Origin: Hymenobacter rubripertinctus
GTDB taxonomy: Bacteria; Bacteroidota; Bacteroidia; Cytophagales; Hymenobacteraceae
Direction: 5' to 3'
DNA length: 64,000 bases
Assembly: GCF_003583925.1 (NCBI RefSeq)
Contig: NZ_QYCN01000008.1
Span: 62,001 to 126,000, forward strand
Of this stretch, positions 1-64,000 are shown piece by piece. A program made the position numbers and the translations under genes. Every line of letters begins with the position of its first letter. Within the stretch, counting starts at the first letter, position 1. The notes below the pieces were generated by a model. It worked only from the letters and a program-made list of their open reading frames with translations, searched no databases and was not told the DNA's origin.

Positions 1-1455
1 ATCCAGCACCCGCCCGCGCACGAGCGTTACTACTTCGGGCCGGAACGTGGGCGTCAGGTTGATGCGGAAGATGTCCTTGGAACCGTCAATGCCCTTGCGG
101 TCCGATACCAGATAAGCATCCTCGCCGGCCGCCGACACCACGTAGTAGGCGTCGAAGTCGGGCGAGTTCACCGTGGAACCCAGGTTGCGGGGCTTGGTCC
201 AGTTGGTCCAGCTGTCGTCGAGGCGCTTGGAGTAGAACACGTCGCTCTTGCCGTAACCGCCGTGGCCCTCGGAGGCGAAGTAGAGGGTTTTGTTGTCGGA
301 GGCCAGGAAGGGGGCAAACTCTGGCTTTTTCGTGTTGATGCTGGTCCCCAGGTTGCGGGGCCGGGTCCAACTCTTACCATCGGGCTTGAGGAAGCAGACG
401 TACAAATCCTGCTCCCCCTGGCCGTCCTTGCGCTGCACGGCCATGAGCATCACCTTGCCCGAAGTAGCCAGGAAGAAGTCCACGTGCTCGGCGTCATCGT
501 TGTAGTAGTCCTCAATTTCCACCTTCTCCGGCTTGGTCCAGCCGGTGGCCGTGCGCCGGGTCATGCTGGGTCCCTTGGGCACGATGGTGCCATCGGGCTG
601 GTACACGCCAATCACCAGCAGCTGCTGGCCGTTGGCCGATACGGAGGCCACGCCATTGGGGTCGTTGGGGGTGTTGATGGGGCTGCCGATGTTTTTGGCT
701 GGGTTCCAGGATTTCTTCTCCGCATTGGCCAGCGTGCTGAACCACACATCCTGCACGTCGCGGGAGCCACCGGTATTCTGGGGGCTTTCCTGGCGGGCAA
801 AGAACAGGGTGCGGCCATCGGGCGAAATGACCGGGTGGGTATCCACGTACTTGGAGTTCACCGTGGGTCCCAGGTTCACCATGGCCGAGTCGAAGCTCAC
901 GATACTCTCGTCGTTCTTGAACTCCTTCTTCACCATCGTATCCACCACGTCGGCCACGCCGATAGCGTCAATCTGATTCACGCCGTTCACGGCTTTCGTG
1001 TTCATGGTCACCACCACCCCAATGGTGCGGTAGGTACCCGCCGCGAAAGTGACCTGCAGGGTGCGGAACTGCTCGGGAATTGGGCCGGGCGTATTGTTTT
1101 CGTATACCGGGTGCTTGTTGCCACGAGTATCAACCAACTCGATGGTGGTGATGGAACCGGGGTTGAAATTCTCCACTACCGTCACCTGCCGGGCAATGAC
1201 CGACTTCACAAAGCGAATTTCGATGAACTCACTGTTGCCGGATTTTTTCGGAATCCAGGCTTCATTGCTGGCCTGCCCGAGAGGAATGGCGTTGGGTTCC
1301 CCCAGCACCTTCTCGGGCGAGAAGGGCTCCTTGCCATCGGTTTTCTGGGACGATACATCTACCACCTTGGCTGCCCACACTGCGTGCTGCGCCTGCCCCA
1401 TCGTACTCATCCCCGCTACCAGTCCCCACAACAACACTATCTTTTTACTATTCAT
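1..1455 (-). CDS. Beta-propeller (PD40-like) outer-membrane protein, probably OmpA family, 3' end cut by the window
   Basis: The first 485 residues are present and no stop is reached at the window edge. Residues 1-22 form a signal peptide (MNSKKIVLLWGLVAG...). Residues 24 to about 170 look like a carbohydrate-binding or discoidin-type module. Several PD40/WD40-like beta-propeller motifs follow, for example HPVISPDGRTLFFA near residue 207, a second near 268 and PEFAPFLASDNKTLYFAS near 385. In Bacteroidota this architecture is usually followed by a C-terminal OmpA peptidoglycan-binding domain, which would lie outside the window. The ATG at 1455 was chosen because the signal peptide follows at once. 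The propeller assignment is firm. The OmpA ending is inferred. Confidence 0.8.
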   Translation of the reverse strand, partial: MNSKKIVLLWGLVAGMSTMGQAQHAVWAAKVVDVSSQKTDGKEPFSPEKVLGEPNAIPLGQASNEAWIPKKSGNSEFIEIRFVKSVIARQVTVVENFNPGSITTIELVDTRGNKHPVYENNTPGPIPEQFRTLQVTFAAGTYRTIGVVVTMNTKAVNGVNQIDAIGVADVVDTMVKKEFKNDESIVSFDSAMVNLGPTVNSKYVDTHPVISPDGRTLFFARQESPQNTGGSRDVQDVWFSTLANAEKKSWNPAKNIGSPINTPNDPNGVASVSANGQQLLVIGVYQPDGTIVPKGPSMTRRTATGWTKPEKVEIEDYYNDDAEHVDFFLATSGKVMLMAVQRKDGQGEQDLYVCFLKPDGKSWTRPRNLGTSINTKKPEFAPFLASDNKTLYFASEGHGGYGKSDVFYSKRLDDSWTNWTKPRNLGSTVNSPDFDAYYVVSAAGEDAYLVSDRKGIDGSKDIFRINLTPTFRPEVVTLVRGRVLD

Positions 1456-1979
1456 AGACCAAGGTCAAAGCAAGGCTTGCGGGAGGAATTACGTGTCGGC
1501 TGACGTGCTGGCTGACACACTTACGAACTCTGAAGACGTCCTAACGCGGGTGGAAGTTTCGCGCTCCGGCGAAAGGCATCCGGCCGGGGCGCGCGCGTTG
1601 AAGGTTCCATTGCCTGCTAAAGCACTTTCAGGCACTTCGCCAAAAGCCACTGTCAGGCACACGGCCAAAGTGGTGCGCAACAGCCGGTGCTAAAAGTACC
1701 GCTTCCCGGGGGAGCAGCCCGTGAAGGCGGGCCAAGAAAGGGGAAAAATCCAGTATGATGGGCGTTGTAGCCGCTGAACAGGCCAAATCACTCGGTTAAA
1801 GTTCGATTTGACCCTGTTACGAATTGTAGTTTGCCCGGCATAGAACCTATGGACGTAAATTCGGCTTCTGCTGTTGCACTTCGCGCCCTGCTTTGCTGAC
1901 CCGTGCGCGACAGCACTGGTTTTTGAGTAACTTGCGCCGTACGCACTTTCCCCCCACCAGTACACTTTTTAGCATTCCG
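1456..1979. other. Divergent intergenic region, no gene supported
   Basis: This 524-base stretch separates two divergent genes. A short minus-strand open frame at about 1489-1680 has no usual start codon and no recognisable domain. Weak TAnnTTG-like elements (TAGTTTG near 1825, TAACTTG near 1926) could drive the oxygenase gene. Nothing else stands out. Confidence 0.4.
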
Positions 1980-2957
1980 ATGGAAGATAAATTGCTGGAC
2001 GCTATTCCGTCCCTCGACCTGGCTGATTTCCGCTCCGGCGACTCCGAGCGCAAGGCCCGCTTCGTGCAGGCCCTGGGCCAGGCTTACCAGAGCATCGGCT
2101 TCGTGGCCCTCAAAAACCACGGCCTCAGCAACGACCAGACCGACAAGCTCTACGCCGACGTAAAATCCTTCTTCACGCTGCCCGACGACGTGAAGCAGCA
2201 GTACGAAAAGCCGGAGCTGGCCGGCCAGCGCGGCTACGTGAGCAAGGGCAAGGAGCACGCCAAGGGCCGCAATACCGGCGACCTGAAGGAGTTCTACCAC
2301 GTGGGCCAGGAGGTCGACGACGCCAACGACCCCATCGGGGCCGAATACCCGGACAACATCTGGCCCTCGGAAGTAGCCAGCTTTGCCGACACGTCCCGCC
2401 TGACCTACCGCACCCTGGAGGCGGCCGGCAAGGACGTGCTGCGCGCCATTGCCCTCTACCTGGAGCTGCCCGAAAACTACTTCGACGACAAGGTGCGCAA
2501 CGGCAACTCCATCCTGCGCCCCATCCATTACTACCCCATCGAGAACCCCGATGAGGTGCCGGCCGACGCCGTACGCGCCGCCGAGCACGGCGACATCAAC
2601 CTGATTACCCTGCTCATGGGCGCTTCGGCCGACGGCCTGCAAGTGAAGCGCCGCGACGGCAAGTGGATTGCCATCACGGCCCTGCCCGACCAGATTGTGG
2701 TGAACGTGGGCGACATGCTCCAGCGCCTGACCAACGGGGTGCTCAAGAGCACCATTCACCGGGTAGTGAACCCGGCCCGCGAGAAGATGAACTCCTCACG
2801 CTACAGCATCCCGTTCTTCATGCACCCGCGCTCAGAAATGAGCCTGGCGGCCCTCGACAGCTGCGTAACGGCCGAAAACCCCAAGCAGGAAGCCGACATC
2901 ACGGCCGGCGAATTCCTCAATGAGCGCCTCATTGAGTTGGGCCTCAAGAAGAAATAA
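1980..2957 (+). CDS. Isopenicillin N synthase-like 2-oxoglutarate/Fe(II) oxygenase
   Basis: 325 aa cytoplasmic non-haem iron oxygenase. The N-terminal DIOX_N-type segment (residues 10-130) is followed by the jelly-roll oxygenase core. The iron facial triad is visible as H203-x-D205 (HGDINLITLL) and H260. R274-x-S276 (SSRYSIPFF) is the usual 2-oxoglutarate-binding pair. Length and order match the isopenicillin N synthase/flavanone hydroxylase superfamily. An in-frame upstream extension exists, but the ATG at 1980 gives the normal family N-terminus. It is monocistronic and ends in a strong terminator. The substrate cannot be told from sequence; bacterial members act on varied small molecules. 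Confidence 0.88.
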   Translation: MEDKLLDAIPSLDLADFRSGDSERKARFVQALGQAYQSIGFVALKNHGLSNDQTDKLYADVKSFFTLPDDVKQQYEKPELAGQRGYVSKGKEHAKGRNTGDLKEFYHVGQEVDDANDPIGAEYPDNIWPSEVASFADTSRLTYRTLEAAGKDVLRAIALYLELPENYFDDKVRNGNSILRPIHYYPIENPDEVPADAVRAAEHGDINLITLLMGASADGLQVKRRDGKWIAITALPDQIVVNVGDMLQRLTNGVLKSTIHRVVNPAREKMNSSRYSIPFFMHPRSEMSLAALDSCVTAENPKQEADITAGEFLNERLIELGLKKK

Positions 2958-2988
2958 CCCAAACGCTTCCACTCGCAGTGACGACACC

Positions 2989-3023
2989 AAGAAAGCCCGT
3001 TCCGGTTCGGAACGGGCTTTCTT
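2989..3023 (+). terminator. Intrinsic terminator after the oxygenase gene
   Basis: AAGAAAGCCCGTTCCG pairs with CGGAACGGGCTTTCTT around a short loop, 32 bases after the stop codon. The arms end in A- and T-rich runs. Confidence 0.85.
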
Positions 3024-3119
3024 GCGTTATATTTTCGCTTTATCCGCGTGAAAGTGCAACCCGCCAGCAGTTGAATCAGTGCGCAACCTGTATCTTGTTA
3101 CGCCCCTACCTTCCGCTTC

Positions 3120-4367
3120 GTGCTCCCGGACTTGACCGCGCTGCCCCCCGACGATATTCAGCTAACTCCGCCGCCGCGCCGCAGCCCGCAGGTGAAGCGG
3201 GTGCGCAACGTTATCTTCCTTAAAGATGTGGCGGCGCTGGGCCTGACGGCCTTCGGCGGCCCGCAGGCTCACCTGGCCATGATGCTGCGGCTGCTGGTGG
3301 ATAAGCGCCGCTACCTGACGGCCCCCGAGCTGCTGGAGCTCATGGCGCTCTGCCAGATTCTGCCCGGCCCCACTTCCACCCAAACCATCACGGCCATCGG
3401 TTTCCGGCTCGGCGGCCCCAATCTGGCCTACCTCACCCTGCTGATCTGGATGCTGCCGGCCGTGTGCATCATGACGGTGGCCGGCCTCTCCATCAGCTAC
3501 CTCGATAAGGACCTGGTGATGCGGCTGGTGCAGTACGTGCAGCCGGTGGCGGTGGGCTTCGTGGCGTATTCGGCCTACAAGATTGCCCAGAAAGTTATTC
3601 ATACCAAAACCTCGGTGGGCCTGATGGTAGCGGCGGCCCTGCTGGTGTACTGGGTGCAGGTGCCCTGGCTGATGCCCCTGTTGCTGGTAGCCGGCGGCCT
3701 GACGACGGCTTTCCGCTACGGCAAAATACCTCAGCAGGACAAGCTCCCGCTGCAAATAGAGTGGGCCAACTTCGTGCTCTGGCTGGGCGTGCTGATTGGG
3801 GCGGCCGTATTGGGCCAGTACACCCAGTCGCTGCCGGTGCGGCTGTTCGAGAATTTCTACCGCAACGGCAGCCTCGTGTTCGGGGGCGGGCAGGTGCTGG
3901 CCCCGCTGCTCTACACCGAGTTCGTCGAGTTCAAGCACTACCTCACGTCGGAGGAGTTCCTGTCGGGTCTGGGACTCGTGCAAGCACTGCCGGGGCCCAA
4001 TTTCTCGTTTGCGGCCTACATTGGGGCGCTGGCCATGCGGCCCGAGCACCAGGGCCTGAGCGGGCAACTGCTGGGCGCCCTGGTGGGGTCGGTCGGCATT
4101 TTTATGCCCGGCACGCTGCTTATCTTCTTCCTGATCCGGTTCTGGGACCAGCTCAAGCGTTACCGGGTGGTGCAGGCCTCGCTGGAGGGCATCAACGCCG
4201 TATCGGCCGGGCTGGTCTGGGCGGCCACCTTCCTGCTCTACCACCCGCTGCCCGATACGCCCGTCAACCTGGCCCTCGTCGGGGCCACTTTCCTGCTCCT
4301 GCTCTGGGACAAGCTCCCCTCCTACCTCATCGTGGGCGCCGCGCTGGCGGCGGGAGTGATTTGGTAA
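3120..4367 (+). CDS. chrA: Chromate transporter, ChrA family
   Basis: 415 aa inner-membrane protein with two homologous halves, as in full-length ChrA. The FGGPQAHLAMM motif is at residues 45-55 and the first LPGP motif at 81-84. The second half repeats the pattern (LVQALPGPNFSF). About ten hydrophobic segments are seen. ChrA proteins export chromate using the proton-motive force, although many homologues may carry other oxyanions. The frame opens with GTG at 3120; a second GTG near 3198 would trim a poorly conserved 26-residue tail and is also possible. The gene stands alone, with no chrB regulator nearby. Confidence 0.87.
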   Translation: MLPDLTALPPDDIQLTPPPRRSPQVKRVRNVIFLKDVAALGLTAFGGPQAHLAMMLRLLVDKRRYLTAPELLELMALCQILPGPTSTQTITAIGFRLGGPNLAYLTLLIWMLPAVCIMTVAGLSISYLDKDLVMRLVQYVQPVAVGFVAYSAYKIAQKVIHTKTSVGLMVAAALLVYWVQVPWLMPLLLVAGGLTTAFRYGKIPQQDKLPLQIEWANFVLWLGVLIGAAVLGQYTQSLPVRLFENFYRNGSLVFGGGQVLAPLLYTEFVEFKHYLTSEEFLSGLGLVQALPGPNFSFAAYIGALAMRPEHQGLSGQLLGALVGSVGIFMPGTLLIFFLIRFWDQLKRYRVVQASLEGINAVSAGLVWAATFLLYHPLPDTPVNLALVGATFLLLLWDKLPSYLIVGAALAAGVIW

Positions 4368-4375
4368 GGTGGTAG

Positions 4376-4516
4376 AAAAGAACGGTCATTCTGAGCGAAG
4401 GCGGAGCCGAAGTCGAAGAATCTCGCGTGCAATGCTAACTCCTGACGACAGGATTACTTTAGCACGCGAGATTCTTCGACTTCGGCTCCGCCTTCGCTCA
4501 GAATGACCGTTCTTTT
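4376..4516. repeat. Long inverted repeat, GTCATyCTGA palindrome family
   Basis: A 55-base arm at 4376-4430 is matched by its reverse complement at 4462-4516, with a 31-base centre. The outer part reads GGTCATTCTGAGCGAAGG. It lies between the convergent chrA and rfbA genes and may act as a two-way terminator. Related copies with different inner arms lie near 5443, 25851, 28891, 42041, 60095 and 61726. Confidence 0.85.
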
Positions 4517-4529
4517 ACCACTTCACCGC

Positions 4530-5402
4530 TTACATCAGCAGCTGTTCGGGCAGGCGCATGAGGTAGTCGCCGTAGCCGCTTTTGCGCAACGGCTCGGCAA
4601 TGGTGCGCAGCTGGTCGGCGTCGATGAAGCCCTGGCGGTAGGCCACTTCTTCAATCGAGCCCACCTTCAGGCCCTGGCGCTGTTCCAATACCCGCACAAA
4701 CTCACCGGCCTGCATCAGGCTCTCAAAGGTGCCCGTATCGAGCCAGGCAGTACCGCGGCCCAGGATGCCCACTTTGAGCTTGCCCCGACGCAGGTATTCC
4801 TGGTTGACATCGGTGATTTCGTACTCGCCGCGGGAACTGGGCTTCAGGTCGCGGGCAATCTGCACTACGTCGTTGTCGTAAAAGTACAGGCCCGGCACGG
4901 CGTAGTTGCTCTTGGGCTTTTCCGGCTTCTCCTCGATGCTAAGAGCCTTGTTGTTGGCATCGAACTCGACCACGCCATAGCGCTCGGGGTCGTGCACGTG
5001 GTAGGCGTACACCACGCCGCCCTGGGGGTCGTTGTTGCTCTTGAGCAGCTCCTCCATGCCTTCGCCGTGGAAGATGTTGTCGCCGAGCACCAGCGCTACC
5101 TTGTCGGAGCCGATGAAATCGGCACCCAGCACGAAGGCCTGGGCCAGCCCGTTGGGCACTTCCTGCACCACGTACTCGAACCGGCAGCCCAGCTTCGAGC
5201 CGTCGCCCAACAGCTTTTTGAACTGGTCCTGATCGTGGGGCGTGGTGATGATGAGGATTTCGCGGATGCCCGCCATCATCAGAATCGACAGCGGGTAGTA
5301 CACCATCGGCTTGTCGTACACGGGCATCATCTGCTTGGAGACGGCCAGCGTAAGCGGGTGCAATCGGGTGCCGGAACCGCCGGCAAGGATGATACCTTTC
5401 AT
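4530..5402 (-). CDS. rfbA: Glucose-1-phosphate thymidylyltransferase
   Basis: 290 aa, the usual RfbA/RmlA length. The nucleotide-binding signature [11 protein letters not shown] lies at residues 8-18, and KPMVYYPLS and [12 protein letters not shown] are conserved family blocks. The enzyme joins glucose-1-phosphate and dTTP to make dTDP-glucose, the first step of dTDP-6-deoxysugar synthesis. The ATG at 5402 ([11 protein letters not shown]) is the family start. It belongs to a six-gene minus-strand nucleotide-sugar cluster; rfbB, the next enzyme of this pathway, lies two genes upstream. rfbC and rfbD are absent here, so the final sugar need not be rhamnose. Confidence 0.95.
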
Positions 5403-5442
5403 AGTAGTGGTGTTGGGGTCTGTTGATCTTGAATAACAGCCT

Positions 5443-5541
5443 GTCATCCTGAGTGGAGCGAAGAATCTTATACCCAGTAAACAACAATCGTTATAACGAC
5501 TCGTGCTGGCCTGATAAGATCCTTCGCTCCGCTCAGGATGA
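5443..5541. repeat. Inverted repeat, GTCATyCTGA palindrome family
   Basis: The arms at 5443-5470 and 5514-5541 start with GTCATCCTGAG and pair with few mismatches around a 43-base centre. It lies between two co-directional cluster genes. Confidence 0.8.
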
Positions 5542-5549
5542 CAAACGGA

Positions 5550-6557
5550 CTAGTTCCGCTCGGCAATGAACTCCTGGTGGGTCTTGAACCAGTCCAGCGT
5601 CTTCTGCAAGCCTTCCTGAATCCGCACTTTCGGCTCGTAGCCGAGCAGGTTTTTCGCCTTGCTGATATCGGCCAGCGAGTCGCGGATGTCGCCGGCGCGG
5701 TCGGGGCCGTACTCGGGCACGATGTCGGAGCCGGCTTCGGCTTTGAGGATGTTGAACAGGTCGTTGAGGGACGTGCGGTCGGCCACGGCCACGTTGTAGA
5801 CCTGGTTTACGGCCTCCTTGCTGTCAACCAGCGCGGCCTTGATGTTGGCCTGCACGCAGTTTTCCACGAACGTGAAGTCGCGGGTCTGGCCGCCGTCGCC
5901 GTTCATGCGGGGCGGGCGGCCCTCCAGCACGGCATCAATGAAGAGCGGAATAACGGCCGCGTAGGCCCCATTCGGGTCCTGGCGCGGGCCGAAAATGTTG
6001 AAGTAGCGCAGGCCGATGATTTCCATGCCGTAGGTCTTGCCGAACACGTCGGCGTACAGCTCGTTGGCGTACTTGGTGACGGCGTAGGGCGACAGGGGCT
6101 TACCGATGCGGTCCTCCACCTTGGGCAAAGCCTGGTGGTCGCCGTAAGTGGAGCTAGAGGCTGCGTACACAAACCGCTTCACGCCGGCCTCTTTAGCACC
6201 TACCAGCATGTTCACGAAGCCGCCCACGTTCACGTCGTTGCTCGTAATCGGGTCGTTGATGGAGCGTGGCACGGAGCCCAGCGCGGCCTGGTGCAGCACC
6301 ACGTCAATTCCCTGGCAGGCATCAATGCAAACCTGCCGGTCGCGGATGTCGCCCTCAATTACGCGCAGGGCGGGGTTACTTTCAAACAGGGCTACATTCT
6401 TGCGGAAGCCATTGGAGAAGTTGTCGAGCACGCGCACCTCTTTGGCACCGTACTTCAACAGATATTCCACCAGGTTCGAGCCGATGAAGCCGGCCCCGCC
6501 GGTGACGAGGAAGCTGAGGTTATCGAGCGGCCGGTCGTGAAAAGGAGTTTCGTACAT
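5550..6557 (-). CDS. WbpP/TviC-like UDP-N-acetylglucosamine 4-epimerase (SDR family)
   Basis: 335 aa extended short-chain dehydrogenase. The NAD-binding TGGAGFIGS motif is at residues 19-27. The catalytic SSS block is at 134-136 and the YxxxK pair is Y158/K162. The N-terminal extension before the Rossmann motif and blocks such as HQAALGSVPRSI resemble WbpP and TviC, which interconvert UDP-GlcNAc and UDP-GalNAc or their uronates. The WbpA-like dehydrogenase three genes upstream fits a UDP-GalNAcA route for capsule or O-antigen. Other 4-epimerase specificities cannot be excluded. Confidence 0.85.
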   Translation of the reverse strand: MYETPFHDRPLDNLSFLVTGGAGFIGSNLVEYLLKYGAKEVRVLDNFSNGFRKNVALFESNPALRVIEGDIRDRQVCIDACQGIDVVLHQAALGSVPRSINDPITSNDVNVGGFVNMLVGAKEAGVKRFVYAASSSTYGDHQALPKVEDRIGKPLSPYAVTKYANELYADVFGKTYGMEIIGLRYFNIFGPRQDPNGAYAAVIPLFIDAVLEGRPPRMNGDGGQTRDFTFVENCVQANIKAALVDSKEAVNQVYNVAVADRTSLNDLFNILKAEAGSDIVPEYGPDRAGDIRDSLADISKAKNLLGYEPKVRIQEGLQKTLDWFKTHQEFIAERN

Positions 6558-6559
6558 TT

Positions 6560-6657
6560 TATAATTCTGAATTATGAATTATGAATTTTGAATTATGGCT
6601 TGGTCCAGGCCGATAACTCAGAGCAATTCATAATTCAAAATTCATAATTCAGAATTA
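6560..6657. repeat. AT-rich inverted repeat built of GAATTATGAATT units
   Basis: The left half has tandem GAATTATGAATT-type units and the right half their reverse complement (ATTCATAATTCAGAATT). A 40-base GC-rich centre separates them. It fills the gap between the epimerase and rfbB and is strikingly AT-rich for this genome. Confidence 0.8.
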
Positions 6658-6666
6658 CTCAGCTCC

Positions 6667-7722
6667 TTAGCGCTGAGCGTATTGTTTCTGGTAATAGTCC
6701 TGGTAAGCGCCGCTGGTGACGTTGTTGAGCCAGGTTTCGTTTTCCAGGTACCAGTCTACGGTCAGGCCCAGGCCTTGTTCGAAGGTCACAGACGGTTTCC
6801 AGCCCAGCTCGTTCATGATTTTGCTGCTGTCGATGGCGTAACGCAGGTCGTGACCGGCGCGGTCGGTGACGAACTTGATGAGCTGGCGGGAGGTGCCTTT
6901 CTCCTTGCCGGTTTTCTCATCCAGCGTGTCGCAGAGCAGGTGGATGAGCTCCAGGTTGGCCCACTCGTTCACGCCGCCGATGTTGTAGGTTTCGCCCACC
7001 GTGCCCTTGTGGAACACGGCGTCGATGGCGGTGGCGTGGTCTTTCACGAACAGCCAGTCGCGCACGTTTTCGCCCTTGCCGTACACCGGAATGGCCTCGC
7101 CGTGCTGGATGCGGTGGATGGCCAGCGGAATGAGCTTTTCAGGGAAGTGGTTGGGGCCGTAGTTATTCGAGCAGTTGCTCAGCTTAATCGGCATGTGGTA
7201 GGTGTGGTGCCAGGCCCGCACGAAGTGGTCGGACGCCGCCTTGCTGGCCGAATAGGGCGAGCGGGGGTCGTAGCTGGTGTCCTCCGTGAACATCTCGGGG
7301 CCGAAGTCCAGCGAGCCGTACACCTCGTCGGTGCTCACGTGGTAGAACACTTTGCCCTCGTAGCCCAGCGGCTTCCACAGGTTTTTGGCGGCATTCAGCA
7401 GGTGCACCGTGCCCAGCACGTTGGTCTTCACGAAGGCCAGCGGGTCGGTAATGCTGCGGTCCACGTGGCTTTCGGCGGCCAAATGAATCACCGCGTCGGG
7501 CTCCTCGCGAGCAAACAACTCGTCCACGAAAGCCTGATCCGTAATATCGCCCTTCACCAGCCGGTAGTTAGGTGCCGATTCCACGTCGCGCAGGTTTTCC
7601 AGATTGCCGGCATACGTCAGCGCATCCAGGTTCAGAATCTGATACTCCGGATACTTGGTCACGAACAGGCGCACCACGTGCGACCCAATGAAGCCGGCTC
7701 CGCCGGTGATGATGATTTTCAT
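6667..7722 (-). CDS. rfbB: dTDP-glucose 4,6-dehydratase
   Basis: 351 aa, normal RmlB length. NAD-binding TGGAGFIGS is at residues 6-14. The dehydratase signature T131-D132-E133 (HVSTDEVYG) supplies the acid/base pair. YxxxK is Y157/K161 (SPYSASKAASDHF). The product is dTDP-4-keto-6-deoxyglucose, made from the RfbA product. The ATG at 7722 gives the canonical N-terminus. The neighbours are other nucleotide-sugar enzymes on the same strand, but long palindromes sit in both flanking gaps, so co-transcription is not assured. Confidence 0.96.
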   Translation of the reverse strand: MKIIITGGAGFIGSHVVRLFVTKYPEYQILNLDALTYAGNLENLRDVESAPNYRLVKGDITDQAFVDELFAREEPDAVIHLAAESHVDRSITDPLAFVKTNVLGTVHLLNAAKNLWKPLGYEGKVFYHVSTDEVYGSLDFGPEMFTEDTSYDPRSPYSASKAASDHFVRAWHHTYHMPIKLSNCSNNYGPNHFPEKLIPLAIHRIQHGEAIPVYGKGENVRDWLFVKDHATAIDAVFHKGTVGETYNIGGVNEWANLELIHLLCDTLDEKTGKEKGTSRQLIKFVTDRAGHDLRYAIDSSKIMNELGWKPSVTFEQGLGLTVDWYLENETWLNNVTSGAYQDYYQKQYAQR

Positions 7723-7728
7723 TTTCTT

Positions 7729-7820
7729 GAGCTTTTAGCTGACAGCTGTTAGCTGTTAGCTTTCTGTTGAATAGTCTGTTTGAACGTAGAGCTGTCAGCG
7801 AACAGCTATTGGCTATCAGC
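7729..7820. repeat. Imperfect inverted repeat of AGCTGTTAGCT units
   Basis: Several AGCTGTTAGCT/AGCTGACAGCT units face a degenerate inverted set (AGCTGTCAGCGAACAGCT) across a short centre. Similar arrays lie at about 8848 and 13612. Confidence 0.75.
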
Positions 7821-8843
7821 TTACGAATCAGCTAAGGAAAGCTGCCACTTCCAGGCGCTGCCCAGGGCTTCTTCCAGCGAAGAAGACGTTTGGAAGCCCA
7901 GCTGCTGCACCGATTTGGTGACGTCGGCGTAGATGGCGGGCACGTCGCCGGGGCGGGGCGGGCCTATTTTATAGTTGAGCTTGACGCCGGTGGCGCGCTC
8001 GAAGGCCTGCACCACTTCCAGCACCGAGTTGCCGCGGCCGGTGCCTACGTTGAAGGTTTCTACCAGCTCGCCGGTGCCGGCTAACAAGCGCTGCACGGCC
8101 ACTACGTGGGCCTTAGCCAGGTCCACCACGTGCACGTAGTCGCGGATGTTGGTACCGTCGGGCGTGTCGTACGTGTCGCCGTTGATGGTGAGCTGCTCGC
8201 GGATGCCGGCCGCCGTCTGGGTCACGTACGGAATCAGGTTCTGGGGCACGCCCAACGGCAGCTCGCCGATTTTGGCCGACGCATGGGCTCCGATCGGGTT
8301 GAAGTAGCGCAGCAGAATGGTGCGCAGCGTGTTGCCCGGCGCGGCGGCTACGTCGCGCAGGATGTCCTCGCCCATCTGCTTGGTAGCGCCGTAGGGCGAG
8401 TTGGCCTGCTTGGTGGGCGTCTGCTCGGTTACGGGCAGCACATCGGGCGTGCCGTACACGGTACAGGAAGATGAAAATACCAGCGCCGCCACCCCAAACT
8501 CGCGCATCACCGTCAGCAGCGTCAGCAACGAGCCCACGTTGTTCTGGTAGTACTCCAGCGGCTTCTGCAACGACTCGCCCACCGCTTTATAGGCCGCAAA
8601 GTGAATCACGCCGCGCAGGCTGCCTTCCTCGGCAAACACGGCCCGCAGCGCCTCGGCGTCGTTGCAGTCGATGCGGTGCAGTGGCACCTTCACGCCCAGA
8701 ATGCTTTCCACCCCATGCAGCGCCGACTCCTGCGAATTGGCGAAGTTATCAATGATAACCGGCTGAAAACCGGCCTGATACAACTCCACCACCGCGTGCG
8801 AACCAATGTAGCCCGCTCCGCCCGTTACCAGTATCTTCTGCAT
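7821..8843 (-). CDS. galE: UDP-glucose 4-epimerase
   Basis: 340 aa SDR epimerase. TGGAGYIGS is at residues 7-15, the catalytic serine block FSSSCTVYG at 123-131 and YxxxK at Y151/K155. HFAAYKAVGES is a GalE hallmark. It interconverts UDP-glucose and UDP-galactose, and in some homologues the N-acetyl forms, with tightly bound NAD. Within this cluster it probably supplies UDP-Gal for surface glycans. No Leloir-pathway genes are nearby. Confidence 0.94.
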   Translation of the reverse strand: MQKILVTGGAGYIGSHAVVELYQAGFQPVIIDNFANSQESALHGVESILGVKVPLHRIDCNDAEALRAVFAEEGSLRGVIHFAAYKAVGESLQKPLEYYQNNVGSLLTLLTVMREFGVAALVFSSSCTVYGTPDVLPVTEQTPTKQANSPYGATKQMGEDILRDVAAAPGNTLRTILLRYFNPIGAHASAKIGELPLGVPQNLIPYVTQTAAGIREQLTINGDTYDTPDGTNIRDYVHVVDLAKAHVVAVQRLLAGTGELVETFNVGTGRGNSVLEVVQAFERATGVKLNYKIGPPRPGDVPAIYADVTKSVQQLGFQTSSSLEEALGSAWKWQLSLADS

Positions 8844-8847
8844 CTTT

Positions 8848-8940
8848 TTTAGCTGTTAGCTGAGCGCTGGTAGCTGGTAGCTTATCAACCGGGCTTCCCA
8901 ACGGAAGCTACCAGCTAACAGCGCTCAGCTAACAGCTAAG
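8848..8940. repeat. Inverted repeat of AGCTGTTAGCT units
   Basis: TTAGCTGTTAGCTGAGCGCT faces AGCGCTCAGCTAACAGCTAA, with further AGCTGGTAGCT units inside. The outer ~40 bases pair almost perfectly, between galE and the dehydrogenase gene. Confidence 0.85.
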
Positions 8941-8943
8941 TAT

Positions 8944-10242
<1,299 letters not shown>

Positions 10243-10284
10243 GATTAGGGTCTTAGAGACTGGAGGACTTGGGGTCTGAGAATA

Positions 10285-10929
10285 CTAGAGGCAAGTATTC
10301 GACTTGCTAACGGGTTGCGAGGAGCTTCCCGACGCTTCGGGGCTGATACGGGAAACGCAGCCGTCGGTTAGCTGGTACTGGTCGCGGCTTTCGGGACAAG
10401 TGGCGTGGCCGGCCGCGTCGAAGGCGAGCTGGTGGCCGTGGGCGCTCATCCAGCCCTGGGGCCGGGCGGGGTTGCCGTACACCAGGGAGTAGGCCAGCAC
10501 GTCGCGCGTAACCACCGAGCCAGCCCCCACAAAGGCGAACTCGCCCAGCGTCACGCCGCACACGATGGTACTGTTGGCCCCGATGCTTACCCCCCGGCCC
10601 AGGCGGGTAGGCAGGTAATGGGCATCGCCGCGGCGGGGCACGGCGGCGCGGGGGTTGCGCACGTTGGTAAACACCACCGAGGGTCCCAGGAAGACGTCAT
10701 CGGCGCATTCCACGCCGGCGTACAGGCTCACGTTGTTCTGCACTTTCACGTTGCGGCCCAGCATCACGCCATCAGCCACAAACACGTTCTGCCCCAGGTT
10801 GCAGCCCTCGCCCAACACCGCATGGCTACTCACGTGCGAGAAATGCCAGATCCGGCAGCCGGCTCCCACGCGGCAGCCCTCATCGAGGACGGCAGTTGGG
10901 TGGGCGTAGTAACCGGAAGCGTCGGACAT
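10285..10929 (-). CDS. WbpD-like N-acetyltransferase with left-handed beta-helix
   Basis: 214 aa hexapeptide-repeat acyltransferase. Isoleucine-patch repeats run from about residue 15 to 165 (VGAGCRIWHF, LGQNVFVADGVMLG and later). The C-terminal block GNPARPQGWMSAHGHQL with CPES resembles WbpD/WlbB, which acetylate the 3-amino group of UDP-GlcNAc3N-uronate. The WbpA-like dehydrogenase follows directly. The dehydrogenase and transaminase partners (WbpB, WbpE) are not in the window. The ATG at 10929 starts the conserved region; an upstream in-frame extension is not family-like. Confidence 0.85.
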   Translation of the reverse strand: MSDASGYYAHPTAVLDEGCRVGAGCRIWHFSHVSSHAVLGEGCNLGQNVFVADGVMLGRNVKVQNNVSLYAGVECADDVFLGPSVVFTNVRNPRAAVPRRGDAHYLPTRLGRGVSIGANSTIVCGVTLGEFAFVGAGSVVTRDVLAYSLVYGNPARPQGWMSAHGHQLAFDAAGHATCPESRDQYQLTDGCVSRISPEASGSSSQPVSKSNTCL

Positions 10930-11091
10930 GCGAGAGGGGTAAGTGGGCCTTGATTGAGCCAGCAAAGGTAAGGATTTTGATAGTGTGGTGGGAAGTTGAA
11001 GTTTGTGGCCGGCTGACAATTGGTGGGGCAACCGCGCTATGGCCGGGGCAATGCGGCTCACTCCCGCCACCAGCCCCCTGTTATCTTTTCG

Positions 11092-11967
11092 TTAGGCCCC
11101 TTTCGGCAGGCCCGGCCACGTGGCCCGCACCATCCGGGGCCGGTCGAATATATCAGCGTGCGTAACGGCTCCGCCGTAGCCCAGTTCCTGCAACAGAGCC
11201 AAGGTTTCGGAGGCAAACTGCTCATTGATTTCAAAGTACAGCGTGCCGCCGGGTTTCAGCAGCTTCCGGCCCAGCCCGGCAATGCGGCGGTAGAAGAGCA
11301 GCGGGTCGTGGTCGGGCACGAACAGGGCGGTGGCGGGTTCGAAGGCCAGCACGTTGGGGCGCATCAGGGGGCGCTCATTTTCCAGTACGTAGGGCGGGTT
11401 GCTCACCAGCACGTCCAGCGGCCCGGCCAGTTGAGGAGTCTCCCTTAGAATATCCAGTTGCTGAAAATCAACGGTCACCTCATAGCGGGCGGCATTGCGC
11501 CGGGCCACGGCCAGGGCTTCCCCCGAAATATCCACGGCCGTGAGCTGGCAGCCGGGCAGGCGTTCGGCCAGGGCCAGCGGAATGCAGCCCGAGCCGGTGC
11601 CCACGTCCAGCACCCGCAGGCCGGCGCGGCCGCGCTGCTCGCGGGCAATCAGGGCCACCAGCTCCTCGGTTTCGGGCCGCGGAATGAGGGTGGCGGGCGT
11701 TACGTCCAGCTCCAGCCCGGCAAAGTGGGCCACGCCCAGCACGTACTGCAACGGCTCGTGGCCCAGCAGCCGGGCCTGAATTCCGGGCAGCCCGGCCAGG
11801 CGCTCATCCGCCCCCACTTCCTCCTGCCCCTGTATTAATCGTTGTAGAGGTGTCAGGGCCAGCAGATGTTCTAGTACCTGCGTGGCTATGGCCTCGGCTT
11901 CGGGGGTATCGTAGAGGGCTTGCAGAGCGGTGCTGAGGTCGGTGGTAAGCTGGCGGAGTGTGGGCAT
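11092..11967 (-). CDS. prmC: Peptide chain release factor N5-glutamine methyltransferase
   Basis: 291 aa. The N-terminal helical domain (1-80) leads to the SAM-binding domain with DVGTGSG at 121-127. The catalytic NPPY motif is at 190-193 and the IPRPETE block at 95-101. PrmC methylates the GGQ glutamine of release factors; its target prfA lies at the other end of this window. The ATG at 11967 begins the family-like sequence, and the upstream extension overlaps the divergent ribD promoter region. It is divergent from ribD with 125 bases between the two starts. Confidence 0.95.
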   Translation of the reverse strand: MPTLRQLTTDLSTALQALYDTPEAEAIATQVLEHLLALTPLQRLIQGQEEVGADERLAGLPGIQARLLGHEPLQYVLGVAHFAGLELDVTPATLIPRPETEELVALIAREQRGRAGLRVLDVGTGSGCIPLALAERLPGCQLTAVDISGEALAVARRNAARYEVTVDFQQLDILRETPQLAGPLDVLVSNPPYVLENERPLMRPNVLAFEPATALFVPDHDPLLFYRRIAGLGRKLLKPGGTLYFEINEQFASETLALLQELGYGGAVTHADIFDRPRMVRATWPGLPKGA

Positions 11968-12092
11968 GCGGGCAAAAGTACGGCCGAAAGCGGCCTGTTT
12001 GGGCGGGGCGCGTATCTTCGCTGGCAACCGCCCCGTTCCATCGCCCCTCCCGCTGGGCCGGTGCAACAAGCCCTACCCTACCCCACCTACTC

Positions 12093-13148
12093 ATGCCCTT
12101 CACCGCTTCCGAATTCGACCTGCTGATGATGCGCCGCGCCCTCGATCTGGCCCGGCTCGGCACCGGCTACGCCCGGCCTAACCCGCTGGTGGGCTGCGTT
12201 ATCACCCACGAAGGCCGCGTTATCGGGGAAGGCTGGCACCGGCAGTATGGCGGCCCCCACGCCGAAGTCAACGCCATCAACAGCGTTACGGAGCCGGAAC
12301 TGCTGCCCCGCAGCCGGGTCTACGTGACGCTGGAGCCCTGCGCCCACCACGGCCAAACGCCCCCCTGCGCCGATTTGCTCATTGAGAAGCAAGTAGCCGA
12401 TGTCATCATCTGCAACCTCGACCCCAACCCGCTGGTGGCCGGCCGGGGCCTACAGAGGCTGCGCGACGCGGGCATAACAGTGGAAACGGGGGTACTGGAG
12501 GCCGAGGGCCGCTGGCTGAACCGGCGCTTCTTCACGTTTCAGGAGCAGCAGCGACCCTACGTGGTGCTCAAGTGGGCCGAAACCGCCGACGGCTACCTGG
12601 CCGGACCCTACTTTCAGCCGGTGCCCATCAGCGGGGAGCTGGCCCGGGTGGCGGTGCACCAGTGGCGGGCCGAGGAGCACGCCATCCTGGTAGGCACCCG
12701 CACTGCCCTGCACGACAACCCCCGCCTGAACGTGCGCGAGTGGCCCGGCCAAAATCCCGTCCGCCTCGTCATCGATAAGAACCTGAGCCTGCCGCCCACC
12801 CATTACCTCTTCGATGGCTCCCAGCCTACGCTCGTTTTCACTTACCGCGAACGGGCGGGCAAGCACAACGTGGAGTACGTGACGCTACCCGAAGCCGACG
12901 ACCTGTTTCCGCGCATCCTGCGGCATTTGCACGAGCAGAAAGTTCAGTCGGTGCTGGTGGAAGGCGGCCCCACCGTGCTCAATTCCCTGCTCCGGGATGG
13001 CCTCTGGGATGAGGCGCGGGTTATTCGCGCGCCCAAGGTCCTTGGCGGCGGCGTACCGGCCCCCACGCTAGGCCTCACCGGCCTCCAGGAGCAGTTCCGC
13101 CTGGGCGAAGACGAAGTATTCATCTATAAAAGAGCCATTGGCGCATAG
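12093..13148 (+). CDS. ribD: Bifunctional riboflavin deaminase/reductase
   Basis: 351 aa two-domain enzyme for steps two and three of riboflavin synthesis. The deaminase domain (1-145) has the zinc-site residues H56 (PHAEVNAI), C83 and C92 (EPCAHHGQTPPC) with the proton donor E58. The reductase domain (about 150-350) includes LVEGGPTVLNSLL. The ATG at 12093 gives a normal N-terminus (FDLLMMRRALDLA). A TATCTTCG promoter-like element lies upstream at about 12010. The gene is followed by a strong hairpin and is not next to other rib genes. Confidence 0.95.
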   Translation: MPFTASEFDLLMMRRALDLARLGTGYARPNPLVGCVITHEGRVIGEGWHRQYGGPHAEVNAINSVTEPELLPRSRVYVTLEPCAHHGQTPPCADLLIEKQVADVIICNLDPNPLVAGRGLQRLRDAGITVETGVLEAEGRWLNRRFFTFQEQQRPYVVLKWAETADGYLAGPYFQPVPISGELARVAVHQWRAEEHAILVGTRTALHDNPRLNVREWPGQNPVRLVIDKNLSLPPTHYLFDGSQPTLVFTYRERAGKHNVEYVTLPEADDLFPRILRHLHEQKVQSVLVEGGPTVLNSLLRDGLWDEARVIRAPKVLGGGVPAPTLGLTGLQEQFRLGEDEVFIYKRAIGA

Positions 13149-13197
13149 CTACTGGCCGATAGCCTGCTCGTATACTCACTGGCGGGCTCCAGCACAA

Positions 13198-13247
13198 AAG
13201 CTCCCGCCGGCTCTTTCCCTGATGCAGGAAAGAGCCGGCGGGAGCTT
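13198..13247. terminator. Two-way terminator between ribD and rpmA
   Basis: Perfect 21-base arms, AAGCTCCCGCCGGCTCTTTCC and its complement, with a short loop between convergent genes. Confidence 0.85.
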
Positions 13248-13299
13248 CGCCGTAGAACGAAAGCCCGCAGCCGGTGGCTGTTGGCTAACCGCTCAAAAA

Positions 13300-13605
13300 C
13301 TACTCGGCCGCCGAAGCGTTGGCCGACGTGTGTACTTCCGAAGCCTCTACGGCAGCGGCTACTACCGACACGAACGAACGGTCTTTGCGGCCCTTGCGGA
13401 ACTGCACCGTGCCGTCGATCATGGCAAACAGGGTGTGGTCCTTGCCCATTCCCACGTTCTGGCCGGGGTGGTGCTTGGTGCCGCGCTGCCGCACGATGAT
13501 GTTGCCGGAAATGATGGACTGACCGCCGAAGATCTTCACGCCCAAGCGCTTGGATTCCGATTCGCGGCCGTTATTAGAGCTACCTACGCCTTTCTTGTGT
13601 GCCAT
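13300..13605 (-). CDS. rpmA: Large-subunit ribosomal protein bL27
   Basis: 101 aa. The N-terminus [20 protein letters not shown] and the block [21 protein letters not shown] are diagnostic of bL27, whose N-terminal tail reaches the peptidyl-transferase centre. A short alanine/serine-rich C-terminal extension is present. The gene is preceded by rplU on the same strand, the conserved L21-L27 order. An unusual palindrome array lies between them. Confidence 0.98.
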
Positions 13606-13611
13606 TTTATT

Positions 13612-13708
13612 GGAGCTGTTAGCTGATAGCGGTTAGCTATTAGCTTTTTGTGAGAGCAAGCCAGTTGAACGGAGAGCTAACAGCTAACAGCCATCAGCTA
13701 ACAGCTTA
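13612..13708. repeat. Inverted repeat of AGCTGTTAGCT units between rplU and rpmA
   Basis: GAGCTGTTAGCTGATAGC faces CCATCAGCTAACAGCTT, with further AGCTAACAGCT units inside. It sits in a ribosomal-protein operon, where it could form a structure in the mRNA between two stoichiometric genes. Confidence 0.8.
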
Positions 13709-13713
13709 TTCAA

Positions 13714-14019
13714 CTAGGCGATGCTGTTGATCATTACTTTGGTGAACTGCTGACGGTGGCCGTTCAGCTTCTTGTAACCCTTGCGGCGCTTCTTCTTGAA
13801 CACGAGCACCTTATCACCCTTCACGTGAGCGAGGATGGTACCGGTCACGGTCACGTCCAGCAGCGGCGAACCGATGGTGAGCGTCCCGTTATCATCGGTC
13901 AGCAGGGCCTTGCCCAGCTGCACCTCGTCGCCGACGTTGCCAGCCAAACGGTGGGCATATACAAATTTATTGGCTTCGACCTTGGTCTGCTTCCCGGCTA
14001 TGTTGACAATTGCGTACAT
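13714..14019 (-). CDS. rplU: Large-subunit ribosomal protein bL21
   Basis: 101 aa. It starts MYAIVNIAGKQTKVEANKF and contains the signature KKKRRKGYKKLNGHRQQFT, the rRNA-binding segment of bL21. It is first in the rplU-rpmA pair. The promoter should lie in the shared region facing nrdB. Confidence 0.98.
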   Translation of the reverse strand: MYAIVNIAGKQTKVEANKFVYAHRLAGNVGDEVQLGKALLTDDNGTLTIGSPLLDVTVTGTILAHVKGDKVLVFKKKRRKGYKKLNGHRQQFTKVMINSIA

Positions 14020-14174
14020 CGGCGTCTTGGCGGTTTCTGAAAAATGGAAGGCAAAAGTAGAAGTATCCGCTCACATATGCAAACCCTAACTCATTAAACC
14101 TCATCACTCCTGCCTTTAGAGCCCCTGAAAGCCTTTATGCAGGAACGCGCCGGCGGGTACGCGAATAGTTTTTT

Positions 14175-14214
14175 TGTGGATAACTGCAATTGTCCACACC
14201 ACAAATGTGGATAA
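14175..14214. promoter_or_regulatory. Cluster of three DnaA-box-like sites upstream of nrdB
   Basis: TGTGGATAA, the complement of the consensus DnaA box TTATCCACA, occurs at 14175-14183 and 14206-14214. A third site, TTGTCCACA (one mismatch), lies at 14190-14198. A T-rich tract follows. In E. coli, DnaA boxes upstream of nrdAB couple ribonucleotide reductase to replication, and these sites lie about 260 bases before nrdB. A replication origin is an alternative, but no other origin feature is seen. A TATCTTTG promoter-like element at 14354-14361 lies closer to nrdB. Confidence 0.6.
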
Positions 14215-14477
14215 CTTTTTTATTTTTTTGCTTTCCGCCGCCAAATAGGGCCTGCTCAACCAATTCGACCAATGCTCAGCAGCTTAGCGGCATAGGCAAA
14301 ACTTAACACGGAAAAAATGCCGGACCCAGGTCCTCGTTCCCGACTGCGCGGTTTATCTTTGACATTCGGCCACCCCCGCCGGCCGGGCAAACTTTGCCGG
14401 CGGACTTGGGTTAGGCTAACACTGCCCCCCCGGCGGCGCAAAGCCGGACTGATCTTACGTATTTTACCCCTGCTGCC

Positions 14478-15440
14478 ATGGAACCGCTACTCACCGAGAA
14501 CCCGAACCGCTTCGTTCTTTTCCCCATTCAGCACGACGACGTGTGGCAGTTCTACAAGAAGGCCGAGGCCTCGTTCTGGACGGCCGAGGAAATTGACCTG
14601 AGCCAGGACCAGAAGGACTGGGACAACCTCAACGACGGCGAGCGGCACTTCATTTCCCACGTGCTGGCCTTCTTCGCGGCCTCCGACGGCATTGTGAACG
14701 AGAACCTGGCCATCAACTTCATGCAGGAAGTGCAGATGGCCGAGGCCCGCTGCTTCTACGGCTTCCAGGTGATGATGGAAAACATCCACTCCGAAACGTA
14801 TTCGCTGCTGATTGACACCTACATCAAAGACCCCAAGCAAAAGGACTACCTCTTCAACGCCCTCGAAACGGTACCCTGCGTGAAGAAAAAAGGCGACTGG
14901 GCCATTAAGTGGATCAACTCGGAGAACTTCACCGAGCGCCTAATTGCTTTCGCGGCCGTGGAAGGCATCTTCTTCTCCGGCTCGTTCTGCTCTATTTTCT
15001 GGCTCAAGAAGCGCGGCCTCATGCCCGGCCTCACCTTCAGCAACGAGCTGATTTCCCGCGACGAGGGCCTGCACTGCGACTTCGCCTGCCTGCTCTACAA
15101 GGACCACCTCCAGAACAAGCTGCCCGAAGCCCGGGTCCAGGAAATCATCCGCGACGCGGTGGAAATCGAGCAGGAATTCGTGACCGACGCGCTGCCCGTG
15201 AACCTGATTGGGATGAACGCCAAGAGCATGAACCAGTACATCGAGTTCGTAGCCGACCGCCTGCTCGAATCGTTGGGGTACAGCCGCATCTACAACGCTA
15301 CCAACCCCTTCGATTTCATGGAAATGATTTCGCTCCAGGGTAAAACCAACTTCTTCGAGAAGCGCGTGGCCGAGTACCAAAAGGCCGGCGTAATGAGCGA
15401 GCGGACCGAAAACGCCTTCTCCCTCGACGAGGACTTTTAA
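14478..15440 (+). CDS. nrdB: Class Ia ribonucleotide reductase small subunit
   Basis: 320 aa di-iron radical subunit, close to the eukaryotic R2 type. By comparison with mouse R2, iron ligands are D70, E101, H104, E162, E196 and H199, and the radical tyrosine is Y108 ([11 protein letters not shown]). The C-terminus AFSLDEDF matches the conserved peptide that docks on the large subunit. It supplies deoxyribonucleotides together with NrdA. The gene ends in a strong terminator and nrdA lies 4.2 kb further on, so the two subunits are not in one transcript. Confidence 0.97.
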
Positions 15441-15464
15441 GCGTCCGGCATTGCTGGCGAAATG

Positions 15465-15502
15465 CAAAGCCCCGATTCCGCGCCTGCGGAGTCGGGGCTT
15501 TG
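15465..15502 (+). terminator. Intrinsic terminator after nrdB
   Basis: CAAAGCCCCGA pairs with TCGGGGCTTTG, with a further CCG/CGG stem inside, 24 bases after the nrdB stop. Confidence 0.85.
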
Positions 15503-15661
15503 TGCTGGATTACCGCTGGGTTACCATTGCCCGTCTCACCGTATGAAGCGCGAAGGCCAAACGAGAATTGTTGGGGGCGGTTGCGCCAGAAGCATGCCCG
15601 GCAACGAGACAGGAAGCCCGCCACGAAAGCCGTAGAACTCATTTGAATTCTGCACCAATCC

Positions 15662-15877
15662 ATGATCCAGCCCCGCAACCAGTGGCCTCTCCCGGGCCAA
15701 ACCGACCCCAGCCGGACGTCCTGCGCCTTCTGCCGCCGTCGGCTACGCATCAAGGGGCAGCCCGTTTTTCAGAACTGTTCCTGCAAGGCTTTTGGGCCAG
15801 ACATAACCATTGCGGCGCTAGTGGCCGGGGCGGTGCTGGTGGCAGTTGGCGGGTGGCTCTGGTGGCGTAAGCACTAA
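15662..15877 (+). CDS. Small membrane protein with cysteine pairs, hypothetical
   Basis: 71 aa if real. Residues 20-45 hold two cysteine groups (CAFC and NCSC) that could bind a metal. A single hydrophobic segment follows (TIAALVAGAVLVAVGG), ending WLWWRKH. The arrangement of a small zinc-ribbon-like head and one membrane anchor is coherent. I do not recognise the family, and the support is only coding character. Confidence 0.4.
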   Translation: MIQPRNQWPLPGQTDPSRTSCAFCRRRLRIKGQPVFQNCSCKAFGPDITIAALVAGAVLVAVGGWLWWRKH

Positions 15878-15911
15878 AACAGCCCTACCCTGCTGCCTGT
15901 CTGCCCGGCCC

Positions 15912-17045
15912 TTAGTTCACCACCAAGCGCTGGACCCGCGAGAAGTTGTGGCTGCGCAGTTGCAGGAAGTAGATGCCCGCCGCCAGCGGCCGGCGCACCA
16001 GGGGCAGGCGGTGCCAGCCAGCCGCCATGAAGCCCTCCTGGAGGCGGGTTACTTCCTGCCCAATCCCGTTGAGCACCCGCAACTGCACGGTGGCGGCAGC
16101 GGGCAGAAAAAACTCCACCGTCGCGTCCTGTTGCAGGGGGTTCGGGCTGACGGGATACAGAACCGGACTGGCTTCGGGCGACCGGCGCAGCACGTAAGTG
16201 TCGACCAGCTGACGAGTGCGGGTGAAGAACTGGAACGTGAGGCTGTCGGGGGTGGCGTTGAGGAGCATGGCCCCGTAGTTGCCGTTGAAAATGGCCTTGC
16301 TCTCGGGTAGTTGGGGCCGGTAGGTGCGCACGCTCCGGCCCCCGAGGCCGTTCACGAAATACGGCAGCCCGTCAACCAGCAGCCGCTCGTAGTGGTGGTC
16401 GTGGCCGGCCAGCACCACCGACGCGCCCCACTCCCGGAAGGGCCATTGCAGCTTTTTATCGGAGCCGTGCAGGCCCGAGGAGTAGGGCGCGTGGTGCAGG
16501 TAGACCACCTTCCAGCGGGCCCGCGAGGCCGCCAGCCGGGTGCGCAGCCACTGGCCCTGCCGGGAGTCGGCCGTGATGCCGTCGGGCTCGGCCGGGTCGC
16601 TGTCGAGGGCGAAGAAGTGGACGTCGCCGCGCACGAACTCATAGTAGCGGCCGTTGCCGGGCAGCGTGAAATAGTCGCGGTAGGCCTCGCCGTTGCGGGT
16701 GTAGTAGTCGTGGTTGCCCAGAGACGGGAAGAACCGGTCGGTGGAGGTCCGCGGCCCGTAGCGGCCCCGGTAGTTGCGGATATACTCGTGGTAATACTGC
16801 CCGATGTTCTGGTCGATGGTCATGGAATCACCCAAATCGTAGTTGTTGTCGCCCAGCGTGATAATGCACTCCGGGTCCCAGCTCTTTACCAGTTGGGCCA
16901 CGTCGCGCTCCGCGGAGCCGGCGAAACCGTAGTCGCCGATGGCGGCGAAGCGCTGCGCCAGTAACGGAGTGGTGAACAGGAGCCCCAGTAGCAGCAACAG
17001 CGGGCGTTGCCAGGTACAGATTCCGGCGCAAAGACGAGCAAACAT
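15912..17045 (-). CDS. Secreted metallophosphoesterase with type IX sorting domain
   Basis: 377 aa. Signal peptide at residues 1-30. The calcineurin-like phosphoesterase core has D38 (IGDYG), GDNNYD at 65-70, GNHD at 110-113, a later LHHAPYSSG and AGHDHHYER, which together form a dinuclear metal site as in purple acid phosphatases. The last ~80 residues (YPVSPNPLQQD..., AAGIYFLQL) are a Por-secretion C-terminal sorting domain, so the protein should leave through the type IX system. The ATG at 17045 starts the signal peptide. Its role is probably phosphate release from organic esters. Confidence 0.9.
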   Translation of the reverse strand: MFARLCAGICTWQRPLLLLLGLLFTTPLLAQRFAAIGDYGFAGSAERDVAQLVKSWDPECIITLGDNNYDLGDSMTIDQNIGQYYHEYIRNYRGRYGPRTSTDRFFPSLGNHDYYTRNGEAYRDYFTLPGNGRYYEFVRGDVHFFALDSDPAEPDGITADSRQGQWLRTRLAASRARWKVVYLHHAPYSSGLHGSDKKLQWPFREWGASVVLAGHDHHYERLLVDGLPYFVNGLGGRSVRTYRPQLPESKAIFNGNYGAMLLNATPDSLTFQFFTRTRQLVDTYVLRRSPEASPVLYPVSPNPLQQDATVEFFLPAAATVQLRVLNGIGQEVTRLQEGFMAAGWHRLPLVRRPLAAGIYFLQLRSHNFSRVQRLVVN

Positions 17046-17523
17046 GGCACTTTTCAAATAAATAATAAAGCCCGATAAAGAACATTGGTACCCGCTATCC
17101 AACCGGGCAACTTTCTGCCTTATTTCGCGCTCCGAACGTAGAAATCTATGCTGCATTCCCGACCAATGGGTGGCCGGCCATGCGCACCACAAAATGCCCA
17201 CCCGGCCGACCAGGCGCTGATTGGGAAGCTTAAAACTACTGTCTTTACAGCGAAGATTCAGCTGCCGGCCATTACTTATTTTTTGTTTTTATCCCCCTTA
17301 ACGTCATGCCTTTCTATCAGACTTTTCCTATGTATTATCCTATTAGCAGTTCTTTCCTTCCCTGGGCTCTCCGGTCCTTCTGATCTTTTCCTGCCGCTCC
17401 GGCATCCGCGTCCGGATGCTCGCGGGATTCCGGGCGTCGCTGACGCCGGCCAACAGCTCCCGCCACGGGGCGGCCGAACAACGTCACGTTCTACTCATTC
17501 CTTATTTTCTTCCTAACTGTCTC
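17046..17523. other. Divergent intergenic region, no gene supported
   Basis: This 478-base stretch separates the divergent phosphoesterase and CotH-like genes and must hold both promoters. The middle (17275-17370) is unusually T-rich. I see no convincing open frame or hairpin. Confidence 0.4.
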
Positions 17524-19233
17524 ATGCCTCGAATTGCTACTGCTTTATTGTGCCTGGCCCTGAGTGGGTCGTTGCTAAGCCCCCGCTCCGCTACTGCCGA
17601 CACGCTGACTATTGCGCCCACGTTTTATCACATTGATCAGCAGAAACACCTTATCCTCATCAACCGCAAGCCAACCGACCTCAATGCCGGGGGCACCCAG
17701 AAAACCCATCTGGACCTAAACGAAACCTACACCTTCAGCCAGCCGCTGACCACCATTACCACCGACCTAGCCTACCAGGCCGAGCACGACGGCACCCGCT
17801 TCTCGGTGTACTTCACGGAGCTGCCGGTGGTCAGTATTACAGCCCGCAAGCCCATCCAGGATACGCCCAGCATCTACGCCCGGCTCAGCCTGGCCGAACC
17901 AGCCGGCACCGTGACCGAGTCGGCGCTGGGCATCGAGTTCCGGGGCGGTTATTCCCAGACCTACCCGAAGAAATCCTACGAGCTGAGCTTCTGGAAAGAC
18001 AGCACCGGGGCCGCCTCCCGCGACGTGCAGCTGCTGGGCATGCGCACCGACAACAAGTACAACCTCCAGGCCATGTACAACGAGCCGCTGCGGGTTCGCA
18101 ACAAGGTCAGCTTCGAGCTTTGGCAGGAAATTCACGAGCCCTACTACCGCACCCAGGAGCCGGAGGCCAAAAGTGGCATTGCCATCCAGTACGTGGAGCT
18201 GTTTCTGAACGGGACCTACCAGGGCGTGTACGCCCTCACCGAACGGATTGACCGCAAGCAGCTCAAGCTGAAAAAGTACAGCAACGGCATTACGGGCGAG
18301 CTGTACAAAGGCGCCGACTGGGGTCCGGCCGTGACGTTCAGCGGCGCGCTGCCGGCCTTCGATAACGCCTCCAAAACCTGGGGCGGTTTCGAGTACAAGC
18401 ACCCCGAAGAGCAAACCGACTGGAGCAGCCTCTACAACTTCGCCGATTTTGTGCGCAACAGTTCCGACCAGGAGTTCTTCAGCACCGTCCAGCAGAAGTT
18501 CAACCTGCGCAACGCCGTGGATTACTACCTGTTCCTGAACCTGACCCGGGCCACCGACAACACCGGCAAAAACCTCTACATCGCCAAGTACAAGAAGGGC
18601 GAGCCGTACTTCTACGTGCCCTGGGACCTGGATGGCGTGTTCGGCACCGACTGGACCGGCAACCCCGCCAACGTCACGAACGACCTGCTCACCAACGGCT
18701 TCTACGACCGGCTCTGGCAGGACTGCTCCGCCACGGGCTTCCGGGCCGCGCTGCGCACCCGCTGGGCTGAGCTGCGCCGCAGCACCCTCACCGAAGACCA
18801 CATTCTGGCCAAGTTCCGGACCCATAACAACTACCTGACCCAGAACAACGTGTACGAGCGGGAGCAGCTGGCCTGGGCCGACTTCCACCCCGTGCCCGAC
18901 CAGCTGACCTACACCGCCACCTGGCTCGGCAACCGCCTCCGCTACCTCGATACGGCCTTCGGTGCCTCGTGCAACGTGCTGACGGCCAACGCGGCCCCGG
19001 CCACCAACGCGGTGCAGCTGTTCCCCAACCCCACCACCGACTACCTGAGCATCCGGACCACGGCCACGGCCACTGACCTCTGCCTGCGCGACCTGCGCGG
19101 CCAGGTGGTGCTGCAAGCGGCCCTGCGCGGCCCCCTCAACCAACTCGACCTGCGCCACCTGCCCAAGGGCCTCTACCTGGCTACCCTGCGCGATGAGCAG
19201 CGCACCACCACGCTGCGGGTGGTGCTCCACTAA
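17524..19233 (+). CDS. CotH kinase-like secreted protein with type IX sorting domain
   Basis: 569 aa. Signal peptide at residues 1-25. A small N-terminal region precedes a CotH-type atypical kinase domain (about 130-480), with the conserved FRGGYSQTYPKKSYEL, NLYIAKYKKGEPYFYVPWDLDG (metal-binding DLD) and ALTERIDRKQL blocks. Bacillus CotH phosphorylates spore-coat proteins; bacterial secreted homologues are poorly understood. The C-terminus (LFPNPTTDYLSIR, KGLYLATL) is a type IX sorting domain. The ATG at 17524 directly begins the signal peptide; an upstream in-frame start would put it inside. Confidence 0.88.
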   Translation: MPRIATALLCLALSGSLLSPRSATADTLTIAPTFYHIDQQKHLILINRKPTDLNAGGTQKTHLDLNETYTFSQPLTTITTDLAYQAEHDGTRFSVYFTELPVVSITARKPIQDTPSIYARLSLAEPAGTVTESALGIEFRGGYSQTYPKKSYELSFWKDSTGAASRDVQLLGMRTDNKYNLQAMYNEPLRVRNKVSFELWQEIHEPYYRTQEPEAKSGIAIQYVELFLNGTYQGVYALTERIDRKQLKLKKYSNGITGELYKGADWGPAVTFSGALPAFDNASKTWGGFEYKHPEEQTDWSSLYNFADFVRNSSDQEFFSTVQQKFNLRNAVDYYLFLNLTRATDNTGKNLYIAKYKKGEPYFYVPWDLDGVFGTDWTGNPANVTNDLLTNGFYDRLWQDCSATGFRAALRTRWAELRRSTLTEDHILAKFRTHNNYLTQNNVYEREQLAWADFHPVPDQLTYTATWLGNRLRYLDTAFGASCNVLTANAAPATNAVQLFPNPTTDYLSIRTTATATDLCLRDLRGQVVLQAALRGPLNQLDLRHLPKGLYLATLRDEQRTTTLRVVLH

Positions 19234-19259
19234 CCGGCCGCCGCCCGTCGGTACCTCCC

Positions 19260-19303
19260 GCAAAGAGCCCCGCCTTCCGCTTCGGAGGACGGGGCTTTTT
19301 GCG
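19260..19303 (+). terminator. Intrinsic terminator after the CotH-like gene
   Basis: GAGCCCCGCCTTCCGC pairs with a slightly imperfect complement, followed by GGGGCTTTTTG. The remaining bases to nrdA (about 310) hold only a weak DnaA-box-like TGTGGAAAA at 19429. Confidence 0.8.
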
Positions 19304-19612
19304 GGCGTCGGCTCCCCTGCAATACCACTTCCGCCGCAATCCGCCAACCCGATTTTGCGGGGCCGATTACGAAACATAGCGCTATTCAATTATCGAAAAA
19401 CCGCCTGAACTACACCGTTTTAAGCCTATGTGGAAAACTTCTGAAAAGAAGGTTTGTCCTAAAGGCCAGATAGAAATATCTTCCGGTATCAATGACCGCG
19501 CTTTGGCCTCCGGAGCCGCGTTCCGAACCTGATATACGCGCCTCGGCGGGCCGCCTGCAACGGCCCGCCGGGGCCTTTCTCTACTACCTCCCTTCCTCAA
19601 CCCGCATCGCTT

Positions 19613-21994
19613 ATGTTGGTAATCAAACGCGACGGCCGCCGCGAATCCGTGAAATTCGATAAAGTCACGGCCCGCATCGAAAAGCTCTGCTACGGGCTCA
19701 ACATGAACTTCGTGTCGCCGATTGAGGTGGCCAAAAAGGTGATTGACGGCATTTACGACGGCGTAACCACGATTGAGCTCGACAACCTGGCCGCCGAAAC
19801 GGCCGCCTCGCTCACCACCAAGCACCCCGACTACGCCATTCTGGCCGCCCGCATTGCCGTGAGCAACCTGCACAAGGTCACCAGCAAGTCGTTCAGCAGC
19901 ACCATGAAGCGGCTGCACACCTACGAGGACCCGAAAACGGGCGAAAACGCCTCGCTCGTGGCCCAGGACGTGTGGGAAATCGTGCACCAGCACGCCGCCA
20001 CCCTCGATTCGGCCATCATCTACGACCGCGACTACAACTACGACTACTTCGGCTTCAAAACCCTGGAACGCAGCTACCTGCTGCGCCTTGATGGCAAGGT
20101 GGTGGAGCGGCCCCAGCACATGCTCATGCGCGTGGCCGTGGGCATTCATAAGCAGGATATTGCCTCCGCCATTGAGACCTACGAGCTGATGAGCGAGCGG
20201 TGGTTTACCCACGCCACGCCCACGCTCTTCAACGCCGGCACGCCCAAGCCCCAGCTCAGCTCCTGCTTCCTGCTCACGATGAAGGACGACTCCATCGAAG
20301 GCATTTACGACACGCTGAAGAACTGCGCCCTGATTTCGCAGAGCGCCGGCGGCATCGGGCTGGCCGTGCACAACGTGCGGGCCACCGGCACCTACATCAA
20401 AGGCACCAACGGCACCTCCAACGGCCTCGTGCCCATGCTGAAGGTGTTCAACGACACGGCCCGCTACGTGGACCAGGGCGGCGGGAAGCGCAAGGGCGCT
20501 TTCGCCATTTACCTGGAGCCCTGGCACGCCGACATCTTCGACTTCTTGGATCTGAAAAAGAACCACGGCAAGGAGGAGATGCGCGCCCGCGACCTGTTTT
20601 TTGCCCTCTGGACGCCCGATTTGTTCATGAAGCGGGTGGAAGCCAACGGCGACTGGACGCTGATGTGTCCCCACGAGTGCCCGGGCCTCGACACCAGCCA
20701 CGGCGCCGAGTTCGAGAAGCTCTACCTCAAGTACGAGCGCGAAGGCAAGGGCCGCCGCACCATCAAGGCCCAGGAATTGTGGTTCGCCATCCTGGAAAGC
20801 CAGACCGAGACCGGCACGCCCTACATGCTGTTCAAGGACGCCGCCAACGGCAAGAGCAACCAGCAGAACCTCGGTACCATCAAGAGCTCCAACCTCTGCA
20901 CCGAGATTATGGAGTACACCGACGAAAACGAAATTGCGGTCTGCAACCTCGCCTCGCTGGCCCTGCCCCGCTACGTGCGCCCCGACGAGGCCGGCAACCT
21001 GTTCTTCGACCACCAGAAGCTCTATGACGTTACCTACCACGCCACGCTGAACCTGAACAAGGTTATCGACATCAACTACTACCCCGTTATCGAGGCCGAG
21101 CGTAGCAACCGTCGCCACCGCCCCATCGGGCTGGGCGTGCAGGGGCTGGCCGATACGTTTATTGCCCTGCGCATGCCCTTCGAGAGCGACGAAGCCAGCG
21201 GCCTGAACAAGGACATCTTCGAGACGCTGTACTTCGCGGCCATGACGGCCTCCAAGGACCTGGCCCAGCGCGACGGCCACTACGAAACCTTCCCCGGCTC
21301 GCCCCTGAGCGAGGGCAAGTTCCAGTTCGACCTCTGGGGCGTAACGCCCGACTCGGGCCGCTGGGACTGGGACACGCTGCGGGCCCAGGTAATGGAGCAC
21401 GGCGCGCGCAACTCGCTGCTGGTGGCCCCCATGCCCACGGCCAGTACCGCCCAGATTCTGGGCAACAACGAGTCGTTTGAGCCCTACACGAGCAACATTT
21501 ACGTGCGCCGGGTGCTCAGCGGCGAGTTTATGGTGGTGAATAAGCACCTGCTCAAGGACCTCATCAAGCTCGGCCTCTGGAACGAGCAGATGAAGACGGC
21601 TATCATTGCCGCCAACGGCTCGGTGCAGGACATTGCCAGCATCCCGCAAAACATCAAGGACCTGTACAAAACGGTGTGGGAGATTTCCCAGCGCCGCATC
21701 ATCGACATGTCGGCCGACCGGGGCGCGTACATCTGCCAGAGCCAGAGCCTGAACCTGCACGTGCTGAACGTGAACTTCGGCAAGCTCACCAGCATGCACT
21801 TCCACAGCTGGAAGCGGGGCCTGAAAACGGGCATGTACTACCTGCGCACCAAAGCCGCCGCCGACGCCATCAAGTTCACGGTGCAGAAGCAGGCCGCCGA
21901 AACCCTGGAGCCGCTCAACGTAGCCGCCCAAAACGCCTCGGACATGTCCTGCTCACTGGACGACCCGGAAGGCTGCGAGGCCTGCGGGTCGTAG
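19613..21994 (+). CDS. nrdA: Class Ia ribonucleotide reductase large subunit
   Basis: 793 aa. An N-terminal ATP-cone allosteric domain (about 1-95, [18 protein letters not shown]) precedes the ten-stranded barrel. Active-site features include the redox cysteine in PQLSSCFLL, the N-x-C-x-E motif in [10 protein letters not shown] and the C-terminal swinging pair CEACGS. The enzyme reduces ribonucleoside diphosphates using the radical supplied by NrdB. Full length, with no intein. It has its own upstream region because the preceding gene ends in a terminator. Confidence 0.97.
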
Positions 21995-22001
21995 GAAGTA
22001 G

Positions 22002-22067
22002 AACAACTAATCATATGAAAAGGGGGCTGCCAAACAAGGCAGCCCCCTTTTCATATGATTAGTTGTT
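22002..22067. terminator. Perfect 30-base inverted repeat between nrdA and the AAA+ gene
   Basis: The arms at 22002-22031 and 22038-22067 are exact complements with an AAACAA loop. The right arm contains the last codons and stop of the AAA+ ATPase gene (22059-22067), so the left arm is an inverted copy of that gene end. It should stop transcription from both sides. Confidence 0.9.
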
Positions 22068-23564
22068 CATTGCTGATAGTTGGTTAATTCTGGTGTCACC
22101 TTGAGTTGGTGTCAAAATAGCTGCCCGCTCTAGCTCCTGCTCTCGCCAGTAGCTTTCAAGAGCTATTTGACCACAACGTTCTTGAAATTGAGCAGGAGTT
22201 TCTTTTTTAAAATCTTGCCGTTCGATATATTCGATCATGGCCGCAAATTCACTGTCGTAACCATCTAAGATGCGTGAAGCCATAATTCTCATGTCCTCCG
22301 GTTCCATATAGCCCAATTCAATGGCCTTGTCAATTCTACCTGGCCGAGTAGAAATAACTTCACTAGCTCCGTCAGCAGCTTTACCAGGAATACCAAGTGC
22401 GCTATCAATTTTCGATAAGTCATTAGCTGTGATGATAGTAAAGATTCCACCAGCTTTTTCAATACCATCTAAACAATTAAGTAGGCAGTCAAATGTGAGA
22501 GGAGCCAAGGGGCCGTTTTGGGTGTTGTTCTCTTCACCCTCTTCTGTATTTGAAGATTGGACGAATGGCATAAAACCTACAGAACGACGGGAAACATTTT
22601 CTCGGCCGTGAAAAACATTGTCCATGTCCTCAATCAATGCAATGCAAGGAGTGTTAACCTGCATCTTTGCCCAAGCCTTCATCAAACCAGCATTGTCTAA
22701 CTGAGCTAAACTGAATACATAAATTGGCAAATGCATGTCCTCCGCGAAAGCCCTAGCTAATGCTGTCTTTCCTGTGCCAGGAAGCCCATACAGTAACCAC
22801 CCCCTTTTCCAAGGAATATTCTTGCTCTGGTACCATTCTTTGCTTTTATTCCAGCGCTCAATTTCTCCTATCAAGTCTTTAATCCTCTTAGGAAATATCA
22901 AATTATCCAGCGCTTTACCCGTGGAGACAGAAGCTCTTCCAAGAGCGTTGGAATCAATACCTACTAACCGATATTTTGCTTGCTCATACCAAGGTAATCC
23001 GTCAGAGGTTGGGGTATACTCATCTTGGGTTTCGCGCTTTTCTGGTACGTAGTAAATAGTGAAGCGAGATTCTTCAATTCCATCTTGGCTGATACGCCAA
23101 GTCGCATCGTTCTTGGCTTTGCATGCTGCGGTGATGATAAAATCTACGTTAAGAGTGCCACGCAGGAATGTAATGGTCGTAGTAGAAGAATTGTGCTCGT
23201 AAACATGATCATGATGAGAATCTTGGTTCTTACCATCATTGTTCTGATTATTAGAAAACCAAAAAGGCCATTTACCATTCCAAAAGATTATGGAGCGCTG
23301 CCCATACAATTCATATGGAGTTAAACCATACCGTCCATCTCTACGACTCTCGTTTACAGCACCGTAAACCTTGTCGTATACTCTAGAAAATTTATAATTA
23401 TTGATTAAGTAGGTAGTAAGAGCTGCCTGCATTCCGGCTGTTGGAATTTCTACTTGTTGAATAAAGAGACTGACTATACGCCATAAGACTGCTTTAATTT
23501 TATCCCAAAAGCCTACAACAGCGCTTAGAATGGCGCCGCCAGCAAAGTATTTTGTAAAATCCAT
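22059..23564 (-). CDS. BCS1-like membrane-anchored AAA+ ATPase
   Basis: 501 aa. Residues 8-36 are hydrophobic and could anchor the protein. Residues 40-230 form a BCS1-N-like region. The AAA+ domain has Walker A GLPGTGKT at 260-267, Walker B IALIED at 308-313, sensor-1 ITAND at 378-382 and RPGRID with the likely arginine finger at 407-412. Mitochondrial BCS1 moves the folded Rieske protein across a membrane. Bacterial homologues have no settled role and some lie in defence regions. The gene is clearly AT-rich against its neighbours, with AT-ending codons, which suggests recent acquisition. The ATG at 23564 was preferred over an upstream TTG. Confidence 0.88.
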   Translation of the reverse strand: MDFTKYFAGGAILSAVVGFWDKIKAVLWRIVSLFIQQVEIPTAGMQAALTTYLINNYKFSRVYDKVYGAVNESRRDGRYGLTPYELYGQRSIIFWNGKWPFWFSNNQNNDGKNQDSHHDHVYEHNSSTTTITFLRGTLNVDFIITAACKAKNDATWRISQDGIEESRFTIYYVPEKRETQDEYTPTSDGLPWYEQAKYRLVGIDSNALGRASVSTGKALDNLIFPKRIKDLIGEIERWNKSKEWYQSKNIPWKRGWLLYGLPGTGKTALARAFAEDMHLPIYVFSLAQLDNAGLMKAWAKMQVNTPCIALIEDMDNVFHGRENVSRRSVGFMPFVQSSNTEEGEENNTQNGPLAPLTFDCLLNCLDGIEKAGGIFTIITANDLSKIDSALGIPGKAADGASEVISTRPGRIDKAIELGYMEPEDMRIMASRILDGYDSEFAAMIEYIERQDFKKETPAQFQERCGQIALESYWREQELERAAILTPTQGDTRINQLSAMNN

Positions 23565-23632
23565 AAACAAAGGTTAATTTATACGTGATTTCACCATAAT
23601 TGCGCCAAAAACGATGCAGTGACATAATGGCA

Positions 23633-23679
23633 CCAGCCGCTGCCGCCCCCGGTAGCGGCTGGTTGGCGTTTGGGGGCGT
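23633..23679. repeat. 47-base repeat, copy 1, with internal palindrome
   Basis: CCAGCCGCTgccgccccCGGTAGCGGCTGG forms a hairpin (CCAGCCGCT with AGCGGCTGG), followed by GGCGTTTGGGG. A nearly identical copy lies at 24425-24472, so the repeat brackets the toxin-antitoxin pair. Confidence 0.85.
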
Positions 23680-23731
23680 TGCACCGGATGACGTCGGGCG
23701 CATATCCACCTAGAATCAGTACTTTAGTTCT

Positions 23732-23965
23732 ATGTCTGACCTGCTCGCCCGCATCACCGTCAATCCTGCCATCTGCCACGGCCAGCCTACCGTGCGGGGG
23801 CTGCGCTACCCGGTGCAGAACGTGCTGGAACTGCTGGCCTCCGGGATGACGGACGCGGAGATTCTGGCGGATTATGAGGACCTAGAAGCCGCCGACCTCC
23901 GCGCTTGCCAGGCCTACGCGGCGGAGCTGCTCAAAACCAAAACCTTCTACCGTCTGGCTTCCTGA
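23732..23965 (+). CDS. DUF433 antitoxin-like protein
   Basis: 77 aa. The sequence ITVNPAICHGQPTVRGLRYP is the DUF433 hallmark, and the C-terminal half predicts a helical DNA-binding fold. DUF433 proteins pair with PIN-like DUF5615 proteins as VapBC-type toxin-antitoxin modules. The stop codon overlaps the next start (TGATG), the usual arrangement for coupled translation. A TACTTTAG promoter-like element lies 10 bases before the ATG. It probably neutralises the partner and represses the operon. Confidence 0.85.
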   Translation: MSDLLARITVNPAICHGQPTVRGLRYPVQNVLELLASGMTDAEILADYEDLEAADLRACQAYAAELLKTKTFYRLAS

Positions 23966-24336
23966 TGACGCCCTCGCTGGTGAAGGTGCTGGTAGATGCC
24001 CAGTTGCCCCGGCATCTGGCGCGCTGGCTGGCCCATGAGGCGGGCTTCGACGCCCTGCACACCTTCGACCTGCCCGCCGCCAACAACACAGCCGACGAGA
24101 GCATCAACGACTTATCGGTGCGTGAAAGCCGGGTCGTGATTACCAAGGACGCTGATTTCGTCAACTCATTTATCCTGCACGGCCGGCCCTACAAGCTGCT
24201 GCTGGTTTCGACGGGCAACATGCGCACCGACGACTTGGTGAACCTGTTTCGTCAGTACTTACCCCAGCTGACCAAGGCGCCACAGTGGCACAGCTACCTG
24301 GAATTATCGCGGGAGCAGTTACTGATTCATCGGTAG
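23965..24336 (+). CDS. DUF5615 PIN-like toxin
   Basis: 123 aa PIN-like nuclease. Acidic residues expected for metal binding appear at D11 (KVLVDAQLP), in NTADESINDLS and in VVITKDADF. The overall layout matches DUF5615 (Mut7-C-like) toxins, which are predicted RNases. The ATG at 23965 overlaps the antitoxin stop by one base. An earlier in-frame start would lie inside the antitoxin gene. It is part of the accessory segment flanked by 47-base repeats. Confidence 0.82.
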   Translation: MTPSLVKVLVDAQLPRHLARWLAHEAGFDALHTFDLPAANNTADESINDLSVRESRVVITKDADFVNSFILHGRPYKLLLVSTGNMRTDDLVNLFRQYLPQLTKAPQWHSYLELSREQLLIHR

Positions 24337-24424
24337 AAGCAGTCGGGTAATCCTCTGTCACCTGGAAGCATTGATTCCGTTCTGGGAAACCGTCCCTCTG
24401 CGGTGGCGTCTGTTTTTGAAGCTC

Positions 24425-24472
24425 CCAGCCGCTGCCGCCCCCGGTAGCGGCTGGTGGGCGTTTGGGGCGTTT
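24425..24472. repeat. 47-base repeat, copy 2
   Basis: Same sequence and internal palindrome as 23633-23679, in the same orientation and 792 bases away. One base differs inside (TTGG against TGGG) and one G is missing from the G-run. Confidence 0.85.
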
Positions 24473-24489
24473 GCTGCTACCTTGCCGCC

Positions 24490-24924
24490 GTGCGCTACCG
24501 AACTGCTTCCGCTTCGTCTTACCCCTGGCCCGTGCGGGTGGTGCTGGCCATCTACTCCGCTTGCTTCCTGATTGGGACCTACACCCACGCGGCGGGTATT
24601 TTGCGGCGGGGGCTGCTGGCCTCGCCGGTGCCGGTGGGCATTGGGGTGTTCTGGGATGCCCTGACGCTGCTCGACCCGCTGGCGGCGGTGCTGGTGTGGT
24701 GGCGGCCGCGCCTGGGCCTACCGCTGGCCGTGGCTATTATGGCGGCCGATATCAGCGTGAACAGCTACGTGTATGTGGCCGGCTACTTCGGGCCGCCGGC
24801 AGCGGGGCTGGTGCCGCTGAGTTTGTTGGAGCAGGCGCTGTTCGGGGTGTTCGTATTCGTAACCGCCCCAGGGGTGTATGGGCGGAATCCATCTGACGCG
24901 AGTTTAGCGAAGCACGACTCGTGA
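24490..24924 (+). CDS. Small multi-pass membrane protein, hypothetical
   Basis: 144 aa with four hydrophobic segments (about residues 15-30, 45-65, 75-95 and 105-125) and short loops. It resembles uncharacterised DoxX-like or small integral membrane proteins, but no motif is decisive. The GTG at 24490 was chosen because the only upstream in-frame start lies inside the 47-base repeat; a TACCTTG element sits just before it. The function is unknown. Confidence 0.65.
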   Translation: MRYRTASASSYPWPVRVVLAIYSACFLIGTYTHAAGILRRGLLASPVPVGIGVFWDALTLLDPLAAVLVWWRPRLGLPLAVAIMAADISVNSYVYVAGYFGPPAAGLVPLSLLEQALFGVFVFVTAPGVYGRNPSDASLAKHDS

Positions 24925-25321
24925 CCAACCTCAAGGTAGAGGCTGTCCTGCTCCTGCCGCCGTGCGGCAAGCCGGAACCGCGCCGCCAGGAGAAATCCGG
25001 GCGGCATTTTTCGTTCGGACAAGGGAGGCCTAACCTCCCGGGAGGCGTACCCACTTCAGGAAGTGTATAGGCCCGGGGGTGCAGGCCTTAATACCTGCGT
25101 TTCGGCGACCCGGAAGTACCGCGCCAGTTAGCCAACAGGGGGGTATGGGACAGAGTAGGTATGGGACAAAGATTTTTGTCCCATACCTACTCTGTCCCAT
25201 ACCCCCCTCCCCATGCGTGCCATCGGCCCCCGCCCATCCTCGGGGCCGCCCCTGCGTGGCTGCCTGGATATTGGATCAGGACTTACGCACTGGGCGTTTG
25301 TCATTGGCGGAACTGCTCCAT
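24925..25321. other. Non-coding stretch in the accessory region
   Basis: No supported gene. The first part holds short GC-rich stems (for example GGGAGGCCTAACCTCCCGGG). A long palindrome lies at 25138-25207. GGACTTACGCAC near 25279 resembles a common insertion-sequence end, but I see no partner end. Confidence 0.4.
25138..25207. repeat. Perfect 33-base inverted repeat
   Basis: The arms at 25138-25170 and 25175-25207 are exact complements around a 4-base loop. Each arm holds two tandem TATGGGACA units (GGTATGGGACAGAGTAGGTA). It has no gene directly before it, so a simple terminator role is doubtful. Confidence 0.9.
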
Positions 25322-25805
25322 AGTTACCTCCTACCCCTGAGGGGCCGAACGCGGCTCCGGTTGCTAAATCCCGTACCGGGCAGCGGCCCACCAGCGCCGG
25401 GCCGCTGGCCGCACTGGCCACCAACGCCGCCCGCGCCTGGGCCGCCTCCGAGCTACTGCCCTGCTCTGGCTCTCCAAGGCCGAGCTGACGGCCCTGGCCG
25501 CCGCTTTCGCCCAGGGCCGCGACGCTGCCGATGCCGCCGGCGACCAGCGCACGCCCCAGTCGCGCCGGCTCCAGGAGCTGGACCGGCAGCTCGGTAAGAG
25601 CCTCAAGTACGTGAAGGGCTACCTGGCCGAGGAGCACGAGGACGATGCGGGCCGCGCCTGCTTCCCCGAGTTTGGGATTGAGCGCGAAAATGAGAGCTAC
25701 CGCCTGCCCGCCACCCGCCCCGAGCGTCTAAAAGCCGTGCAGCAACTGCTGGCTGCCCTCCCCACCCACGGCTTCTACCAGAAGAAGTACGGCACCGCCT
25801 ACTAG
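25322..25805 (+). pseudogene. Frameshifted hypothetical gene
   Basis: Two coding-like segments lie in different frames. The first, from 25324, reads LPPTPEGPNAAPVAKS and continues to WAASELL near 25464. The second continues one frame away as ALLWLSKAELTALAAAF and runs to the stop at 25805, ending HGFYQKKYGTAY. The join near 25460-25470 needs one base shift. No start codon is found for the first segment. The second contains KYVKGYLAEEHEDD and has normal codon use. I do not recognise the protein. The parts read as one interrupted gene, possibly truncated at the 5' end. Confidence 0.5.
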
Positions 25806-25850
25806 CATCCGCGACGCGACGAGCGAAGCGCGTACCGTATAGAAGGCTAT

Positions 25851-25967
25851 CCGACTAGCGGTTTTGTCATTCCGACGCAGGAGGAATCTGGGTAAAATCG
25901 TTGAACTGCCTGTTCGATGACTCTACTCAGATTCCTCCTGCGTCGGAATGACAAAACCGCTAGTCGG
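25851..25967. repeat. Perfect 40-base inverted repeat, variant of the GTCATyCTGA family
   Basis: The arms at 25851-25890 and 25928-25967 are exact complements around a 37-base centre. They read CCGACTAGCGGTTTTGTCAT and continue TCCGACGCAGGAGG. The TGTCATTC start is shared with the other copies and the rest is different. The flanks from 25806 to 26111 hold no gene. Confidence 0.85.
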
Positions 25968-26111
25968 GCAACGGATTTGCGCGGTACTGCTTCCTCTGGG
26001 GCGGGGGCCTGGGGGCTGCTCAACGGGCCTTACTGCCGCTACCGCATCGGGCCTCAGCCGTCCCACCCCGCCCGGTGCCAGCCGACGGGCCGGGCAACGA
26101 ACGGGGTGGCG

Positions 26112-26876
26112 TTAGTAGCCGAGGTTGGTCAGGATGCCCTCGGTGATGGTGGCGGTGTCGGGGGCGCTGGCCGGGCCGAAAACCTTGTTGCCCACGAAGC
26201 GAAAGGTGCCCGAAAACCGATGGGTGGCGGCGTTAACGACCGTAATAACCAGGGTGCCTTCGGTAGCACTCCCGGTCCGGATGTAGTTGGAGGAATATGG
26301 TACGGCATCGGGGCCGGTGTAGCGGGCCGAGTTTTCGGGCGTTACCAGCGAGTAGGTGCCGACCACGGGAACCAGACCATCGAGCAGCAGCTGAATAGTG
26401 CGCTCATTCGGGCCGCCGGGGTCAGCCAGCACCGTAATAATGCGGCTGTCGCTCAGCACCTGCGTGGAATAGAACGTGGTGGAAACGGCCACCCCGTTGG
26501 CCCGGTAGGTGATGCCGGCGGGCAGCGCCGCCAGCGTGGTGGTGCCCGCGTTGGTGCCACTGGCCCCGAGCGTCACGGTGGCCGGGGCGGGCGCGGCGTA
26601 CCCCGGCGCGGGCTCAAACGTGAGCGTGTAGGCCCCGGTGGGCAGGCCCGGAAAGGCATAAGCCCCGGTACCGGCATCGGGCGCAACCCGCGTGGCTTGG
26701 CCCCCGGCGGCGGTTGCCGTTACCGCTACCGCCGCCCCCGCAGGCCCCACCATACCGCTGAGCGTAGCCGTGCGGGTAGCCACCACCGGATCGGTGGCTT
26801 TGTCGCCGCAGGCCGACAACAGGGGCACAGTGGCCGCCAGGGCCATAAAAACGATACTTGGCAGATACTTTTTCAT
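26112..26876 (-). CDS. Lipoprotein with carboxypeptidase-regulatory-like domain
   Basis: 254 aa. The lipobox LSAC ends at C23 after a hydrophobic signal. Residues 35-120 form an Ig-like CarboxypepD_reg-type domain (ATLSGMVGPAGAAVAVTATA, AYAFPGLPTGAYTLTF). The C-terminal half resembles DUF6252-like domains (SATEGTLVITV, HRFSGTFRFVG) of Bacteroidota lipoproteins. It is probably anchored in the outer membrane. The role is unknown. The gene is monocistronic and ends before the palindrome at 25851. Confidence 0.8.
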   Translation of the reverse strand: MKKYLPSIVFMALAATVPLLSACGDKATDPVVATRTATLSGMVGPAGAAVAVTATAAGGQATRVAPDAGTGAYAFPGLPTGAYTLTFEPAPGYAAPAPATVTLGASGTNAGTTTLAALPAGITYRANGVAVSTTFYSTQVLSDSRIITVLADPGGPNERTIQLLLDGLVPVVGTYSLVTPENSARYTGPDAVPYSSNYIRTGSATEGTLVITVVNAATHRFSGTFRFVGNKVFGPASAPDTATITEGILTNLGY

Positions 26877-26993
26877 CTTATTGATTGGGCACCGTCAGGC
26901 ATAACGAGGTGGCAAGATACCCCGACGGCCGGAAAGCGTGGGCATCCGCTCAGGACGTACACTACCAGGCAAGATGAACGGGGGCGGCCAGCG

Positions 26994-27164
26994 TTATCGT
27001 TGACGAAGGCGCTCCGGCGGCAATCGTTCCAGGGCCGGAAAGCGCGCTTTATAGCTGCCCGGAGCGCGGGCGGCGTGGCGGTAGCAAGAGTGAGGGGCAT
27101 CCGCTGGCCAGTAGCGCGTCTGCCAGCGGGCAATCTGCTCTTCAAGGGCGGGGTTGAGCGGCTC
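26994..27164 (-). pseudogene. Gene remnant, 56-codon open segment without start
   Basis: An open segment on the minus strand between two stops reads EPLNPALEEQIARWQTRYW and later FPALERLPPERLRQR. Its composition looks protein-like, but there is no start codon near the upstream end (a stop lies at 27165-27167). It is most likely the C-terminal piece of a lost gene. The rest of 26877-27442 has no supported gene except the palindrome at 27198. Confidence 0.35.
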
Positions 27165-27197
27165 TTAGCGCAAATTTCAGGCTGATGAACGGGTAGT

Positions 27198-27270
27198 AGA
27201 GACGCGACACTTCGTGTCTCCACGTTGAACATCAACCCGACAACAAGCAAACCCGAAGTGTCGCGTCTCT
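27198..27270. repeat. 17-base inverted repeat
   Basis: AGAGACGCGACACTTCG at 27198-27214 is matched by its exact complement at 27254-27270. The arm differs from the GTCATyCTGA family. Confidence 0.8.
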
Positions 27271-27442
27271 CCAGCCCGCTCACGCATTCAAAAACCGCTG
27301 TAGGGGGCCTGGGTAAGGGTACCTTCGAGGCGACGCTCGGGTCCGTTTTGGTCGGGGTGTTGGTTGATACCGAGCATGGCGCGCGCGGTTGCGGATGGAT
27401 CCGTCCGGTACGAAGTGCCCATACGGCAGCTTTTGTCCCTGG

Positions 27443-27859
27443 CTACCCGCGCTGCTCCTGGAGCCAGGCCACGGCCGCGCCCTCGTCGCCAAAAAATGCC
27501 ACCGCGTGCGCTTTGCCCGCATAGTCTTTGGCGGGCACGAAATCGGGGGCTGCTACAATCTGTTCCAGCAGGGCGGGACCGGTGAGGTAGGCTACCCGTA
27601 GGCGGCCGTTGAGGCGGCGGGCCATGTCGGGGAAGTATTCGGCCAGCAGCCAGCGGGTAATAGCGGGGTCGTTGGCGGCGCGGCGGCGAATGTCCTGGAG
27701 CCAGTAGGAGCAGCCGGATTCCAGGGCCCGGGCGGTGAGCAGCTCGTAGGCGGCGGGCAGCAGCGCCGGGTCGGGCTGGTAGCTCCAGCGGCCCACCAGC
27801 AGGTCGAGGTCGGGGCGGTAGGTGAGCTGAAGAAGGTCGGAAGCTTGGCCGGCGGTCAT
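27443..27859 (-). CDS. Small cytoplasmic protein, paralogue of 31477-31890
   Basis: 138 aa, no signal peptide. Blocks YRPDLDLLVGRW, WLQDIRRRA, LLAEYFPDMARRLNGR and FGDEGAAVAWLQEQR match the gene at 31477-31890 block by block. The alternating helix/strand pattern recalls a STAS-like (SpoIIAA-like) fold, but no family signature is certain. The ATG at 27859 gives the same N-terminal position as the paralogue. A TATTTTTG promoter element lies on the minus strand at 27876-27883. Confidence 0.78.
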   Translation of the reverse strand: MTAGQASDLLQLTYRPDLDLLVGRWSYQPDPALLPAAYELLTARALESGCSYWLQDIRRRAANDPAITRWLLAEYFPDMARRLNGRLRVAYLTGPALLEQIVAAPDFVPAKDYAGKAHAVAFFGDEGAAVAWLQEQRG

Positions 27860-28039
27860 GGGGCAGAATAGGCGACAAAAATACGCAAAGTTTGCCGCCG
27901 GCCGGCGGAGGCTTCGGCCACAGCCCGCGCCGGACTCGTTGCTAGCCGGTAGCCTTTCGGCCGGCACCTGCGTAGATAGTCCGGTATTCCGGCGGCCGGC
28001 TCTACCGGCCGCTTTTGCTCCTCCTTTTTTCGCTGCCTC

Positions 28040-28333
28040 ATGAACCTACGTCCCCTGTTACTGGCCAGTGCTACCGCCCTGAGCCTGCTGGCCGCCTGCT
28101 CCCAGGAGCAGCCCGCCACCACCGCGCCTCCCGCCGCCGAAACCCCCATGGAACGCGCCGAAGACCTGGCCCCCGGCACCACCATCAAAGGCGCCGACGG
28201 CAGCAAAATCGTGAAGCAGGCCGATGGCGACATCAAAGTAAAGGATGCCAACGGCAACGTAGTAAAGCGCGACGCCGACGACGGCACCGTGAAAATGAAG
28301 TCGGAGGACGGCACCAAAACCGTTATCAAGTAG
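28040..28333 (+). CDS. Small lipoprotein with short beta-type repeats
   Basis: 97 aa. Lipobox LAAC with C20. The mature part repeats a short pattern around Gly-Asn/Asp-Gly turns (KGADGSKIVKQ, DGDIKVKDANGNVVK, EDGTKTVIK), rich in lysine and aspartate. It is probably a small outer-membrane lipoprotein. The family is not recognised. A strong terminator follows. Confidence 0.72.
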   Translation: MNLRPLLLASATALSLLAACSQEQPATTAPPAAETPMERAEDLAPGTTIKGADGSKIVKQADGDIKVKDANGNVVKRDADDGTVKMKSEDGTKTVIK

Positions 28334-28360
28334 GCCCGGCACCGTCCGTTGGCCCCGCAA

Positions 28361-28398
28361 AAACGCCGCCCTGGCTCAATCGAGCCGGGGCGGCGTTT
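28361..28398 (+). terminator. Intrinsic terminator
   Basis: AAACGCCGCCCTGGCTC pairs with GAGCCGGGGCGGCGTTT (one G-G mismatch in 17) around a 4-base loop. Confidence 0.85.
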
Positions 28399-28433
28399 GT
28401 ATGATGCAGGCTCAGCTGATGTCGGCGGGCCGG

Positions 28434-28757
28434 CTACTGGCGGTTGCTGCGCCCACGCTTGCGCAAGGGCCGGGTCGTGGGGGCCGGCGTAGCGGGCTGC
28501 ACCTGCACCGAATCGACGATTACCTGGCCTGAGGGCATATAGGGCATAGCCAGCCGGGCATTGGGCTCCACTACGGGCACCGGCAGCGGCTCGGCCGCCG
28601 CCTGGCTCGCGCCGGTGGGCAGCACCACACCGGGCACCGGACTAATGCGCTCGGCCGGCTGGTGGCGGGTAGGCGTAACGGGGGCGCGGTTCTGGGCCAG
28701 GGCCGCGCCGGCACTCAGGCCGGTTAGCAGCAGGGCAAGGGTCAGGAATCGGAACAT
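28434..28757 (-). CDS. Small secreted proline-rich protein, hypothetical
   Basis: 107 aa. A clear signal peptide (residues 1-21, ending ALAQ) precedes a low-complexity Pro/Val/Ala-rich body and a basic tail (RPLRKRGRSNRQ). No domain is seen. The strong signal peptide supports a real gene. The function is unknown. Confidence 0.6.
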   Translation of the reverse strand: MFRFLTLALLLTGLSAGAALAQNRAPVTPTRHQPAERISPVPGVVLPTGASQAAAEPLPVPVVEPNARLAMPYMPSGQVIVDSVQVQPATPAPTTRPLRKRGRSNRQ

Positions 28758-28890
28758 GAAGCAGGGAGTCAGGGTGGAAAAAGAAGCCCGCGCAGGGTGC
28801 CCAAAAGCACTCCGGCCAGCCGTATCATTAGGTACGACTGGCCGGGGGGTATAGTTGGTTGAGTAGGGTGGTTGAGTAGGGTGGTTGGGG

Positions 28891-29005
28891 TAAAGGAACT
28901 GTCATCCTGAGCTTGCGAAGGATCTTTTTACGCCAGCACAGCCAGAACAACGACTTGTGCAGACGTGAGAAGATCCTTCGCAAGCTCAGGATGACAGTTC
29001 CTTTA
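28891..29005. repeat. Perfect 36-base inverted repeat, GTCATyCTGA family
   Basis: The arms at 28891-28926 and 28970-29005 are exact complements, containing CTGTCATCCTGAGCTTGCGA. The element sits just after the GNAT-nitrilase gene and may end its transcript. Confidence 0.9.
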
Positions 29006-29031
29006 CTCCACTCCTTTTACCTGCTCCCCTG

Positions 29032-30564
29032 CTAATGCTTGGGCATCAGCTCGGCCGAGCTGAGCTTGTACACGTCGTGGCGGCGGTTGCGCAGGTTTTG
29101 CACGCTGCCCTGCTGGCGGAGCTTGTCGAGGATGGACAGGTCCACGTCGGTGACCAGAATCATTTCGGTGTTGGGCGTGGCCTCGCTTTTCACGCCGGTG
29201 TTGGGGAAGGCGAAGTCGCAGGGCGTGAGCACGGCCGACTGGGCGTACTGGATGTCCATGTTTTTTACCCGGGGCAGGTTGCCCACCGAGCCGGCAATGG
29301 CCACGTAGCACTCGTTTTCGATGGCCCGGGCCTGGGCGCAGTGTCGTACCCGCGAGTAAGCCGTCTGGGTATCGGTCAGGAAGGGTACGAACAGGATGTC
29401 CATGCCCTGGTCGGCCAGCAGGCGGGCCAGCTCCGGGAACTCCGAGTCGTAGCAGATCAGCACGCCCACCCGGCCGCTGTCGGTGTCGAAGGTCTGGAGG
29501 CGGGAGCCGCCCTTCAAAGCCCAGTACTTGGCCTCGTTGGGGGTCACGTGGATTTTCTCGTAGCGCTCGGTGGTGCCGTTGCGGCGGCAGAGGTAGCCCA
29601 CGTTCATCAGCTGGCCATCGGCGGCCAGTTCGGGCATCGAGCCGGTGATGATGTTGATGTGGTACTTGACGGCCAGCTGGGTGAAGCGGCGCAGAATTTC
29701 GGGCGAGAACTGGCTGAGCTTACGGATGGCGTCGATTTCGCTCAGCTCGTTGGTTTCGGCCATCAGCGGGCCGTGAAACAGCTCCGGGAACAGGGCGAAG
29801 TCGGCGCGGTAGGCCGCCAGCGCATCCACGAAGTACTCCACCTGCTGAAACAGGTCATCGAGGCCGTCGTAGAGGCGCATCTGCCACTGCACCAGGCCCA
29901 GGCGCACCTGGGTTTTGGGGGCCGCGGCACTGGCCGGCCGGTCGTGGTAGAGCATGTTGTCCCACTCCATGAGCAGGGCATAGTCGCCGGAAGCATCGTC
30001 GCCGGGCAGGTAGTTGCGGATCACGCGCACCGGATGAAAATCGTTGGCTAGCTGAAAGTTGAGGGCCGGGTCCACGATTTCGCGGTTCTTCACCTTCTGC
30101 ACGTACTCCTTGGGCGAGAGCGTGCTCTGATGTTCGTGGTAGCCGGCAATACGGGCGCCAAACGTAATGGCGCGCAGGTTGAGCCGCTCGCAGAGCTCCT
30201 TGCGGGCCTCGTAGAGGCGGCGGGCCAGCCGCCGGCCCCGGTACTCGGGGTCTACAAACACTTCAATGCCGTAGAGGGTGTCGCCGGTAGGCGTGTGGGT
30301 GCTGAAAGTATATTTACCGGTAATCTGCTCGTAGGTGTGCTCGTCGGAAAACTTGGCCCGCTCCACTACGATGGATAGGGCGGCAGCCACCACCTTATCG
30401 TTCACCGTTACCACCATTTGGCCCTCGGGAAACAAATCCAGCAGCCGCGTAATCGACTCCTCGCGCCAGTACGAGCCCATCCGGGGGTAGGCCCGCAGCA
30501 TGGCGGCTTTCATGGCTTCGTAATCCTGGGGGCGCAGATGGCGGATTTCGATGATTTCATTCAT
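29032..30564 (-). CDS. GNAT acetyltransferase fused to carbon-nitrogen hydrolase
   Basis: 510 aa. An N-terminal GNAT domain (about 1-170) has the acetyl-CoA segment VFVDPEYRGRRLARRLYE at 103-120. A nitrilase-superfamily domain (about 218-500) carries the triad E261 (FPELF), K337 (RYEKIHV) and C371 (LICYDSEFPE). The fusion is known in bacteria as an uncharacterised amidohydrolase group. The two activities may act on one amine or amide substrate. The ATG at 30564 follows an in-frame upstream extension with no family match. The gene is monocistronic between two palindromes. Confidence 0.92.
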   Translation of the reverse strand: MNEIIEIRHLRPQDYEAMKAAMLRAYPRMGSYWREESITRLLDLFPEGQMVVTVNDKVVAAALSIVVERAKFSDEHTYEQITGKYTFSTHTPTGDTLYGIEVFVDPEYRGRRLARRLYEARKELCERLNLRAITFGARIAGYHEHQSTLSPKEYVQKVKNREIVDPALNFQLANDFHPVRVIRNYLPGDDASGDYALLMEWDNMLYHDRPASAAAPKTQVRLGLVQWQMRLYDGLDDLFQQVEYFVDALAAYRADFALFPELFHGPLMAETNELSEIDAIRKLSQFSPEILRRFTQLAVKYHINIITGSMPELAADGQLMNVGYLCRRNGTTERYEKIHVTPNEAKYWALKGGSRLQTFDTDSGRVGVLICYDSEFPELARLLADQGMDILFVPFLTDTQTAYSRVRHCAQARAIENECYVAIAGSVGNLPRVKNMDIQYAQSAVLTPCDFAFPNTGVKSEATPNTEMILVTDVDLSILDKLRQQGSVQNLRNRRHDVYKLSSAELMPKH

Positions 30565-30752
30565 AAACAATGGGTAAGGGACAAGAGGGTTGACAACAAA
30601 AAAGGCAGTCCGGCCGATCAGACGCACCAAATCCGGCCGCTGACGGGCAGCAGTCGGAACCAGGGAAACCTCGTGACGGATGGACCAGATGGCGCGCCAA
30701 CGCGGCCGGACTCCTTAATATAACGCGGAGCAGGGCTTTTAGTTAGTAAGCA

Positions 30753-30826
30753 GTGCCTGCCCGTAGAAACGACCGAAGCCGCTCCCGGCAACGGGAGCGG
30801 CTTCGGTCGTTTCTACGGGCAGGCAC
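30753..30826. terminator. Perfect 35-base hairpin
   Basis: The arms at 30753-30787 and 30792-30826 are exact complements around GCAA. It lies 12 bases after the stop of the minus-strand gene at 30838 and on the 5' side of the GNAT-nitrilase gene. Confidence 0.9.
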
Positions 30827-30837
30827 CGGACAGCACG

Positions 30838-31152
30838 TTATTTCTTCGTGCTACGAACCGGCGCGCCTACTTTCACGCTGGGTACGCGGTTGCTCCGGCG
30901 CTTTTTGGCTTTGAGGTAGAGTTTCCAGCGGCGAACAGGGCCAAGCTTTTTGAGTTTGTGGCGGCTGTTGCCCCGGTAAGCGGCGTAATTGGGGCGTCCG
31001 CGCTTGGCACTACGCCGAAACAGGGAAGCCGTGGTGAGGGCCTCCGCCCCGACCGAAGTAGCAGCCGGGCGGCCCGAATGGGTGGCCAGGGCGTCTTCGG
31101 GCACCAGCAACATCGTAAAAGCCAAAATCAGCAAGAGTAATTTTTTGAACAT
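30838..31152 (-). CDS. Small secreted basic protein, hypothetical
   Basis: 104 aa. Signal peptide at residues 1-23 (MFKKLLLLILAFTMLLVPEDALA). The mature part is very basic (RRSAKRGRPN, KLYLKAKKRRSNR), which might bind nucleic acid or surface polymers. The family is not recognised. Two TAnnTTTG-type elements (TATCTTTG and TACCTTTG) lie about 95 bases upstream on the same strand, which supports expression. Confidence 0.6.
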   Translation of the reverse strand: MFKKLLLLILAFTMLLVPEDALATHSGRPAATSVGAEALTTASLFRRSAKRGRPNYAAYRGNSRHKLKKLGPVRRWKLYLKAKKRRSNRVPSVKVGAPVRSTKK

Positions 31153-31242
31153 AAGGAAGGAAATTAAGAGAACAGAGGATGAACAACACCGCTAATACCG
31201 CCCGCCGAACTCAGGGGTATTTAACTAGTAATGAATGTATAC

Positions 31243-31259
31243 CAAAGGTATCAAAGATA
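31243..31259 (-). promoter_or_regulatory. Tandem Bacteroidota promoter elements in an AT-rich region
   Basis: On the minus strand TATCTTTG (31252-31259) and TACCTTTG (31243-31250) match TAnnTTTG. The surrounding 31153-31476 is a 324-base AT-rich gap with no supported gene. Confidence 0.5.
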
Positions 31260-31476
31260 AAAATTGAACTTTCCAGGAATAGTTTGCACATCAAATATTC
31301 ACCATAAACAATTGTTCTATTCCACTATAATACCATGTAGCTACTCATGATTTATTGAAATAGTTAAACATATTATAAACACAATACTTTGAGCAGCACA
31401 CCGGAAAAACCTCAAGCATAAAAAATCCTTCACCACCAACGTGGCAAAGGATAGCAAGTAGCAACCAGCGAAGTGC

Positions 31477-31890
31477 TTACCGCCGCGAGCAAAGCCAGCG
31501 AACGGCTTCTCCTTCATCGGTAAACTGGTTCAGCGAGCAATAGACGCCGTGGGTATGGGGCAGGGCGGGCAGGCTCTCGTCGCGCACATCATCGAGCTGG
31601 TAAGGGGCTACCAGAAACGCCAGGTACACGTGCCCCTGGAGGTGGCGGCGCAGGGTGGGATAAAATTCGTCGGTCAGCCAATGCACGTCGCGGGAGTCCA
31701 CTTCCACCCGGCGGCGCGAGTCAATCAGCCAGCAGCAGCATGTGTCGCAGGTGCTGGCGTAGCGCAGCAGCTCCTGGTAGCCGGCCCGCAACTCGTGCGA
31801 AGCCGTGGGCCGCAACCAACGGGCCGTCATGATGCCCAGATCGGGGCGGTGGGAGAGGTCGAGGAAATCGGCAAGCGTGGTTGAAGTCAT
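31477..31890 (-). CDS. Small cytoplasmic protein, paralogue of 27443-27859
   Basis: 137 aa, no signal peptide. The blocks HRPDLGIMTARW, WLIDSRRRVE, LTDEFYPTLRRHLQGHVYLA and FTDEGEAVRWLCSRR align along the whole length with the gene at 27443. A cysteine cluster (TCDTCCCWL) is unique to this copy. The ATG at 31890 matches the paralogue start. The two genes flank the GNAT-nitrilase segment on the same strand. The function is unknown; a STAS-like fold is possible. Confidence 0.76.
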   Translation of the reverse strand: MTSTTLADFLDLSHRPDLGIMTARWLRPTASHELRAGYQELLRYASTCDTCCCWLIDSRRRVEVDSRDVHWLTDEFYPTLRRHLQGHVYLAFLVAPYQLDDVRDESLPALPHTHGVYCSLNQFTDEGEAVRWLCSRR

Positions 31891-32098
31891 GCAAGCAGCA
31901 GCTAAGGGGCTCCGCCGGAGCGCGGGGCAGCTAGTATACCCCATACGGTCCTCATCAAAATTGCGTTGGTTGGCCAGGAAACACTGCCACTTTTATCGCC
32001 TGATGCTCAGGCATTTTCCTCTACACATAATTGTATCTGACTCCTCTCCGACCGAAGAATTCAGGCGAGTCATCCGGGTACCGTGCGCGTGCCGGGGC

Positions 32099-32482
32099 TC
32101 AGGGCCGGGCGGGCGGGGTTGGGGGAGTGGGGGTTTCTACCGGCCGGATGTCGTAGCGGCGGTTGAATTCGGCTACGGCTTCGGAGCCCACGTTGCGCTT
32201 GGTCACCACGATCATCACGCCCTCGGCGGCCGTAGCCCCGAAGATACGGACGGCTTCCGGGCCTTTCACCACGTTGACGGAGGCAATGGTGCGGCGGTTG
32301 AGCTGGTTGATGGTTTGCTGATCGGAGGCTTGCCCGTCGAGGAAGTACAGGCTGGGGCCGGTAGTCTGGCGGGTGGGTGCGGCGGGCGCGTTCTGGGCTT
32401 TGGCGCTGGGCGCGGCCAGCCCCAGCAGCAAAAGCAGGCTGGTGCCGAAGGCCGTGTGACGGAAGGAAGGGAAGGAGAGCAT
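32099..32482 (-). CDS. Secreted stand-alone TonB-plug-like domain protein
   Basis: 127 aa. Signal peptide at residues 1-29 (ending AKAQ). The mature region reads YFLDGQASDQQTINQLNRR and then VNVVKGPEAVRIFGATAAEGV with IVVTKR. This matches the core of the TonB-dependent-receptor plug, but no beta-barrel follows. The C-terminus is Pro/Thr-rich. Short plug-only proteins occur in Bacteroidota, with unclear function. A minus-strand palindrome lies just upstream. Confidence 0.7.
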   Translation of the reverse strand: MLSFPSFRHTAFGTSLLLLLGLAAPSAKAQNAPAAPTRQTTGPSLYFLDGQASDQQTINQLNRRTIASVNVVKGPEAVRIFGATAAEGVMIVVTKRNVGSEAVAEFNRRYDIRPVETPTPPTPPARP

Positions 32483-32565
32483 GGCCGCCGCAGCTCACAA
32501 AGTTTGTGCCGCAACCACCCAAAAAGGGCCGGTGACCGGCGGTAATCGACCCTTTTTATCCTGAT

Positions 32566-32629
32566 TGTCTCGTCCGGGTATATGTTGACACTTTTCCCAA
32601 AAGGTGTCAACATATACCCGGACGAGACA
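32566..32629. repeat. Perfect 26-base inverted repeat
   Basis: The arms at 32566-32591 and 32604-32629 are exact complements (TGTCTCGTCCGGGTATATGT and following), with TTTT/AAAA continuing the stem inward. It lies in the 5' region of the plug-domain gene. Confidence 0.9.
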
Positions 32630-32640
32630 CTGAACGCAAC

Positions 32641-32669
32641 AAGGCCGCCTACGTGGAGTAGGCGGCCTT
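32641..32669 (-). terminator. Terminator for the M13 peptidase gene at 32815
   Basis: AAGGCCGCCTAC pairs exactly with GTAGGCGGCCTT around a 5-base loop. It lies on the 3' side of the minus-strand peptidase gene. Confidence 0.7.
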
Positions 32670-32814
32670 TCTATTTGTGTGAGAAGTTTATGCAGTGTGC
32701 AAAGAGGCCCTTCGGATAGCGCTCAACGTCAGGTTGCCGCAGAGGTGCGCAGAGGGAAACGCAGAGGCCCGCAGTGTTCTGATAGCACAGTGCACAGCAT
32801 CCACACTCCTCAAC

Positions 32815-34923
32815 CTACCAGATGCGGGCGCGCTGGTTTTCGGCGCGCACCATCTTGCCTTGCTCCTGGCAGCCGAAGGCCTCGTAGAACTCGGGCATGT
32901 TCATGAGCGGGCCGTTGGTGCGGAACTGGGCCGGGGAGTGCGGGTCGGTGAGCACCTGCTGGCGCAGGTATTCGGGGCGGGCGTTGGTGCGCCACACCTG
33001 GGCCCAGGCCAAAAAGAAGCGCTGCTCGGGCGTGAAGCCGTCGTAGCGGGGCGGCGGGGTGCTGCCGTACTTCTGCTGGAGCTGCTTTTCGAGGGCCGAG
33101 TAGGCCAGGGCCAGCCCGCCGAAGTCGGCCAGGTTCTCGCCCATGGTCAGCTTGCCATTCACGAACACCGAATCCAGGGGCTGGAAGGCCGAGTACTGGG
33201 CGCCCACCATGTCGGCGCGCTTCGTGAACTCGGTGGCGTCGTCCTTGGTCCACCAGTCGCGCAGGTTGCCCTGGGCATCCGACTGGCGGCCGCGGTCGTC
33301 GAAGCCGTGGGTGATTTCGTGGCCGATGACCGCGCCCATACCGCCGTAGTTCACCGCGTCATCGGCGTTCGGGTCGAAGAACGGGGGCTGCATGATGCCG
33401 GCCGGGAACACGATTTCGTTGAGCGAGGAGTTGTAGTAGGCGTTTACCGTGGGCGGCGTCATGCCCCAGACCGAGCGGTCAATCGGCTTGCCGTAGCGGC
33501 TCACGTTGTCCTTGCCCTCCCACTCGCGGGCGGCCAGCATGTTTTTCAGGTACGACTCGCGCGAAATATTCAGAGCCGAATAGTCCTTCCACTTGTCGGG
33601 GTAGCCGATTTTGACGGTGAACGAGTTGAGCTTCTTCATGGCTTCTTCCTTGGTCACCGGGCTCATCCACTCCAGCCCCTTGATGTGCTCACCCATGGCC
33701 TCCTTGATATTGGCCACCATCTGCTGGGCCTTCACCTTGGTTTCGGGCTTGAAGGCTTTGTCCACGTACAGCTGCCCGAAGGCCTCGCCCAGCGAGCCGT
33801 CGGTGGCGCGCAGCATCCGCTTCCAGCGCGGCTGCTGCTGCTTGGCCCCGCTCAGGACCTGCTGAAAACGGAACGACTCCTCCACGTAAGCTTTCGGCAA
33901 AGCCGAAGAAACCGACGACACGAGGTGCCAGCGCAAGTAGGTCTTCCAGTCGCCCAACGGTTCCTGCTTGAGGGCGGCATTGGCTTCCTTGAGGAACTCC
34001 GGCTGGCCCACAATCACCTCTTTAGCCGAAGCCAGATCAAGGGCGGGCAGCATGGCGGGCAGGTTCAGGTTGGGAAACTGCTGGCTGGCCTCGGCCACCG
34101 TCATCTTGTTGTAGTTGGTGTAGGGGTCGCGCAGGGCCACGCGGTCCTTGCTGGCCTTGGCCAACCGGGTTTCGAGGCGCATCACGGTCACGGCGTTTTT
34201 GGCGGCCATGGCCGGGTTGTCGCCCAGCATTTTAAAGGTGTTGGTGAGGTAGGTGGTGTACGCAGCCCGGATGGTTTTCGAGCGGGCATCGTCCTTGAGG
34301 TAGTAGTCGCGGTCGGGCAATGTCAGGCCGCCCTGGCTCAGGTACAGCGCGTACTCGTCGCTTTTCTTGCGGTCCTGGGCCACGCCCAACCCGAACACCG
34401 AGCGGGTCTGCACCTGCTGGGCGCGCACGAGGCCGTTCTGCAGGTCCTTCAGGTTTTTGATGCCGTTGATGCGGTTCAGCTCGGGCTGCAGGTACTTCAA
34501 ACCGGCCTTCTCAATGGCCATCGAGTCCATGGCCGTGGCGTAGTAGTCGCCCACCTTTTGCAGGTTCGAGCCCCGCGCCGCCGTGGTATTGGCCGCCGAC
34601 TCCTCCAGAATCTGGCGCATCACGGCCTCGTTCTGGTTGATGAGGCCGTTCCAGGAGCTCCAGCGCGACTCGGCCGCCGGAATCGGGTTGTTCTTGAGCC
34701 AGGTACCCGAAGCGTACTGGAAAAAGTCGTCGCAGGCCGACACCGACTGGTCGATGTTCGCCGGATCGAGGCCCACGCCGGGCATTATGGCCCCGAGTTG
34801 GGCGGTAGGCTCGGCCATCGGGGCGGTGGTGGTCGTTGTGGCCGGCGCGCTGGCCGCGCAACCGCCCAAAGCCAGGCCGGTAGCGGTGCCCAGGGTAAGC
34901 AGGAAGGTACGTTGAGTGGTCAT
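32815..34923 (-). CDS. M13 family (neprilysin/PepO-like) metallopeptidase lipoprotein
   Basis: 702 aa. The signal peptide ends in lipobox LGGC with C22. A large helical M13 N-terminal domain is followed by the zinc site HEITH at 535-539, the third ligand in GENLADFGG near E596, and the substrate-binding NAYYN motif. The C-terminus ENQRARIW fits the family. It should degrade peptides in the periplasm or at the surface. A similarly sized paralogue lies directly upstream on the same strand, so this is a tandem duplication. Confidence 0.95.
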   Translation of the reverse strand: MTTQRTFLLTLGTATGLALGGCAASAPATTTTTAPMAEPTAQLGAIMPGVGLDPANIDQSVSACDDFFQYASGTWLKNNPIPAAESRWSSWNGLINQNEAVMRQILEESAANTTAARGSNLQKVGDYYATAMDSMAIEKAGLKYLQPELNRINGIKNLKDLQNGLVRAQQVQTRSVFGLGVAQDRKKSDEYALYLSQGGLTLPDRDYYLKDDARSKTIRAAYTTYLTNTFKMLGDNPAMAAKNAVTVMRLETRLAKASKDRVALRDPYTNYNKMTVAEASQQFPNLNLPAMLPALDLASAKEVIVGQPEFLKEANAALKQEPLGDWKTYLRWHLVSSVSSALPKAYVEESFRFQQVLSGAKQQQPRWKRMLRATDGSLGEAFGQLYVDKAFKPETKVKAQQMVANIKEAMGEHIKGLEWMSPVTKEEAMKKLNSFTVKIGYPDKWKDYSALNISRESYLKNMLAAREWEGKDNVSRYGKPIDRSVWGMTPPTVNAYYNSSLNEIVFPAGIMQPPFFDPNADDAVNYGGMGAVIGHEITHGFDDRGRQSDAQGNLRDWWTKDDATEFTKRADMVGAQYSAFQPLDSVFVNGKLTMGENLADFGGLALAYSALEKQLQQKYGSTPPPRYDGFTPEQRFFLAWAQVWRTNARPEYLRQQVLTDPHSPAQFRTNGPLMNMPEFYEAFGCQEQGKMVRAENQRARIW

Positions 34924-34966
34924 AGGTGGGAAGGGAAATGTGGAGTGTGGGTTGATGTTTTTAGAG

Positions 34967-35106
34967 CTAGCTCCCCTCCTTGGAAAGGAGGGGTTGGGGG
35001 TGGTTGACGACGTGTGAACGTCAACTAGCCACTAGTTTTAGAACTAGCAACCGTTCCTCCATCATCAACCACCCCCAACCCCTCCTCATCTGAGGAGGGG
35101 AGCTAG
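34967..35106. repeat. Long inverted repeat between the two M13 genes
   Basis: CTAGCTCCCCTCCTT and GGGGTTGGGGGTGGTTGA on the left are mirrored by TCAACCACCCCCAACCCC and GAGGAGGGGAGCTAG on the right. The arms are about 40 bases and contain a small inner stem. It lies between co-directional paralogues. Confidence 0.85.
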
Positions 35107-35123
35107 TTTTTAGCTTCTGTTCA

Positions 35124-37235
35124 TTACCAGATAACCGCCCGGTCGGCATCGGTCCTAACCATTTTCTGGCCGGGTTGGCAGCCGAAGGCCTGGTAGAACT
35201 CAGGCATGTTCATGAGCGGGCCGATGGTGCGGTACTGGCCGGGCGAGTGGGGGTCGGTGAGGATTTGCTGGCGCAGGGCCTCGGGGCGGATATTGGTGCG
35301 CCGCAACTGGGCCCAGCTCAGGAAAAAGCGCTGCTCGGGCGTGAAGCCGTCGATAAGCGGGCGCTTGCCCTTGCCGTACTGCTGGTCGAGCTGCTTTTGC
35401 AAAGCGGCGTACACGATGGTGAGGCCGGCGAAATCGGCCAGGTTCTCGCCCATCGTGAGCTTGCCGTTCACGTTCACCGAATCGAGGGGCGAGAAGGCCG
35501 AGTACTGAGTGCCCACCACGCCAGCGCGCTTCGTGAACTCGGCCGCGTCGGCCGGCGTCCACCAGTCGCGCAGGTTGCCCTGCGAATCGTACTGCCGGCC
35601 CGAGTCGTCGAAGCCGTGGGTCATTTCGTGGCCCATTACCCCCCCGATGGCTCCGTAGTTTACGGCGTCGTCGGCTTCGGGGTCGAAGAAGGGCGGTTGG
35701 AGGTAGCCAGCCGGGAACACGATTTCGTTCATCGGCGGGCTATAGTAGGCGTTGATGGTGGGCGGGGTCATGCTCCACTCGGTGCGGTCAATCGGCCCGC
35801 CGTATTTCTTGATGTTCTGCTGATAGCTCCACTGCCGCGCGGCCAGCACGTTTTTCAGGTACGATTCGCGGCTGATGGTGAGGTCCGAATAGTCCTTCCA
35901 CTGGTCGGGATACCCGATTTTCACGCGCAGCGCGGCCAGCTTTTTCAGGGCTTCCTGCTTGGTGGGCTCGCTCATCCAGGTGTTGGTCTGGATGTGCTCG
36001 GCCATCGACTCGCGGATGTTGGCCAGCATCGTCAGGGCCTTCTGCTTGGCGGCGGGCGGAAAGGCTTTGTCGACGTAGAGTTGCCCGAAAGCCTCGCCCA
36101 GCGTGCCGTCGGTGGCACCCAGCATCCGTTTCCAGCGGGTGGGCTGCTGCTTGGCCCCACTCTGCACCTGGGCAAACCGGAACGCCTCGTCGCTGAATGC
36201 CTTGGGCAGCGCCGTGGGCACCGACGACACCAACTGCCAGCTGAGGTACGTTTTGAGGTCGGCCAGCGGCGTCTGTTTCAGCACGTTGCTGAGTTCCTTG
36301 AAGAACTCCGGCTGACCCACAATCACCTCCTGGGCCGCACCCAGGCCGTTGCGCTTAAGCAGCGTGGGCAGGGCCATGTTCGGGAACTGCTTGTCGGCCT
36401 CGGCCACCGTCATCTTGTTGTAGCTGGCGTAGGGGTCGCGCAACGAAACGCGGTCCTTGCTGGCCGCGGCCAGCCTGGTTTCCAGGCGTAGCACGGCCTT
36501 AGCCTTGGCGCTGGCGGCGGTTTCGCTCTCGCCCAGCAGCTTAAACGTGTTGGTTAGATACTGCACGTAGGCCGTGCGCACGGCCAGCGAGCGGGCATCG
36601 TCTTTCAGGTAGTAATCCCGGTCGGGCATGCTCAGGCCGCCCTGGCTCATGCTCACGGCGTACTGGGCGCTGTTTTTACGGTCGGGTGATACGCCGGCCC
36701 GGAAGAAGGCCCCGGTGCCCATCGTCTGCTGGCGGGCCATTTCAGCCTGCACGTCGGCCAGGCTTTTCAGGCCGTTGATGCGGGCCAGTTCAGGCTTGAG
36801 GTACTTGAGGCCCGCCTGCTCCAGGCCCACCGAGTCCATGCCGGAGGCGTAGTAGTTGCCTACTTTCTGGCGGTTGCTGCCGGGCGTGGCGCTGGGGTCG
36901 GCGGCCGCATCTTCGAGCAAGGCCCGCAGCGTGGCCTGGGTGCGGTCGTTCAGCAGGTTGCGCGGACCCCAACTAGAGGCGTAGCCCGGCACCGGGTTGT
37001 TGCGCAGCCAGTTGCCGCCCGAAAACTGGAAGAAGTCCTCGCAGGGCGACACCGAGCGGTCGATATCGGCCAGGTTGATGCTGCGGCCCGGCCCCAACTC
37101 CTGGGGAGCGGCCGGGGCAGCGGTGGCGGCGGTGGCGGGGTTAGTAGTGGCAACGGGCTGCGAGGTGGCGCAGCCGGCCAGGGTCAGCAGCAGCGCTGCC
37201 GCCCCGGCCCGGTGAGGAGCGGAAAGGTTTTTCAT
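35124..37235 (-). CDS. M13 family metallopeptidase lipoprotein, paralogue
   Basis: 703 aa, collinear with the neighbour at 32815. Lipobox LAGC with C22. Zinc site HEMTH at 536-540, GENLADFAG for the third ligand and NAYYS for substrate contact. Residues after the zinc site align without gaps to the paralogue (163 residues each). Divergence is greatest in the N-terminal linker. Both copies keep all catalytic residues, so both are probably active, perhaps with different peptide ranges. Confidence 0.95.
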   Translation of the reverse strand: MKNLSAPHRAGAAALLLTLAGCATSQPVATTNPATAATAAPAAPQELGPGRSINLADIDRSVSPCEDFFQFSGGNWLRNNPVPGYASSWGPRNLLNDRTQATLRALLEDAAADPSATPGSNRQKVGNYYASGMDSVGLEQAGLKYLKPELARINGLKSLADVQAEMARQQTMGTGAFFRAGVSPDRKNSAQYAVSMSQGGLSMPDRDYYLKDDARSLAVRTAYVQYLTNTFKLLGESETAASAKAKAVLRLETRLAAASKDRVSLRDPYASYNKMTVAEADKQFPNMALPTLLKRNGLGAAQEVIVGQPEFFKELSNVLKQTPLADLKTYLSWQLVSSVPTALPKAFSDEAFRFAQVQSGAKQQPTRWKRMLGATDGTLGEAFGQLYVDKAFPPAAKQKALTMLANIRESMAEHIQTNTWMSEPTKQEALKKLAALRVKIGYPDQWKDYSDLTISRESYLKNVLAARQWSYQQNIKKYGGPIDRTEWSMTPPTINAYYSPPMNEIVFPAGYLQPPFFDPEADDAVNYGAIGGVMGHEMTHGFDDSGRQYDSQGNLRDWWTPADAAEFTKRAGVVGTQYSAFSPLDSVNVNGKLTMGENLADFAGLTIVYAALQKQLDQQYGKGKRPLIDGFTPEQRFFLSWAQLRRTNIRPEALRQQILTDPHSPGQYRTIGPLMNMPEFYQAFGCQPGQKMVRTDADRAVIW

Positions 37236-37339
37236 TCAGAAAGATAGAGCGTACGGTCTTGCCGTAACGTCGCACTCCGCTGTAGAAAGGTTGCATGTTG
37301 GGCATTGGCGAAGCTGGAACCCGCCAATTGCTACCAAAC

Positions 37340-37456
37340 AACGTCGGGGCGGGGACAAGCCCCCGCCTGCCGCCAGAACCAAACCGTTGACCTGGTACGA
37401 ACGACGGGCGGGGGTAACCGCAGGACAGCGAAGCGAAGCCCCGCCCCGACGTCGTT
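37340..37456. repeat. Inverted repeat downstream of the old yellow enzyme gene
   Basis: AACGTCGGGGCGGGG at 37340-37354 is matched by CCCCGCCCCGACGT near 37439. A second inner pair (CCCCCGCC with GGCGGGGG) is present. It ends one base before the stop codon of the OYE gene. Confidence 0.7.
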
Positions 37457-38521
37457 CTACCGCTTCGCCCGTGCGTACTGCTTGGGCCACTCCACCTCAA
37501 CGCCCAGTTCCTGGGCGGCGTGGAGCGGGAAGTAGGGGTCGCGGAGCGATTCACGGGCCAGCAGCACCACATCGGCCTGGCCGGCAGCCAGGATGTCTTC
37601 GGCCTGCTGGGCTTCGGTAATCAGGCCCACGGCCCCGGTGGGCAGGCCGGTTTCGCGGCGTACCTGCTCGGCGAAGCGCACCTGGTAGCCGGGAGCTACC
37701 GGAATATCGGCCTGGGCCACGTTCCCGCCGGTCGAGCAGTCGAGCAAGTCCACGCCGGCCTCCTTTAACAGTGCGGCCAGGCGCACCGAATCGTCGCCGG
37801 TCCAGCCGCCTTCGGTCCAGTCGGTGGCCGAGATGCGCACCCAGAGCGGCAGCTCCCCGGGCATTTCGGCACGGGTGGCCGCCACCACTTCCAGCAGCAG
37901 CCGGACGCGGTTTTCGAACGAGCCGCCGTACTGGTCGGTGCGCTCGTTGCTCAGGGGCGACATGAATTCGTGGAGCAGGTAGCCGTGGGCCGCGTGCACC
38001 TCAATCACCTCGAACCCCGCCGCCACCGACCGGCGGGTGGCCTGCCGGAAATCCTCGATTACCTGCCGGATACCCGCTTCATCGAGGGCCTGGGGCGTCG
38101 GCTCAGCGGGGGTGAAGGGCAGGGCGCTGGGGCCTACGGTGCGCCAGCCGCCCGCTGCCGGGGTCAGGGCCTGGCTGCCTTTCCAGGTGCTGGCGTGGCT
38201 GGCCTTGCGGCCGGCGTGGGCCAGCTGGATGCCGGCTACGCAGCCCTGGTCGCGCATGAAATCGGTGATGCGGCGCAGGCCGGCCACGTGCTCATCCTGC
38301 CAGATGCCGAGGTCGTCGGGGGTGATGCGGCCCTCGGGCGACACGGCGGCCGCTTCGAGCAGCACTAACCCAGCTCCGCCCACGGCCCGGGAGCCCAGGT
38401 GTACCAGGTGCCAGTCGGTGCTGAAGCCGCCGGGGCTGCTGTACTGGCACATGGGCGAAATAATAATGCGGTTGCGGAGCGTGATGCCGCGCTGGGTGAA
38501 GGGCTGAAAAAGATGGATCAT
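37457..38521 (-). CDS. namA: NADPH dehydrogenase, old yellow enzyme family (YqjM-like)
   Basis: 354 aa FMN-binding TIM barrel. Near the N-terminus, C25 in ISPMCQYSS is the flavin-tuning cysteine typical of YqjM-type enzymes. The substrate-binding His pair is in EVHAAHGYLLHEF, and RISATDW and NERTDQYGGSFENR are conserved. The enzyme reduces activated C=C bonds of enones and nitro compounds with NADPH. Gene name by similarity. It is divergent from pirin, with a low-complexity repeat region between. Confidence 0.92.
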   Translation of the reverse strand: MIHLFQPFTQRGITLRNRIIISPMCQYSSPGGFSTDWHLVHLGSRAVGGAGLVLLEAAAVSPEGRITPDDLGIWQDEHVAGLRRITDFMRDQGCVAGIQLAHAGRKASHASTWKGSQALTPAAGGWRTVGPSALPFTPAEPTPQALDEAGIRQVIEDFRQATRRSVAAGFEVIEVHAAHGYLLHEFMSPLSNERTDQYGGSFENRVRLLLEVVAATRAEMPGELPLWVRISATDWTEGGWTGDDSVRLAALLKEAGVDLLDCSTGGNVAQADIPVAPGYQVRFAEQVRRETGLPTGAVGLITEAQQAEDILAAGQADVVLLARESLRDPYFPLHAAQELGVEVEWPKQYARAKR

Positions 38522-38695
38522 TCGTGTTGAGTGTTCAGTTATCTTATCGGTTTTGAGTGGTCAGTTGACCGCTGTCATACATGACGGTATCGAACCGGAA
38601 GGGTTCATAACAAAAGCGGCGGCCGATGTTTTGGTTACCTCGTTAACCTTACTGGCAACTGACAATCAACAGCCGACAACTACTACACCCCCAAT

Positions 38696-39553
38696 ATGCG
38701 CACCATCAAAGCCCTGCACCAGGCCCAGAACGCCCCCATAGCCGACCTGACGACTTACCGCGCCCTGCCCACCAGCTCGGTCGGCCACCTCGACCCGTTT
38801 CTGTTTCTCAACCACCACGGCCCGCAGGTGTACCCGGCCCACAACCAGGGCCTGCCTTTCGGTCCCCACCCCCACCGGGGCTTCGAAACCGTTACATTCA
38901 TTCTGGCCGGCGACATCATGCACCAGGATTCAGGCGGCCACCAGAGCGTGATTGAAGCGGGCGGCATCCAGTGGATGACGGCCGGCCGGGGCCTGATTCA
39001 TTCCGAAATTTCTTCCGACGAGTTCAAACGCGCCGGCGGGCCACTCGAAATCCTGCAGCTCTGGGTGAACCTGCCTGCCCGCCTGAAGATGACGGAGCCC
39101 AACTATATCGGGATCCAGGAGGCTGACATTCCGGCCGTTGCCCTCGATGAGGGGCGCGTAACTATTCATGCCGTTTCCGGCGAGTGGGGCGGCACCGTCG
39201 GGGCTGTGCGGCCGCTCACGGATATGAGCCTGGCCACCATCAACTTCCATCAGGGTGGCCGCCTGAACCTCACGATTCCGGCCGAGCGCACCATTTTCTG
39301 CTACCTCATCCGGGGCCGCCTGCGCATCAACGGCCAGGAAACGCGGATGCGCCGCCTCGTGGAGTTCAACGCCGACGGCGACGAGTTTCAGGCCGAAGCC
39401 CTGACCAACGATGCCGTGCTACTGCTGGGCCACGCCACGCCGTTCAACGAGCCCATCGTTTCCTACGGGCCTTTCGTGATGAACTCCGAGGCCGAAATCC
39501 GGCAGTCCTACGCCGATTACCAGGCCGGCAAGTTCGGCACCTGGCAGGAATAG
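38696..39553 (+). CDS. Pirin family protein
   Basis: 285 aa bicupin. Metal ligands of the N-terminal cupin are H58, H60 (GPHPHRGFETVT), H102 and E104 (IHSEIS). The C-terminal cupin follows from about 170. Bacterial pirins include quercetin 2,3-dioxygenases and redox-linked regulators. The gene is divergent from the old yellow enzyme, which suggests a shared stress or xenobiotic role, an inference. A GGTTA...TAACC element at 38633-38648 lies upstream and resembles one near the Rrf2 regulator. Confidence 0.92.
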   Translation: MRTIKALHQAQNAPIADLTTYRALPTSSVGHLDPFLFLNHHGPQVYPAHNQGLPFGPHPHRGFETVTFILAGDIMHQDSGGHQSVIEAGGIQWMTAGRGLIHSEISSDEFKRAGGPLEILQLWVNLPARLKMTEPNYIGIQEADIPAVALDEGRVTIHAVSGEWGGTVGAVRPLTDMSLATINFHQGGRLNLTIPAERTIFCYLIRGRLRINGQETRMRRLVEFNADGDEFQAEALTNDAVLLLGHATPFNEPIVSYGPFVMNSEAEIRQSYADYQAGKFGTWQE

Positions 39554-39566
39554 CGGAAACGAGCCG

Positions 39567-39602
39567 CCCGGGGTAGGGGCGGGCACAAGCCCCTACCCCG
39601 GG
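39567..39602 (+). terminator. Hairpin after the pirin gene
   Basis: CCCGGGGTAGGGGC pairs exactly with GCCCCTACCCCGGG around an 8-base loop. No T-run follows. Confidence 0.7.
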
Positions 39603-39732
39603 CACCAATAAATCCCGGGGTCTGTAAGGTATTTCGGGCGATGAATCGTCGGCGAGGGGGTGTGGCACTGATGCTGCGCCCCTTTTCTATGGCGTACTCC
39701 TACCCTTATTTTCAGGCGGACCAAAACAAAAC

Positions 39733-39765
39733 GGTTGCACACAACCTTTATAGTACGTACCTTTG
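39733..39765 (+). promoter_or_regulatory. Promoter with overlapping palindrome for the Rrf2 gene
   Basis: TACCTTTG at 39758-39765 matches the Bacteroidota -7 element, and TTG at 39735 is a fitting -33 element 20 bases upstream. The -33 lies inside the palindrome GGTTGcacaCAACC (39733-39746), which suits autoregulation. Confidence 0.55.
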
Positions 39766-39791
39766 TAACCGCTTCTGTTACTTACCAGCTC

Positions 39792-40238
39792 ATGAACACG
39801 CGTTTCGCCGTTGCAACCCACATTCTGGCCTACCTGGCGCATGCCCAGGGGCAGCCGGTTTCGTCGGAGGTGCTGGCCGGCAGTGCGGGCACCCACCCGG
39901 TGGTGGTGCGCCGCCTGGTGGGCACGCTGCGCGAAGCCGGGCTGGTGCAGAGCCAGCGGGGCGCGGGCGGCGGCACGCTGCTGGCCCGGCCGGCCACCGA
40001 CATCACCCTGCTCGACGTGTTCCGGGCCATGCAGGATACCGAACCCGATCTGTTTCAGGTGGGCAGCACCAACCCCAATGCCCACTGCGACCTGGGACGG
40101 GTGATGCAGGAAACCCTGGAAGGCCTGTTCGGGCCGGCCATTGAGGCCATGCGTACCGCCTTGGCGGCCGTTTCGGTGGCCCAGGTGGCCCAGGAGCTAA
40201 GCCAGCGCCTGGCGGGCTGCCCCGGAAACCCGGGTTAG
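39792..40238 (+). CDS. Rrf2 family transcriptional regulator
   Basis: 148 aa winged-helix regulator. The helix-turn-helix covers about residues 22-50 (VSSEVLAGSAGTHPVVVRRLVGTLREAGLV), followed by the wing (SQRGAGGGTLLARP). Only two cysteines are present (C99, C143), so the three-cysteine iron-sulfur site of IscR or NsrR is missing. It is closer to YwnA/HypR-type members that sense thiol oxidation or quinones. The ATG at 39792 was chosen as the family start. A perfect GTAACCAAATTGGTTAC palindrome follows the gene. Confidence 0.88.
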   Translation: MNTRFAVATHILAYLAHAQGQPVSSEVLAGSAGTHPVVVRRLVGTLREAGLVQSQRGAGGGTLLARPATDITLLDVFRAMQDTEPDLFQVGSTNPNAHCDLGRVMQETLEGLFGPAIEAMRTALAAVSVAQVAQELSQRLAGCPGNPG

Positions 40239-40259
40239 CCTTTTCATTTCTTCCGAAAT

Positions 40260-40276
40260 GTAACCAAATTGGTTAC
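40260..40276. promoter_or_regulatory. Perfect 17-base palindrome, candidate Rrf2 operator
   Basis: GTAACCAAATTGGTTAC lies between the Rrf2 gene and the next gene, where an operator for the latter would sit. The half-site TTGGTTAC also occurs at 38631-38638 upstream of pirin. Confidence 0.5.
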
Positions 40277-40380
40277 TGTCTGTTTTTCACCGCTTTTCGC
40301 CCCGCGCTTTCCTTATGCGGCGGAAACTCCTGGCCGGCCCTCCTACTGGCGACCAACCCGGCCCAGCCGATTTCTTTCTC

Positions 40381-40965
40381 ATGAAAAAACTACTTGGCGT
40401 AACGCTTGTCGTTTTCGTCGCGGTCAGCAGTGCCATACTGCCTCTCTGGCTAACGCCCACCGCCGTACTGGCAGATTCAGACGCGACCCTGGGCTCCCAG
40501 CTCCGCCCCCTCATTCACGCGCCAAATGCTGCCCCGGCGGTTGGGTCGCCCGTTTTCGCCGGCCAGGCCGGCCGGGTGCACGAGGTGTACGTGCACGAGG
40601 GCCAGCAGGTGCGCCAAGGACAGGTGCTGCTCAAGCTGCTGGAAAAAATTCCGAGCGTGCAACAGCAGCAGCAACGCGCCCGACTCAGCCGGCAGCAGCG
40701 GGCCTACGCGGCCTTACTGGCCCGGCAGCCCGCCGCGTCGGCCGCCGCGCTGATCGCTGCCCGCCAGCAGCTGGCCACCACTCAGGCCCATTTGGCCCGC
40801 CTGGTACCGATGCTCAGCTTCGTGTTCGTAACGGCCCCCGCCGACGGACTTGTTACCCGCTCAACGGCCCGCCCCGGCGACCAGCTCACGCCCCAGACTC
40901 CGGTGGCCACCCTGGCAACCGGCACGCCCCCGGATACTACAGTGCTACTCCCCAGCGTTGAGTAA
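40381..40965 (+). CDS. Membrane-fusion/biotinyl-lipoyl-like exported protein
   Basis: 194 aa. Residues 1-24 form a signal or anchor segment (MKKLLGVTLVVFVAVSSAIL). A lipoyl-like half (AGQAGRVHEVYVHEGQQVRQGQVL) is followed by a helical hairpin (about 85-140) and a second lipoyl half (ITAP-like VTAPADGLVTRS). This is the HlyD/MFP pattern, but the adaptor is short and lacks the beta-barrel and membrane-proximal domains. No transporter gene is nearby. The ATG at 40381 was chosen over 40315 because the signal begins there. Confidence 0.7.
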   Translation: MKKLLGVTLVVFVAVSSAILPLWLTPTAVLADSDATLGSQLRPLIHAPNAAPAVGSPVFAGQAGRVHEVYVHEGQQVRQGQVLLKLLEKIPSVQQQQQRARLSRQQRAYAALLARQPAASAAALIAARQQLATTQAHLARLVPMLSFVFVTAPADGLVTRSTARPGDQLTPQTPVATLATGTPPDTTVLLPSVE

Positions 40966-41022
40966 TTTCTGTTTGCAGGATTCACCCCGCTTTTCTTTTG
41001 TTTCTGCTTTTTTTTCGCACTT

Positions 41023-41292
41023 ATGGAACAGCTCATTCGCTACCAGGTTGAGCGGATGCTTCATCGGAAGCGCCGCAACCCCGCCGTCGTCATCACTCCC
41101 GCCACCCGCTTGCAGGAGGATATCGGAGTGGATTCCATCGACCTCGTGGAACTGGCCATCAACCTCGAACACCGCTTTCACATTGAAATTACGGACGCCG
41201 AAATGGAAGCCATGCGCACCGTCGGCGATGTGCTGGCCTGCGTCGACCACCACCTCAGCCTGCTCGAAGCCCAGCCCGTAACGGCGCGCTAG
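41023..41292 (+). CDS. Acyl carrier protein-like protein
   Basis: 89 aa four-helix carrier. The phosphopantetheine site is S38 in GVDSIDLVEL. The flanking acidic helix II (ELAINLEHRFHIEITDAEMEAM) is typical. It is not the housekeeping acpP sequence, which is more acidic and usually lies next to fabF. No synthase or ligase gene is near, so the loaded acyl group is unknown. It follows the MFP-like gene by 57 bases on the same strand and may be co-transcribed. Confidence 0.88.
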   Translation: MEQLIRYQVERMLHRKRRNPAVVITPATRLQEDIGVDSIDLVELAINLEHRFHIEITDAEMEAMRTVGDVLACVDHHLSLLEAQPVTAR

Positions 41293-41440
41293 GCCCACCG
41301 CCCTTGCGCGGATCGGGGGCGGGCCGGGGCAACGAGCACGGCGAGGGACCAGTAGCATAGCCGCGCCGTTCTACCCTCGCCTCCAACGCGCCGGGCGGGG
41401 AAGAGGGGCGTAATTGCGACCAACCGCGTATCTTTTTTCC

Positions 41441-42007
41441 ATGATTCCACTCATCACCTATACTCCCCGGCTCACGCTGGTTGCCGCCAGCCGGGCCCTG
41501 CTCATCGCCGAAACCACAAAGCCTCAGTATTTTCCGGTGCTGTTGGGAGCCCAGTTGCCGGCTCACTGGCCACCCGGCGAATACGATGCGGAAGCCCAGC
41601 AGTATTTCCTGGATCGGCTCACGGCCGGCGGCCGCGACGCGGCGGGTTGGTACGGCTGGTACGCGCTGCTCCGGGCCGGCGCGGAAGTCTCCGCCAACAC
41701 GCTCGTCGGGGCCGGCGGCTTCCACGGCCCGCCAGTGGACGACACGGCCGAAATCGGGTTTTCGATGGCCCAGGACTGGCATGGCCGGGGCCTGGGCACC
41801 GAGCTGGTGGCCGGCCTGGTACGCCACGCCGCCGATACGGATATGGTGCGCTACCTCACGGCGCGTACCACGCCCGCCAACTCGGTAGCCCGGCGCGTAC
41901 TGGAGCGCAATGGCTTCCGCCAGATCAGCGAAGCCCTGGACGCCGAGGGTCGCCAGCTTTTCGGCCGCGACGTCGGCGAAGCCGATAAGAACGAGAAGAA
42001 GGCCTGA
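41441..42007 (+). CDS. GNAT N-acetyltransferase, RimJ/RimL-like
   Basis: 188 aa. The GNAT core includes LVGAGGFHG, the AEIGFSMAQDWHGRGLGTEL acetyl-CoA loop (Q/RxxGxG-type) and the conserved C-terminal ANSVARRVLERNGF. It probably acetylates a protein N-terminus, antibiotic or small amine. A TATCTTTT element ends 4 bases before the ATG at 41441, which suggests a very short or absent leader. A palindrome follows the stop. Confidence 0.88.
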   Translation: MIPLITYTPRLTLVAASRALLIAETTKPQYFPVLLGAQLPAHWPPGEYDAEAQQYFLDRLTAGGRDAAGWYGWYALLRAGAEVSANTLVGAGGFHGPPVDDTAEIGFSMAQDWHGRGLGTELVAGLVRHAADTDMVRYLTARTTPANSVARRVLERNGFRQISEALDAEGRQLFGRDVGEADKNEKKA

Positions 42008-42040
42008 TGGCCTGATGCTCAGTCCGGATTACCCCCGTTA

Positions 42041-42113
42041 TCCTGAATGCAAAGCAGGACCCGAAAAGAGGCTGGCTGGCCGCTTCTTGCCGGGTCCTGC
42101 TTTGCATTCAGGA
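42041..42113. repeat. Perfect 23-base inverted repeat overlapping the ppk2 stop
   Basis: TCCTGAATGCAAAGCAGGAC and following (42041-42063) is mirrored at 42091-42113. The right arm supplies the last codon and TGA stop of the minus-strand PPK2 gene. Confidence 0.9.
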
Positions 42114-42878
42114 TGACATTTTCTGTTTCATCACCTTGCCCTTCGGGTACTGCGGGTTGAGGGCGACTAGGGCGTCGCGCAGGGTTTGGGCGACAACATA
42201 GGCTTTGTACCAATTCTGGTCGGCGGGCACGATGTGCCAGGGGCAGCTGGCGGGGCTGCACTGGCGGAACACGTCCTCGTACACCTGGCGGTAGGCGGGC
42301 CACTGGCCGGCCTTTTTTTCGTCGCCGGCTTCGTATTTCCAGTGCTTGGCGGGGTCCGTCACGCGTTCTGCCAGCCGCTCCCGCTGCTCCTTTTCCGACA
42401 CGTGCAGGTAGAACTTGAGCACCGTGGTACCGGCCTGCTGGAGCAGCTCCTCGAAGGCATTGATGGCACTGAAGCGCTGCCGGGCCGTTTTGTCGTCAAT
42501 CAGCCCTTCTACCCGGGTAATGAGCACGTCCTCGTAGTGAGAGCGGTTGAAGACCTGCATCATGCCCCGGGCGGGGGTCTGCTGATGAATGCGCCAGAGG
42601 AAGTCGTGGGCCAGCTCGCGCTCGGTGGGCTCCTTGAACGAGTACACCCGCACGCCCTGGGGGTTGATGCCGCTGAACACCCGCCGGATCAGGCCATCCT
42701 TGCCGCTGGCATCCATGCCCTGCAAAACGATGAGCACGCTGTGGCCGTTAGCGGCGTAGAAGCGGTTCTGAAGCTCAATGAGCTCCTGGCGGATTTTTTT
42801 CAGCTCGCGCTTGATGCTGGCTTTGTGAAACTCCTTGGGGGCGCGGCTGGGCAGCTGGGTCAGGTCGAAATCAGGCAT
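42108..42878 (-). CDS. ppk2: Polyphosphate kinase 2 family protein
   Basis: 256 aa single-domain PPK2. Walker A is GMDASGKDG at 54-62, and the lid and polyphosphate-binding segments FKEPTERELAHDFLWR and FNRSHYEDVLITRV are conserved. These enzymes phosphorylate nucleotides using polyphosphate, or the reverse. The short form and lid sequence fit class III, which can phosphorylate AMP and ADP. The ATG at 42878 was preferred over an in-frame GTG three codons upstream. The stop codon lies inside a palindromic repeat arm. Confidence 0.93.
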   Translation of the reverse strand: MPDFDLTQLPSRAPKEFHKASIKRELKKIRQELIELQNRFYAANGHSVLIVLQGMDASGKDGLIRRVFSGINPQGVRVYSFKEPTERELAHDFLWRIHQQTPARGMMQVFNRSHYEDVLITRVEGLIDDKTARQRFSAINAFEELLQQAGTTVLKFYLHVSEKEQRERLAERVTDPAKHWKYEAGDEKKAGQWPAYRQVYEDVFRQCSPASCPWHIVPADQNWYKAYVVAQTLRDALVALNPQYPKGKVMKQKMSS

Positions 42879-43000
42879 GGGATACACGGTTGAGGTCCGG
42901 GTAGTATCATACGACAGATTTTGCTGGTTTTGTTCGGCTGAGCGGGCCGAAGGCCGCAGCCGGCGTTGTACTTTGCACCCCCACCTGCTGCTGCCTGCCT

Positions 43001-44074
43001 ATGCCCCTGCCTGCCGACACGCCCCTTACGTACCGCCCCGAGCTGAACGGCGTGCGGGCCCTGGCCGTGTGGGTGGTGGTGGTGCAGCACTGGGCCATGC
43101 CGCCCATTATGATGGGCGAAATGGGCCGCATGACCTTTTTCGTGCTCAGCGGCTACCTGATTGCGGGCATCGTGTGGCGGCAGCAGGTGTACCCGGGGGC
43201 TCCGGGGGCCTGGCACCGGCGGCTGGGCACCTTCTACCTGCGCCGGGTACTGCGCATCATTCCGCCTTACTACTGCGCCCTGGCGTTGGGGGCATTGCTG
43301 CCGCTGGCTACCATCCGGGAGCATCCGCTCTGGTTTCTGCTGCCGGCGGCCAATCAGCTTTTCTACTCCCTCGGCCGCTGGGGTGAAGGGTGCGGCCACC
43401 TCTGGACGCTCGCCGTGGACGAGCAGTTTTACCTGCTCTGGCCCGCCCTGCTGGCAGTAACGGGCCAGCGCGTCCGGTGGCTGCTGGCGTTGGTGGCGGC
43501 CGGCCTGGCCTTCCGCGTGGGCTGGGGCCTGCTCGTACCAGCGGGCGCCGGCCTGATTCTGTTACCCGCCTCGCTCGACCTGTTTGCCGCCGGTACGCTG
43601 CTGCGCCTGCTGGAGCACACGCCGGCCCTGGGCCGGGTGGCCCGGGGCCGTTACGTGCTGCTGGCCTGGGCCGGGTGGTGGGCGCTCTGGGCCGGGCTGC
43701 ACTCGCTGCGCGGCGGCGACATCTGGGTGATGGTGTTTCCAACGGTTGGGGCCGGGGCGGCTTTTCTCTCGTTGGCCTGGCTGCTCCACAACCCCGGGGC
43801 CGCCCGGCGGCTTGGACTGCTGCACCCGCTGCTGCTGTGGCTGGGCCAGCGCAGCTTCGGCGTGTACCTCTACCACCTGATGCTGCCGGTATTCTGGCAG
43901 CGGGTGGTGTATTTCCTGTGGCCGGCCGGGTCGTCGTGGCGCCTCACGCTGCTCGGCCCGCTTCCCACGTTGCTCGTGCTCACGCCAGTGCTGCTGCTGC
44001 TCAGCGCGGCCTCCTGGCACTTCATCGAGTTTCCGCTCAACCGCCTGAAACGCCATTTGCGCTACGCGGCTTAA
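43001..44074 (+). CDS. Acyltransferase 3 family membrane protein (OafA-like)
   Basis: 357 aa with about ten membrane segments. The N-terminal block RPELNGVRALAVWVVVVQHW has the histidine of the family active site. FFVLSGYLI, FYLRRVLRIIPPYY and HLWTLAVDEQFYLLWP are characteristic motifs. Members transfer acyl groups to surface polysaccharides or peptidoglycan. The gene is separated from the nucleotide-sugar cluster by over 30 kb, so a link to it is only possible. TACTTTG lies shortly before the ATG. Confidence 0.93.
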   Translation: MPLPADTPLTYRPELNGVRALAVWVVVVQHWAMPPIMMGEMGRMTFFVLSGYLIAGIVWRQQVYPGAPGAWHRRLGTFYLRRVLRIIPPYYCALALGALLPLATIREHPLWFLLPAANQLFYSLGRWGEGCGHLWTLAVDEQFYLLWPALLAVTGQRVRWLLALVAAGLAFRVGWGLLVPAGAGLILLPASLDLFAAGTLLRLLEHTPALGRVARGRYVLLAWAGWWALWAGLHSLRGGDIWVMVFPTVGAGAAFLSLAWLLHNPGAARRLGLLHPLLLWLGQRSFGVYLYHLMLPVFWQRVVYFLWPAGSSWRLTLLGPLPTLLVLTPVLLLLSAASWHFIEFPLNRLKRHLRYAA

Positions 44075-44140
44075 ACGTCTGAACAACTCGGGAAGCATCC
44101 TGGGAATGACCGTCTAGCAGCTCTCGGCCTGTGAAAAGAC

Positions 44141-44788
44141 TTATTTTCCCACCGTGCCCAGGGCGGCCAGCGTGAGCGGACCTTCCGACACATACCGCAG
44201 CTGGGCTTTCAGGCCGGCATCCTGCATATCCTGGAGCAGGGCCTCGCCGGTTGCTTCGGGCGTAAAGGCCTCCGTGGTCGTGGAAATCAGCGTTACCGGC
44301 CGTTCGGGCAAGCCCACCAGCGTGGCCCGGCGGTCGATGGTGGGCGGGAAGATGGAGGCGTAGAGCAGCAGCCGGTCGTAGCGGGTGCGGCCGCCGGCCA
44401 GCCAGCGGCAGGCCGCTGCGGCCCCGTGGCCGTAGCCGAACACCGTTACGGGCACGCCCTCGGGGCACTGGGCCAGCACCTGGGCGGCCAGCTCGTCGAG
44501 ATAAGTCGTCAGGTCGGACAGGTCGGCCAGCAACGAGTCGGGGGCAAACCAAGTGGCGGCGGTAGTGGGCGTAGCGGCAATGGGAGCCGGCAGGGCGTAG
44601 CGCGAGAGGCCTTCGGGCAGAATCAGCAGCCGCTCCGGCGTATCGAAGTTGACCAGCTGGGCCGCGAAATCGCCCAGCGGCTGGCCCTCGCCGTGCAGGC
44701 AGAACCACACGTGCTGAATATCGGCCCCGGGTTCGCCCAGACTGATGTAGCGGGCCGTGCGGGTGGTGTGGAAAGGGCGGGGTATCAT
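44141..44788 (-). CDS. Alpha/beta-hydrolase-fold protein lacking the nucleophilic serine
   Basis: 215 aa, in the phospholipase/carboxylesterase group. The oxyanion region FCLHGEGQPLGDF and the later DRLLLYASIFPP segment fit the fold. The nucleophile elbow, normally GFSQG, reads GYGHG at 118-122, with glycine (G120) where serine is needed. It is therefore likely inactive as an esterase or uses another chemistry. The ATG at 44788 starts the family-like region. Confidence 0.75.
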   Translation of the reverse strand: MIPRPFHTTRTARYISLGEPGADIQHVWFCLHGEGQPLGDFAAQLVNFDTPERLLILPEGLSRYALPAPIAATPTTAATWFAPDSLLADLSDLTTYLDELAAQVLAQCPEGVPVTVFGYGHGAAAACRWLAGGRTRYDRLLLYASIFPPTIDRRATLVGLPERPVTLISTTTEAFTPEATGEALLQDMQDAGLKAQLRYVSEGPLTLAALGTVGK

Positions 44789-45028
44789 GGGAGCAGATAG
44801 TAGAAGTTGTGCGAATACGGCGGGGTACGGCAACACCCGTTTCTCCGCCGATACGGCCCCTGCACAAGGCAAGACCGGTCCAAAGCAGACATTATGACGG
44901 TTTCAGCAGGCAAGGTAGCACCTGCTCCCGACTTTCTGACACAGCCCCCTGTTTGGGTGCCTTACCGTGGGTCTGGTACGGCTTTTGAAATACCGCCGCT
45001 ACCTTACCCACAGAAAGGACCACTAGTT

Positions 45029-45409
45029 ATGAACCTGATCAGCAAAGAATTCATCCGTACCATCGCCCCGCAACTCAACCTGCTTAATACGCTGGGAGGA
45101 GGCACCGCGCAGGCCCGGTTACGCATTGATAAGCGCGAGAAAGGGGTGATTATCCGCGTAGCCGCCCCTTCGGTTTCGCCCGACAACCTGCATGTGGTCC
45201 TCAACGAGGACCAGCTTACCATATTCGCCGAATTCCGGCACCAGTCCGGCGACAAGCTCGCGGCCCCGCTCTTCACGCGCACCCTGCAACTGCCCGCCGG
45301 CCTCAACGCCGCCCGCATTGATGCCGTGTTTGAGGGGGAGGAACTGCTGGTGCGCATTCCGTACGCGGCCAACGACGAGCCCCGCGAAATCGACATCCGG
45401 CAGCGCTAG
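45029..45409 (+). CDS. Hsp20/alpha-crystallin family small heat-shock protein
   Basis: 126 aa. The alpha-crystallin domain spans about 35-122 (IIRVAAPSVSPDNLHVVLNEDQLTIFAEF, LPAGLNAARIDAVFEGEELLVRIPY). It lacks a long N-terminal arm and a typical I-x-I tail, ending EIDIRQR. It is an ATP-independent holdase. The ATG at 45029 is preceded by AGAAAGGA at about 45012, one of the few Shine-Dalgarno-like sites here, so it was chosen over the upstream ATG at 44894. Confidence 0.85.
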   Translation: MNLISKEFIRTIAPQLNLLNTLGGGTAQARLRIDKREKGVIIRVAAPSVSPDNLHVVLNEDQLTIFAEFRHQSGDKLAAPLFTRTLQLPAGLNAARIDAVFEGEELLVRIPYAANDEPREIDIRQR

Positions 45410-45496
45410 CCGCCGCTACTCCATACTGCCGGGACCGACCGGCTCCTGTTTCACCCGCCACTGCGTTGCCGCAGTGGCTTTTTTACGCCCCTCGCC

Positions 45497-45820
45497 TCAG
45501 GACAGCAGCGGCCACAGCAGCACAAAGCCCATAAGCAGCGCCAGGTAGAACCACCCCATCAGCTGCCCCCGGAACCGCCGCGGCAGCCGGTTGCTGAGCA
45601 GCAGCACACCTGCTACGATCAGCGTGAGGTGGAGCAGCAGGAACACCACCGTTTTCACCCAGTTGCTCACAATGGTATTTTCGGGCTGCATCTGGTCGGC
45701 CATGCCCAGGCCCGAGGTGGCGAAGCGCAGCAGGTAGTATGCCCCCGTCTCGAAGAGCAGAAACAAGCCTGTCCCTCCCAGCACCGCCAGCGGCCCCGTT
45801 TTTTCGCGTACGTCAGCCAT
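45497..45820 (-). CDS. Small membrane protein, hypothetical
   Basis: 107 aa with three hydrophobic segments (about 13-33, 55-77 and 88-106) and a basic loop (NRLPRRFRGQ). It is not a recognised family. The ATG at 45820 was chosen because the sequence before it is not protein-like. Confidence 0.7.
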   Translation of the reverse strand: MADVREKTGPLAVLGGTGLFLLFETGAYYLLRFATSGLGMADQMQPENTIVSNWVKTVVFLLLHLTLIVAGVLLLSNRLPRRFRGQLMGWFYLALLMGFVLLWPLLS

Positions 45821-45919
45821 AAGAAAGAAGGAGAGAGTGCAGGGGAAGGCGATAAGGCAGCGGCTGGTTGGACAGGGCCGTTTTTTTTCCTTCGCCTGAC
45901 TGCTCAACTACCCGGTCAG

Positions 45920-46198
45920 CTACCGCTTGCCCAGCACCTCGGCCGTGCGGGTCTGGACGTAGAGGTCCTCGACTTTGGTGCGGGCCCAGGGCATGCGGCG
46001 CAGGAAGGTAAGGCTGGACTTGATGCTCGGGTCCACGGAGAAGCAGTTGATCGGGATGCGGCGGTCCAGCTCCGGCCAGCCGTAGGCCGCCACCAGGTAC
46101 TCCAGAATCTGGGCCAGCTTGATGCCGTGCAGCTCCCGGATCAGGTGGCCCGACTCGTCACGGGCTTCGTTGGCGGAGGGCTGGGCAGAGTCGGGCAT
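45920..46198 (-). CDS. VF530-like DNA-binding protein (DUF2132)
   Basis: 92 aa. The blocks GIKLAQILEYLVAAYGWPEL, INCFSVDPSIKSSLTFLR and PWARTKVEDLY match the VF530/DUF2132 family, whose structure resembles SAP-like DNA-binding folds. The function is not established. The frame is open far upstream, but that part is antisense to the lysozyme gene, so the ATG at 46198 is the clear start. It is divergent from the GH25 gene. Confidence 0.88.
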   Translation of the reverse strand: MPDSAQPSANEARDESGHLIRELHGIKLAQILEYLVAAYGWPELDRRIPINCFSVDPSIKSSLTFLRRMPWARTKVEDLYVQTRTAEVLGKR

Positions 46199-46333
46199 AG
46201 GGAAAAGGTATTTCGACTGTAAACTTGCAAAAAACCGGGGGCATTCTCCGCTTTTGGGTTGCGTTTTCCGGGCCAACCGGGTACCAGGGAGCCGGGCAGG
46301 GGCGTTACCTTTACTGCTCACGAACCCGGCCAC

Positions 46334-47164
46334 ATGCCTCCCGCTTCCCGTTCCCGTCCGGTTTACCGCTCCGGCACAGCGCGTCGGTGGCTGCCTTGGC
46401 TGCTGCTGGCCGTGCTGCTGGCCGGCGCCGTGGGCTACGGCCGCTACCAGCGGCAGCTCAACCGCTACGCCCGCCGCGCCTACGCCACCTTTCGCAGCCG
46501 CTACCTCACGGGCCACGAGCAAACACCCCTGCTGGCCGGCTACTCCGTCCACGGCATCGACGTATCGGCCTACCAGGGGCATATCGAATGGCCGCTGGTG
46601 GCTGGCCATCAGGTGCGGTTCGCGTTTATCAAGGCTACTGAGGGCATCACGCTGCGCGACAGTCGGTTCCGGCGCAACTGGCGCGGGGCCCGCGCCGCCG
46701 GTATCTACCGCGGGGCCTACCACTATTTCCACCCCGACTACGACGCTGCGCAACAAGCCAACCTGTTCACGCGCACCGTGCCCCTGGCCGCCGGCGACCT
46801 GCCGCCTGTGCTCGACGTGGAGCACGCCCAGTTTCATGATGTGGCCCGGATGCGCCGGGGCGTGGCCATCTGGCTGCGGCTGGTTGAGCGCCACTACGGC
46901 GTGCGGCCCATCCTGTACTCCAACTACAGCTTCTACCAGCGCCACCTGGCCGGGCACTTCGACGACTACCCGCTCTGGCTGGCCCATTATGAGGTTGACC
47001 AGCCCCGCCTGCCCCCGGGCAAGTGGCTCATCTGGCAGCACTCCGACGAGGCCTACGTGCCCGGCATCCGGGGCACCGTGGATTTCAACGTATTCCAGGG
47101 CAGTTTCCAGCGGCTCGCCGCCCTGCGGATTCCGGCCAGCCATAAAAAACCGGCACGCCATTGA
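46334..47164 (+). CDS. Glycoside hydrolase family 25 lysozyme, membrane anchored
   Basis: 276 aa. A basic N-terminus and one membrane segment (about 19-34) precede a linker and the GH25 barrel. Catalytic acids are D76 (GIDVSAYQG), D161 and E163 (PVLDVEH). ATEGITLRDSRF and WQHSDEAYVPGI are typical GH25 strands. It cuts the MurNAc-GlcNAc bond of peptidoglycan. The rlpA gene follows 114 bases later on the same strand, so the two may act together in cell-wall remodelling. Confidence 0.92.
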   Translation: MPPASRSRPVYRSGTARRWLPWLLLAVLLAGAVGYGRYQRQLNRYARRAYATFRSRYLTGHEQTPLLAGYSVHGIDVSAYQGHIEWPLVAGHQVRFAFIKATEGITLRDSRFRRNWRGARAAGIYRGAYHYFHPDYDAAQQANLFTRTVPLAAGDLPPVLDVEHAQFHDVARMRRGVAIWLRLVERHYGVRPILYSNYSFYQRHLAGHFDDYPLWLAHYEVDQPRLPPGKWLIWQHSDEAYVPGIRGTVDFNVFQGSFQRLAALRIPASHKKPARH

Positions 47165-47278
47165 GCCTTCTGCCGGTGCGGTAAGGCCGGCCTTGTTGCT
47201 GCCCCCTTCTACCTTCCCGCCTCATGCTGCTCGGGCTTGCCCGCCAACCTTCTGCTACGGCTGTCGTTTCTGTCATCT

Positions 47279-47665
47279 ATGCCTGGTTTCTTCCGATTGA
47301 TTTTTGGTACCGCTGCGGGCCTGCTGGTGGCGGTTTTACTTACCGGCTGCGCGGGCAGCGGGGCTTTCACCCAAACGGGCAAAGCCTCTTACTACGCCGA
47401 TAAATTCAACGGCCGCGAAACGGCCAGCGGCACTATTTACCGGCCCGGCAAGCTCACGGCGGCCCACAACACCCTGCCCTTCGGCACTCAGGTACGCGTG
47501 ACCAACCCACGCAACCACCGTTCTGTCAAGGTCGTCGTTACCGACCGGGGGCCGCACGCCAAGGGCCGCATCATCGACCTCTCGAAAAAGGCCGCCCGTA
47601 AAATCGACATCATTGACGCCGGCGTAGCTCCGGTGGAGTTGAAAGTCATCCGCAAAGCCCGCTAA
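47279..47665 (+). CDS. rlpA: Septal ring lytic transglycosylase RlpA-like lipoprotein
   Basis: 128 aa. Lipobox LTGC with C24. The double-psi beta-barrel is complete: KASYYADKFNGRETASGTIY, AAHNTLPFGTQVRVTNPRN and VVTDRGPHAKGRIIDLSKKA. There is no SPOR domain, which is common in short RlpA forms. RlpA cleaves peptidoglycan lacking stem peptides, near the division site. The ATG at 47279 starts the signal; a frame extension to 47237 is not needed. Confidence 0.92.
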   Translation: MPGFFRLIFGTAAGLLVAVLLTGCAGSGAFTQTGKASYYADKFNGRETASGTIYRPGKLTAAHNTLPFGTQVRVTNPRNHRSVKVVVTDRGPHAKGRIIDLSKKAARKIDIIDAGVAPVELKVIRKAR

Positions 47666-47714
47666 ACCGGCTTTCAACTGCTCCTTTTTCCCTTCCTGAC
47701 CTACGTTTCCCGCT

Positions 47715-47918
47715 ATGCGCATCCGCAAAAAAGTTCAGTGGACCCTTCCCACCGAAGCCGACCGCTTCGGCCAACTCAGCGCTTTCATCCGGGCAGCAGA
47801 GGCTCAGAGCTGGACCGAAACCGAAATTCAGTTCGTGATGGATGAGGTTGTGGAAGCGGCGGATGAGGCCGAAGTAGCGCTCATTTTTCAGGACTACACC
47901 CAACACGCCCGCCGCTAA
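47715..47918 (+). CDS. Small acidic cytoplasmic protein, hypothetical
   Basis: 67 aa, mostly helical, with a basic start (MRIRKKVQWTLP) and acidic middle (EVVEAADEAEVALIF). It follows rlpA by 49 bases on the same strand and is followed by a strong hairpin, so it looks like the last gene of that unit. The family is not recognised. Confidence 0.68.
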   Translation: MRIRKKVQWTLPTEADRFGQLSAFIRAAEAQSWTETEIQFVMDEVVEAADEAEVALIFQDYTQHARR

Positions 47919-47940
47919 CCCCAGCACCCGGGCACCGCAG

Positions 47941-47979
47941 CAGCGCCCTCACACCAAAAAGGCTGGCGTGAGGGCGCTG
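47941..47979. terminator. Two-way terminator
   Basis: CAGCGCCCTCAC pairs with GTGAGGGCGCTG around a 15-base loop, between the convergent 67-aa and DUF6799 genes. Confidence 0.85.
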
Positions 47980-48008
47980 TGTCGGTTGGCGGGCAGTAAG
48001 AGATGTTG

Positions 48009-48413
48009 TTACTTGCGGCGCTTGCCCTTCATCTTCTCCATTTGCAGATTCCGCAGGCTGTCCTGCTCCATCTTCATGGCCATGGTGGTCATGCGGCCCG
48101 TCAGCGACATATAATCACCTTCCTTGAGCATGATGCGGGCACCGTCGGCCATGGTCACGGTACCATCGGCCCCGACTTTAGTGCCGTTTACCAGCGTGGC
48201 ATCCGTGCTCAGGTTGCCCGTGTGGGCGTCGCGGGTTTCCAGCACTTTGCCATCTTTCATCAGGTAGCCATCCTTCATGGTGGCCGCGTTGACCGTCACC
48301 CGGGGCTTGGGTTGCGCGCCCCGGCGTACGGGGGCTTTCGTCTGGGCCTCGGCCTGGAGGGCGGTGGCCGCCACGAGCAGAAAAGTGGCCGCCAAGGTAG
48401 CACGAATGTTCAT
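48009..48413 (-). CDS. Secreted DUF6799 protein
   Basis: 134 aa. Signal peptide at residues 1-23. The body has the short repeats MKDGYLMKDGKVLETRD, LVNGTKVGADGTVTMADG and LKEGDYMSLTGRM, the pattern of DUF6799 proteins of Bacteroidota. The C-terminus is basic (KMKGKRRK). The function is unknown. It is divergent from cbpA. Confidence 0.8.
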   Translation of the reverse strand: MNIRATLAATFLLVAATALQAEAQTKAPVRRGAQPKPRVTVNAATMKDGYLMKDGKVLETRDAHTGNLSTDATLVNGTKVGADGTVTMADGARIMLKEGDYMSLTGRMTTMAMKMEQDSLRNLQMEKMKGKRRK

Positions 48414-48607
48414 ACTAATAGGAGGTTGGGTGGGTGATAAATAAGCTCCGAAAGCAAGGATAGCCGAAAATACGGGTTTTCCCGGATTGCAACTTACCGT
48501 GAGTAGGGCAGTAACCCCACGCGGTTTGGTTTCGTTTCAAAATCATTCCCGATCCGGCTCCGCCCATTGGGCTACATTTCTCTCCCGCTTTTCGCCCGAC
48601 GACAACC

Positions 48608-49522
48608 GTGGATTACAAAGATTACTACCAGGTGCTGGGCGTCGAGAAGACGGCCACCAAGGACCAGATTAAGAAGGCCTACCGCAAGCTGGCCCGCCAA
48701 CATCACCCCGATGTGAATCCGGGCAACGAAGAGGCGGAGCGCAAGTTCAAGGAGGCTAACGAAGCCCAGGAAGTGCTCAGCGACGATGAGAAGCGCCGCA
48801 AGTACGACCAATTGGGGGCCGACTGGCAGCGCTACCAGCAAACCGGCGGGGCGCGCGGTGGCCAAAGCCAGGGCGGCGGCTTCGACTGGTCGCAGTATGC
48901 CCAGGGGGGCGGAGCAGGCGGCGGCGAAGACCCATTCGGCGGAGCCGATTTTTCGGACTTTTTCAGCTCCATGTTTGGGGGCGTGGGCGGCCAGGGCGGC
49001 GGGCGGCCCCGCACCGGCCAGGATTACCAGGCTGAGCTGGAGCTCTCCCTCGAAGATGCTTACCAGGGCGGCCCGCGCACGCTCACGGTGAACGGCAAGA
49101 ACCTGCGCCTCACCATTCAGCCCGGCGCAGAGGACGGGCAGGTTATCCGGTTGCGCGACCAGGGTGGCCCCGGACGCAGCGGCGGCCCCGCCGGCTCGCT
49201 CTACATCACCCTCCGCATCCGGCCCGATGCCCGCTACTCGCGCACCGGCCACGACCTGACGATGGATGTGCCCATCGACATGTACACGACCTTGCTGGGC
49301 GGCGAGAAAACCGTAGAAACTCTGTCGGGGGCCGTAAAAATCACCATCAAGCCCGAAACCCCGAACGGCACCCGCCTGCGCCTGCGCGGCAAGGGCTTCC
49401 CGGTATACCGCCAGCCTGGTCAGTTCGGCGACCTGTACCTGCGCCTCTCCCTCACGCTGCCCCAACACCTGACCGACGAGGAAAAAACCCTGTTCCGTCA
49501 GCTGGCCGCCCTACGCCAATAA
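48608..49522 (+). CDS. cbpA: Curved DNA-binding protein-like DnaJ co-chaperone
   Basis: 304 aa. The J domain (1-65) has HPD at 33-35. A Gly/Phe-rich linker (80-135) leads to the two C-terminal substrate-binding domains, with no zinc finger, so this is the CbpA class and not DnaJ. It stimulates DnaK and may bind DNA. The start is GTG at 48608. The next gene encodes CbpM, its usual inhibitor, 53 bases on, which supports the name. Confidence 0.93.
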
Positions 49523-49575
49523 CGGCGGCCTTCATTTCTGTACCCTGTACCCGCTACCAGTAACTGCCTGCTGCC

Positions 49576-49908
49576 ATGGAAGCTTCTATTGTCACCATCA
49601 CTTTCCACGACTGTGTTACGCGTTACGGTCTGAGCGAGGCCGATGTGCGCGAGTTTGTGGAACTGGGCCTGCTGCACGCCGCCCCCAACACGCCCGACGC
49701 CCTGCGCGAGGAACCCGCCCACGTAGCCCGCCTGGCCCGCCTGCACCACGATCTGGGCCTGAGCAAGGAAGGGCTGGAAGTGGTGCTGGTCCTGCGCCAA
49801 CAGCTGGATCAGCTCCAGCAGGAAGTGCGGCAGCAACGGGCGCGGGTGCGGCAGTTGGAGGTGTTTTTGAGCGGCTCAGCCCCGCTGCTGGACATTGACT
49901 TAACATGA
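49576..49908 (+). CDS. cbpM: CbpM-like chaperone modulator
   Basis: 110 aa. MerR-like N-terminal helices (VTRYGLSEADVREFVELGLL) and a C-terminal coiled coil (LRQQLDQLQQEVRQQRARVRQLEVFL) match CbpM/YccV-type modulators. CbpM binds the J domain of CbpA and blocks it. It forms an operon with cbpA. Confidence 0.87.
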   Translation: MEASIVTITFHDCVTRYGLSEADVREFVELGLLHAAPNTPDALREEPAHVARLARLHHDLGLSKEGLEVVLVLRQQLDQLQQEVRQQRARVRQLEVFLSGSAPLLDIDLT

Positions 49909-50082
49909 TGACGGCTGATTTTCGTCCATCTTCCGCCGGCTCTGTGTTTGCCAGAACCATAAAAAGTTCCCGGCTTCGTTGTAAGGTTATGGTTTTGGTA
50001 CAACCCTTTTCGCGTTAGGCAGTATAGATAGCCAATTCCGCTTTGCCGGATAGTCCTCCCCAGCCACTTTTTCTCCCTTCCT

Positions 50083-51672
50083 ATGCTTCCACGCATCCCC
50101 TTTTCCAAGGTGCTGGCGTTGGGTATCACCGCCTGTACACTGGCGCCCCAACTCTCCCACGCCCAAACGTCGGACCGCAAGACGAACATCAGCGTGTATT
50201 ACAACTGGCTGCAATACCACGGCGACCTGGGGTCGGAGTGGTTCAAGCACGACAAGGTAGAATATGGCCTGGGCCTGACGGTGAGCCGCTACGTAGCCAA
50301 AGGCCTGGATGTGGGCCTGGACCTGAGCTACGGCGACATGAAGTTCTCGGCTCCCTACCCCAAGAACGTGCAGAATCCCTATCACCGCTTCGATGCCAAC
50401 GTGGTGAACGTGGGCATTCCCATCAAGCTCAAGCTCAACAATGGCTGGGCTCTCAAAGAGGAGGCCTTTATCGCCCCCTACCTGGTGGTGCAGCCCGGTG
50501 TATTCTTCGCCAGCCCTGACCTGTACACGGCTCAAAACCAGCGGCAGGTGGCCAAAAACTCCGACGTGTACGCCTTCGATATTCAGGCGGCTGCGGGTAT
50601 CAAGTTTCAGTTCTCGCCCAGCGTAGCGGCCTTCGTACAGACGGGCCAGCATTATATGTTTACCGACCAGGTAGACGGCATTGCCAACAAGGGCAACATC
50701 AACGACCGGTACCTGCAACACAAGTTCGGCTTGTCCTTCAATCTGGGCAAAGCGGCGGATGAGGACGGTGACGGCGTTTCGGATAAGAAGGATAAGTGCC
50801 CCGGCACTCCCGCCGGCGTAGCCGTGGACCTGCCCGGTTGCCCACTTGATGGCGACGGCGACGGCGTTCCGGATTACCAGGATAAGTGCCCGACCGAAAA
50901 AGGGCTGGCCTCGCTCGAAGGCTGCCCCGACCGCGACGGTGACGGCATCCGCGACAGCGAAGACAAATGCCCCGACACCCCCGGCAAGGCCGAACTCCAG
51001 GGCTGCCCCGATGCCGATAACGACGGCGTGATTGACCAGAATGACAAGTGCCCCAACACTCCCGGCGGCGTGAAAGTGGATGCCACTGGCTGCCCGCTTG
51101 ATGCCGATGGCGACGGTGTTCCCGATTACCAGGACCGCTGCCCCAACCGCCCCGGCCCGGCCTCGAACAAAGGCTGCCCCGAGATGAAGCTGGAAGAGAA
51201 GAAGCGCCTCCAGGAAGCCACCAAGTACATCCAGTTCGAGTTCAACAAGGCAGCGCTGAAGCCTTCATCGTACCCCACCTTGGATCTGCTGGTGAAGATC
51301 ATGAACGATTACCCGGATTACTACCTGGGCATCTCGGCTCACGCCGACAGCAAGGGCGACAACGCCTACAACCTGCGCCTGTCGGATGAGCGTGCGGCTT
51401 CGGCCCGCGAGTACATGCTCCGCAAAGGGGTATCAGCCGACCGCATTGTGGCGCATGGCTACGGCGAATCGAAGCCGATTGCCACCAACGACACGGACGC
51501 TGGCCGTGCCCTGAACCGTCGCGTAGAGTTCGATGTATACCTGCCCGGCGACCAGAATCCTGCCGAGGTGAAGTACGGTCCGGCCCCGGAAATTCCGGCT
51601 CAGGCTCCCGAAGCCCCCAAGCAGCCGGTGCGCAAAGTGGCCCCCCGGAAAGTAACGGGTCAGCGGAAGTAA
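50083..51672 (+). CDS. OmpA family porin with thrombospondin type 3 repeats
   Basis: 529 aa. Signal peptide at residues 1-27. An eight-stranded barrel-like N-terminal region (30-225) leads to five TSP3 calcium-binding repeats (about 225-370; DGDGVSDKKDKCPGTP type). A C-terminal OmpA peptidoglycan-binding domain follows (about 385-500; IQFEFNKAALKPSS, NLRLSDERAASAREYM, GYGESKPIATND). The tail is Pro/Lys-rich. The protein links the outer membrane to the wall. A strong terminator follows. Confidence 0.95.
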   Translation: MLPRIPFSKVLALGITACTLAPQLSHAQTSDRKTNISVYYNWLQYHGDLGSEWFKHDKVEYGLGLTVSRYVAKGLDVGLDLSYGDMKFSAPYPKNVQNPYHRFDANVVNVGIPIKLKLNNGWALKEEAFIAPYLVVQPGVFFASPDLYTAQNQRQVAKNSDVYAFDIQAAAGIKFQFSPSVAAFVQTGQHYMFTDQVDGIANKGNINDRYLQHKFGLSFNLGKAADEDGDGVSDKKDKCPGTPAGVAVDLPGCPLDGDGDGVPDYQDKCPTEKGLASLEGCPDRDGDGIRDSEDKCPDTPGKAELQGCPDADNDGVIDQNDKCPNTPGGVKVDATGCPLDADGDGVPDYQDRCPNRPGPASNKGCPEMKLEEKKRLQEATKYIQFEFNKAALKPSSYPTLDLLVKIMNDYPDYYLGISAHADSKGDNAYNLRLSDERAASAREYMLRKGVSADRIVAHGYGESKPIATNDTDAGRALNRRVEFDVYLPGDQNPAEVKYGPAPEIPAQAPEAPKQPVRKVAPRKVTGQRK

Positions 51673-51699
51673 TTCCACTCCGGCTCCGTCGGTAATGCC

Positions 51700-51736
51700 A
51701 AAGCGGCCTGCTCAGTTGAGCGGGCCGCTTTTTTTA
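51700..51736 (+). terminator. Intrinsic terminator after the OmpA gene
   Basis: AAAGCGGCCTGCTCAG pairs with its near complement GAGCGGGCCGCTTT, followed by a T-run. Confidence 0.85.
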
Positions 51737-51976
51737 TTAGCATCCAAGGCCATCCATCAGCAACGGTCCGGTCGGCATTGGAATACGGTTTACGACCATG
51801 CAACAGTACCTAGCCAACAGCACCTAACGACGGAGAACCAAACTTACCACTCCAGGCGAGGCCTGGGAAGGCTGCAGGCAGTGGCAAGTACCTTGTTTAG
51901 AAGTGTTCGTGGACAGTTGAGGCAGCAGTTTTTACCCCACCCCCACCCTCTACGCCGCCTGATGGGGGGAGCGAGC
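51737..51976. other. Gene-free interval before the CTCA repeat
   Basis: No gene is supported. The frame read through the following repeat (Ser-Leu-Thr-His) is an artefact of the repeat. Confidence 0.5.
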
Positions 51977-52038
51977 CTCACTCACTCACTCACTCACTCA
52001 CTCACTCACTCACTCACTCACTCACTCACTCACTCACT
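51977..52038. repeat. Tetranucleotide repeat (CTCA)15.5
   Basis: Fifteen perfect CTCA units and half a unit run without interruption and end in the last base of the ZIP transporter stop codon (TAA, minus strand). Such an array is prone to slipped-strand length change. Confidence 0.97.
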
Positions 52039-52763
52039 TACCCTACGGCCAGGGCCAGCAACAGGCCCGCCAGCGTAGCCAGCATCTTGCGGATGTTGAG
52101 GCGGTGGTCGGGGCTGGTTTCGAAGAGAATGGTAGTGGACACATGGAGGAAATTACCCGCCACCAGCCCCAACAGGGCCGCGTAGAAGCCGCCCGTCAGG
52201 AGTTGCTCCAGCACCACGAAGTTGCTGACCACGACACCCGCCGGGCCGGCCACCGCAAACAGCAGCAGGTAGGGCACGGCACGGCGGAAGGAACCCAGAC
52301 GCAGCAGCAACGCAGCCATCAGGGCAAAGGCAGCCGGAATATGGTGCAGGGCCACGCCGGTCAGGATGGCGTAGAAGTTCTGGCTGACGTCGCCGGCGGC
52401 CGGGGTTTTCACCAGAATGCTGCCCTCCAGAAACGAATGCAGCACCAGCGAAAAAAGCAGCAGAAAGGGCACCCGGTCGGCGTGTTCGGTATGCTGATGC
52501 ACGTGCCCGTGCTCCACCCCCTGCGAGAATACCTCCAGCACCATCTGCCCGAAAAAGCCCGCCAGCACGAAGTAGCCCACCCGATGCCCGGGCAACATTT
52601 GCAGGGCTTCGGGCAGCAGGTGCGTAACGGTGAGCGTGAACAGGTAGGCCCCACTGAACGCCAGCAGGGGTTTCATCCAGGTGGTGCGGGCCGTGGGTAC
52701 CAGCCGGGTGAGCCAACCGGCTCCCAACACCGTCAGGAAAAGGGCAAAAACGGCAAACCACAT
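52038..52763 (-). CDS. ZIP family metal transporter
   Basis: 241 aa with eight membrane segments. The metal path shows HSFLEGSIL and HHIPAAFAL, the TM4 and TM5 signatures of ZIP carriers. A histidine-rich loop (HGHVHQHTEH) lies between segments, typical of zinc transport. It should bring divalent metal into the cytoplasm. The stop codon directly abuts the CTCA microsatellite, so variation there would affect only the 3' untranslated part of its mRNA. Confidence 0.9.
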   Translation of the reverse strand: MWFAVFALFLTVLGAGWLTRLVPTARTTWMKPLLAFSGAYLFTLTVTHLLPEALQMLPGHRVGYFVLAGFFGQMVLEVFSQGVEHGHVHQHTEHADRVPFLLLFSLVLHSFLEGSILVKTPAAGDVSQNFYAILTGVALHHIPAAFALMAALLLRLGSFRRAVPYLLLFAVAGPAGVVVSNFVVLEQLLTGGFYAALLGLVAGNFLHVSTTILFETSPDHRLNIRKMLATLAGLLLALAVG

Positions 52764-52927
52764 AGGGCAAACAATGAGGAGATGAGGGGCAAGCAGCCAA
52801 CGGACGAACTGAGCGCCGGAACAAACCAGCGGCGAATCGTTCGTTTTGCTGCTCGGGTGGCCGGCGGTCTTTTTCTCCGGCAGCAGCTACCGCAGAACTA
52901 ATTTTTGACCGGTGGCGTGGCCTTACG

Positions 52928-53668
52928 CTACTTTTTGAGCACAAAAATCATCCGGGGGCTGCTGGCCGGGTCGAAGGGGCGCAGGTGGTAGTCGCCCAAC
53001 GTTTCGGCCAGGCGCAGGCCGGCCATCTGAAAGTACTCCGCGAACCGCGCCGCGTCCAGGGCCCGCACCCGCTCCTCGAAGTGCTGTTGCTGGCCCTGCT
53101 CATCCGTAAACCGAATTTCTTTCACGATGAAGTCGTGGTGCAGGTGGCGGTGCAGCTCAAAGTCCAGACCGTCCACGGTTTTGGTTTCATGGGCGACCAA
53201 TTCCCGGATGGCACGGTCGGTGTTCAGAAAGTCAATGACCAGCTTACCCCCGGGGCGCAGGGCGGCGGCGGCATTGCGCAGGGCCACCACGTTCTGGGCT
53301 TCCTCTTCAAAGTAGCCAAAACTGGTGAACAGGTTCAGTACCAGATCGAAGGGCGCGTACGGCAGGGCCGCCCGCATATCGTGCTCATGAAAATGCAGAT
53401 GCTCGTGCGCAAACTGCCGGGCGTAGGCAATGCTCTGCGCCGATAAATCCACTCCCGTTACGTCATAGCCCTGCTCACTCAGGTAGCGGGCGTGCCGCCC
53501 CTTGCCGCAGGCCAGGTCCAGGAGTCGGGCAGCAGGCTTAGGATGCAAGTGCGTGAGCAGCCGGCCCAGGAACTCCCGCGCTTCCGCGTAATCCCGGTTC
53601 TGATACAGCCGATGATAATAGGGCGAATCGAACCAGGTACTAAACCACTCAGCAGCAACAGAAGACAT
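52928..53668 (-). CDS. Class I SAM-dependent methyltransferase
   Basis: 246 aa. Motif I is LLDLACGKGRHARYL at 49-63, followed by VTGVDLSAQSI and ALRPGGKLVIDFLNTD. Similar proteins are annotated only as methyltransferase domain-containing. The substrate is unknown. The start is ATG at 53668. The neighbours give no clue. Confidence 0.9.
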   Translation of the reverse strand: MSSVAAEWFSTWFDSPYYHRLYQNRDYAEAREFLGRLLTHLHPKPAARLLDLACGKGRHARYLSEQGYDVTGVDLSAQSIAYARQFAHEHLHFHEHDMRAALPYAPFDLVLNLFTSFGYFEEEAQNVVALRNAAAALRPGGKLVIDFLNTDRAIRELVAHETKTVDGLDFELHRHLHHDFIVKEIRFTDEQGQQQHFEERVRALDAARFAEYFQMAGLRLAETLGDYHLRPFDPASSPRMIFVLKK

Positions 53669-53784
53669 ATGGGTAGGCTAAGAAACGAAAAAAGGGCGCT
53701 AACACGCCCCGGGTCGTTTCGGACAGCAAACAGGGGCTCCGCATTTGCAAGTATGTTGCAAATATGGAACCCCTTTCGCTTAAA

Positions 53785-54054
53785 TCAAAGAGCAGAAGCT
53801 GATTCGGCGGCCGGGTTTGGCTCCAGCTCCATCTCGCAGATGGGGCACTTGCCCGGCTGGTCGCTGGCGCTGCCCGCGCAGTTCATCGGGCACACGTAAG
53901 CGGCCGTTGCTACGGGCAGGGCCGTACTATCGGCCGGAGCTGCCGCCGGAACGGCCACCGCAGCGGTAGCCGCCGGCTTCGCCTCGCAACTGGCCAGCAG
54001 AACCAGGCCAGGCAGGGCCAGGGCCAGCAGGGTCTGGTTCGATAACGAAAGCAT
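53785..54054 (-). CDS. Heavy-metal-binding domain lipoprotein
   Basis: 89 aa. The lipobox LASC ends at C23. After an Ala/Pro linker the C-terminal domain YVCPMNCAGSASDQPGKCPICEMEL matches the heavy-metal-binding domain (CPMxC...CPxC) found in copper-efflux proteins. It is probably periplasmic or outer-membrane and binds copper or a similar metal. The next gene starts only a few bases away on the same strand. Confidence 0.85.
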   Translation of the reverse strand: MLSLSNQTLLALALPGLVLLASCEAKPAATAAVAVPAAAPADSTALPVATAAYVCPMNCAGSASDQPGKCPICEMELEPNPAAESASAL

Positions 54055-54064
54055 TAGATGTTGC

Positions 54065-54442
54065 TTATTTTTTCAGCCCGTCCACCGCCTTGGCAGCCGT
54101 GGTGTCCGCAGGCTTGCGTACGCTGTGCATGGCTTCGCTGCTATTCGTCTGGGCAGCATCGGCGGCATCGGCCGTGCGTACTTCCTCAGCCGACACGCCC
54201 GTGCTATGGTTGGGCTCGTCGAGAGTTACGCCGGAGTTAATGGGCTCGGCAATGGCCCCGCCTTTCGACTGGTGCGCGGCTTCGGCCGTGCCCTGGTCGA
54301 AGTTGTCGGACTCGCGGCTGCCGGGCTCCACCAGGTCAAGGGATACTTTTTTATCGGGCCGCCAGTCCGACGGTTCGCTGCTGCACGCGTTCAGGGCCAG
54401 GGTAGCCAGGGCCAGGGCGGAAAGGGCGAGTTGCTTGGTCAT
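54065..54442 (-). CDS. Small acidic lipoprotein, hypothetical
   Basis: 125 aa. The lipobox LNAC ends at C20. The mature part is Ser/Ala/Glu-rich and low in hydrophobics, with no domain. Its stop lies 10 bases before the metal-binding lipoprotein start, so the two are probably one unit. The frame is open upstream, but the ATG at 54442 gives the lipoprotein signal. Confidence 0.72.
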   Translation of the reverse strand: MTKQLALSALALATLALNACSSEPSDWRPDKKVSLDLVEPGSRESDNFDQGTAEAAHQSKGGAIAEPINSGVTLDEPNHSTGVSAEEVRTADAADAAQTNSSEAMHSVRKPADTTAAKAVDGLKK

Positions 54443-54509
54443 GAGAAGAAGAAAACGAAGATTCGTGAGGTAAGGGGAAGGAAAACAGGAGGCCGGCGGG
54501 GCGCCGCCG

Positions 54510-55124
54510 CTAAACTGCTGCCGCCCCGCCGGGCAGCAGGTTCTTGCGGCGCAGCATCGCATCGAACAGCTTCTGGTCGGTAGCGGAGTTAAAGATACGG
54601 TCCGGCACTTGCAGGAAGATGGGCGTATCGAAAGTTTTAGCCATCCAGCGCTTCCAGCCCACCAGATCGGCCGGCAGCTCGGGAGTTTGCAACGAGAGCA
54701 GGTAGCCGTTGGCTTCGCGCTTGGCCGTACCAATCATGTCCCAGGTCAGGCGCATGCCTTCCTTTTCGTTGCGCCGAAGCACAATCTGCTTGTTGTCGAA
54801 TTCGTAGGACAGCTTCTCGAACAGGGGCTTGGTTTGCTCCACCTGCGTGACGCCCGTTACCTGAGCCGAGCGGAAGAGCACGTAGAGCAGCGTGAGCACC
54901 AGCGCCGAGGCCAGCCACCACCACGAAGGCCAGATGAGGACCGGCAGCAGGCCCACCGCGAACGGAATCAGGGCGTACCACCACTCGCGCCGCCACACCC
55001 GGGCCATGGCCAGGCTGGTGTAGGTGCTCGTGTCGAGCTGATGTTTTTTGGTACGGATGGCCATGGGCGAAGCACCTTGCTGCTGCTGCCGGTAGCCCCC
55101 GCCGCGTTGGTTGGGTTGTTGCAT
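54510..55124 (-). CDS. YcxB-like membrane protein, hypothetical
   Basis: 204 aa. A Gln/Gly-rich N-terminal tail leads to two close membrane segments (about 48-85) and a C-terminal soluble domain. The segments LSYEFDNKQIVLRRNEKEG and MRLTWDMIGTAKREANGYLL resemble YcxB-like proteins (membrane-anchored, unknown role). A repeat array lies upstream, before nadC. Confidence 0.7.
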   Translation of the reverse strand: MQQPNQRGGGYRQQQQGASPMAIRTKKHQLDTSTYTSLAMARVWRREWWYALIPFAVGLLPVLIWPSWWWLASALVLTLLYVLFRSAQVTGVTQVEQTKPLFEKLSYEFDNKQIVLRRNEKEGMRLTWDMIGTAKREANGYLLSLQTPELPADLVGWKRWMAKTFDTPIFLQVPDRIFNSATDQKLFDAMLRRKNLLPGGAAAV

Positions 55125-55130
55125 TAGTTT

Positions 55131-55222
55131 TAGTTGTCAGTTGCCAGTTGTTAGTTACCAGGGGTTTGTCCATTGTCCGGCTAAGAACAGCCTGCCAACT
55201 GGCAACTAACAGCTGGCAACTC
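55131..55222. repeat. Inverted repeat of AGTTGTCAGTTG-type units
   Basis: TTAGTTGTCAGTTGCCAGTT faces CCAACTGGCAACTAACAGCT, with more units on each side. Another set of this type, less perfect, lies around 38525-38690. Confidence 0.8.
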
Positions 55223-55224
55223 AT

Positions 55225-56085
55225 TTAGAATGCTTTCAGACTCATGTCGAGGCTCCGGATGGAATGGGTGAGGGCCCCGACGGAAATGTAATCGACGCCC
55301 GTGGCGGCTACTTCGGCAATGGTTTCCTCGGTGATGCCGCCGCTGGCCTCCAGCGGGTAGCGGCCGGCGACCAGGGCCACGGCCTCGCGCAGCTGGGCGG
55401 GCGGCATGTTGTCGAGCATGATGCGGTCGATGCCGCCGGTATCGAGCACCTGCTGCACTTCGGCCAGGGTGCGGGTTTCCACTTCGATGGGCAGTTGCCG
55501 GCTGGTTTGGGCCAGGTAGGCCCGCGAGGCCTCAATGGCCTGCCGGATGCCACCGGCGTAATCGACGTGGTTATCCTTGAGAATAATCATGTCGAAAAGG
55601 CCATAGCGGTGGTTCACACCGCCCCCAATCAGCACCGCCCATTTCTCGGGCAGGCGGAAGTTGGGGGTGGTTTTGCGGGTATCGAGCAGGCGGGCGCTGG
55701 TACCGGCCAGCAGGCTCACGAGGTGGGCCGTGCGGGTGGCAATGCCGCTCATGCGCTGCATACAGTTGAGCACCAGGCGCTCGGCCGTGAGAATACTGCG
55801 AGCCCGACCCTCCACGATAAAGGCAATGTCGCCGTGCTGCACGCGGGCCCCGTCCTCAAGGCGGGGCTCTATCGTCAGGTCGGCATCCACGAACCGGAAG
55901 ATGTGGCGGGCCAGCTCCACACCGGCCAGCACGCCGGCATCTTTGATGAGCAGATGGGCACGGTTGCGCGCCTCGGCCGGTATGGCCGACAGCGCCGAAT
56001 GGTCGCCGTCGCCCACATCTTCGGCCAAGGCCGTACGAATGAAGGTGGACAGGGCTTCCGGAGTGAGGTAGGAGGGCGTTTGCAC
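55225..56085 (-). CDS. nadC: Nicotinate-nucleotide pyrophosphorylase, carboxylating
   Basis: 286 aa type II phosphoribosyltransferase. The substrate-binding block LLDTRKTTPNFR, NCMQRMSGIATRT, HRYGLFDMIILKDNH and ASGGITEETI are the family signatures. It converts quinolinate and PRPP to nicotinate mononucleotide in NAD synthesis. nadA and nadB are not in the window. The start is ATG at 56085. Confidence 0.95.
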   Translation of the reverse strand: MQTPSYLTPEALSTFIRTALAEDVGDGDHSALSAIPAEARNRAHLLIKDAGVLAGVELARHIFRFVDADLTIEPRLEDGARVQHGDIAFIVEGRARSILTAERLVLNCMQRMSGIATRTAHLVSLLAGTSARLLDTRKTTPNFRLPEKWAVLIGGGVNHRYGLFDMIILKDNHVDYAGGIRQAIEASRAYLAQTSRQLPIEVETRTLAEVQQVLDTGGIDRIMLDNMPPAQLREAVALVAGRYPLEASGGITEETIAEVAATGVDYISVGALTHSIRSLDMSLKAF

Positions 56086-56165
56086 GGGGCAAAAATAGCA
56101 AAAACGGGCCGTTCCCCGGCGTCTTATTCACAAACCGCGCCCCCAAGGCCGTAGGGCACAAAAAA

Positions 56166-56192
56166 AGTACCGCGAAGAGTTTCCGCGGTACT
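56166..56192 (-). terminator. Hairpin after the DUF4783 gene
   Basis: AGTACCGCG pairs with CGCGGTACT around a 9-base loop. The upstream AAAAAA run reads as a T-run on the minus strand. Confidence 0.75.
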
Positions 56193-56220
56193 GGTTGGGT
56201 GGGGGTTCGAAAGGCGGGGG

Positions 56221-56622
56221 TTAGTCCTCCTTCGTAAAATCAATGGTGGCAATTTTGAGGCTGCCGCCCGCCTGTTTCATTTTCACGAACATGCGGTAGG
56301 AGCCATCTTTGCCGGCGTATTTACCCACGGCATAGGGCGTGCCTTCGTTGCTGCCGCCGTAGTGAATGAAATCGAAGGACGCGGGCGAGTGTTTGGCAAA
56401 GAAGTCCTTCATCACAAACTCGGCCTGGGTGGCGCTGTAGCTCTGCTTATCGCCATCGAAGCTCAGCTCCACGGCGGGCGCAAAAAACTGCGCCAACTCA
56501 TGCGAGCTGCTGCTGCGGATAGCATTCCGGACGGGTCCGAATGCTTCCCCCTGCGCCAACGCGCCCACCGAAAGCAGCAGGCTGCATACCAGGGCAAAGG
56601 CCAAAAAGAAAGTGCGTTTCAT
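56221..56622 (-). CDS. Secreted DUF4783 protein
   Basis: 133 aa. Signal peptide at residues 1-23. The mature domain has the NTF2-like pattern of DUF4783 (VRNAIRSSSSHELAQFFAPAVELS, QAEFVMKDFFAKHSP, TPYAVGKYAGKDGSYRMFVK). These occur widely in Bacteroidota, with unknown function. It is convergent with no gene and divergent from gpmI. Confidence 0.85.
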   Translation of the reverse strand: MKRTFFLAFALVCSLLLSVGALAQGEAFGPVRNAIRSSSSHELAQFFAPAVELSFDGDKQSYSATQAEFVMKDFFAKHSPASFDFIHYGGSNEGTPYAVGKYAGKDGSYRMFVKMKQAGGSLKIATIDFTKED

Positions 56623-56755
56623 ACTAGCGTAAAGAGTTCGTCATGCGGTGCACTAAAATGATGCCAAGCTACCGATTGGCACCAGCTCCTCCCCTCAGCC
56701 AGATTCTCCGGCAGCCAAGTTAGGGAAAAACGCGGGCCTTTTGCCCCATGCGGCC

Positions 56756-56763
56756 TATCTTTG
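56756..56763 (+). promoter_or_regulatory. TATCTTTG promoter element 5 bases before gpmI ATG
   Basis: An exact TAnnTTTG match ending five bases before the start codon. If it is the -7 element, transcription would start at or next to the ATG, which would give a leaderless mRNA. Confidence 0.5.
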
Positions 56764-56768
56764 CTGCC

Positions 56769-58316
56769 ATGAACAAACAGGTATTGTTGGTGATTCTGGA
56801 TGGCTGGGGGCTGGCACAGAACAAGGAAGTATCGGCCATTGACCAGGCCCGCACGCCGTTTATCGATTCTCTGTTCCAACGCTTTCCGCACAGCAAGCTG
56901 CAAGCCTCCGGCGAAGCCGTAGGCCTGCCCGACGGGCAGATGGGCAACTCCGAAGTCGGCCACATGAACATCGGGGCGGGCCGGGTGGTCTATCAGGACC
57001 TGGTGCGCATCAACAAAGCCATCCGGGAGCGGAAGCTGGGCACCGTGCCGGCCCTGACCCAGGCCCTGGAGTACGCCCGCCTCAACAACAAACCCGTGCA
57101 CCTGATGGGCCTGCTCTCCGATGGCGGCGTGCACTCCCACATCGAGCACCTGAAGGCCCTGTGCACCATCGCCCACGACCAGGACGTGCACAACGTGTTC
57201 ATTCACGCCTTCACCGACGGCCGCGACACCGACCCCAAGGGGGGCGTGAGCTACGTGAACGACCTGGAGCAGCACCTGCAGCGCGGGGCCAGCGGCAAAA
57301 TTGCGTCCATCGTGGGCCGCTACTACGCCATGGACCGCGACAACCGCTGGGAGCGGGTGAAGCTGGCCTACGACTTGTTGGTGAACGGCAAGGGCACACC
57401 TTCCCAGAACCTGATTCAGAGCATGCTCGACTCCTATAAAGAGGGCGTGACCGACGAGTTCATGAAGCCCCTTGTGAAGGTGGGCGACGACGGCACGCCC
57501 CTGGCCACCATTGAGGAGGGCGACGTGGTTATCTGCTTCAACTTCCGCACCGACCGGGGCCGCGAAATTACGCAGGCCCTCACCCAGCAGGATTTTCACG
57601 CCTTCCAGATGCACCGGCTGAACCTGCACTACCTCACCCTCACCAACTACGACGCCACCTTCACCGGCGTCACGCCCATCTTCGAGAAGGACAACCTGGA
57701 TGCCACCCTGGGCCAGGTGCTGGCTGAGCACGGCAAAACGCAGATCAGGATTGCGGAAACGGAAAAGTATCCGCACGTGACGTTCTTCTTTTCGGGGGGC
57801 CGGGAGGTGGAGTTTGAGGGCGAGAAACGCATCATGCGCAACTCCCCCAAAGTGGCCACCTACGACCTCCAGCCCGAAATGAGCGCCTACGAGCTGCGCG
57901 ACGCCCTGGTGCCGGAGCTGGGGCAGAAGTCGGCCGATTTTATCATCCTCAACTTCGCCAACACCGATATGGTGGGCCACACCGGCGTTTTCGGGGCGGC
58001 CGTGAAAGCGGCCGAGGCCGTGGACGAGTGCGCCCGGGGTGTGGTGGAAGCGGCCCTGGCCGCCGATTATGCCTGCATCGTTATTGCCGACCACGGCAAC
58101 GCCGATATGATGATCAACCCCGACGGCACGCCCAATACGGCCCACACGACCAACCTGGTACCCTGCATTCTGGCCAGCAACAACTACGTGGGCACGCTTA
58201 CCGATGGCAAACTGGGTGATATTGCTCCCACCGTGCTCCAACTCATGGGCCTGCCCCAGCCGGCGGCTATGACCGGCCAGAGCCTGCTGCTGCCCGAAAC
58301 CGCCCCGAATGCGTAA
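56769..58316 (+). CDS. gpmI: Cofactor-independent phosphoglycerate mutase
   Basis: 515 aa. Di-manganese enzyme of the alkaline-phosphatase superfamily. D11 (LVILDGWG), S61 in MGNSEVGHMNIGAGR (the phosphorylated serine) and the late HGNADMM and NFANTDMVGHTG metal motifs are all present. It interconverts 3- and 2-phosphoglycerate in glycolysis. The start ATG at 56769 follows the promoter element directly. The next gene overlaps its stop by eight bases. Confidence 0.95.
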   Translation: MNKQVLLVILDGWGLAQNKEVSAIDQARTPFIDSLFQRFPHSKLQASGEAVGLPDGQMGNSEVGHMNIGAGRVVYQDLVRINKAIRERKLGTVPALTQALEYARLNNKPVHLMGLLSDGGVHSHIEHLKALCTIAHDQDVHNVFIHAFTDGRDTDPKGGVSYVNDLEQHLQRGASGKIASIVGRYYAMDRDNRWERVKLAYDLLVNGKGTPSQNLIQSMLDSYKEGVTDEFMKPLVKVGDDGTPLATIEEGDVVICFNFRTDRGREITQALTQQDFHAFQMHRLNLHYLTLTNYDATFTGVTPIFEKDNLDATLGQVLAEHGKTQIRIAETEKYPHVTFFFSGGREVEFEGEKRIMRNSPKVATYDLQPEMSAYELRDALVPELGQKSADFIILNFANTDMVGHTGVFGAAVKAAEAVDECARGVVEAALAADYACIVIADHGNADMMINPDGTPNTAHTTNLVPCILASNNYVGTLTDGKLGDIAPTVLQLMGLPQPAAMTGQSLLLPETAPNA

Positions 58317-58881
58317 GGCCTACTTCGGCTGGCTGGCTGGCCTGCCCCTATTGGCGGCCTGTGGCCCCGGCGAGCCGGCCCCCAGCCCAGAAACCCGCCG
58401 CACGGCCTATTTCGACCTGCCCGGGCTGCTCAAAAACCAGAGCACAATGCTGAACCAGCGTCGGCCGGCCGTAGAAAAGCAGGTATTGCTGCGCGACGGT
58501 AAGCAGCAAACCACCCGGGTAGCCCAAACCGACTGGGCCAAAGAACTACAGGTTTTCCAGCAGGCTGATATCAACAAGCCCGCCCTGCGCGGCCTCTACA
58601 GCGTCGATTCAGTGCAACTGCCTTCGGGTGCGACGCAGCGCACCTATCGCCGCCTGCCCGGCACCGATTCGCCGGTTGAGGAGCTTTCGGTCACCACGCA
58701 GGGCACTGCCGTGCAGAGCCTCACCGCTACCGTGGCCCAGGACAATCCGCTGGTGTACTCGGCCAAGCACCTGGAAATGCGCTACCAGAAGGGCCGGCTG
58801 GCCTCCTACCGCGTCACGGGCGTGCAGAAACTGATTCTGTTCGATTCCGTGCACTACGCCGTGCGGGCTATCGTACAATAA
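58309..58881 (+). CDS. Lipoprotein, hypothetical, coupled to gpmI
   Basis: 190 aa. The lipobox LAAC ends at C18. The mature part has a beta-rich pattern (LPSGATQRTYRRLPGTDSP, HLEMRYQKGRLASYRV) and no named domain. The start overlaps the gpmI stop by eight bases, which suggests translational coupling. The coupling of a lipoprotein to a glycolytic gene is unexplained. Its stop codon lies in the following palindrome. Confidence 0.75.
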   Translation: MRKAYFGWLAGLPLLAACGPGEPAPSPETRRTAYFDLPGLLKNQSTMLNQRRPAVEKQVLLRDGKQQTTRVAQTDWAKELQVFQQADINKPALRGLYSVDSVQLPSGATQRTYRRLPGTDSPVEELSVTTQGTAVQSLTATVAQDNPLVYSAKHLEMRYQKGRLASYRVTGVQKLILFDSVHYAVRAIVQ

Positions 58882-58953
58882 CCGCCAGCCACTACGAGCG
58901 CAGGCCCCGACAACGGTTGTTGTCGGGGCCTGCGCTCGTAGTGGCTGGCGGTT
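58880..58953. terminator. Perfect 35-base hairpin between convergent genes
   Basis: The arms at 58880-58914 and 58919-58953 are exact complements around GGTT, starting in the stop codon of the gpmI-linked gene (58879-58881). Confidence 0.9.
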
Positions 58954-58986
58954 TGTTCAACTCATAGACCTTCTTTCACCAAACGC

Positions 58987-59547
58987 CTATTCTGCGTAAG
59001 GCTCCACGTGCACGGCACTGAGCTGGCCGCGCTGATAGACGACGGACACGTAATTGGTGCGTTCGGTGTCGCCGATACGAACGTTGGCCGTAGCACCGGG
59101 GCCAGGCTGGTGAGCAGCGGCCAGGCGGCGGCGCAGCCGACGACCGTAGGCGGGCTGGAAATTAGTGACCACGGCGTCGCGGAGCAAATCTTTTTCCGGC
59201 GCGCGGTAGAACTCAAACAGGTTGCCCTGGTGGCGTACCAGCAGCAGCGTATCCACCTGATTGGCCTCGTAGAGGTTGCGGCAGGGCCGGCGGGCTACCA
59301 CGCGCCCGCCTTCGCCCAGCAGTTCCCGCACCGTGGGTTCCTGCCCGAAGGGCTGTCCGGCCACCGAGTCGTTGGTGAGGCGCACGAGCCGGGTAGCAGG
59401 AGGCGTAGCAGGGCGCGTTTGGGGGGCAGATTGCGTCGTTCCCTGCGGCCTGCCCGCAGCAGAGCTTGGCTCCGCACCGGCCAGCACGCCCAACAGCAGC
59501 GCGGGAACCGACATGTTGGCAACAGACAGCAGCAGGGAGACAACCAT
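58987..59547 (-). CDS. Secreted protein, hypothetical
   Basis: 186 aa. Hydrophobic N-terminus (1-25, signal peptide). The mature part holds RPCRNLYEANQVDTLLLVRHQG and later YVSVVYQRGQLSAVHVEP. No domain is recognised. The true start may be the second ATG, eleven codons on. Confidence 0.65.
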   Translation of the reverse strand: MVVSLLLSVANMSVPALLLGVLAGAEPSSAAGRPQGTTQSAPQTRPATPPATRLVRLTNDSVAGQPFGQEPTVRELLGEGGRVVARRPCRNLYEANQVDTLLLVRHQGNLFEFYRAPEKDLLRDAVVTNFQPAYGRRLRRRLAAAHQPGPGATANVRIGDTERTNYVSVVYQRGQLSAVHVEPYAE

Positions 59548-59646
59548 AAGCGGGTATTTGCCCTGCTATACGAGACTGGTGGCCCTTTGGTCGGCTACGG
59601 GTCGAATCAGCGGGCTCCGTGGCGGCCCGGTGCCGGTTGGCGGCGG

Positions 59647-60069
59647 CTACTGTCCCATCAGCGTAGCTACCACCCAACGACGGCCGCCGTGGGTGCGGTG
59701 CTCGCCCAGATAAATGCCCTGCCAGGTGCCCAGCGCCAGTTCACCCCGGCTGATGGGCACGCTCACGGCGTGGCCCAGCAGGCTGGCCTTGAGGTGGGCC
59801 GGCATGTCGTCGGGGCCTTCCTGGGTGTGCCGGAAATAGGGCGCGTTTTCCGGCACCAGCCGCTGGAAAAACTGCTCGAAATCGTGGCGTACGGTGGGGT
59901 CGGCGTTTTCGTTGATGCTCAGGCTGGCAGAGGTGTGCTGGATGAAAAACTGCGCCGTACCTACCTGCAACTGCTCCAGCTCCGGCAGCTCGGCCACCAG
60001 CAAATCGGTAATCAGATGAAAGCCCCGGCTCACGGCCGGCAGCCGCAGGCGTTTCTGGAAGAAGTGCAT
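59647..60069 (-). CDS. yjbQ: YjbQ family protein (secondary thiamine-phosphate synthase-type)
   Basis: 140 aa. The block FFIQHTSASLSINENADPTV and the terminal GTWQGIYLGEHRTHGGRRW are the UPF0047/YjbQ signatures, with conserved histidines in a cavity. YjbQ has weak thiamine-phosphate synthase activity; its main role is not known. The ATG at 60069 starts the normal family sequence. Confidence 0.93.
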   Translation of the reverse strand: MHFFQKRLRLPAVSRGFHLITDLLVAELPELEQLQVGTAQFFIQHTSASLSINENADPTVRHDFEQFFQRLVPENAPYFRHTQEGPDDMPAHLKASLLGHAVSVPISRGELALGTWQGIYLGEHRTHGGRRWVVATLMGQ

Positions 60070-60094
60070 CTTTTAGAGGTGGGAGATGAGAGGT

Positions 60095-60172
60095 GAGAGG
60101 TGAGAAAAGGAACATCATTCTGAGCGAAACCGGAGGCGTAGTCGAAGAATGATGTTCCTTTTCTCACCTCTC
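60095..60172. repeat. 25-base inverted repeat with GTGAGAGG units
   Basis: The arms at 60095-60119 and 60148-60172 are exact complements, reading GAGAGGTGAGAAAAGGAACA and on to ATCATT. The centre holds the family core TCTGAGCGAA. The flanks repeat GAGAGGTGA. Confidence 0.85.
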
Positions 60173-60181
60173 ACCCATTAC

Positions 60182-61690
60182 TCACGGATTTACCCGCTCG
60201 TAGGCCCCGATGTCGGGGGTGGTGGGGTTGCGGGGGCGGTTGAGCAGGTCGGTGGTGAGGGCGGGCAGGGGCAGGGCCTTGTTGCTGGCCGGTGAAAGGG
60301 TATCGAGCTGAAAATCCAGGGTTTTGCCCCGGAAGCGGAGCGGCGTGCTCTTGAACAGGTAGTTCGGGCCTTCCACCGGGTTGAGGATGTTGCCGTTCTG
60401 CTGCTGGTTCAGCGGCCCGGCTTTCTCATATTTCTTGGTTTTAAGCACGCTGTTGCGGATGCTGATGGCGCTGGGGTACTGGTCCCCATCCACAAACTCC
60501 AGCTCCTCCCCGTCGCGCATGTTACCCCACACGATGGAGTTGCGCATGAGGAGCACCGGCGCTACCGGGGGCTGCTGCTTGCCGTTGATTTCAATGGCGG
60601 CCGCCAGCAGCACCGAGGGCTTCAGGCGGTTGTTCTGGGTGTAGTTGGCAATGGTGCAGTAGTCGAGCTGCAACTGGCTGCCCTGCACGCCAAACACGGC
60701 GTACTGCTCGCAGTTGGTGATAAGCGTGTTCTGCACCCGGAAGTCGCCGGACAGGCCCAGCAGCGCCGCGCCCTCCAGGAAATAGCCGCCGTTGAGGCTG
60801 GATATATTCCGGAACTCCGCGTTTTCGACCCGCACGCTGGGGTGGGGCTGGCGGTTGAAGGGGTTGAAGATGAGTAGGCCGAAAGCGCTATTCTTGATTT
60901 GGGTGAAGCGCAGCACGTTGTCGTGGCTGCTGGCGTCGAATTCCAGGCCGCCCCACTGGCCCGGCACCTCGCTGTAGAACTCCTCGCGCCGGTCGCCCAG
61001 GAAGCGCACGATGTTGCGGTCGTCGGGCTTGATGGCGCCGGTGGGCTGGTAAGTGGGGTTGCAAAGCAACTGGCCGCGCACCACCAGAAACGAGCCCGCG
61101 TGGGAGTAAATCCGCGCCCCGGCCTCAATGGTCAGCGTCACGGCCGAATCCACGAGTACGGAGTTGTAGATTACGTGGGGCTTATCGGCCTTCCAGATAG
61201 TGTTGCGCTTAATCTGTTCCCCATCGTGAAAATAGGCGTTCTGCCCGTAACTGAGCACTTTTACGGCCTGCTCGTTGCCGTTGGTACGAAAGCGCAGGTC
61301 GTCCACTACCAGAAACGGCTTGAGGGCGGTGGGCGTGGGGTCGATGGTGGCCCGCACCAGCACCAGCAGGCTGTCCTGGCCCCGGATTTCCACATCGCGC
61401 AGCGTCAGGCCGGCGTCCCCGTTCACCAGCAGGCTGTACGTTGCGCCGGGCCGGCTCTGCAGGCTAATTTCTGCCACCCGCACGGCGCGGGCGTTGCGGT
61501 TGTACACCCACAGACGCTTGCTCACCGTGCCCACCGATACGAACACGGTATCGAACTTCACCGTGTCGAGCGAGAATTCCAGCTTGGCGCTGCTGTCCGT
61601 GGTCAGCAGGTCTTCCTTGGGCTCGCAGCCGGGTAGCAGCACCGTAACCAGGGCCGAGAGAACGAGCAGCAGCGGGAGCAGAAAGCGCAT
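60182..61690 (-). CDS. Right-handed beta-helix lipoprotein
   Basis: 502 aa. The lipobox LPGC ends at C22. Residues 35-150 form an Ig-like N-terminal part. A parallel beta-helix follows (about 165-440; VTLTIEAGARIYSHAG, WGGLEFDASSHDNVLRFTQI, VQNTLITNCEQYAVFG). It ends with a choice-of-anchor Q-type block (NRPRNPTTPDIGAYERVNP). Such proteins are polysaccharide-binding or lyase-like, but no lyase residues can be named. Confidence 0.85.
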   Translation of the reverse strand: MRFLLPLLLVLSALVTVLLPGCEPKEDLLTTDSSAKLEFSLDTVKFDTVFVSVGTVSKRLWVYNRNARAVRVAEISLQSRPGATYSLLVNGDAGLTLRDVEIRGQDSLLVLVRATIDPTPTALKPFLVVDDLRFRTNGNEQAVKVLSYGQNAYFHDGEQIKRNTIWKADKPHVIYNSVLVDSAVTLTIEAGARIYSHAGSFLVVRGQLLCNPTYQPTGAIKPDDRNIVRFLGDRREEFYSEVPGQWGGLEFDASSHDNVLRFTQIKNSAFGLLIFNPFNRQPHPSVRVENAEFRNISSLNGGYFLEGAALLGLSGDFRVQNTLITNCEQYAVFGVQGSQLQLDYCTIANYTQNNRLKPSVLLAAAIEINGKQQPPVAPVLLMRNSIVWGNMRDGEELEFVDGDQYPSAISIRNSVLKTKKYEKAGPLNQQQNGNILNPVEGPNYLFKSTPLRFRGKTLDFQLDTLSPASNKALPLPALTTDLLNRPRNPTTPDIGAYERVNP

Positions 61691-61725
61691 AACTGGTTTT
61701 TGGTGAGTGGAAGCACTATAAAACG

Positions 61726-61822
61726 GTCATCCTGAGCGGAGCCAAGGACCTTATCACGTTGCTACGAGTCCGTTCGGGGTACTCCCAGACGTGATAAGGT
61801 CCTTGGCTCCGCTCAGGATGAC
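61726..61822. repeat. Perfect 34-base inverted repeat, GTCATyCTGA family
   Basis: The arms at 61726-61759 and 61789-61822 are exact complements, starting GTCATCCTGAGCGGAGCCAA. It lies between the co-directional prfA and beta-helix genes. Confidence 0.9.
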
Positions 61823-61845
61823 AAACGCTCAACAACCAACAACTA

Positions 61846-62916
61846 TTACCCGATGCCTTCCTGTAACCGCGCGGCGCTTTCGGCCAGGCGCAGCTGCTCC
61901 ACAAAGTCGTCGATGTTGCCGTCCATCACGTTGGCCAGGTTGTGCACCGTGAAGCCGATGCGGTGGTCGGTTACGCGGCCCTGGGGGTAGTTGTAGGTCC
62001 GGATTTTGTCCGACCGGTCGCCGCTGCCAATCATGCTTTTGCGCTGGGCACCTTCGGCTTCGTTCTTCTTGGCCAGCTCGATTTCGTAAATCCGCGAACG
62101 AAGCACGCCCAGGGCCTTATCAAAGTTCTTGAGCTGCGATTTCTGGTCCTGGCACTGGGCCACGAGGCCGGTGGGCAGGTGGGTGAGGCGCACGGCCGAG
62201 TACGTCGTGTTCACCGACTGGCCCCCGGGACCCGACGACATGAACAGGTCCTTGCGCACGTCGTTCATGTCGATCTGCACGTCGAGCTCCTCGGCCTCCG
62301 GCATCACCACAATCGAGGCTACCGAGGTGTGGATGCGGCCCTGGGTTTCGGTGGCCGGCACGCGCTGCACGCGGTGCACGCCACTTTCAAACTTGAGCTT
62401 GCCGTACACATCCTCGCCTTTCAGGGCCAGAATAATTTCCTTGTAGCCGCCCGAAGTGCCTTCGGTGGCATCAATGAGGTCCATTTTGAGGTTGTGCTTT
62501 TCGGCGTAGCGCATGTACATACGCTGCAGGTCGCCGGCAAAAATGGCGGCCTCGTCGCCCCCGGCCCCGGCCCGGATTTCCATGATAACGTCCTTGCTGT
62601 CGTTGGGGTCTTTGGGGATGAGCAGCTCCTTAATAACGGCTTCCAGGCGCTCCTGCTCGGGGTAGAGCGTTTCCAGCTCATCCTTGGCCATCTGGCGGAA
62701 GTCCTCGTCCTTCTCGGTGGAAATAACCAGCTTGGAGCCGTCGATGTTGGCCAGCACGTTCTGGTAGGCCTTGTACTCGACCATGATTTTGCCGAGGTCC
62801 TTATACTCCTTGTTGAGGGCCTTGAAGCGTTTCATGTCGCTCATGGCTTCGGGTTGGGTGAGCTGCTCGCTCACGTCCTCAAAGCGCCGTTGAATGGCCT
62901 CCAGTTTATCTAGCAT
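61846..62916 (-). CDS. prfA: Peptide chain release factor 1
   Basis: 356 aa. The stop-codon-reading tripeptide PAT is in RVPATETQGRIHTS at 186-199, and GGQ is at 231-233 (SSGPGGQSVNTTYSAVR). It ends translation at UAA and UAG. Its glutamine is the target of PrmC, also in this window. The start is ATG at 62916. Confidence 0.97.
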   Translation of the reverse strand: MLDKLEAIQRRFEDVSEQLTQPEAMSDMKRFKALNKEYKDLGKIMVEYKAYQNVLANIDGSKLVISTEKDEDFRQMAKDELETLYPEQERLEAVIKELLIPKDPNDSKDVIMEIRAGAGGDEAAIFAGDLQRMYMRYAEKHNLKMDLIDATEGTSGGYKEIILALKGEDVYGKLKFESGVHRVQRVPATETQGRIHTSVASIVVMPEAEELDVQIDMNDVRKDLFMSSGPGGQSVNTTYSAVRLTHLPTGLVAQCQDQKSQLKNFDKALGVLRSRIYEIELAKKNEAEGAQRKSMIGSGDRSDKIRTYNYPQGRVTDHRIGFTVHNLANVMDGNIDDFVEQLRLAESAARLQEGIG

Positions 62917-63051
62917 CTTGCCTGCGGAAATTGTAGTTAGGAGTGCAAAGGTACGGAAACGAAGCCGTTGATAAATAAGGCGGAAGTAGTTGGGGGCGGT
63001 AGAAATCGTAAATACTGCCGGCCTCCGGTGTTGTGCGTTTCAGATAATTCC

Positions 63052-63058
63052 TACTTTG
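63052..63058 (+). promoter_or_regulatory. TACTTTG promoter-like element before the thr leader
   Basis: The element matches TAnnTTG and ends 21 bases before the leader ATG at 63080. The -33 element is not clear. Confidence 0.4.
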
Positions 63059-63079
63059 GCTGCCGTTACCCCCCCTCCT

Positions 63080-63172
63080 ATGGTTCGGCTACGTGCTCTT
63101 CCGGCTTTTCCCCCCGCTTTCCCCGTCGGCTGCCCGACAGGGGCCAGCACGACAATTACCACAACCTGCTGA
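63080..63172 (+). CDS. Threonine-rich leader peptide (thrL-like)
   Basis: 30 aa open frame with ATG at 63080 and TGA at 63170. The last residues are Ser-Thr-Thr-Ile-Thr-Thr-Thr-Cys (codons 23-30), with one more Thr at position 20. E. coli thrL also has runs of Thr with Ile (ISTTITTTITITT). The leader stops 130 bases before the aspartokinase start. The Thr run sits immediately before the first pairing segment, as needed for ribosome-controlled attenuation. The peptide itself probably has no function beyond sensing charged tRNA-Thr and perhaps tRNA-Ile. Confidence 0.75.
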   Translation: MVRLRALPAFPPAFPVGCPTGASTTITTTC

Positions 63173-63266
63173 AGCGGGCTGCGGAACTCCTTACCCTTTC
63201 TGATTCGCCGCCCGCTTCGCCGGTAAGCTTCCCTCAAGGGAGCCCCGGACCGAAAGCGGGTTTTTT
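63171..63266 (+). promoter_or_regulatory. Thr-operon attenuator: antiterminator and terminator stems
   Basis: GAAGCGGGC at 63171-63179 overlaps the leader stop codon and pairs exactly with GCCCGCTTC at 63210-63218. The same segment extended to 63223 (CCCGCTTCGCCGG) can instead pair with CCGGACCGAAAGCGGG at 63245-63260, with one bulge region. That stem is followed by TTTTTT at 63261-63266. A ribosome at the stop codon would cover the first segment and let the terminator form. A ribosome stalled at the Thr codons would leave it free and prevent termination. Confidence 0.75.
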
Positions 63267-63302
63267 CTCGTCCATTCAGTAGCACTTCTACTTTAGCATA
63301 GT

Positions 63303-64000
63303 ATGCAGGTTTTGAAATTCGGAGGCTCGTCGGTGGCAACGGCCGAAAATATGTTCAGAGTGCTGAATCTGGCCGAAGCGGCGGCCCGGCACGCGCCCAC
63401 GGTGGTCGTGGTATCGGCCCTGGGCGGCGTGACCGACGCGCTGATTGCGGCCGGCCGCCGCGCCGCCGCCGCCGACGGCAGCTACCGGGACTTGCTGCGG
63501 GAGCTGGAGCTGCGCCACCTGGAGGCTGTGCGTGGCCTGCTCCCACTCACGGGCCAGAGTGCCGCGCTGAGTTTGATAAAAACCAACTGCAACGAGCTGG
63601 AAAGCCTCTGCGACGGCGTATTTGCCCTCGGCGAGCTGTCGGCGCGTACCCTGGACCGGCTGGTGGGCTACGGCGAGTTGCTCTCGTCGCGGCTGGTGGC
63701 GGCGGGGCTGGGCGCGCGGGGCACGGCCCACCAGTGGCTGGATAGCCGTCAGCTCATCCGCACCGATGCCCGCTACGGCCACGCCACCGTTGATTTCGCC
63801 GCTACTAACCCCCTCATTCAGGCCGCTGCCACCGGCGAAGTGGCGCTGTACGTGGCCCCCGGCTTCGTGGCCGGCGCCCCCGACGGCACCACCACCACCC
63901 TGGGCCGCGGCGGCTCCGACTACACGGCCGCCATTTTCGCCGGGGCGCTGGGGGCCGAGAAGCTGGAAATCTGGACCGACGTGAGCGGGATGATGACCGC
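63303..64000 (+). CDS. thrA: Aspartate kinase, probably the N-terminus of bifunctional aspartokinase/homoserine dehydrogenase (3' end cut)
   Basis: About 232 residues are present before the window ends. The start MQVLKFGGSSVATAENMFRV carries the KFGGSS phosphate-binding motif (K5), and VVVVSALGGVTDAL, LLSSRLVAAGL and TTTLGRGGSDYTAA complete the aspartokinase active site. The enzyme makes aspartyl phosphate for Lys, Thr and Met synthesis. In Bacteroidota the Thr-linked form is fused to homoserine dehydrogenase, and the Thr-rich leader supports the thrA name. The C-terminal dehydrogenase is outside the window and is inferred. Confidence 0.9.
   Translation, partial: MQVLKFGGSSVATAENMFRVLNLAEAAARHAPTVVVVSALGGVTDALIAAGRRAAAADGSYRDLLRELELRHLEAVRGLLPLTGQSAALSLIKTNCNELESLCDGVFALGELSARTLDRLVGYGELLSSRLVAAGLGARGTAHQWLDSRQLIRTDARYGHATVDFAATNPLIQAAATGEVALYVAPGFVAGAPDGTTTTLGRGGSDYTAAIFAGALGAEKLEIWTDVSGMMT

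Follow-up and report, generated by a model that had tools for sequence, protein, structure and literature searches.

What is an AT-rich gene for a BCS1-like AAA+ ATPase doing directly behind the ribonucleotide reductase gene nrdA of Hymenobacter rubripertinctus, and does it belong to the defences of its host? The locus was studied within a 64,000-nucleotide stretch of DNA, here called the window, and its features are collected in Table 1. The gene is most likely a horizontally acquired one, the first cassette of an exchangeable array that is anchored at nrdA and delimited by a palindromic repeat, R. We lean, by a little, towards reading it as a defence gene in a defence hotspot, given its position and one relative that sits inside a restriction operon. 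The main discovery is the slot rather than the gene alone. Defence genes are usually found via their neighbours; here one fixed slot behind nrdA samples variable foreign genes throughout the genus, and therefore each uncharacterised tenant, including the BCS1-like ATPase, becomes a candidate to be screened for defence. The slot has the look of an exchange array not described before. Among the papers listed in searches of the mostly open literature there was no report of a bacterial BCS1-like defence protein or of an nrdA defence array, and no paper that pairs "Hymenobacter" with "phage defense".

Table 1. Features of the nrdA slot in the window (positions count from its first letter).
Feature	Position	Strand	Basis and remarks
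nrdA, ribonucleotide reductase large chain, fixed left anchor	19613..21994	+	Pfam Ribonuc_red_lgC, E 3.7e-212
Perfect long hairpin, terminator-like, between the convergent nrdA and BCS1-like gene	21997..22074	.	includes the stop codon of the BCS1-like gene
BCS1-like AAA+ ATPase, cassette 1	22059..23564	-	501 aa, ATG start, intact ORF
Repeat R, copy 1	23633..23675	+	palindrome core 23635-23662; DNA fold z -2.17
DUF433 (COG2442) antitoxin-like gene, cassette 2	23732..23965	+	77 aa; PF04255, E 4.5e-24
DUF5615/Mut7-C PIN-like toxin candidate	23965..24336	+	PF18480, E 5.8e-20 on a longer TTG-started ORF
Repeat R, copy 2	24425..24467	+	palindrome core 24427-24454
Block conserved in near relatives, after the cargo	24459..24883	+	blastn 83-91% in 5 of 11 loci (L264, L267, L268, L269, L275)

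The protein is a BCS1-like ATPase, as the initial annotation had proposed from the letters alone, and its best sequence matches in the PDB are to mitochondrial BCS1 (E 2.7e-15). The AAA domain is matched by PF00004 in Pfam (E 2.2e-13). Across 62 aligned sequences the P-loop residues G263-K266, the residues E312-D313-D315, N381 and the arginines R407/R410 are invariant, with T264/T267 nearly so, such that the Walker A, Walker B, sensor-1 and arginine-finger motifs are indeed intact. The hydrophobic N-terminus that had also been described is present yet modest, with a 19-residue hydropathy maximum of 1.22 (33 of 74 proteins, the query among the 74, reach at least 1.6). BCS1_N, which we take to be the Pfam model for the Bcs1 middle domain, is absent among the families matched at E<=0.1, and therefore the sequence model by itself does not reveal such a domain.

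An AlphaFold2 model was built from the 62-sequence alignment, with a mean pLDDT of 86.1 and a pTM of 0.80. The model places helices at residues 3-18 and 20-34, and predicts the BCS1 fold, namely an N-terminal helix, a Bcs1-type middle domain and an AAA domain. The same parts follow in the same order in the mitochondrial AAA+ translocase BCS1/Bcs1L (PDB 8tp1 and 6uks), which differs in that it shares about 20% identity with the present, bacterial, protein. BCS1 aligns with model residues 1-473 (Z 20.0, rmsd 5.9, 376 residues aligned). YjoB from Bacillus subtilis (PDB 7w42) has the same fold at 21% identity, but its alignment covers residues 36-476 of the model (Z 18.5) and so leaves out the N-terminal helix. 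Generic AAA proteins reach a Z of 17-18 over the AAA part, so that BCS1 leads by a small margin in Z. The separation is clearer in Foldseek, where BCS1 has an E of 2.7e-20 and other AAA proteins about 1e-10. Among predicted viral structures, the closest is an ATPase of Tenacibaculum phage PTm1 (E 5.7e-21). The ATPase is probably anchored in the membrane.

Searches with the PADLOC and NCBIfam models assigned the protein to no family. Membership in the IetAS system was rejected, given that the best stretches of similarity to IetA lie within residues 213-317, which is the P-loop region only, that the NCBIfam IteA model scores 25.7 bits against a cut-off of 510, and that Pfam finds no subtilase partner among the ten proteins scanned as neighbours or anchors.

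The composition of the gene is foreign. Its GC content of 0.42 and GC3 of 0.373 compare with 0.616 and 0.895 for nrdA, and windows of 1 kb fall to 0.42-0.43 over the gene and are mostly 0.58-0.68 away from it, in agreement with the earlier remark that it is far more AT-rich than its surroundings. The gene is also alone in its genus. The 119 other congeneric genomes hold generic AAA matches only, at E 5.6e-6 or weaker, and one of them holds none; among 395 genomes of the phylum, the source genome alone reaches E 1e-15. The gene is therefore not one that all relatives conserve at the same place with host-like composition, the picture that the initial annotation had set against its own reading.

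A scan of genome contigs with the single protein found no relative. Relatives were retrieved once those in phages had given a closer alignment, by scans that use short peptide patterns and are not exhaustive. The alignment scan recovered 18 viral loci and 64 genome loci with relatives, a non-exhaustive count. Identity to the BCS1-like protein is mostly 50-56% in Gemmataceae and their kin, with a second group at 39-42%, is 42-49% in scattered Bacteroidota, and is mostly 31-35% in other Planctomycetes. The protein belongs to a rare BCS1-like subfamily of Planctomycetes, scattered Bacteroidota and large phages. A tree of 81 rows places the query beside the Bacteroidota clade, as its sister (SH-aLRT 98*), Gemmataceae come next and viral contigs branch deeper; the tree is a quick one with several long branches, and its values are SH-aLRT supports without bootstrap. 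Duplicates, fragments and off-family loci (L161, L163, L227, L165, L187, L202, L229, L232, L223) were omitted from it, and further loci were removed by a length or match filter.

That large phages carry such proteins raises the reading that the gene is phage-derived, a relict or moron of a large phage that helps membrane-proximal virion assembly and has no role in host defence. INPHARED contains distant relatives in 133 phage records, none of which spans over 80% of the protein, and the deep branches of the tree are the viral contigs. The jumbo-phage proteins that match phrog_7485, such as those of Tenacibaculum pT24 and Salmonella Munch, are laid out alike, from N-terminal helix through middle region to AAA domain; they are phage genes, share 22-29% identity over the matched part among the matches listed, and lack a 15-residue insert before the arginine fingers. 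A part in virion assembly has been proposed for phage BCS1 in the accessible part of one report (PMC7824862), which also weighs against the defence reading. A terminase is matched in 5 of the 14 viral records with relatives, by a model that also matches 11 of 14 control genomes. Against a phage origin, the closest sequences found are bacterial, apart from one short viral contig at 48% identity (L153), and the query groups with Bacteroidota in the quick tree. Neither is any phage family matched by Pfam among the ten neighbours and anchors scanned, and the gene occupies a slot with many defence genes. We consider this origin improbable. As a genome search, phrog_7485 itself was useless, matching all of 296 genomes and all of 14 controls, we believe because its AAA part matches FtsH-type proteins. 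A protein of phage Tunturi_5 that is annotated as "major head protein" (L033:2413-3642, PP885688.1) aligns as a BCS1-like AAA+ protein and is likely misannotated.

The protein could instead be a chaperone or translocase for host membrane proteins, with a house or stress function, that was merely inserted at a permissive site. The available text of PMC11143374 describes BCS1 as a translocase of the folded Rieske protein, and YjoB of B. subtilis shares the fold. Many of the 64 genome loci come from Gemmataceae and their kin and have no fixed neighbour in the maps read; 13 planctomycete maps, examined by eye, revealed neither a constant neighbour nor a clear defence gene, which fits a house function. 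Against a house gene speak its presence in one of 120 congeners, the source itself, the alien composition and a slot shared with many defence-type tenants. This reading is judged quite improbable.

The evidence for the slot comes from comparison of the DNA behind nrdA throughout the genus. Homology with 11 near relatives stops at 21993-22025, no further than about 30 bases from the stop codon of nrdA. Of 120 genomes, three were excluded, one without an nrdA match (G095) and two with short chance matches (G093, G099), which leaves 117 loci from 116 congeners and the source; for the GC counts one locus with 811 bases downstream was dropped. The control was the DNA that follows an ftsH-like gene in 40 genomes from the genus, the name of the gene being drawn from an AAA match that falls in an ORF some 700 aa long. 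In 103 of 116 genomes, the source included, the first 2 kb past the nrdA stop contain a 500-bp window below 45% GC, and in none of 40 controls (Fisher p 3e-26). AT-rich ORFs of 150 aa or more are present there in 92 of 116 genomes and 1 of 40 controls (Fisher 5e-19), where the control stretches are 3 kb and the cargo stretches up to 8 kb. The first AT-rich cargo ORF starts a median of 83 bases past the nrdA stop, and in 94 genomes the first cargo falls into 55 sequence clusters, the largest of 5 genomes. An insertion hotspot had been proposed from the window, and the evidence for it, including defence families among the cargo, is stronger than was then suggested.

The core defence hotspots of Pseudomonas aeruginosa, as portrayed in the accessible text of PMC10250203, likewise combine a conserved flank with variable defence cargo. 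The nrdA slot differs from the core-gene hotspots in that portion of the report by a boundary at the stop codon of a coding gene, by mostly one to three AT-rich cargo genes nearby and by a locus-specific palindromic repeat between cassettes. The hairpin that lies between nrdA and the BCS1-like gene folds as RNA at -59.9 kcal/mol (z -14.3). A strain-specific hairpin was rejected as a telling feature of the slot, given that hairpins follow the stops in 114 of 117 nrdA loci and in all 40 controls. AT-rich DNA behind nrdA may extend beyond the genus, which is suggested by a 500-bp window of at most 0.41 GC in the 2.5 kb after nrdA in 11 of 12 genomes from other genera of the family (L440-L451). 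Two of 20 nrdA matches in the sample from outside the genus, both near contig ends, were dropped (G194, G311). By eye, six genomes of another family had no GC contrast after nrdA.

Some units can, it seems, enter the slot with an nrdA tail of their own. A diverged duplicate of the nrdA end, covering its last 108-133 bases, is found 0.5-6.5 kb downstream in 16 of 117 loci (L284-L299) and in no control. The copies lie on the same strand and end at or next to the stop, for example at about 840-956 in L284. In five of these loci the ORFs were read, and an AT-rich gene follows the copy in at least three; between nrdA and the copy are a 110-aa ORF in two and, in two, a pair that is presumably HicA/HicB-like. 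No such tail copy turned up in the window when it was searched for one.

The cassettes are marked out by R, a 43-bp palindromic repeat with a core of the form TTCC-palindrome-TGTGTTTTTGGGG. The two copies in the window have identical 28-bp cores, of which none is expected by shuffling. With a strict regular expression for the palindrome, 121 copies are counted in 56 of 117 loci and not one in the 40 controls. An iterated profile at E 0.01 detects R-like repeats in 60 of the 117 loci and in no control, and at E 0.001 places 194 of 198 matches on the nrdA strand; the profile drifted into flanking sequence during iteration, so its counts may be inflated and those of the regular expression are stricter. 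Patterns that allow up to 2 or 3 mismatches, applied to whole genomes, give 37 copies in 20 genomes, of which 36 sit on the nrdA strand, no more than about 8 kb past the gene. The remaining copy (G035:C89:162-189) is near a contig start, and given that the nrdA contig of that genome ends about 1 kb past nrdA, it may belong to the same locus. The same pattern occurs in 12 of 33 congeners and in none of 258 genomes of other genera in the order, and it was not found in the sampled genera of the family that have AT-rich DNA after nrdA.

R delimits many cassettes. Its spacing has a median of 966 bp, and of 70 AT-rich cargo ORFs 34 finish no more than 150 nt ahead of the next R. In 21 long loci, all 80 copies found by the regular expression lie within 12 kb of nrdA, and two more, at 14 and 15 kb, match a looser pattern. 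Mean GC per kilobase rises with distance from nrdA (0.447, 0.478, 0.574, 0.603, 0.613), as would be expected if new cassettes enter beside nrdA. The samples for the long loci and for this gradient are non-random, with loci mostly chosen for R (19 of 20 fetched long loci carry it); likewise, 16 of the first 40 loci were fetched for carrying a copy of the nrdA tail. R could also be a terminator, since a run of T follows the hairpin. That R separates cassettes and is specific to one locus goes beyond what had been noted for the window before.

A dispersed REP/RAYT element was rejected as the identity of R, given the confinement of 36 of 37 copies to the nrdA locus and its strand. In integron cassette arrays and CALINs, tandem units of about 1 kb are separated by a palindromic repeat in one orientation, with a composition gradient away from an anchor, and the core motif of the integron attC site is GTTRRRY. 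The nrdA array resembles them in its tandem units of about 1 kb, its one-orientation repeat and its gradient. It differs in that GTTRRRY is found within 120 nt downstream in 13 of 142 copies of R, about chance by estimate, and in that the anchor is the same gene throughout the genus; RYYYAAC is found upstream in 3 of 142 copies. An attC identity was rejected on the core motif only. In the list of ORFs for 17-31 kb of the window, read by eye, no integron integrase was noticed. The specificity of R for this locus raises the question of what moves the cassettes, if not an integron integrase. They are probably exchanged by recombination, which would use nrdA as its left end and R as its right end and would not need an integrase.

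Between the two R copies of the window lies the second cassette, a pair of overlapping genes in which the ATG of the toxin candidate, read from the sequence, overlaps the stop of the DUF433 gene (TGATG). The pair fits a DUF433-PIN toxin-antitoxin architecture, with a putative activity, and the toxin candidate also matches the PF01927 and PIN_10 models of Pfam. Pairs of PIN and COG2442 (DUF433) proteins are known as toxin-antitoxin systems from the accessible part of PMC2701414, with DUF433 adjoining a PIN-like gene, as here. Relative to the pairs in that part of the source, the present toxin matches DUF5615/Mut7-C/PIN_10 models and the pair is set as a cassette between copies of R. The initial annotation had listed a DUF433/PIN-like pair and, as a separate item, a repeat-bracketed segment; the pair is borne out and the repeats are real, but the segment that they bracket is the pair itself.

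Throughout the genus, the slot appears to be rich in defence genes. The cargo scanned consists of 154 AT-rich ORFs from 102 genomes, in three sets that exclude the BCS1-like gene. Pfam memberships, of which a single ORF can hold several, include DUF3800 (at least 10), AAA_15 (at least 6), SIR2_2 and Abi_C (at least 5 each), DUF4365 and SUKH-3 (at least 4 each) and SLFN_AlbA_2, or Schlafen (at least 3). At least two each were found for RloB, DCD (dCTP deaminase), PIN_8, KAP, GmrSD, OLD TOPRIM, RVT_1 (reverse transcriptase) and DUF2806, and at least one each for AbiTii, CAP12/Pycsar TIR, HEPN, Mrr and DUF4062. At E<=1e-4, 219, 139 and 268 PADLOC models are matched in the three sets, with many models per system, and the best match is AbiLi at E 8.2e-86. 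No PADLOC model is matched in 76 proteins from downstream of the ftsH-like gene, a control that is weak because these form only 8 clusters, against 87 in the cargo. Defence-type memberships number about 50 among the matches listed, which leaves most of the 154 ORFs with none listed; there are ORFs that match SUKH-3 or DUF2806 and others that match nothing. These two points would also suit a neutral sink, in which AT-rich foreign DNA gathers behind nrdA and carries the defence genes common in mobile DNA anyway, but the precise left boundary and the locus-specific R point to a defined site, and the defence families span a wide range. A neutral sink is held to be quite improbable as well.

Given a slot that appears rich in defence genes across the genus, an anti-phage function is the most likely role of the BCS1-like gene. 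The initial annotation had suggested that the protein could be a defence factor, and the suggestion is supported by the slot and by a relative of 48% identity in Flavobacterium sedimenticola (L193:6740-18892). The latter lies in a type I restriction locus with the order HsdM, HsdS, BCS1-like, GmrSD, GmrSD, HsdR-like. In Segatella baroniae (L194), the relative follows a MobA-type relaxase. Other contexts speak differently. In six Bacteroidota loci (L196, L200, L201, L203, L204, L205) the relative lies beside two shared neighbour families, of which one is an S41 peptidase in the single member tested and the other has no Pfam match in either of two members scanned. Small peptides, some of them bearing cysteine motifs, also occur in four of the six, and the operon may be a peptide-maturation system. 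These contexts, with those of the planctomycetes, count against a purely defensive role of the whole subfamily. The orientation of the gene in the window also weighs against the defence reading: it is one of 7 first cargo ORFs opposite to nrdA, unlike the 88 of 95 on the nrdA strand.

If the BCS1-like gene does act against phages, it may do so as follows. The protein would assemble at the inner membrane into a heptameric ring, in the manner of BCS1, and during infection would grip, at the membrane, a protein that is made by the phage or induced by infection. It would then extract or translocate the gripped protein with ATP, which would either block phage assembly or open the membrane and kill the cell. 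We offer this grip-and-extract action tentatively and consider it rather unlikely in these particulars. A broader proposal, possible though on the unlikely side, is that nrdA and R form a new cassette-exchange system and that the protein is a new membrane-acting anti-phage effector. Under it, a genus-wide array would be anchored at the stop of a core gene, R would be a recombination site without an integron core, and defence genes would enter beside nrdA and push older cassettes outward.

The ORF at 24454-24921, which covers the conserved block of Table 1, has no Pfam match. Further on, positions 25316-25812 of the window have matches of 73-82% in four genomes (G079, G001, G003, G054), downstream of their cargo, and this stretch is perhaps part of a decayed region that had been noted earlier as a remnant.
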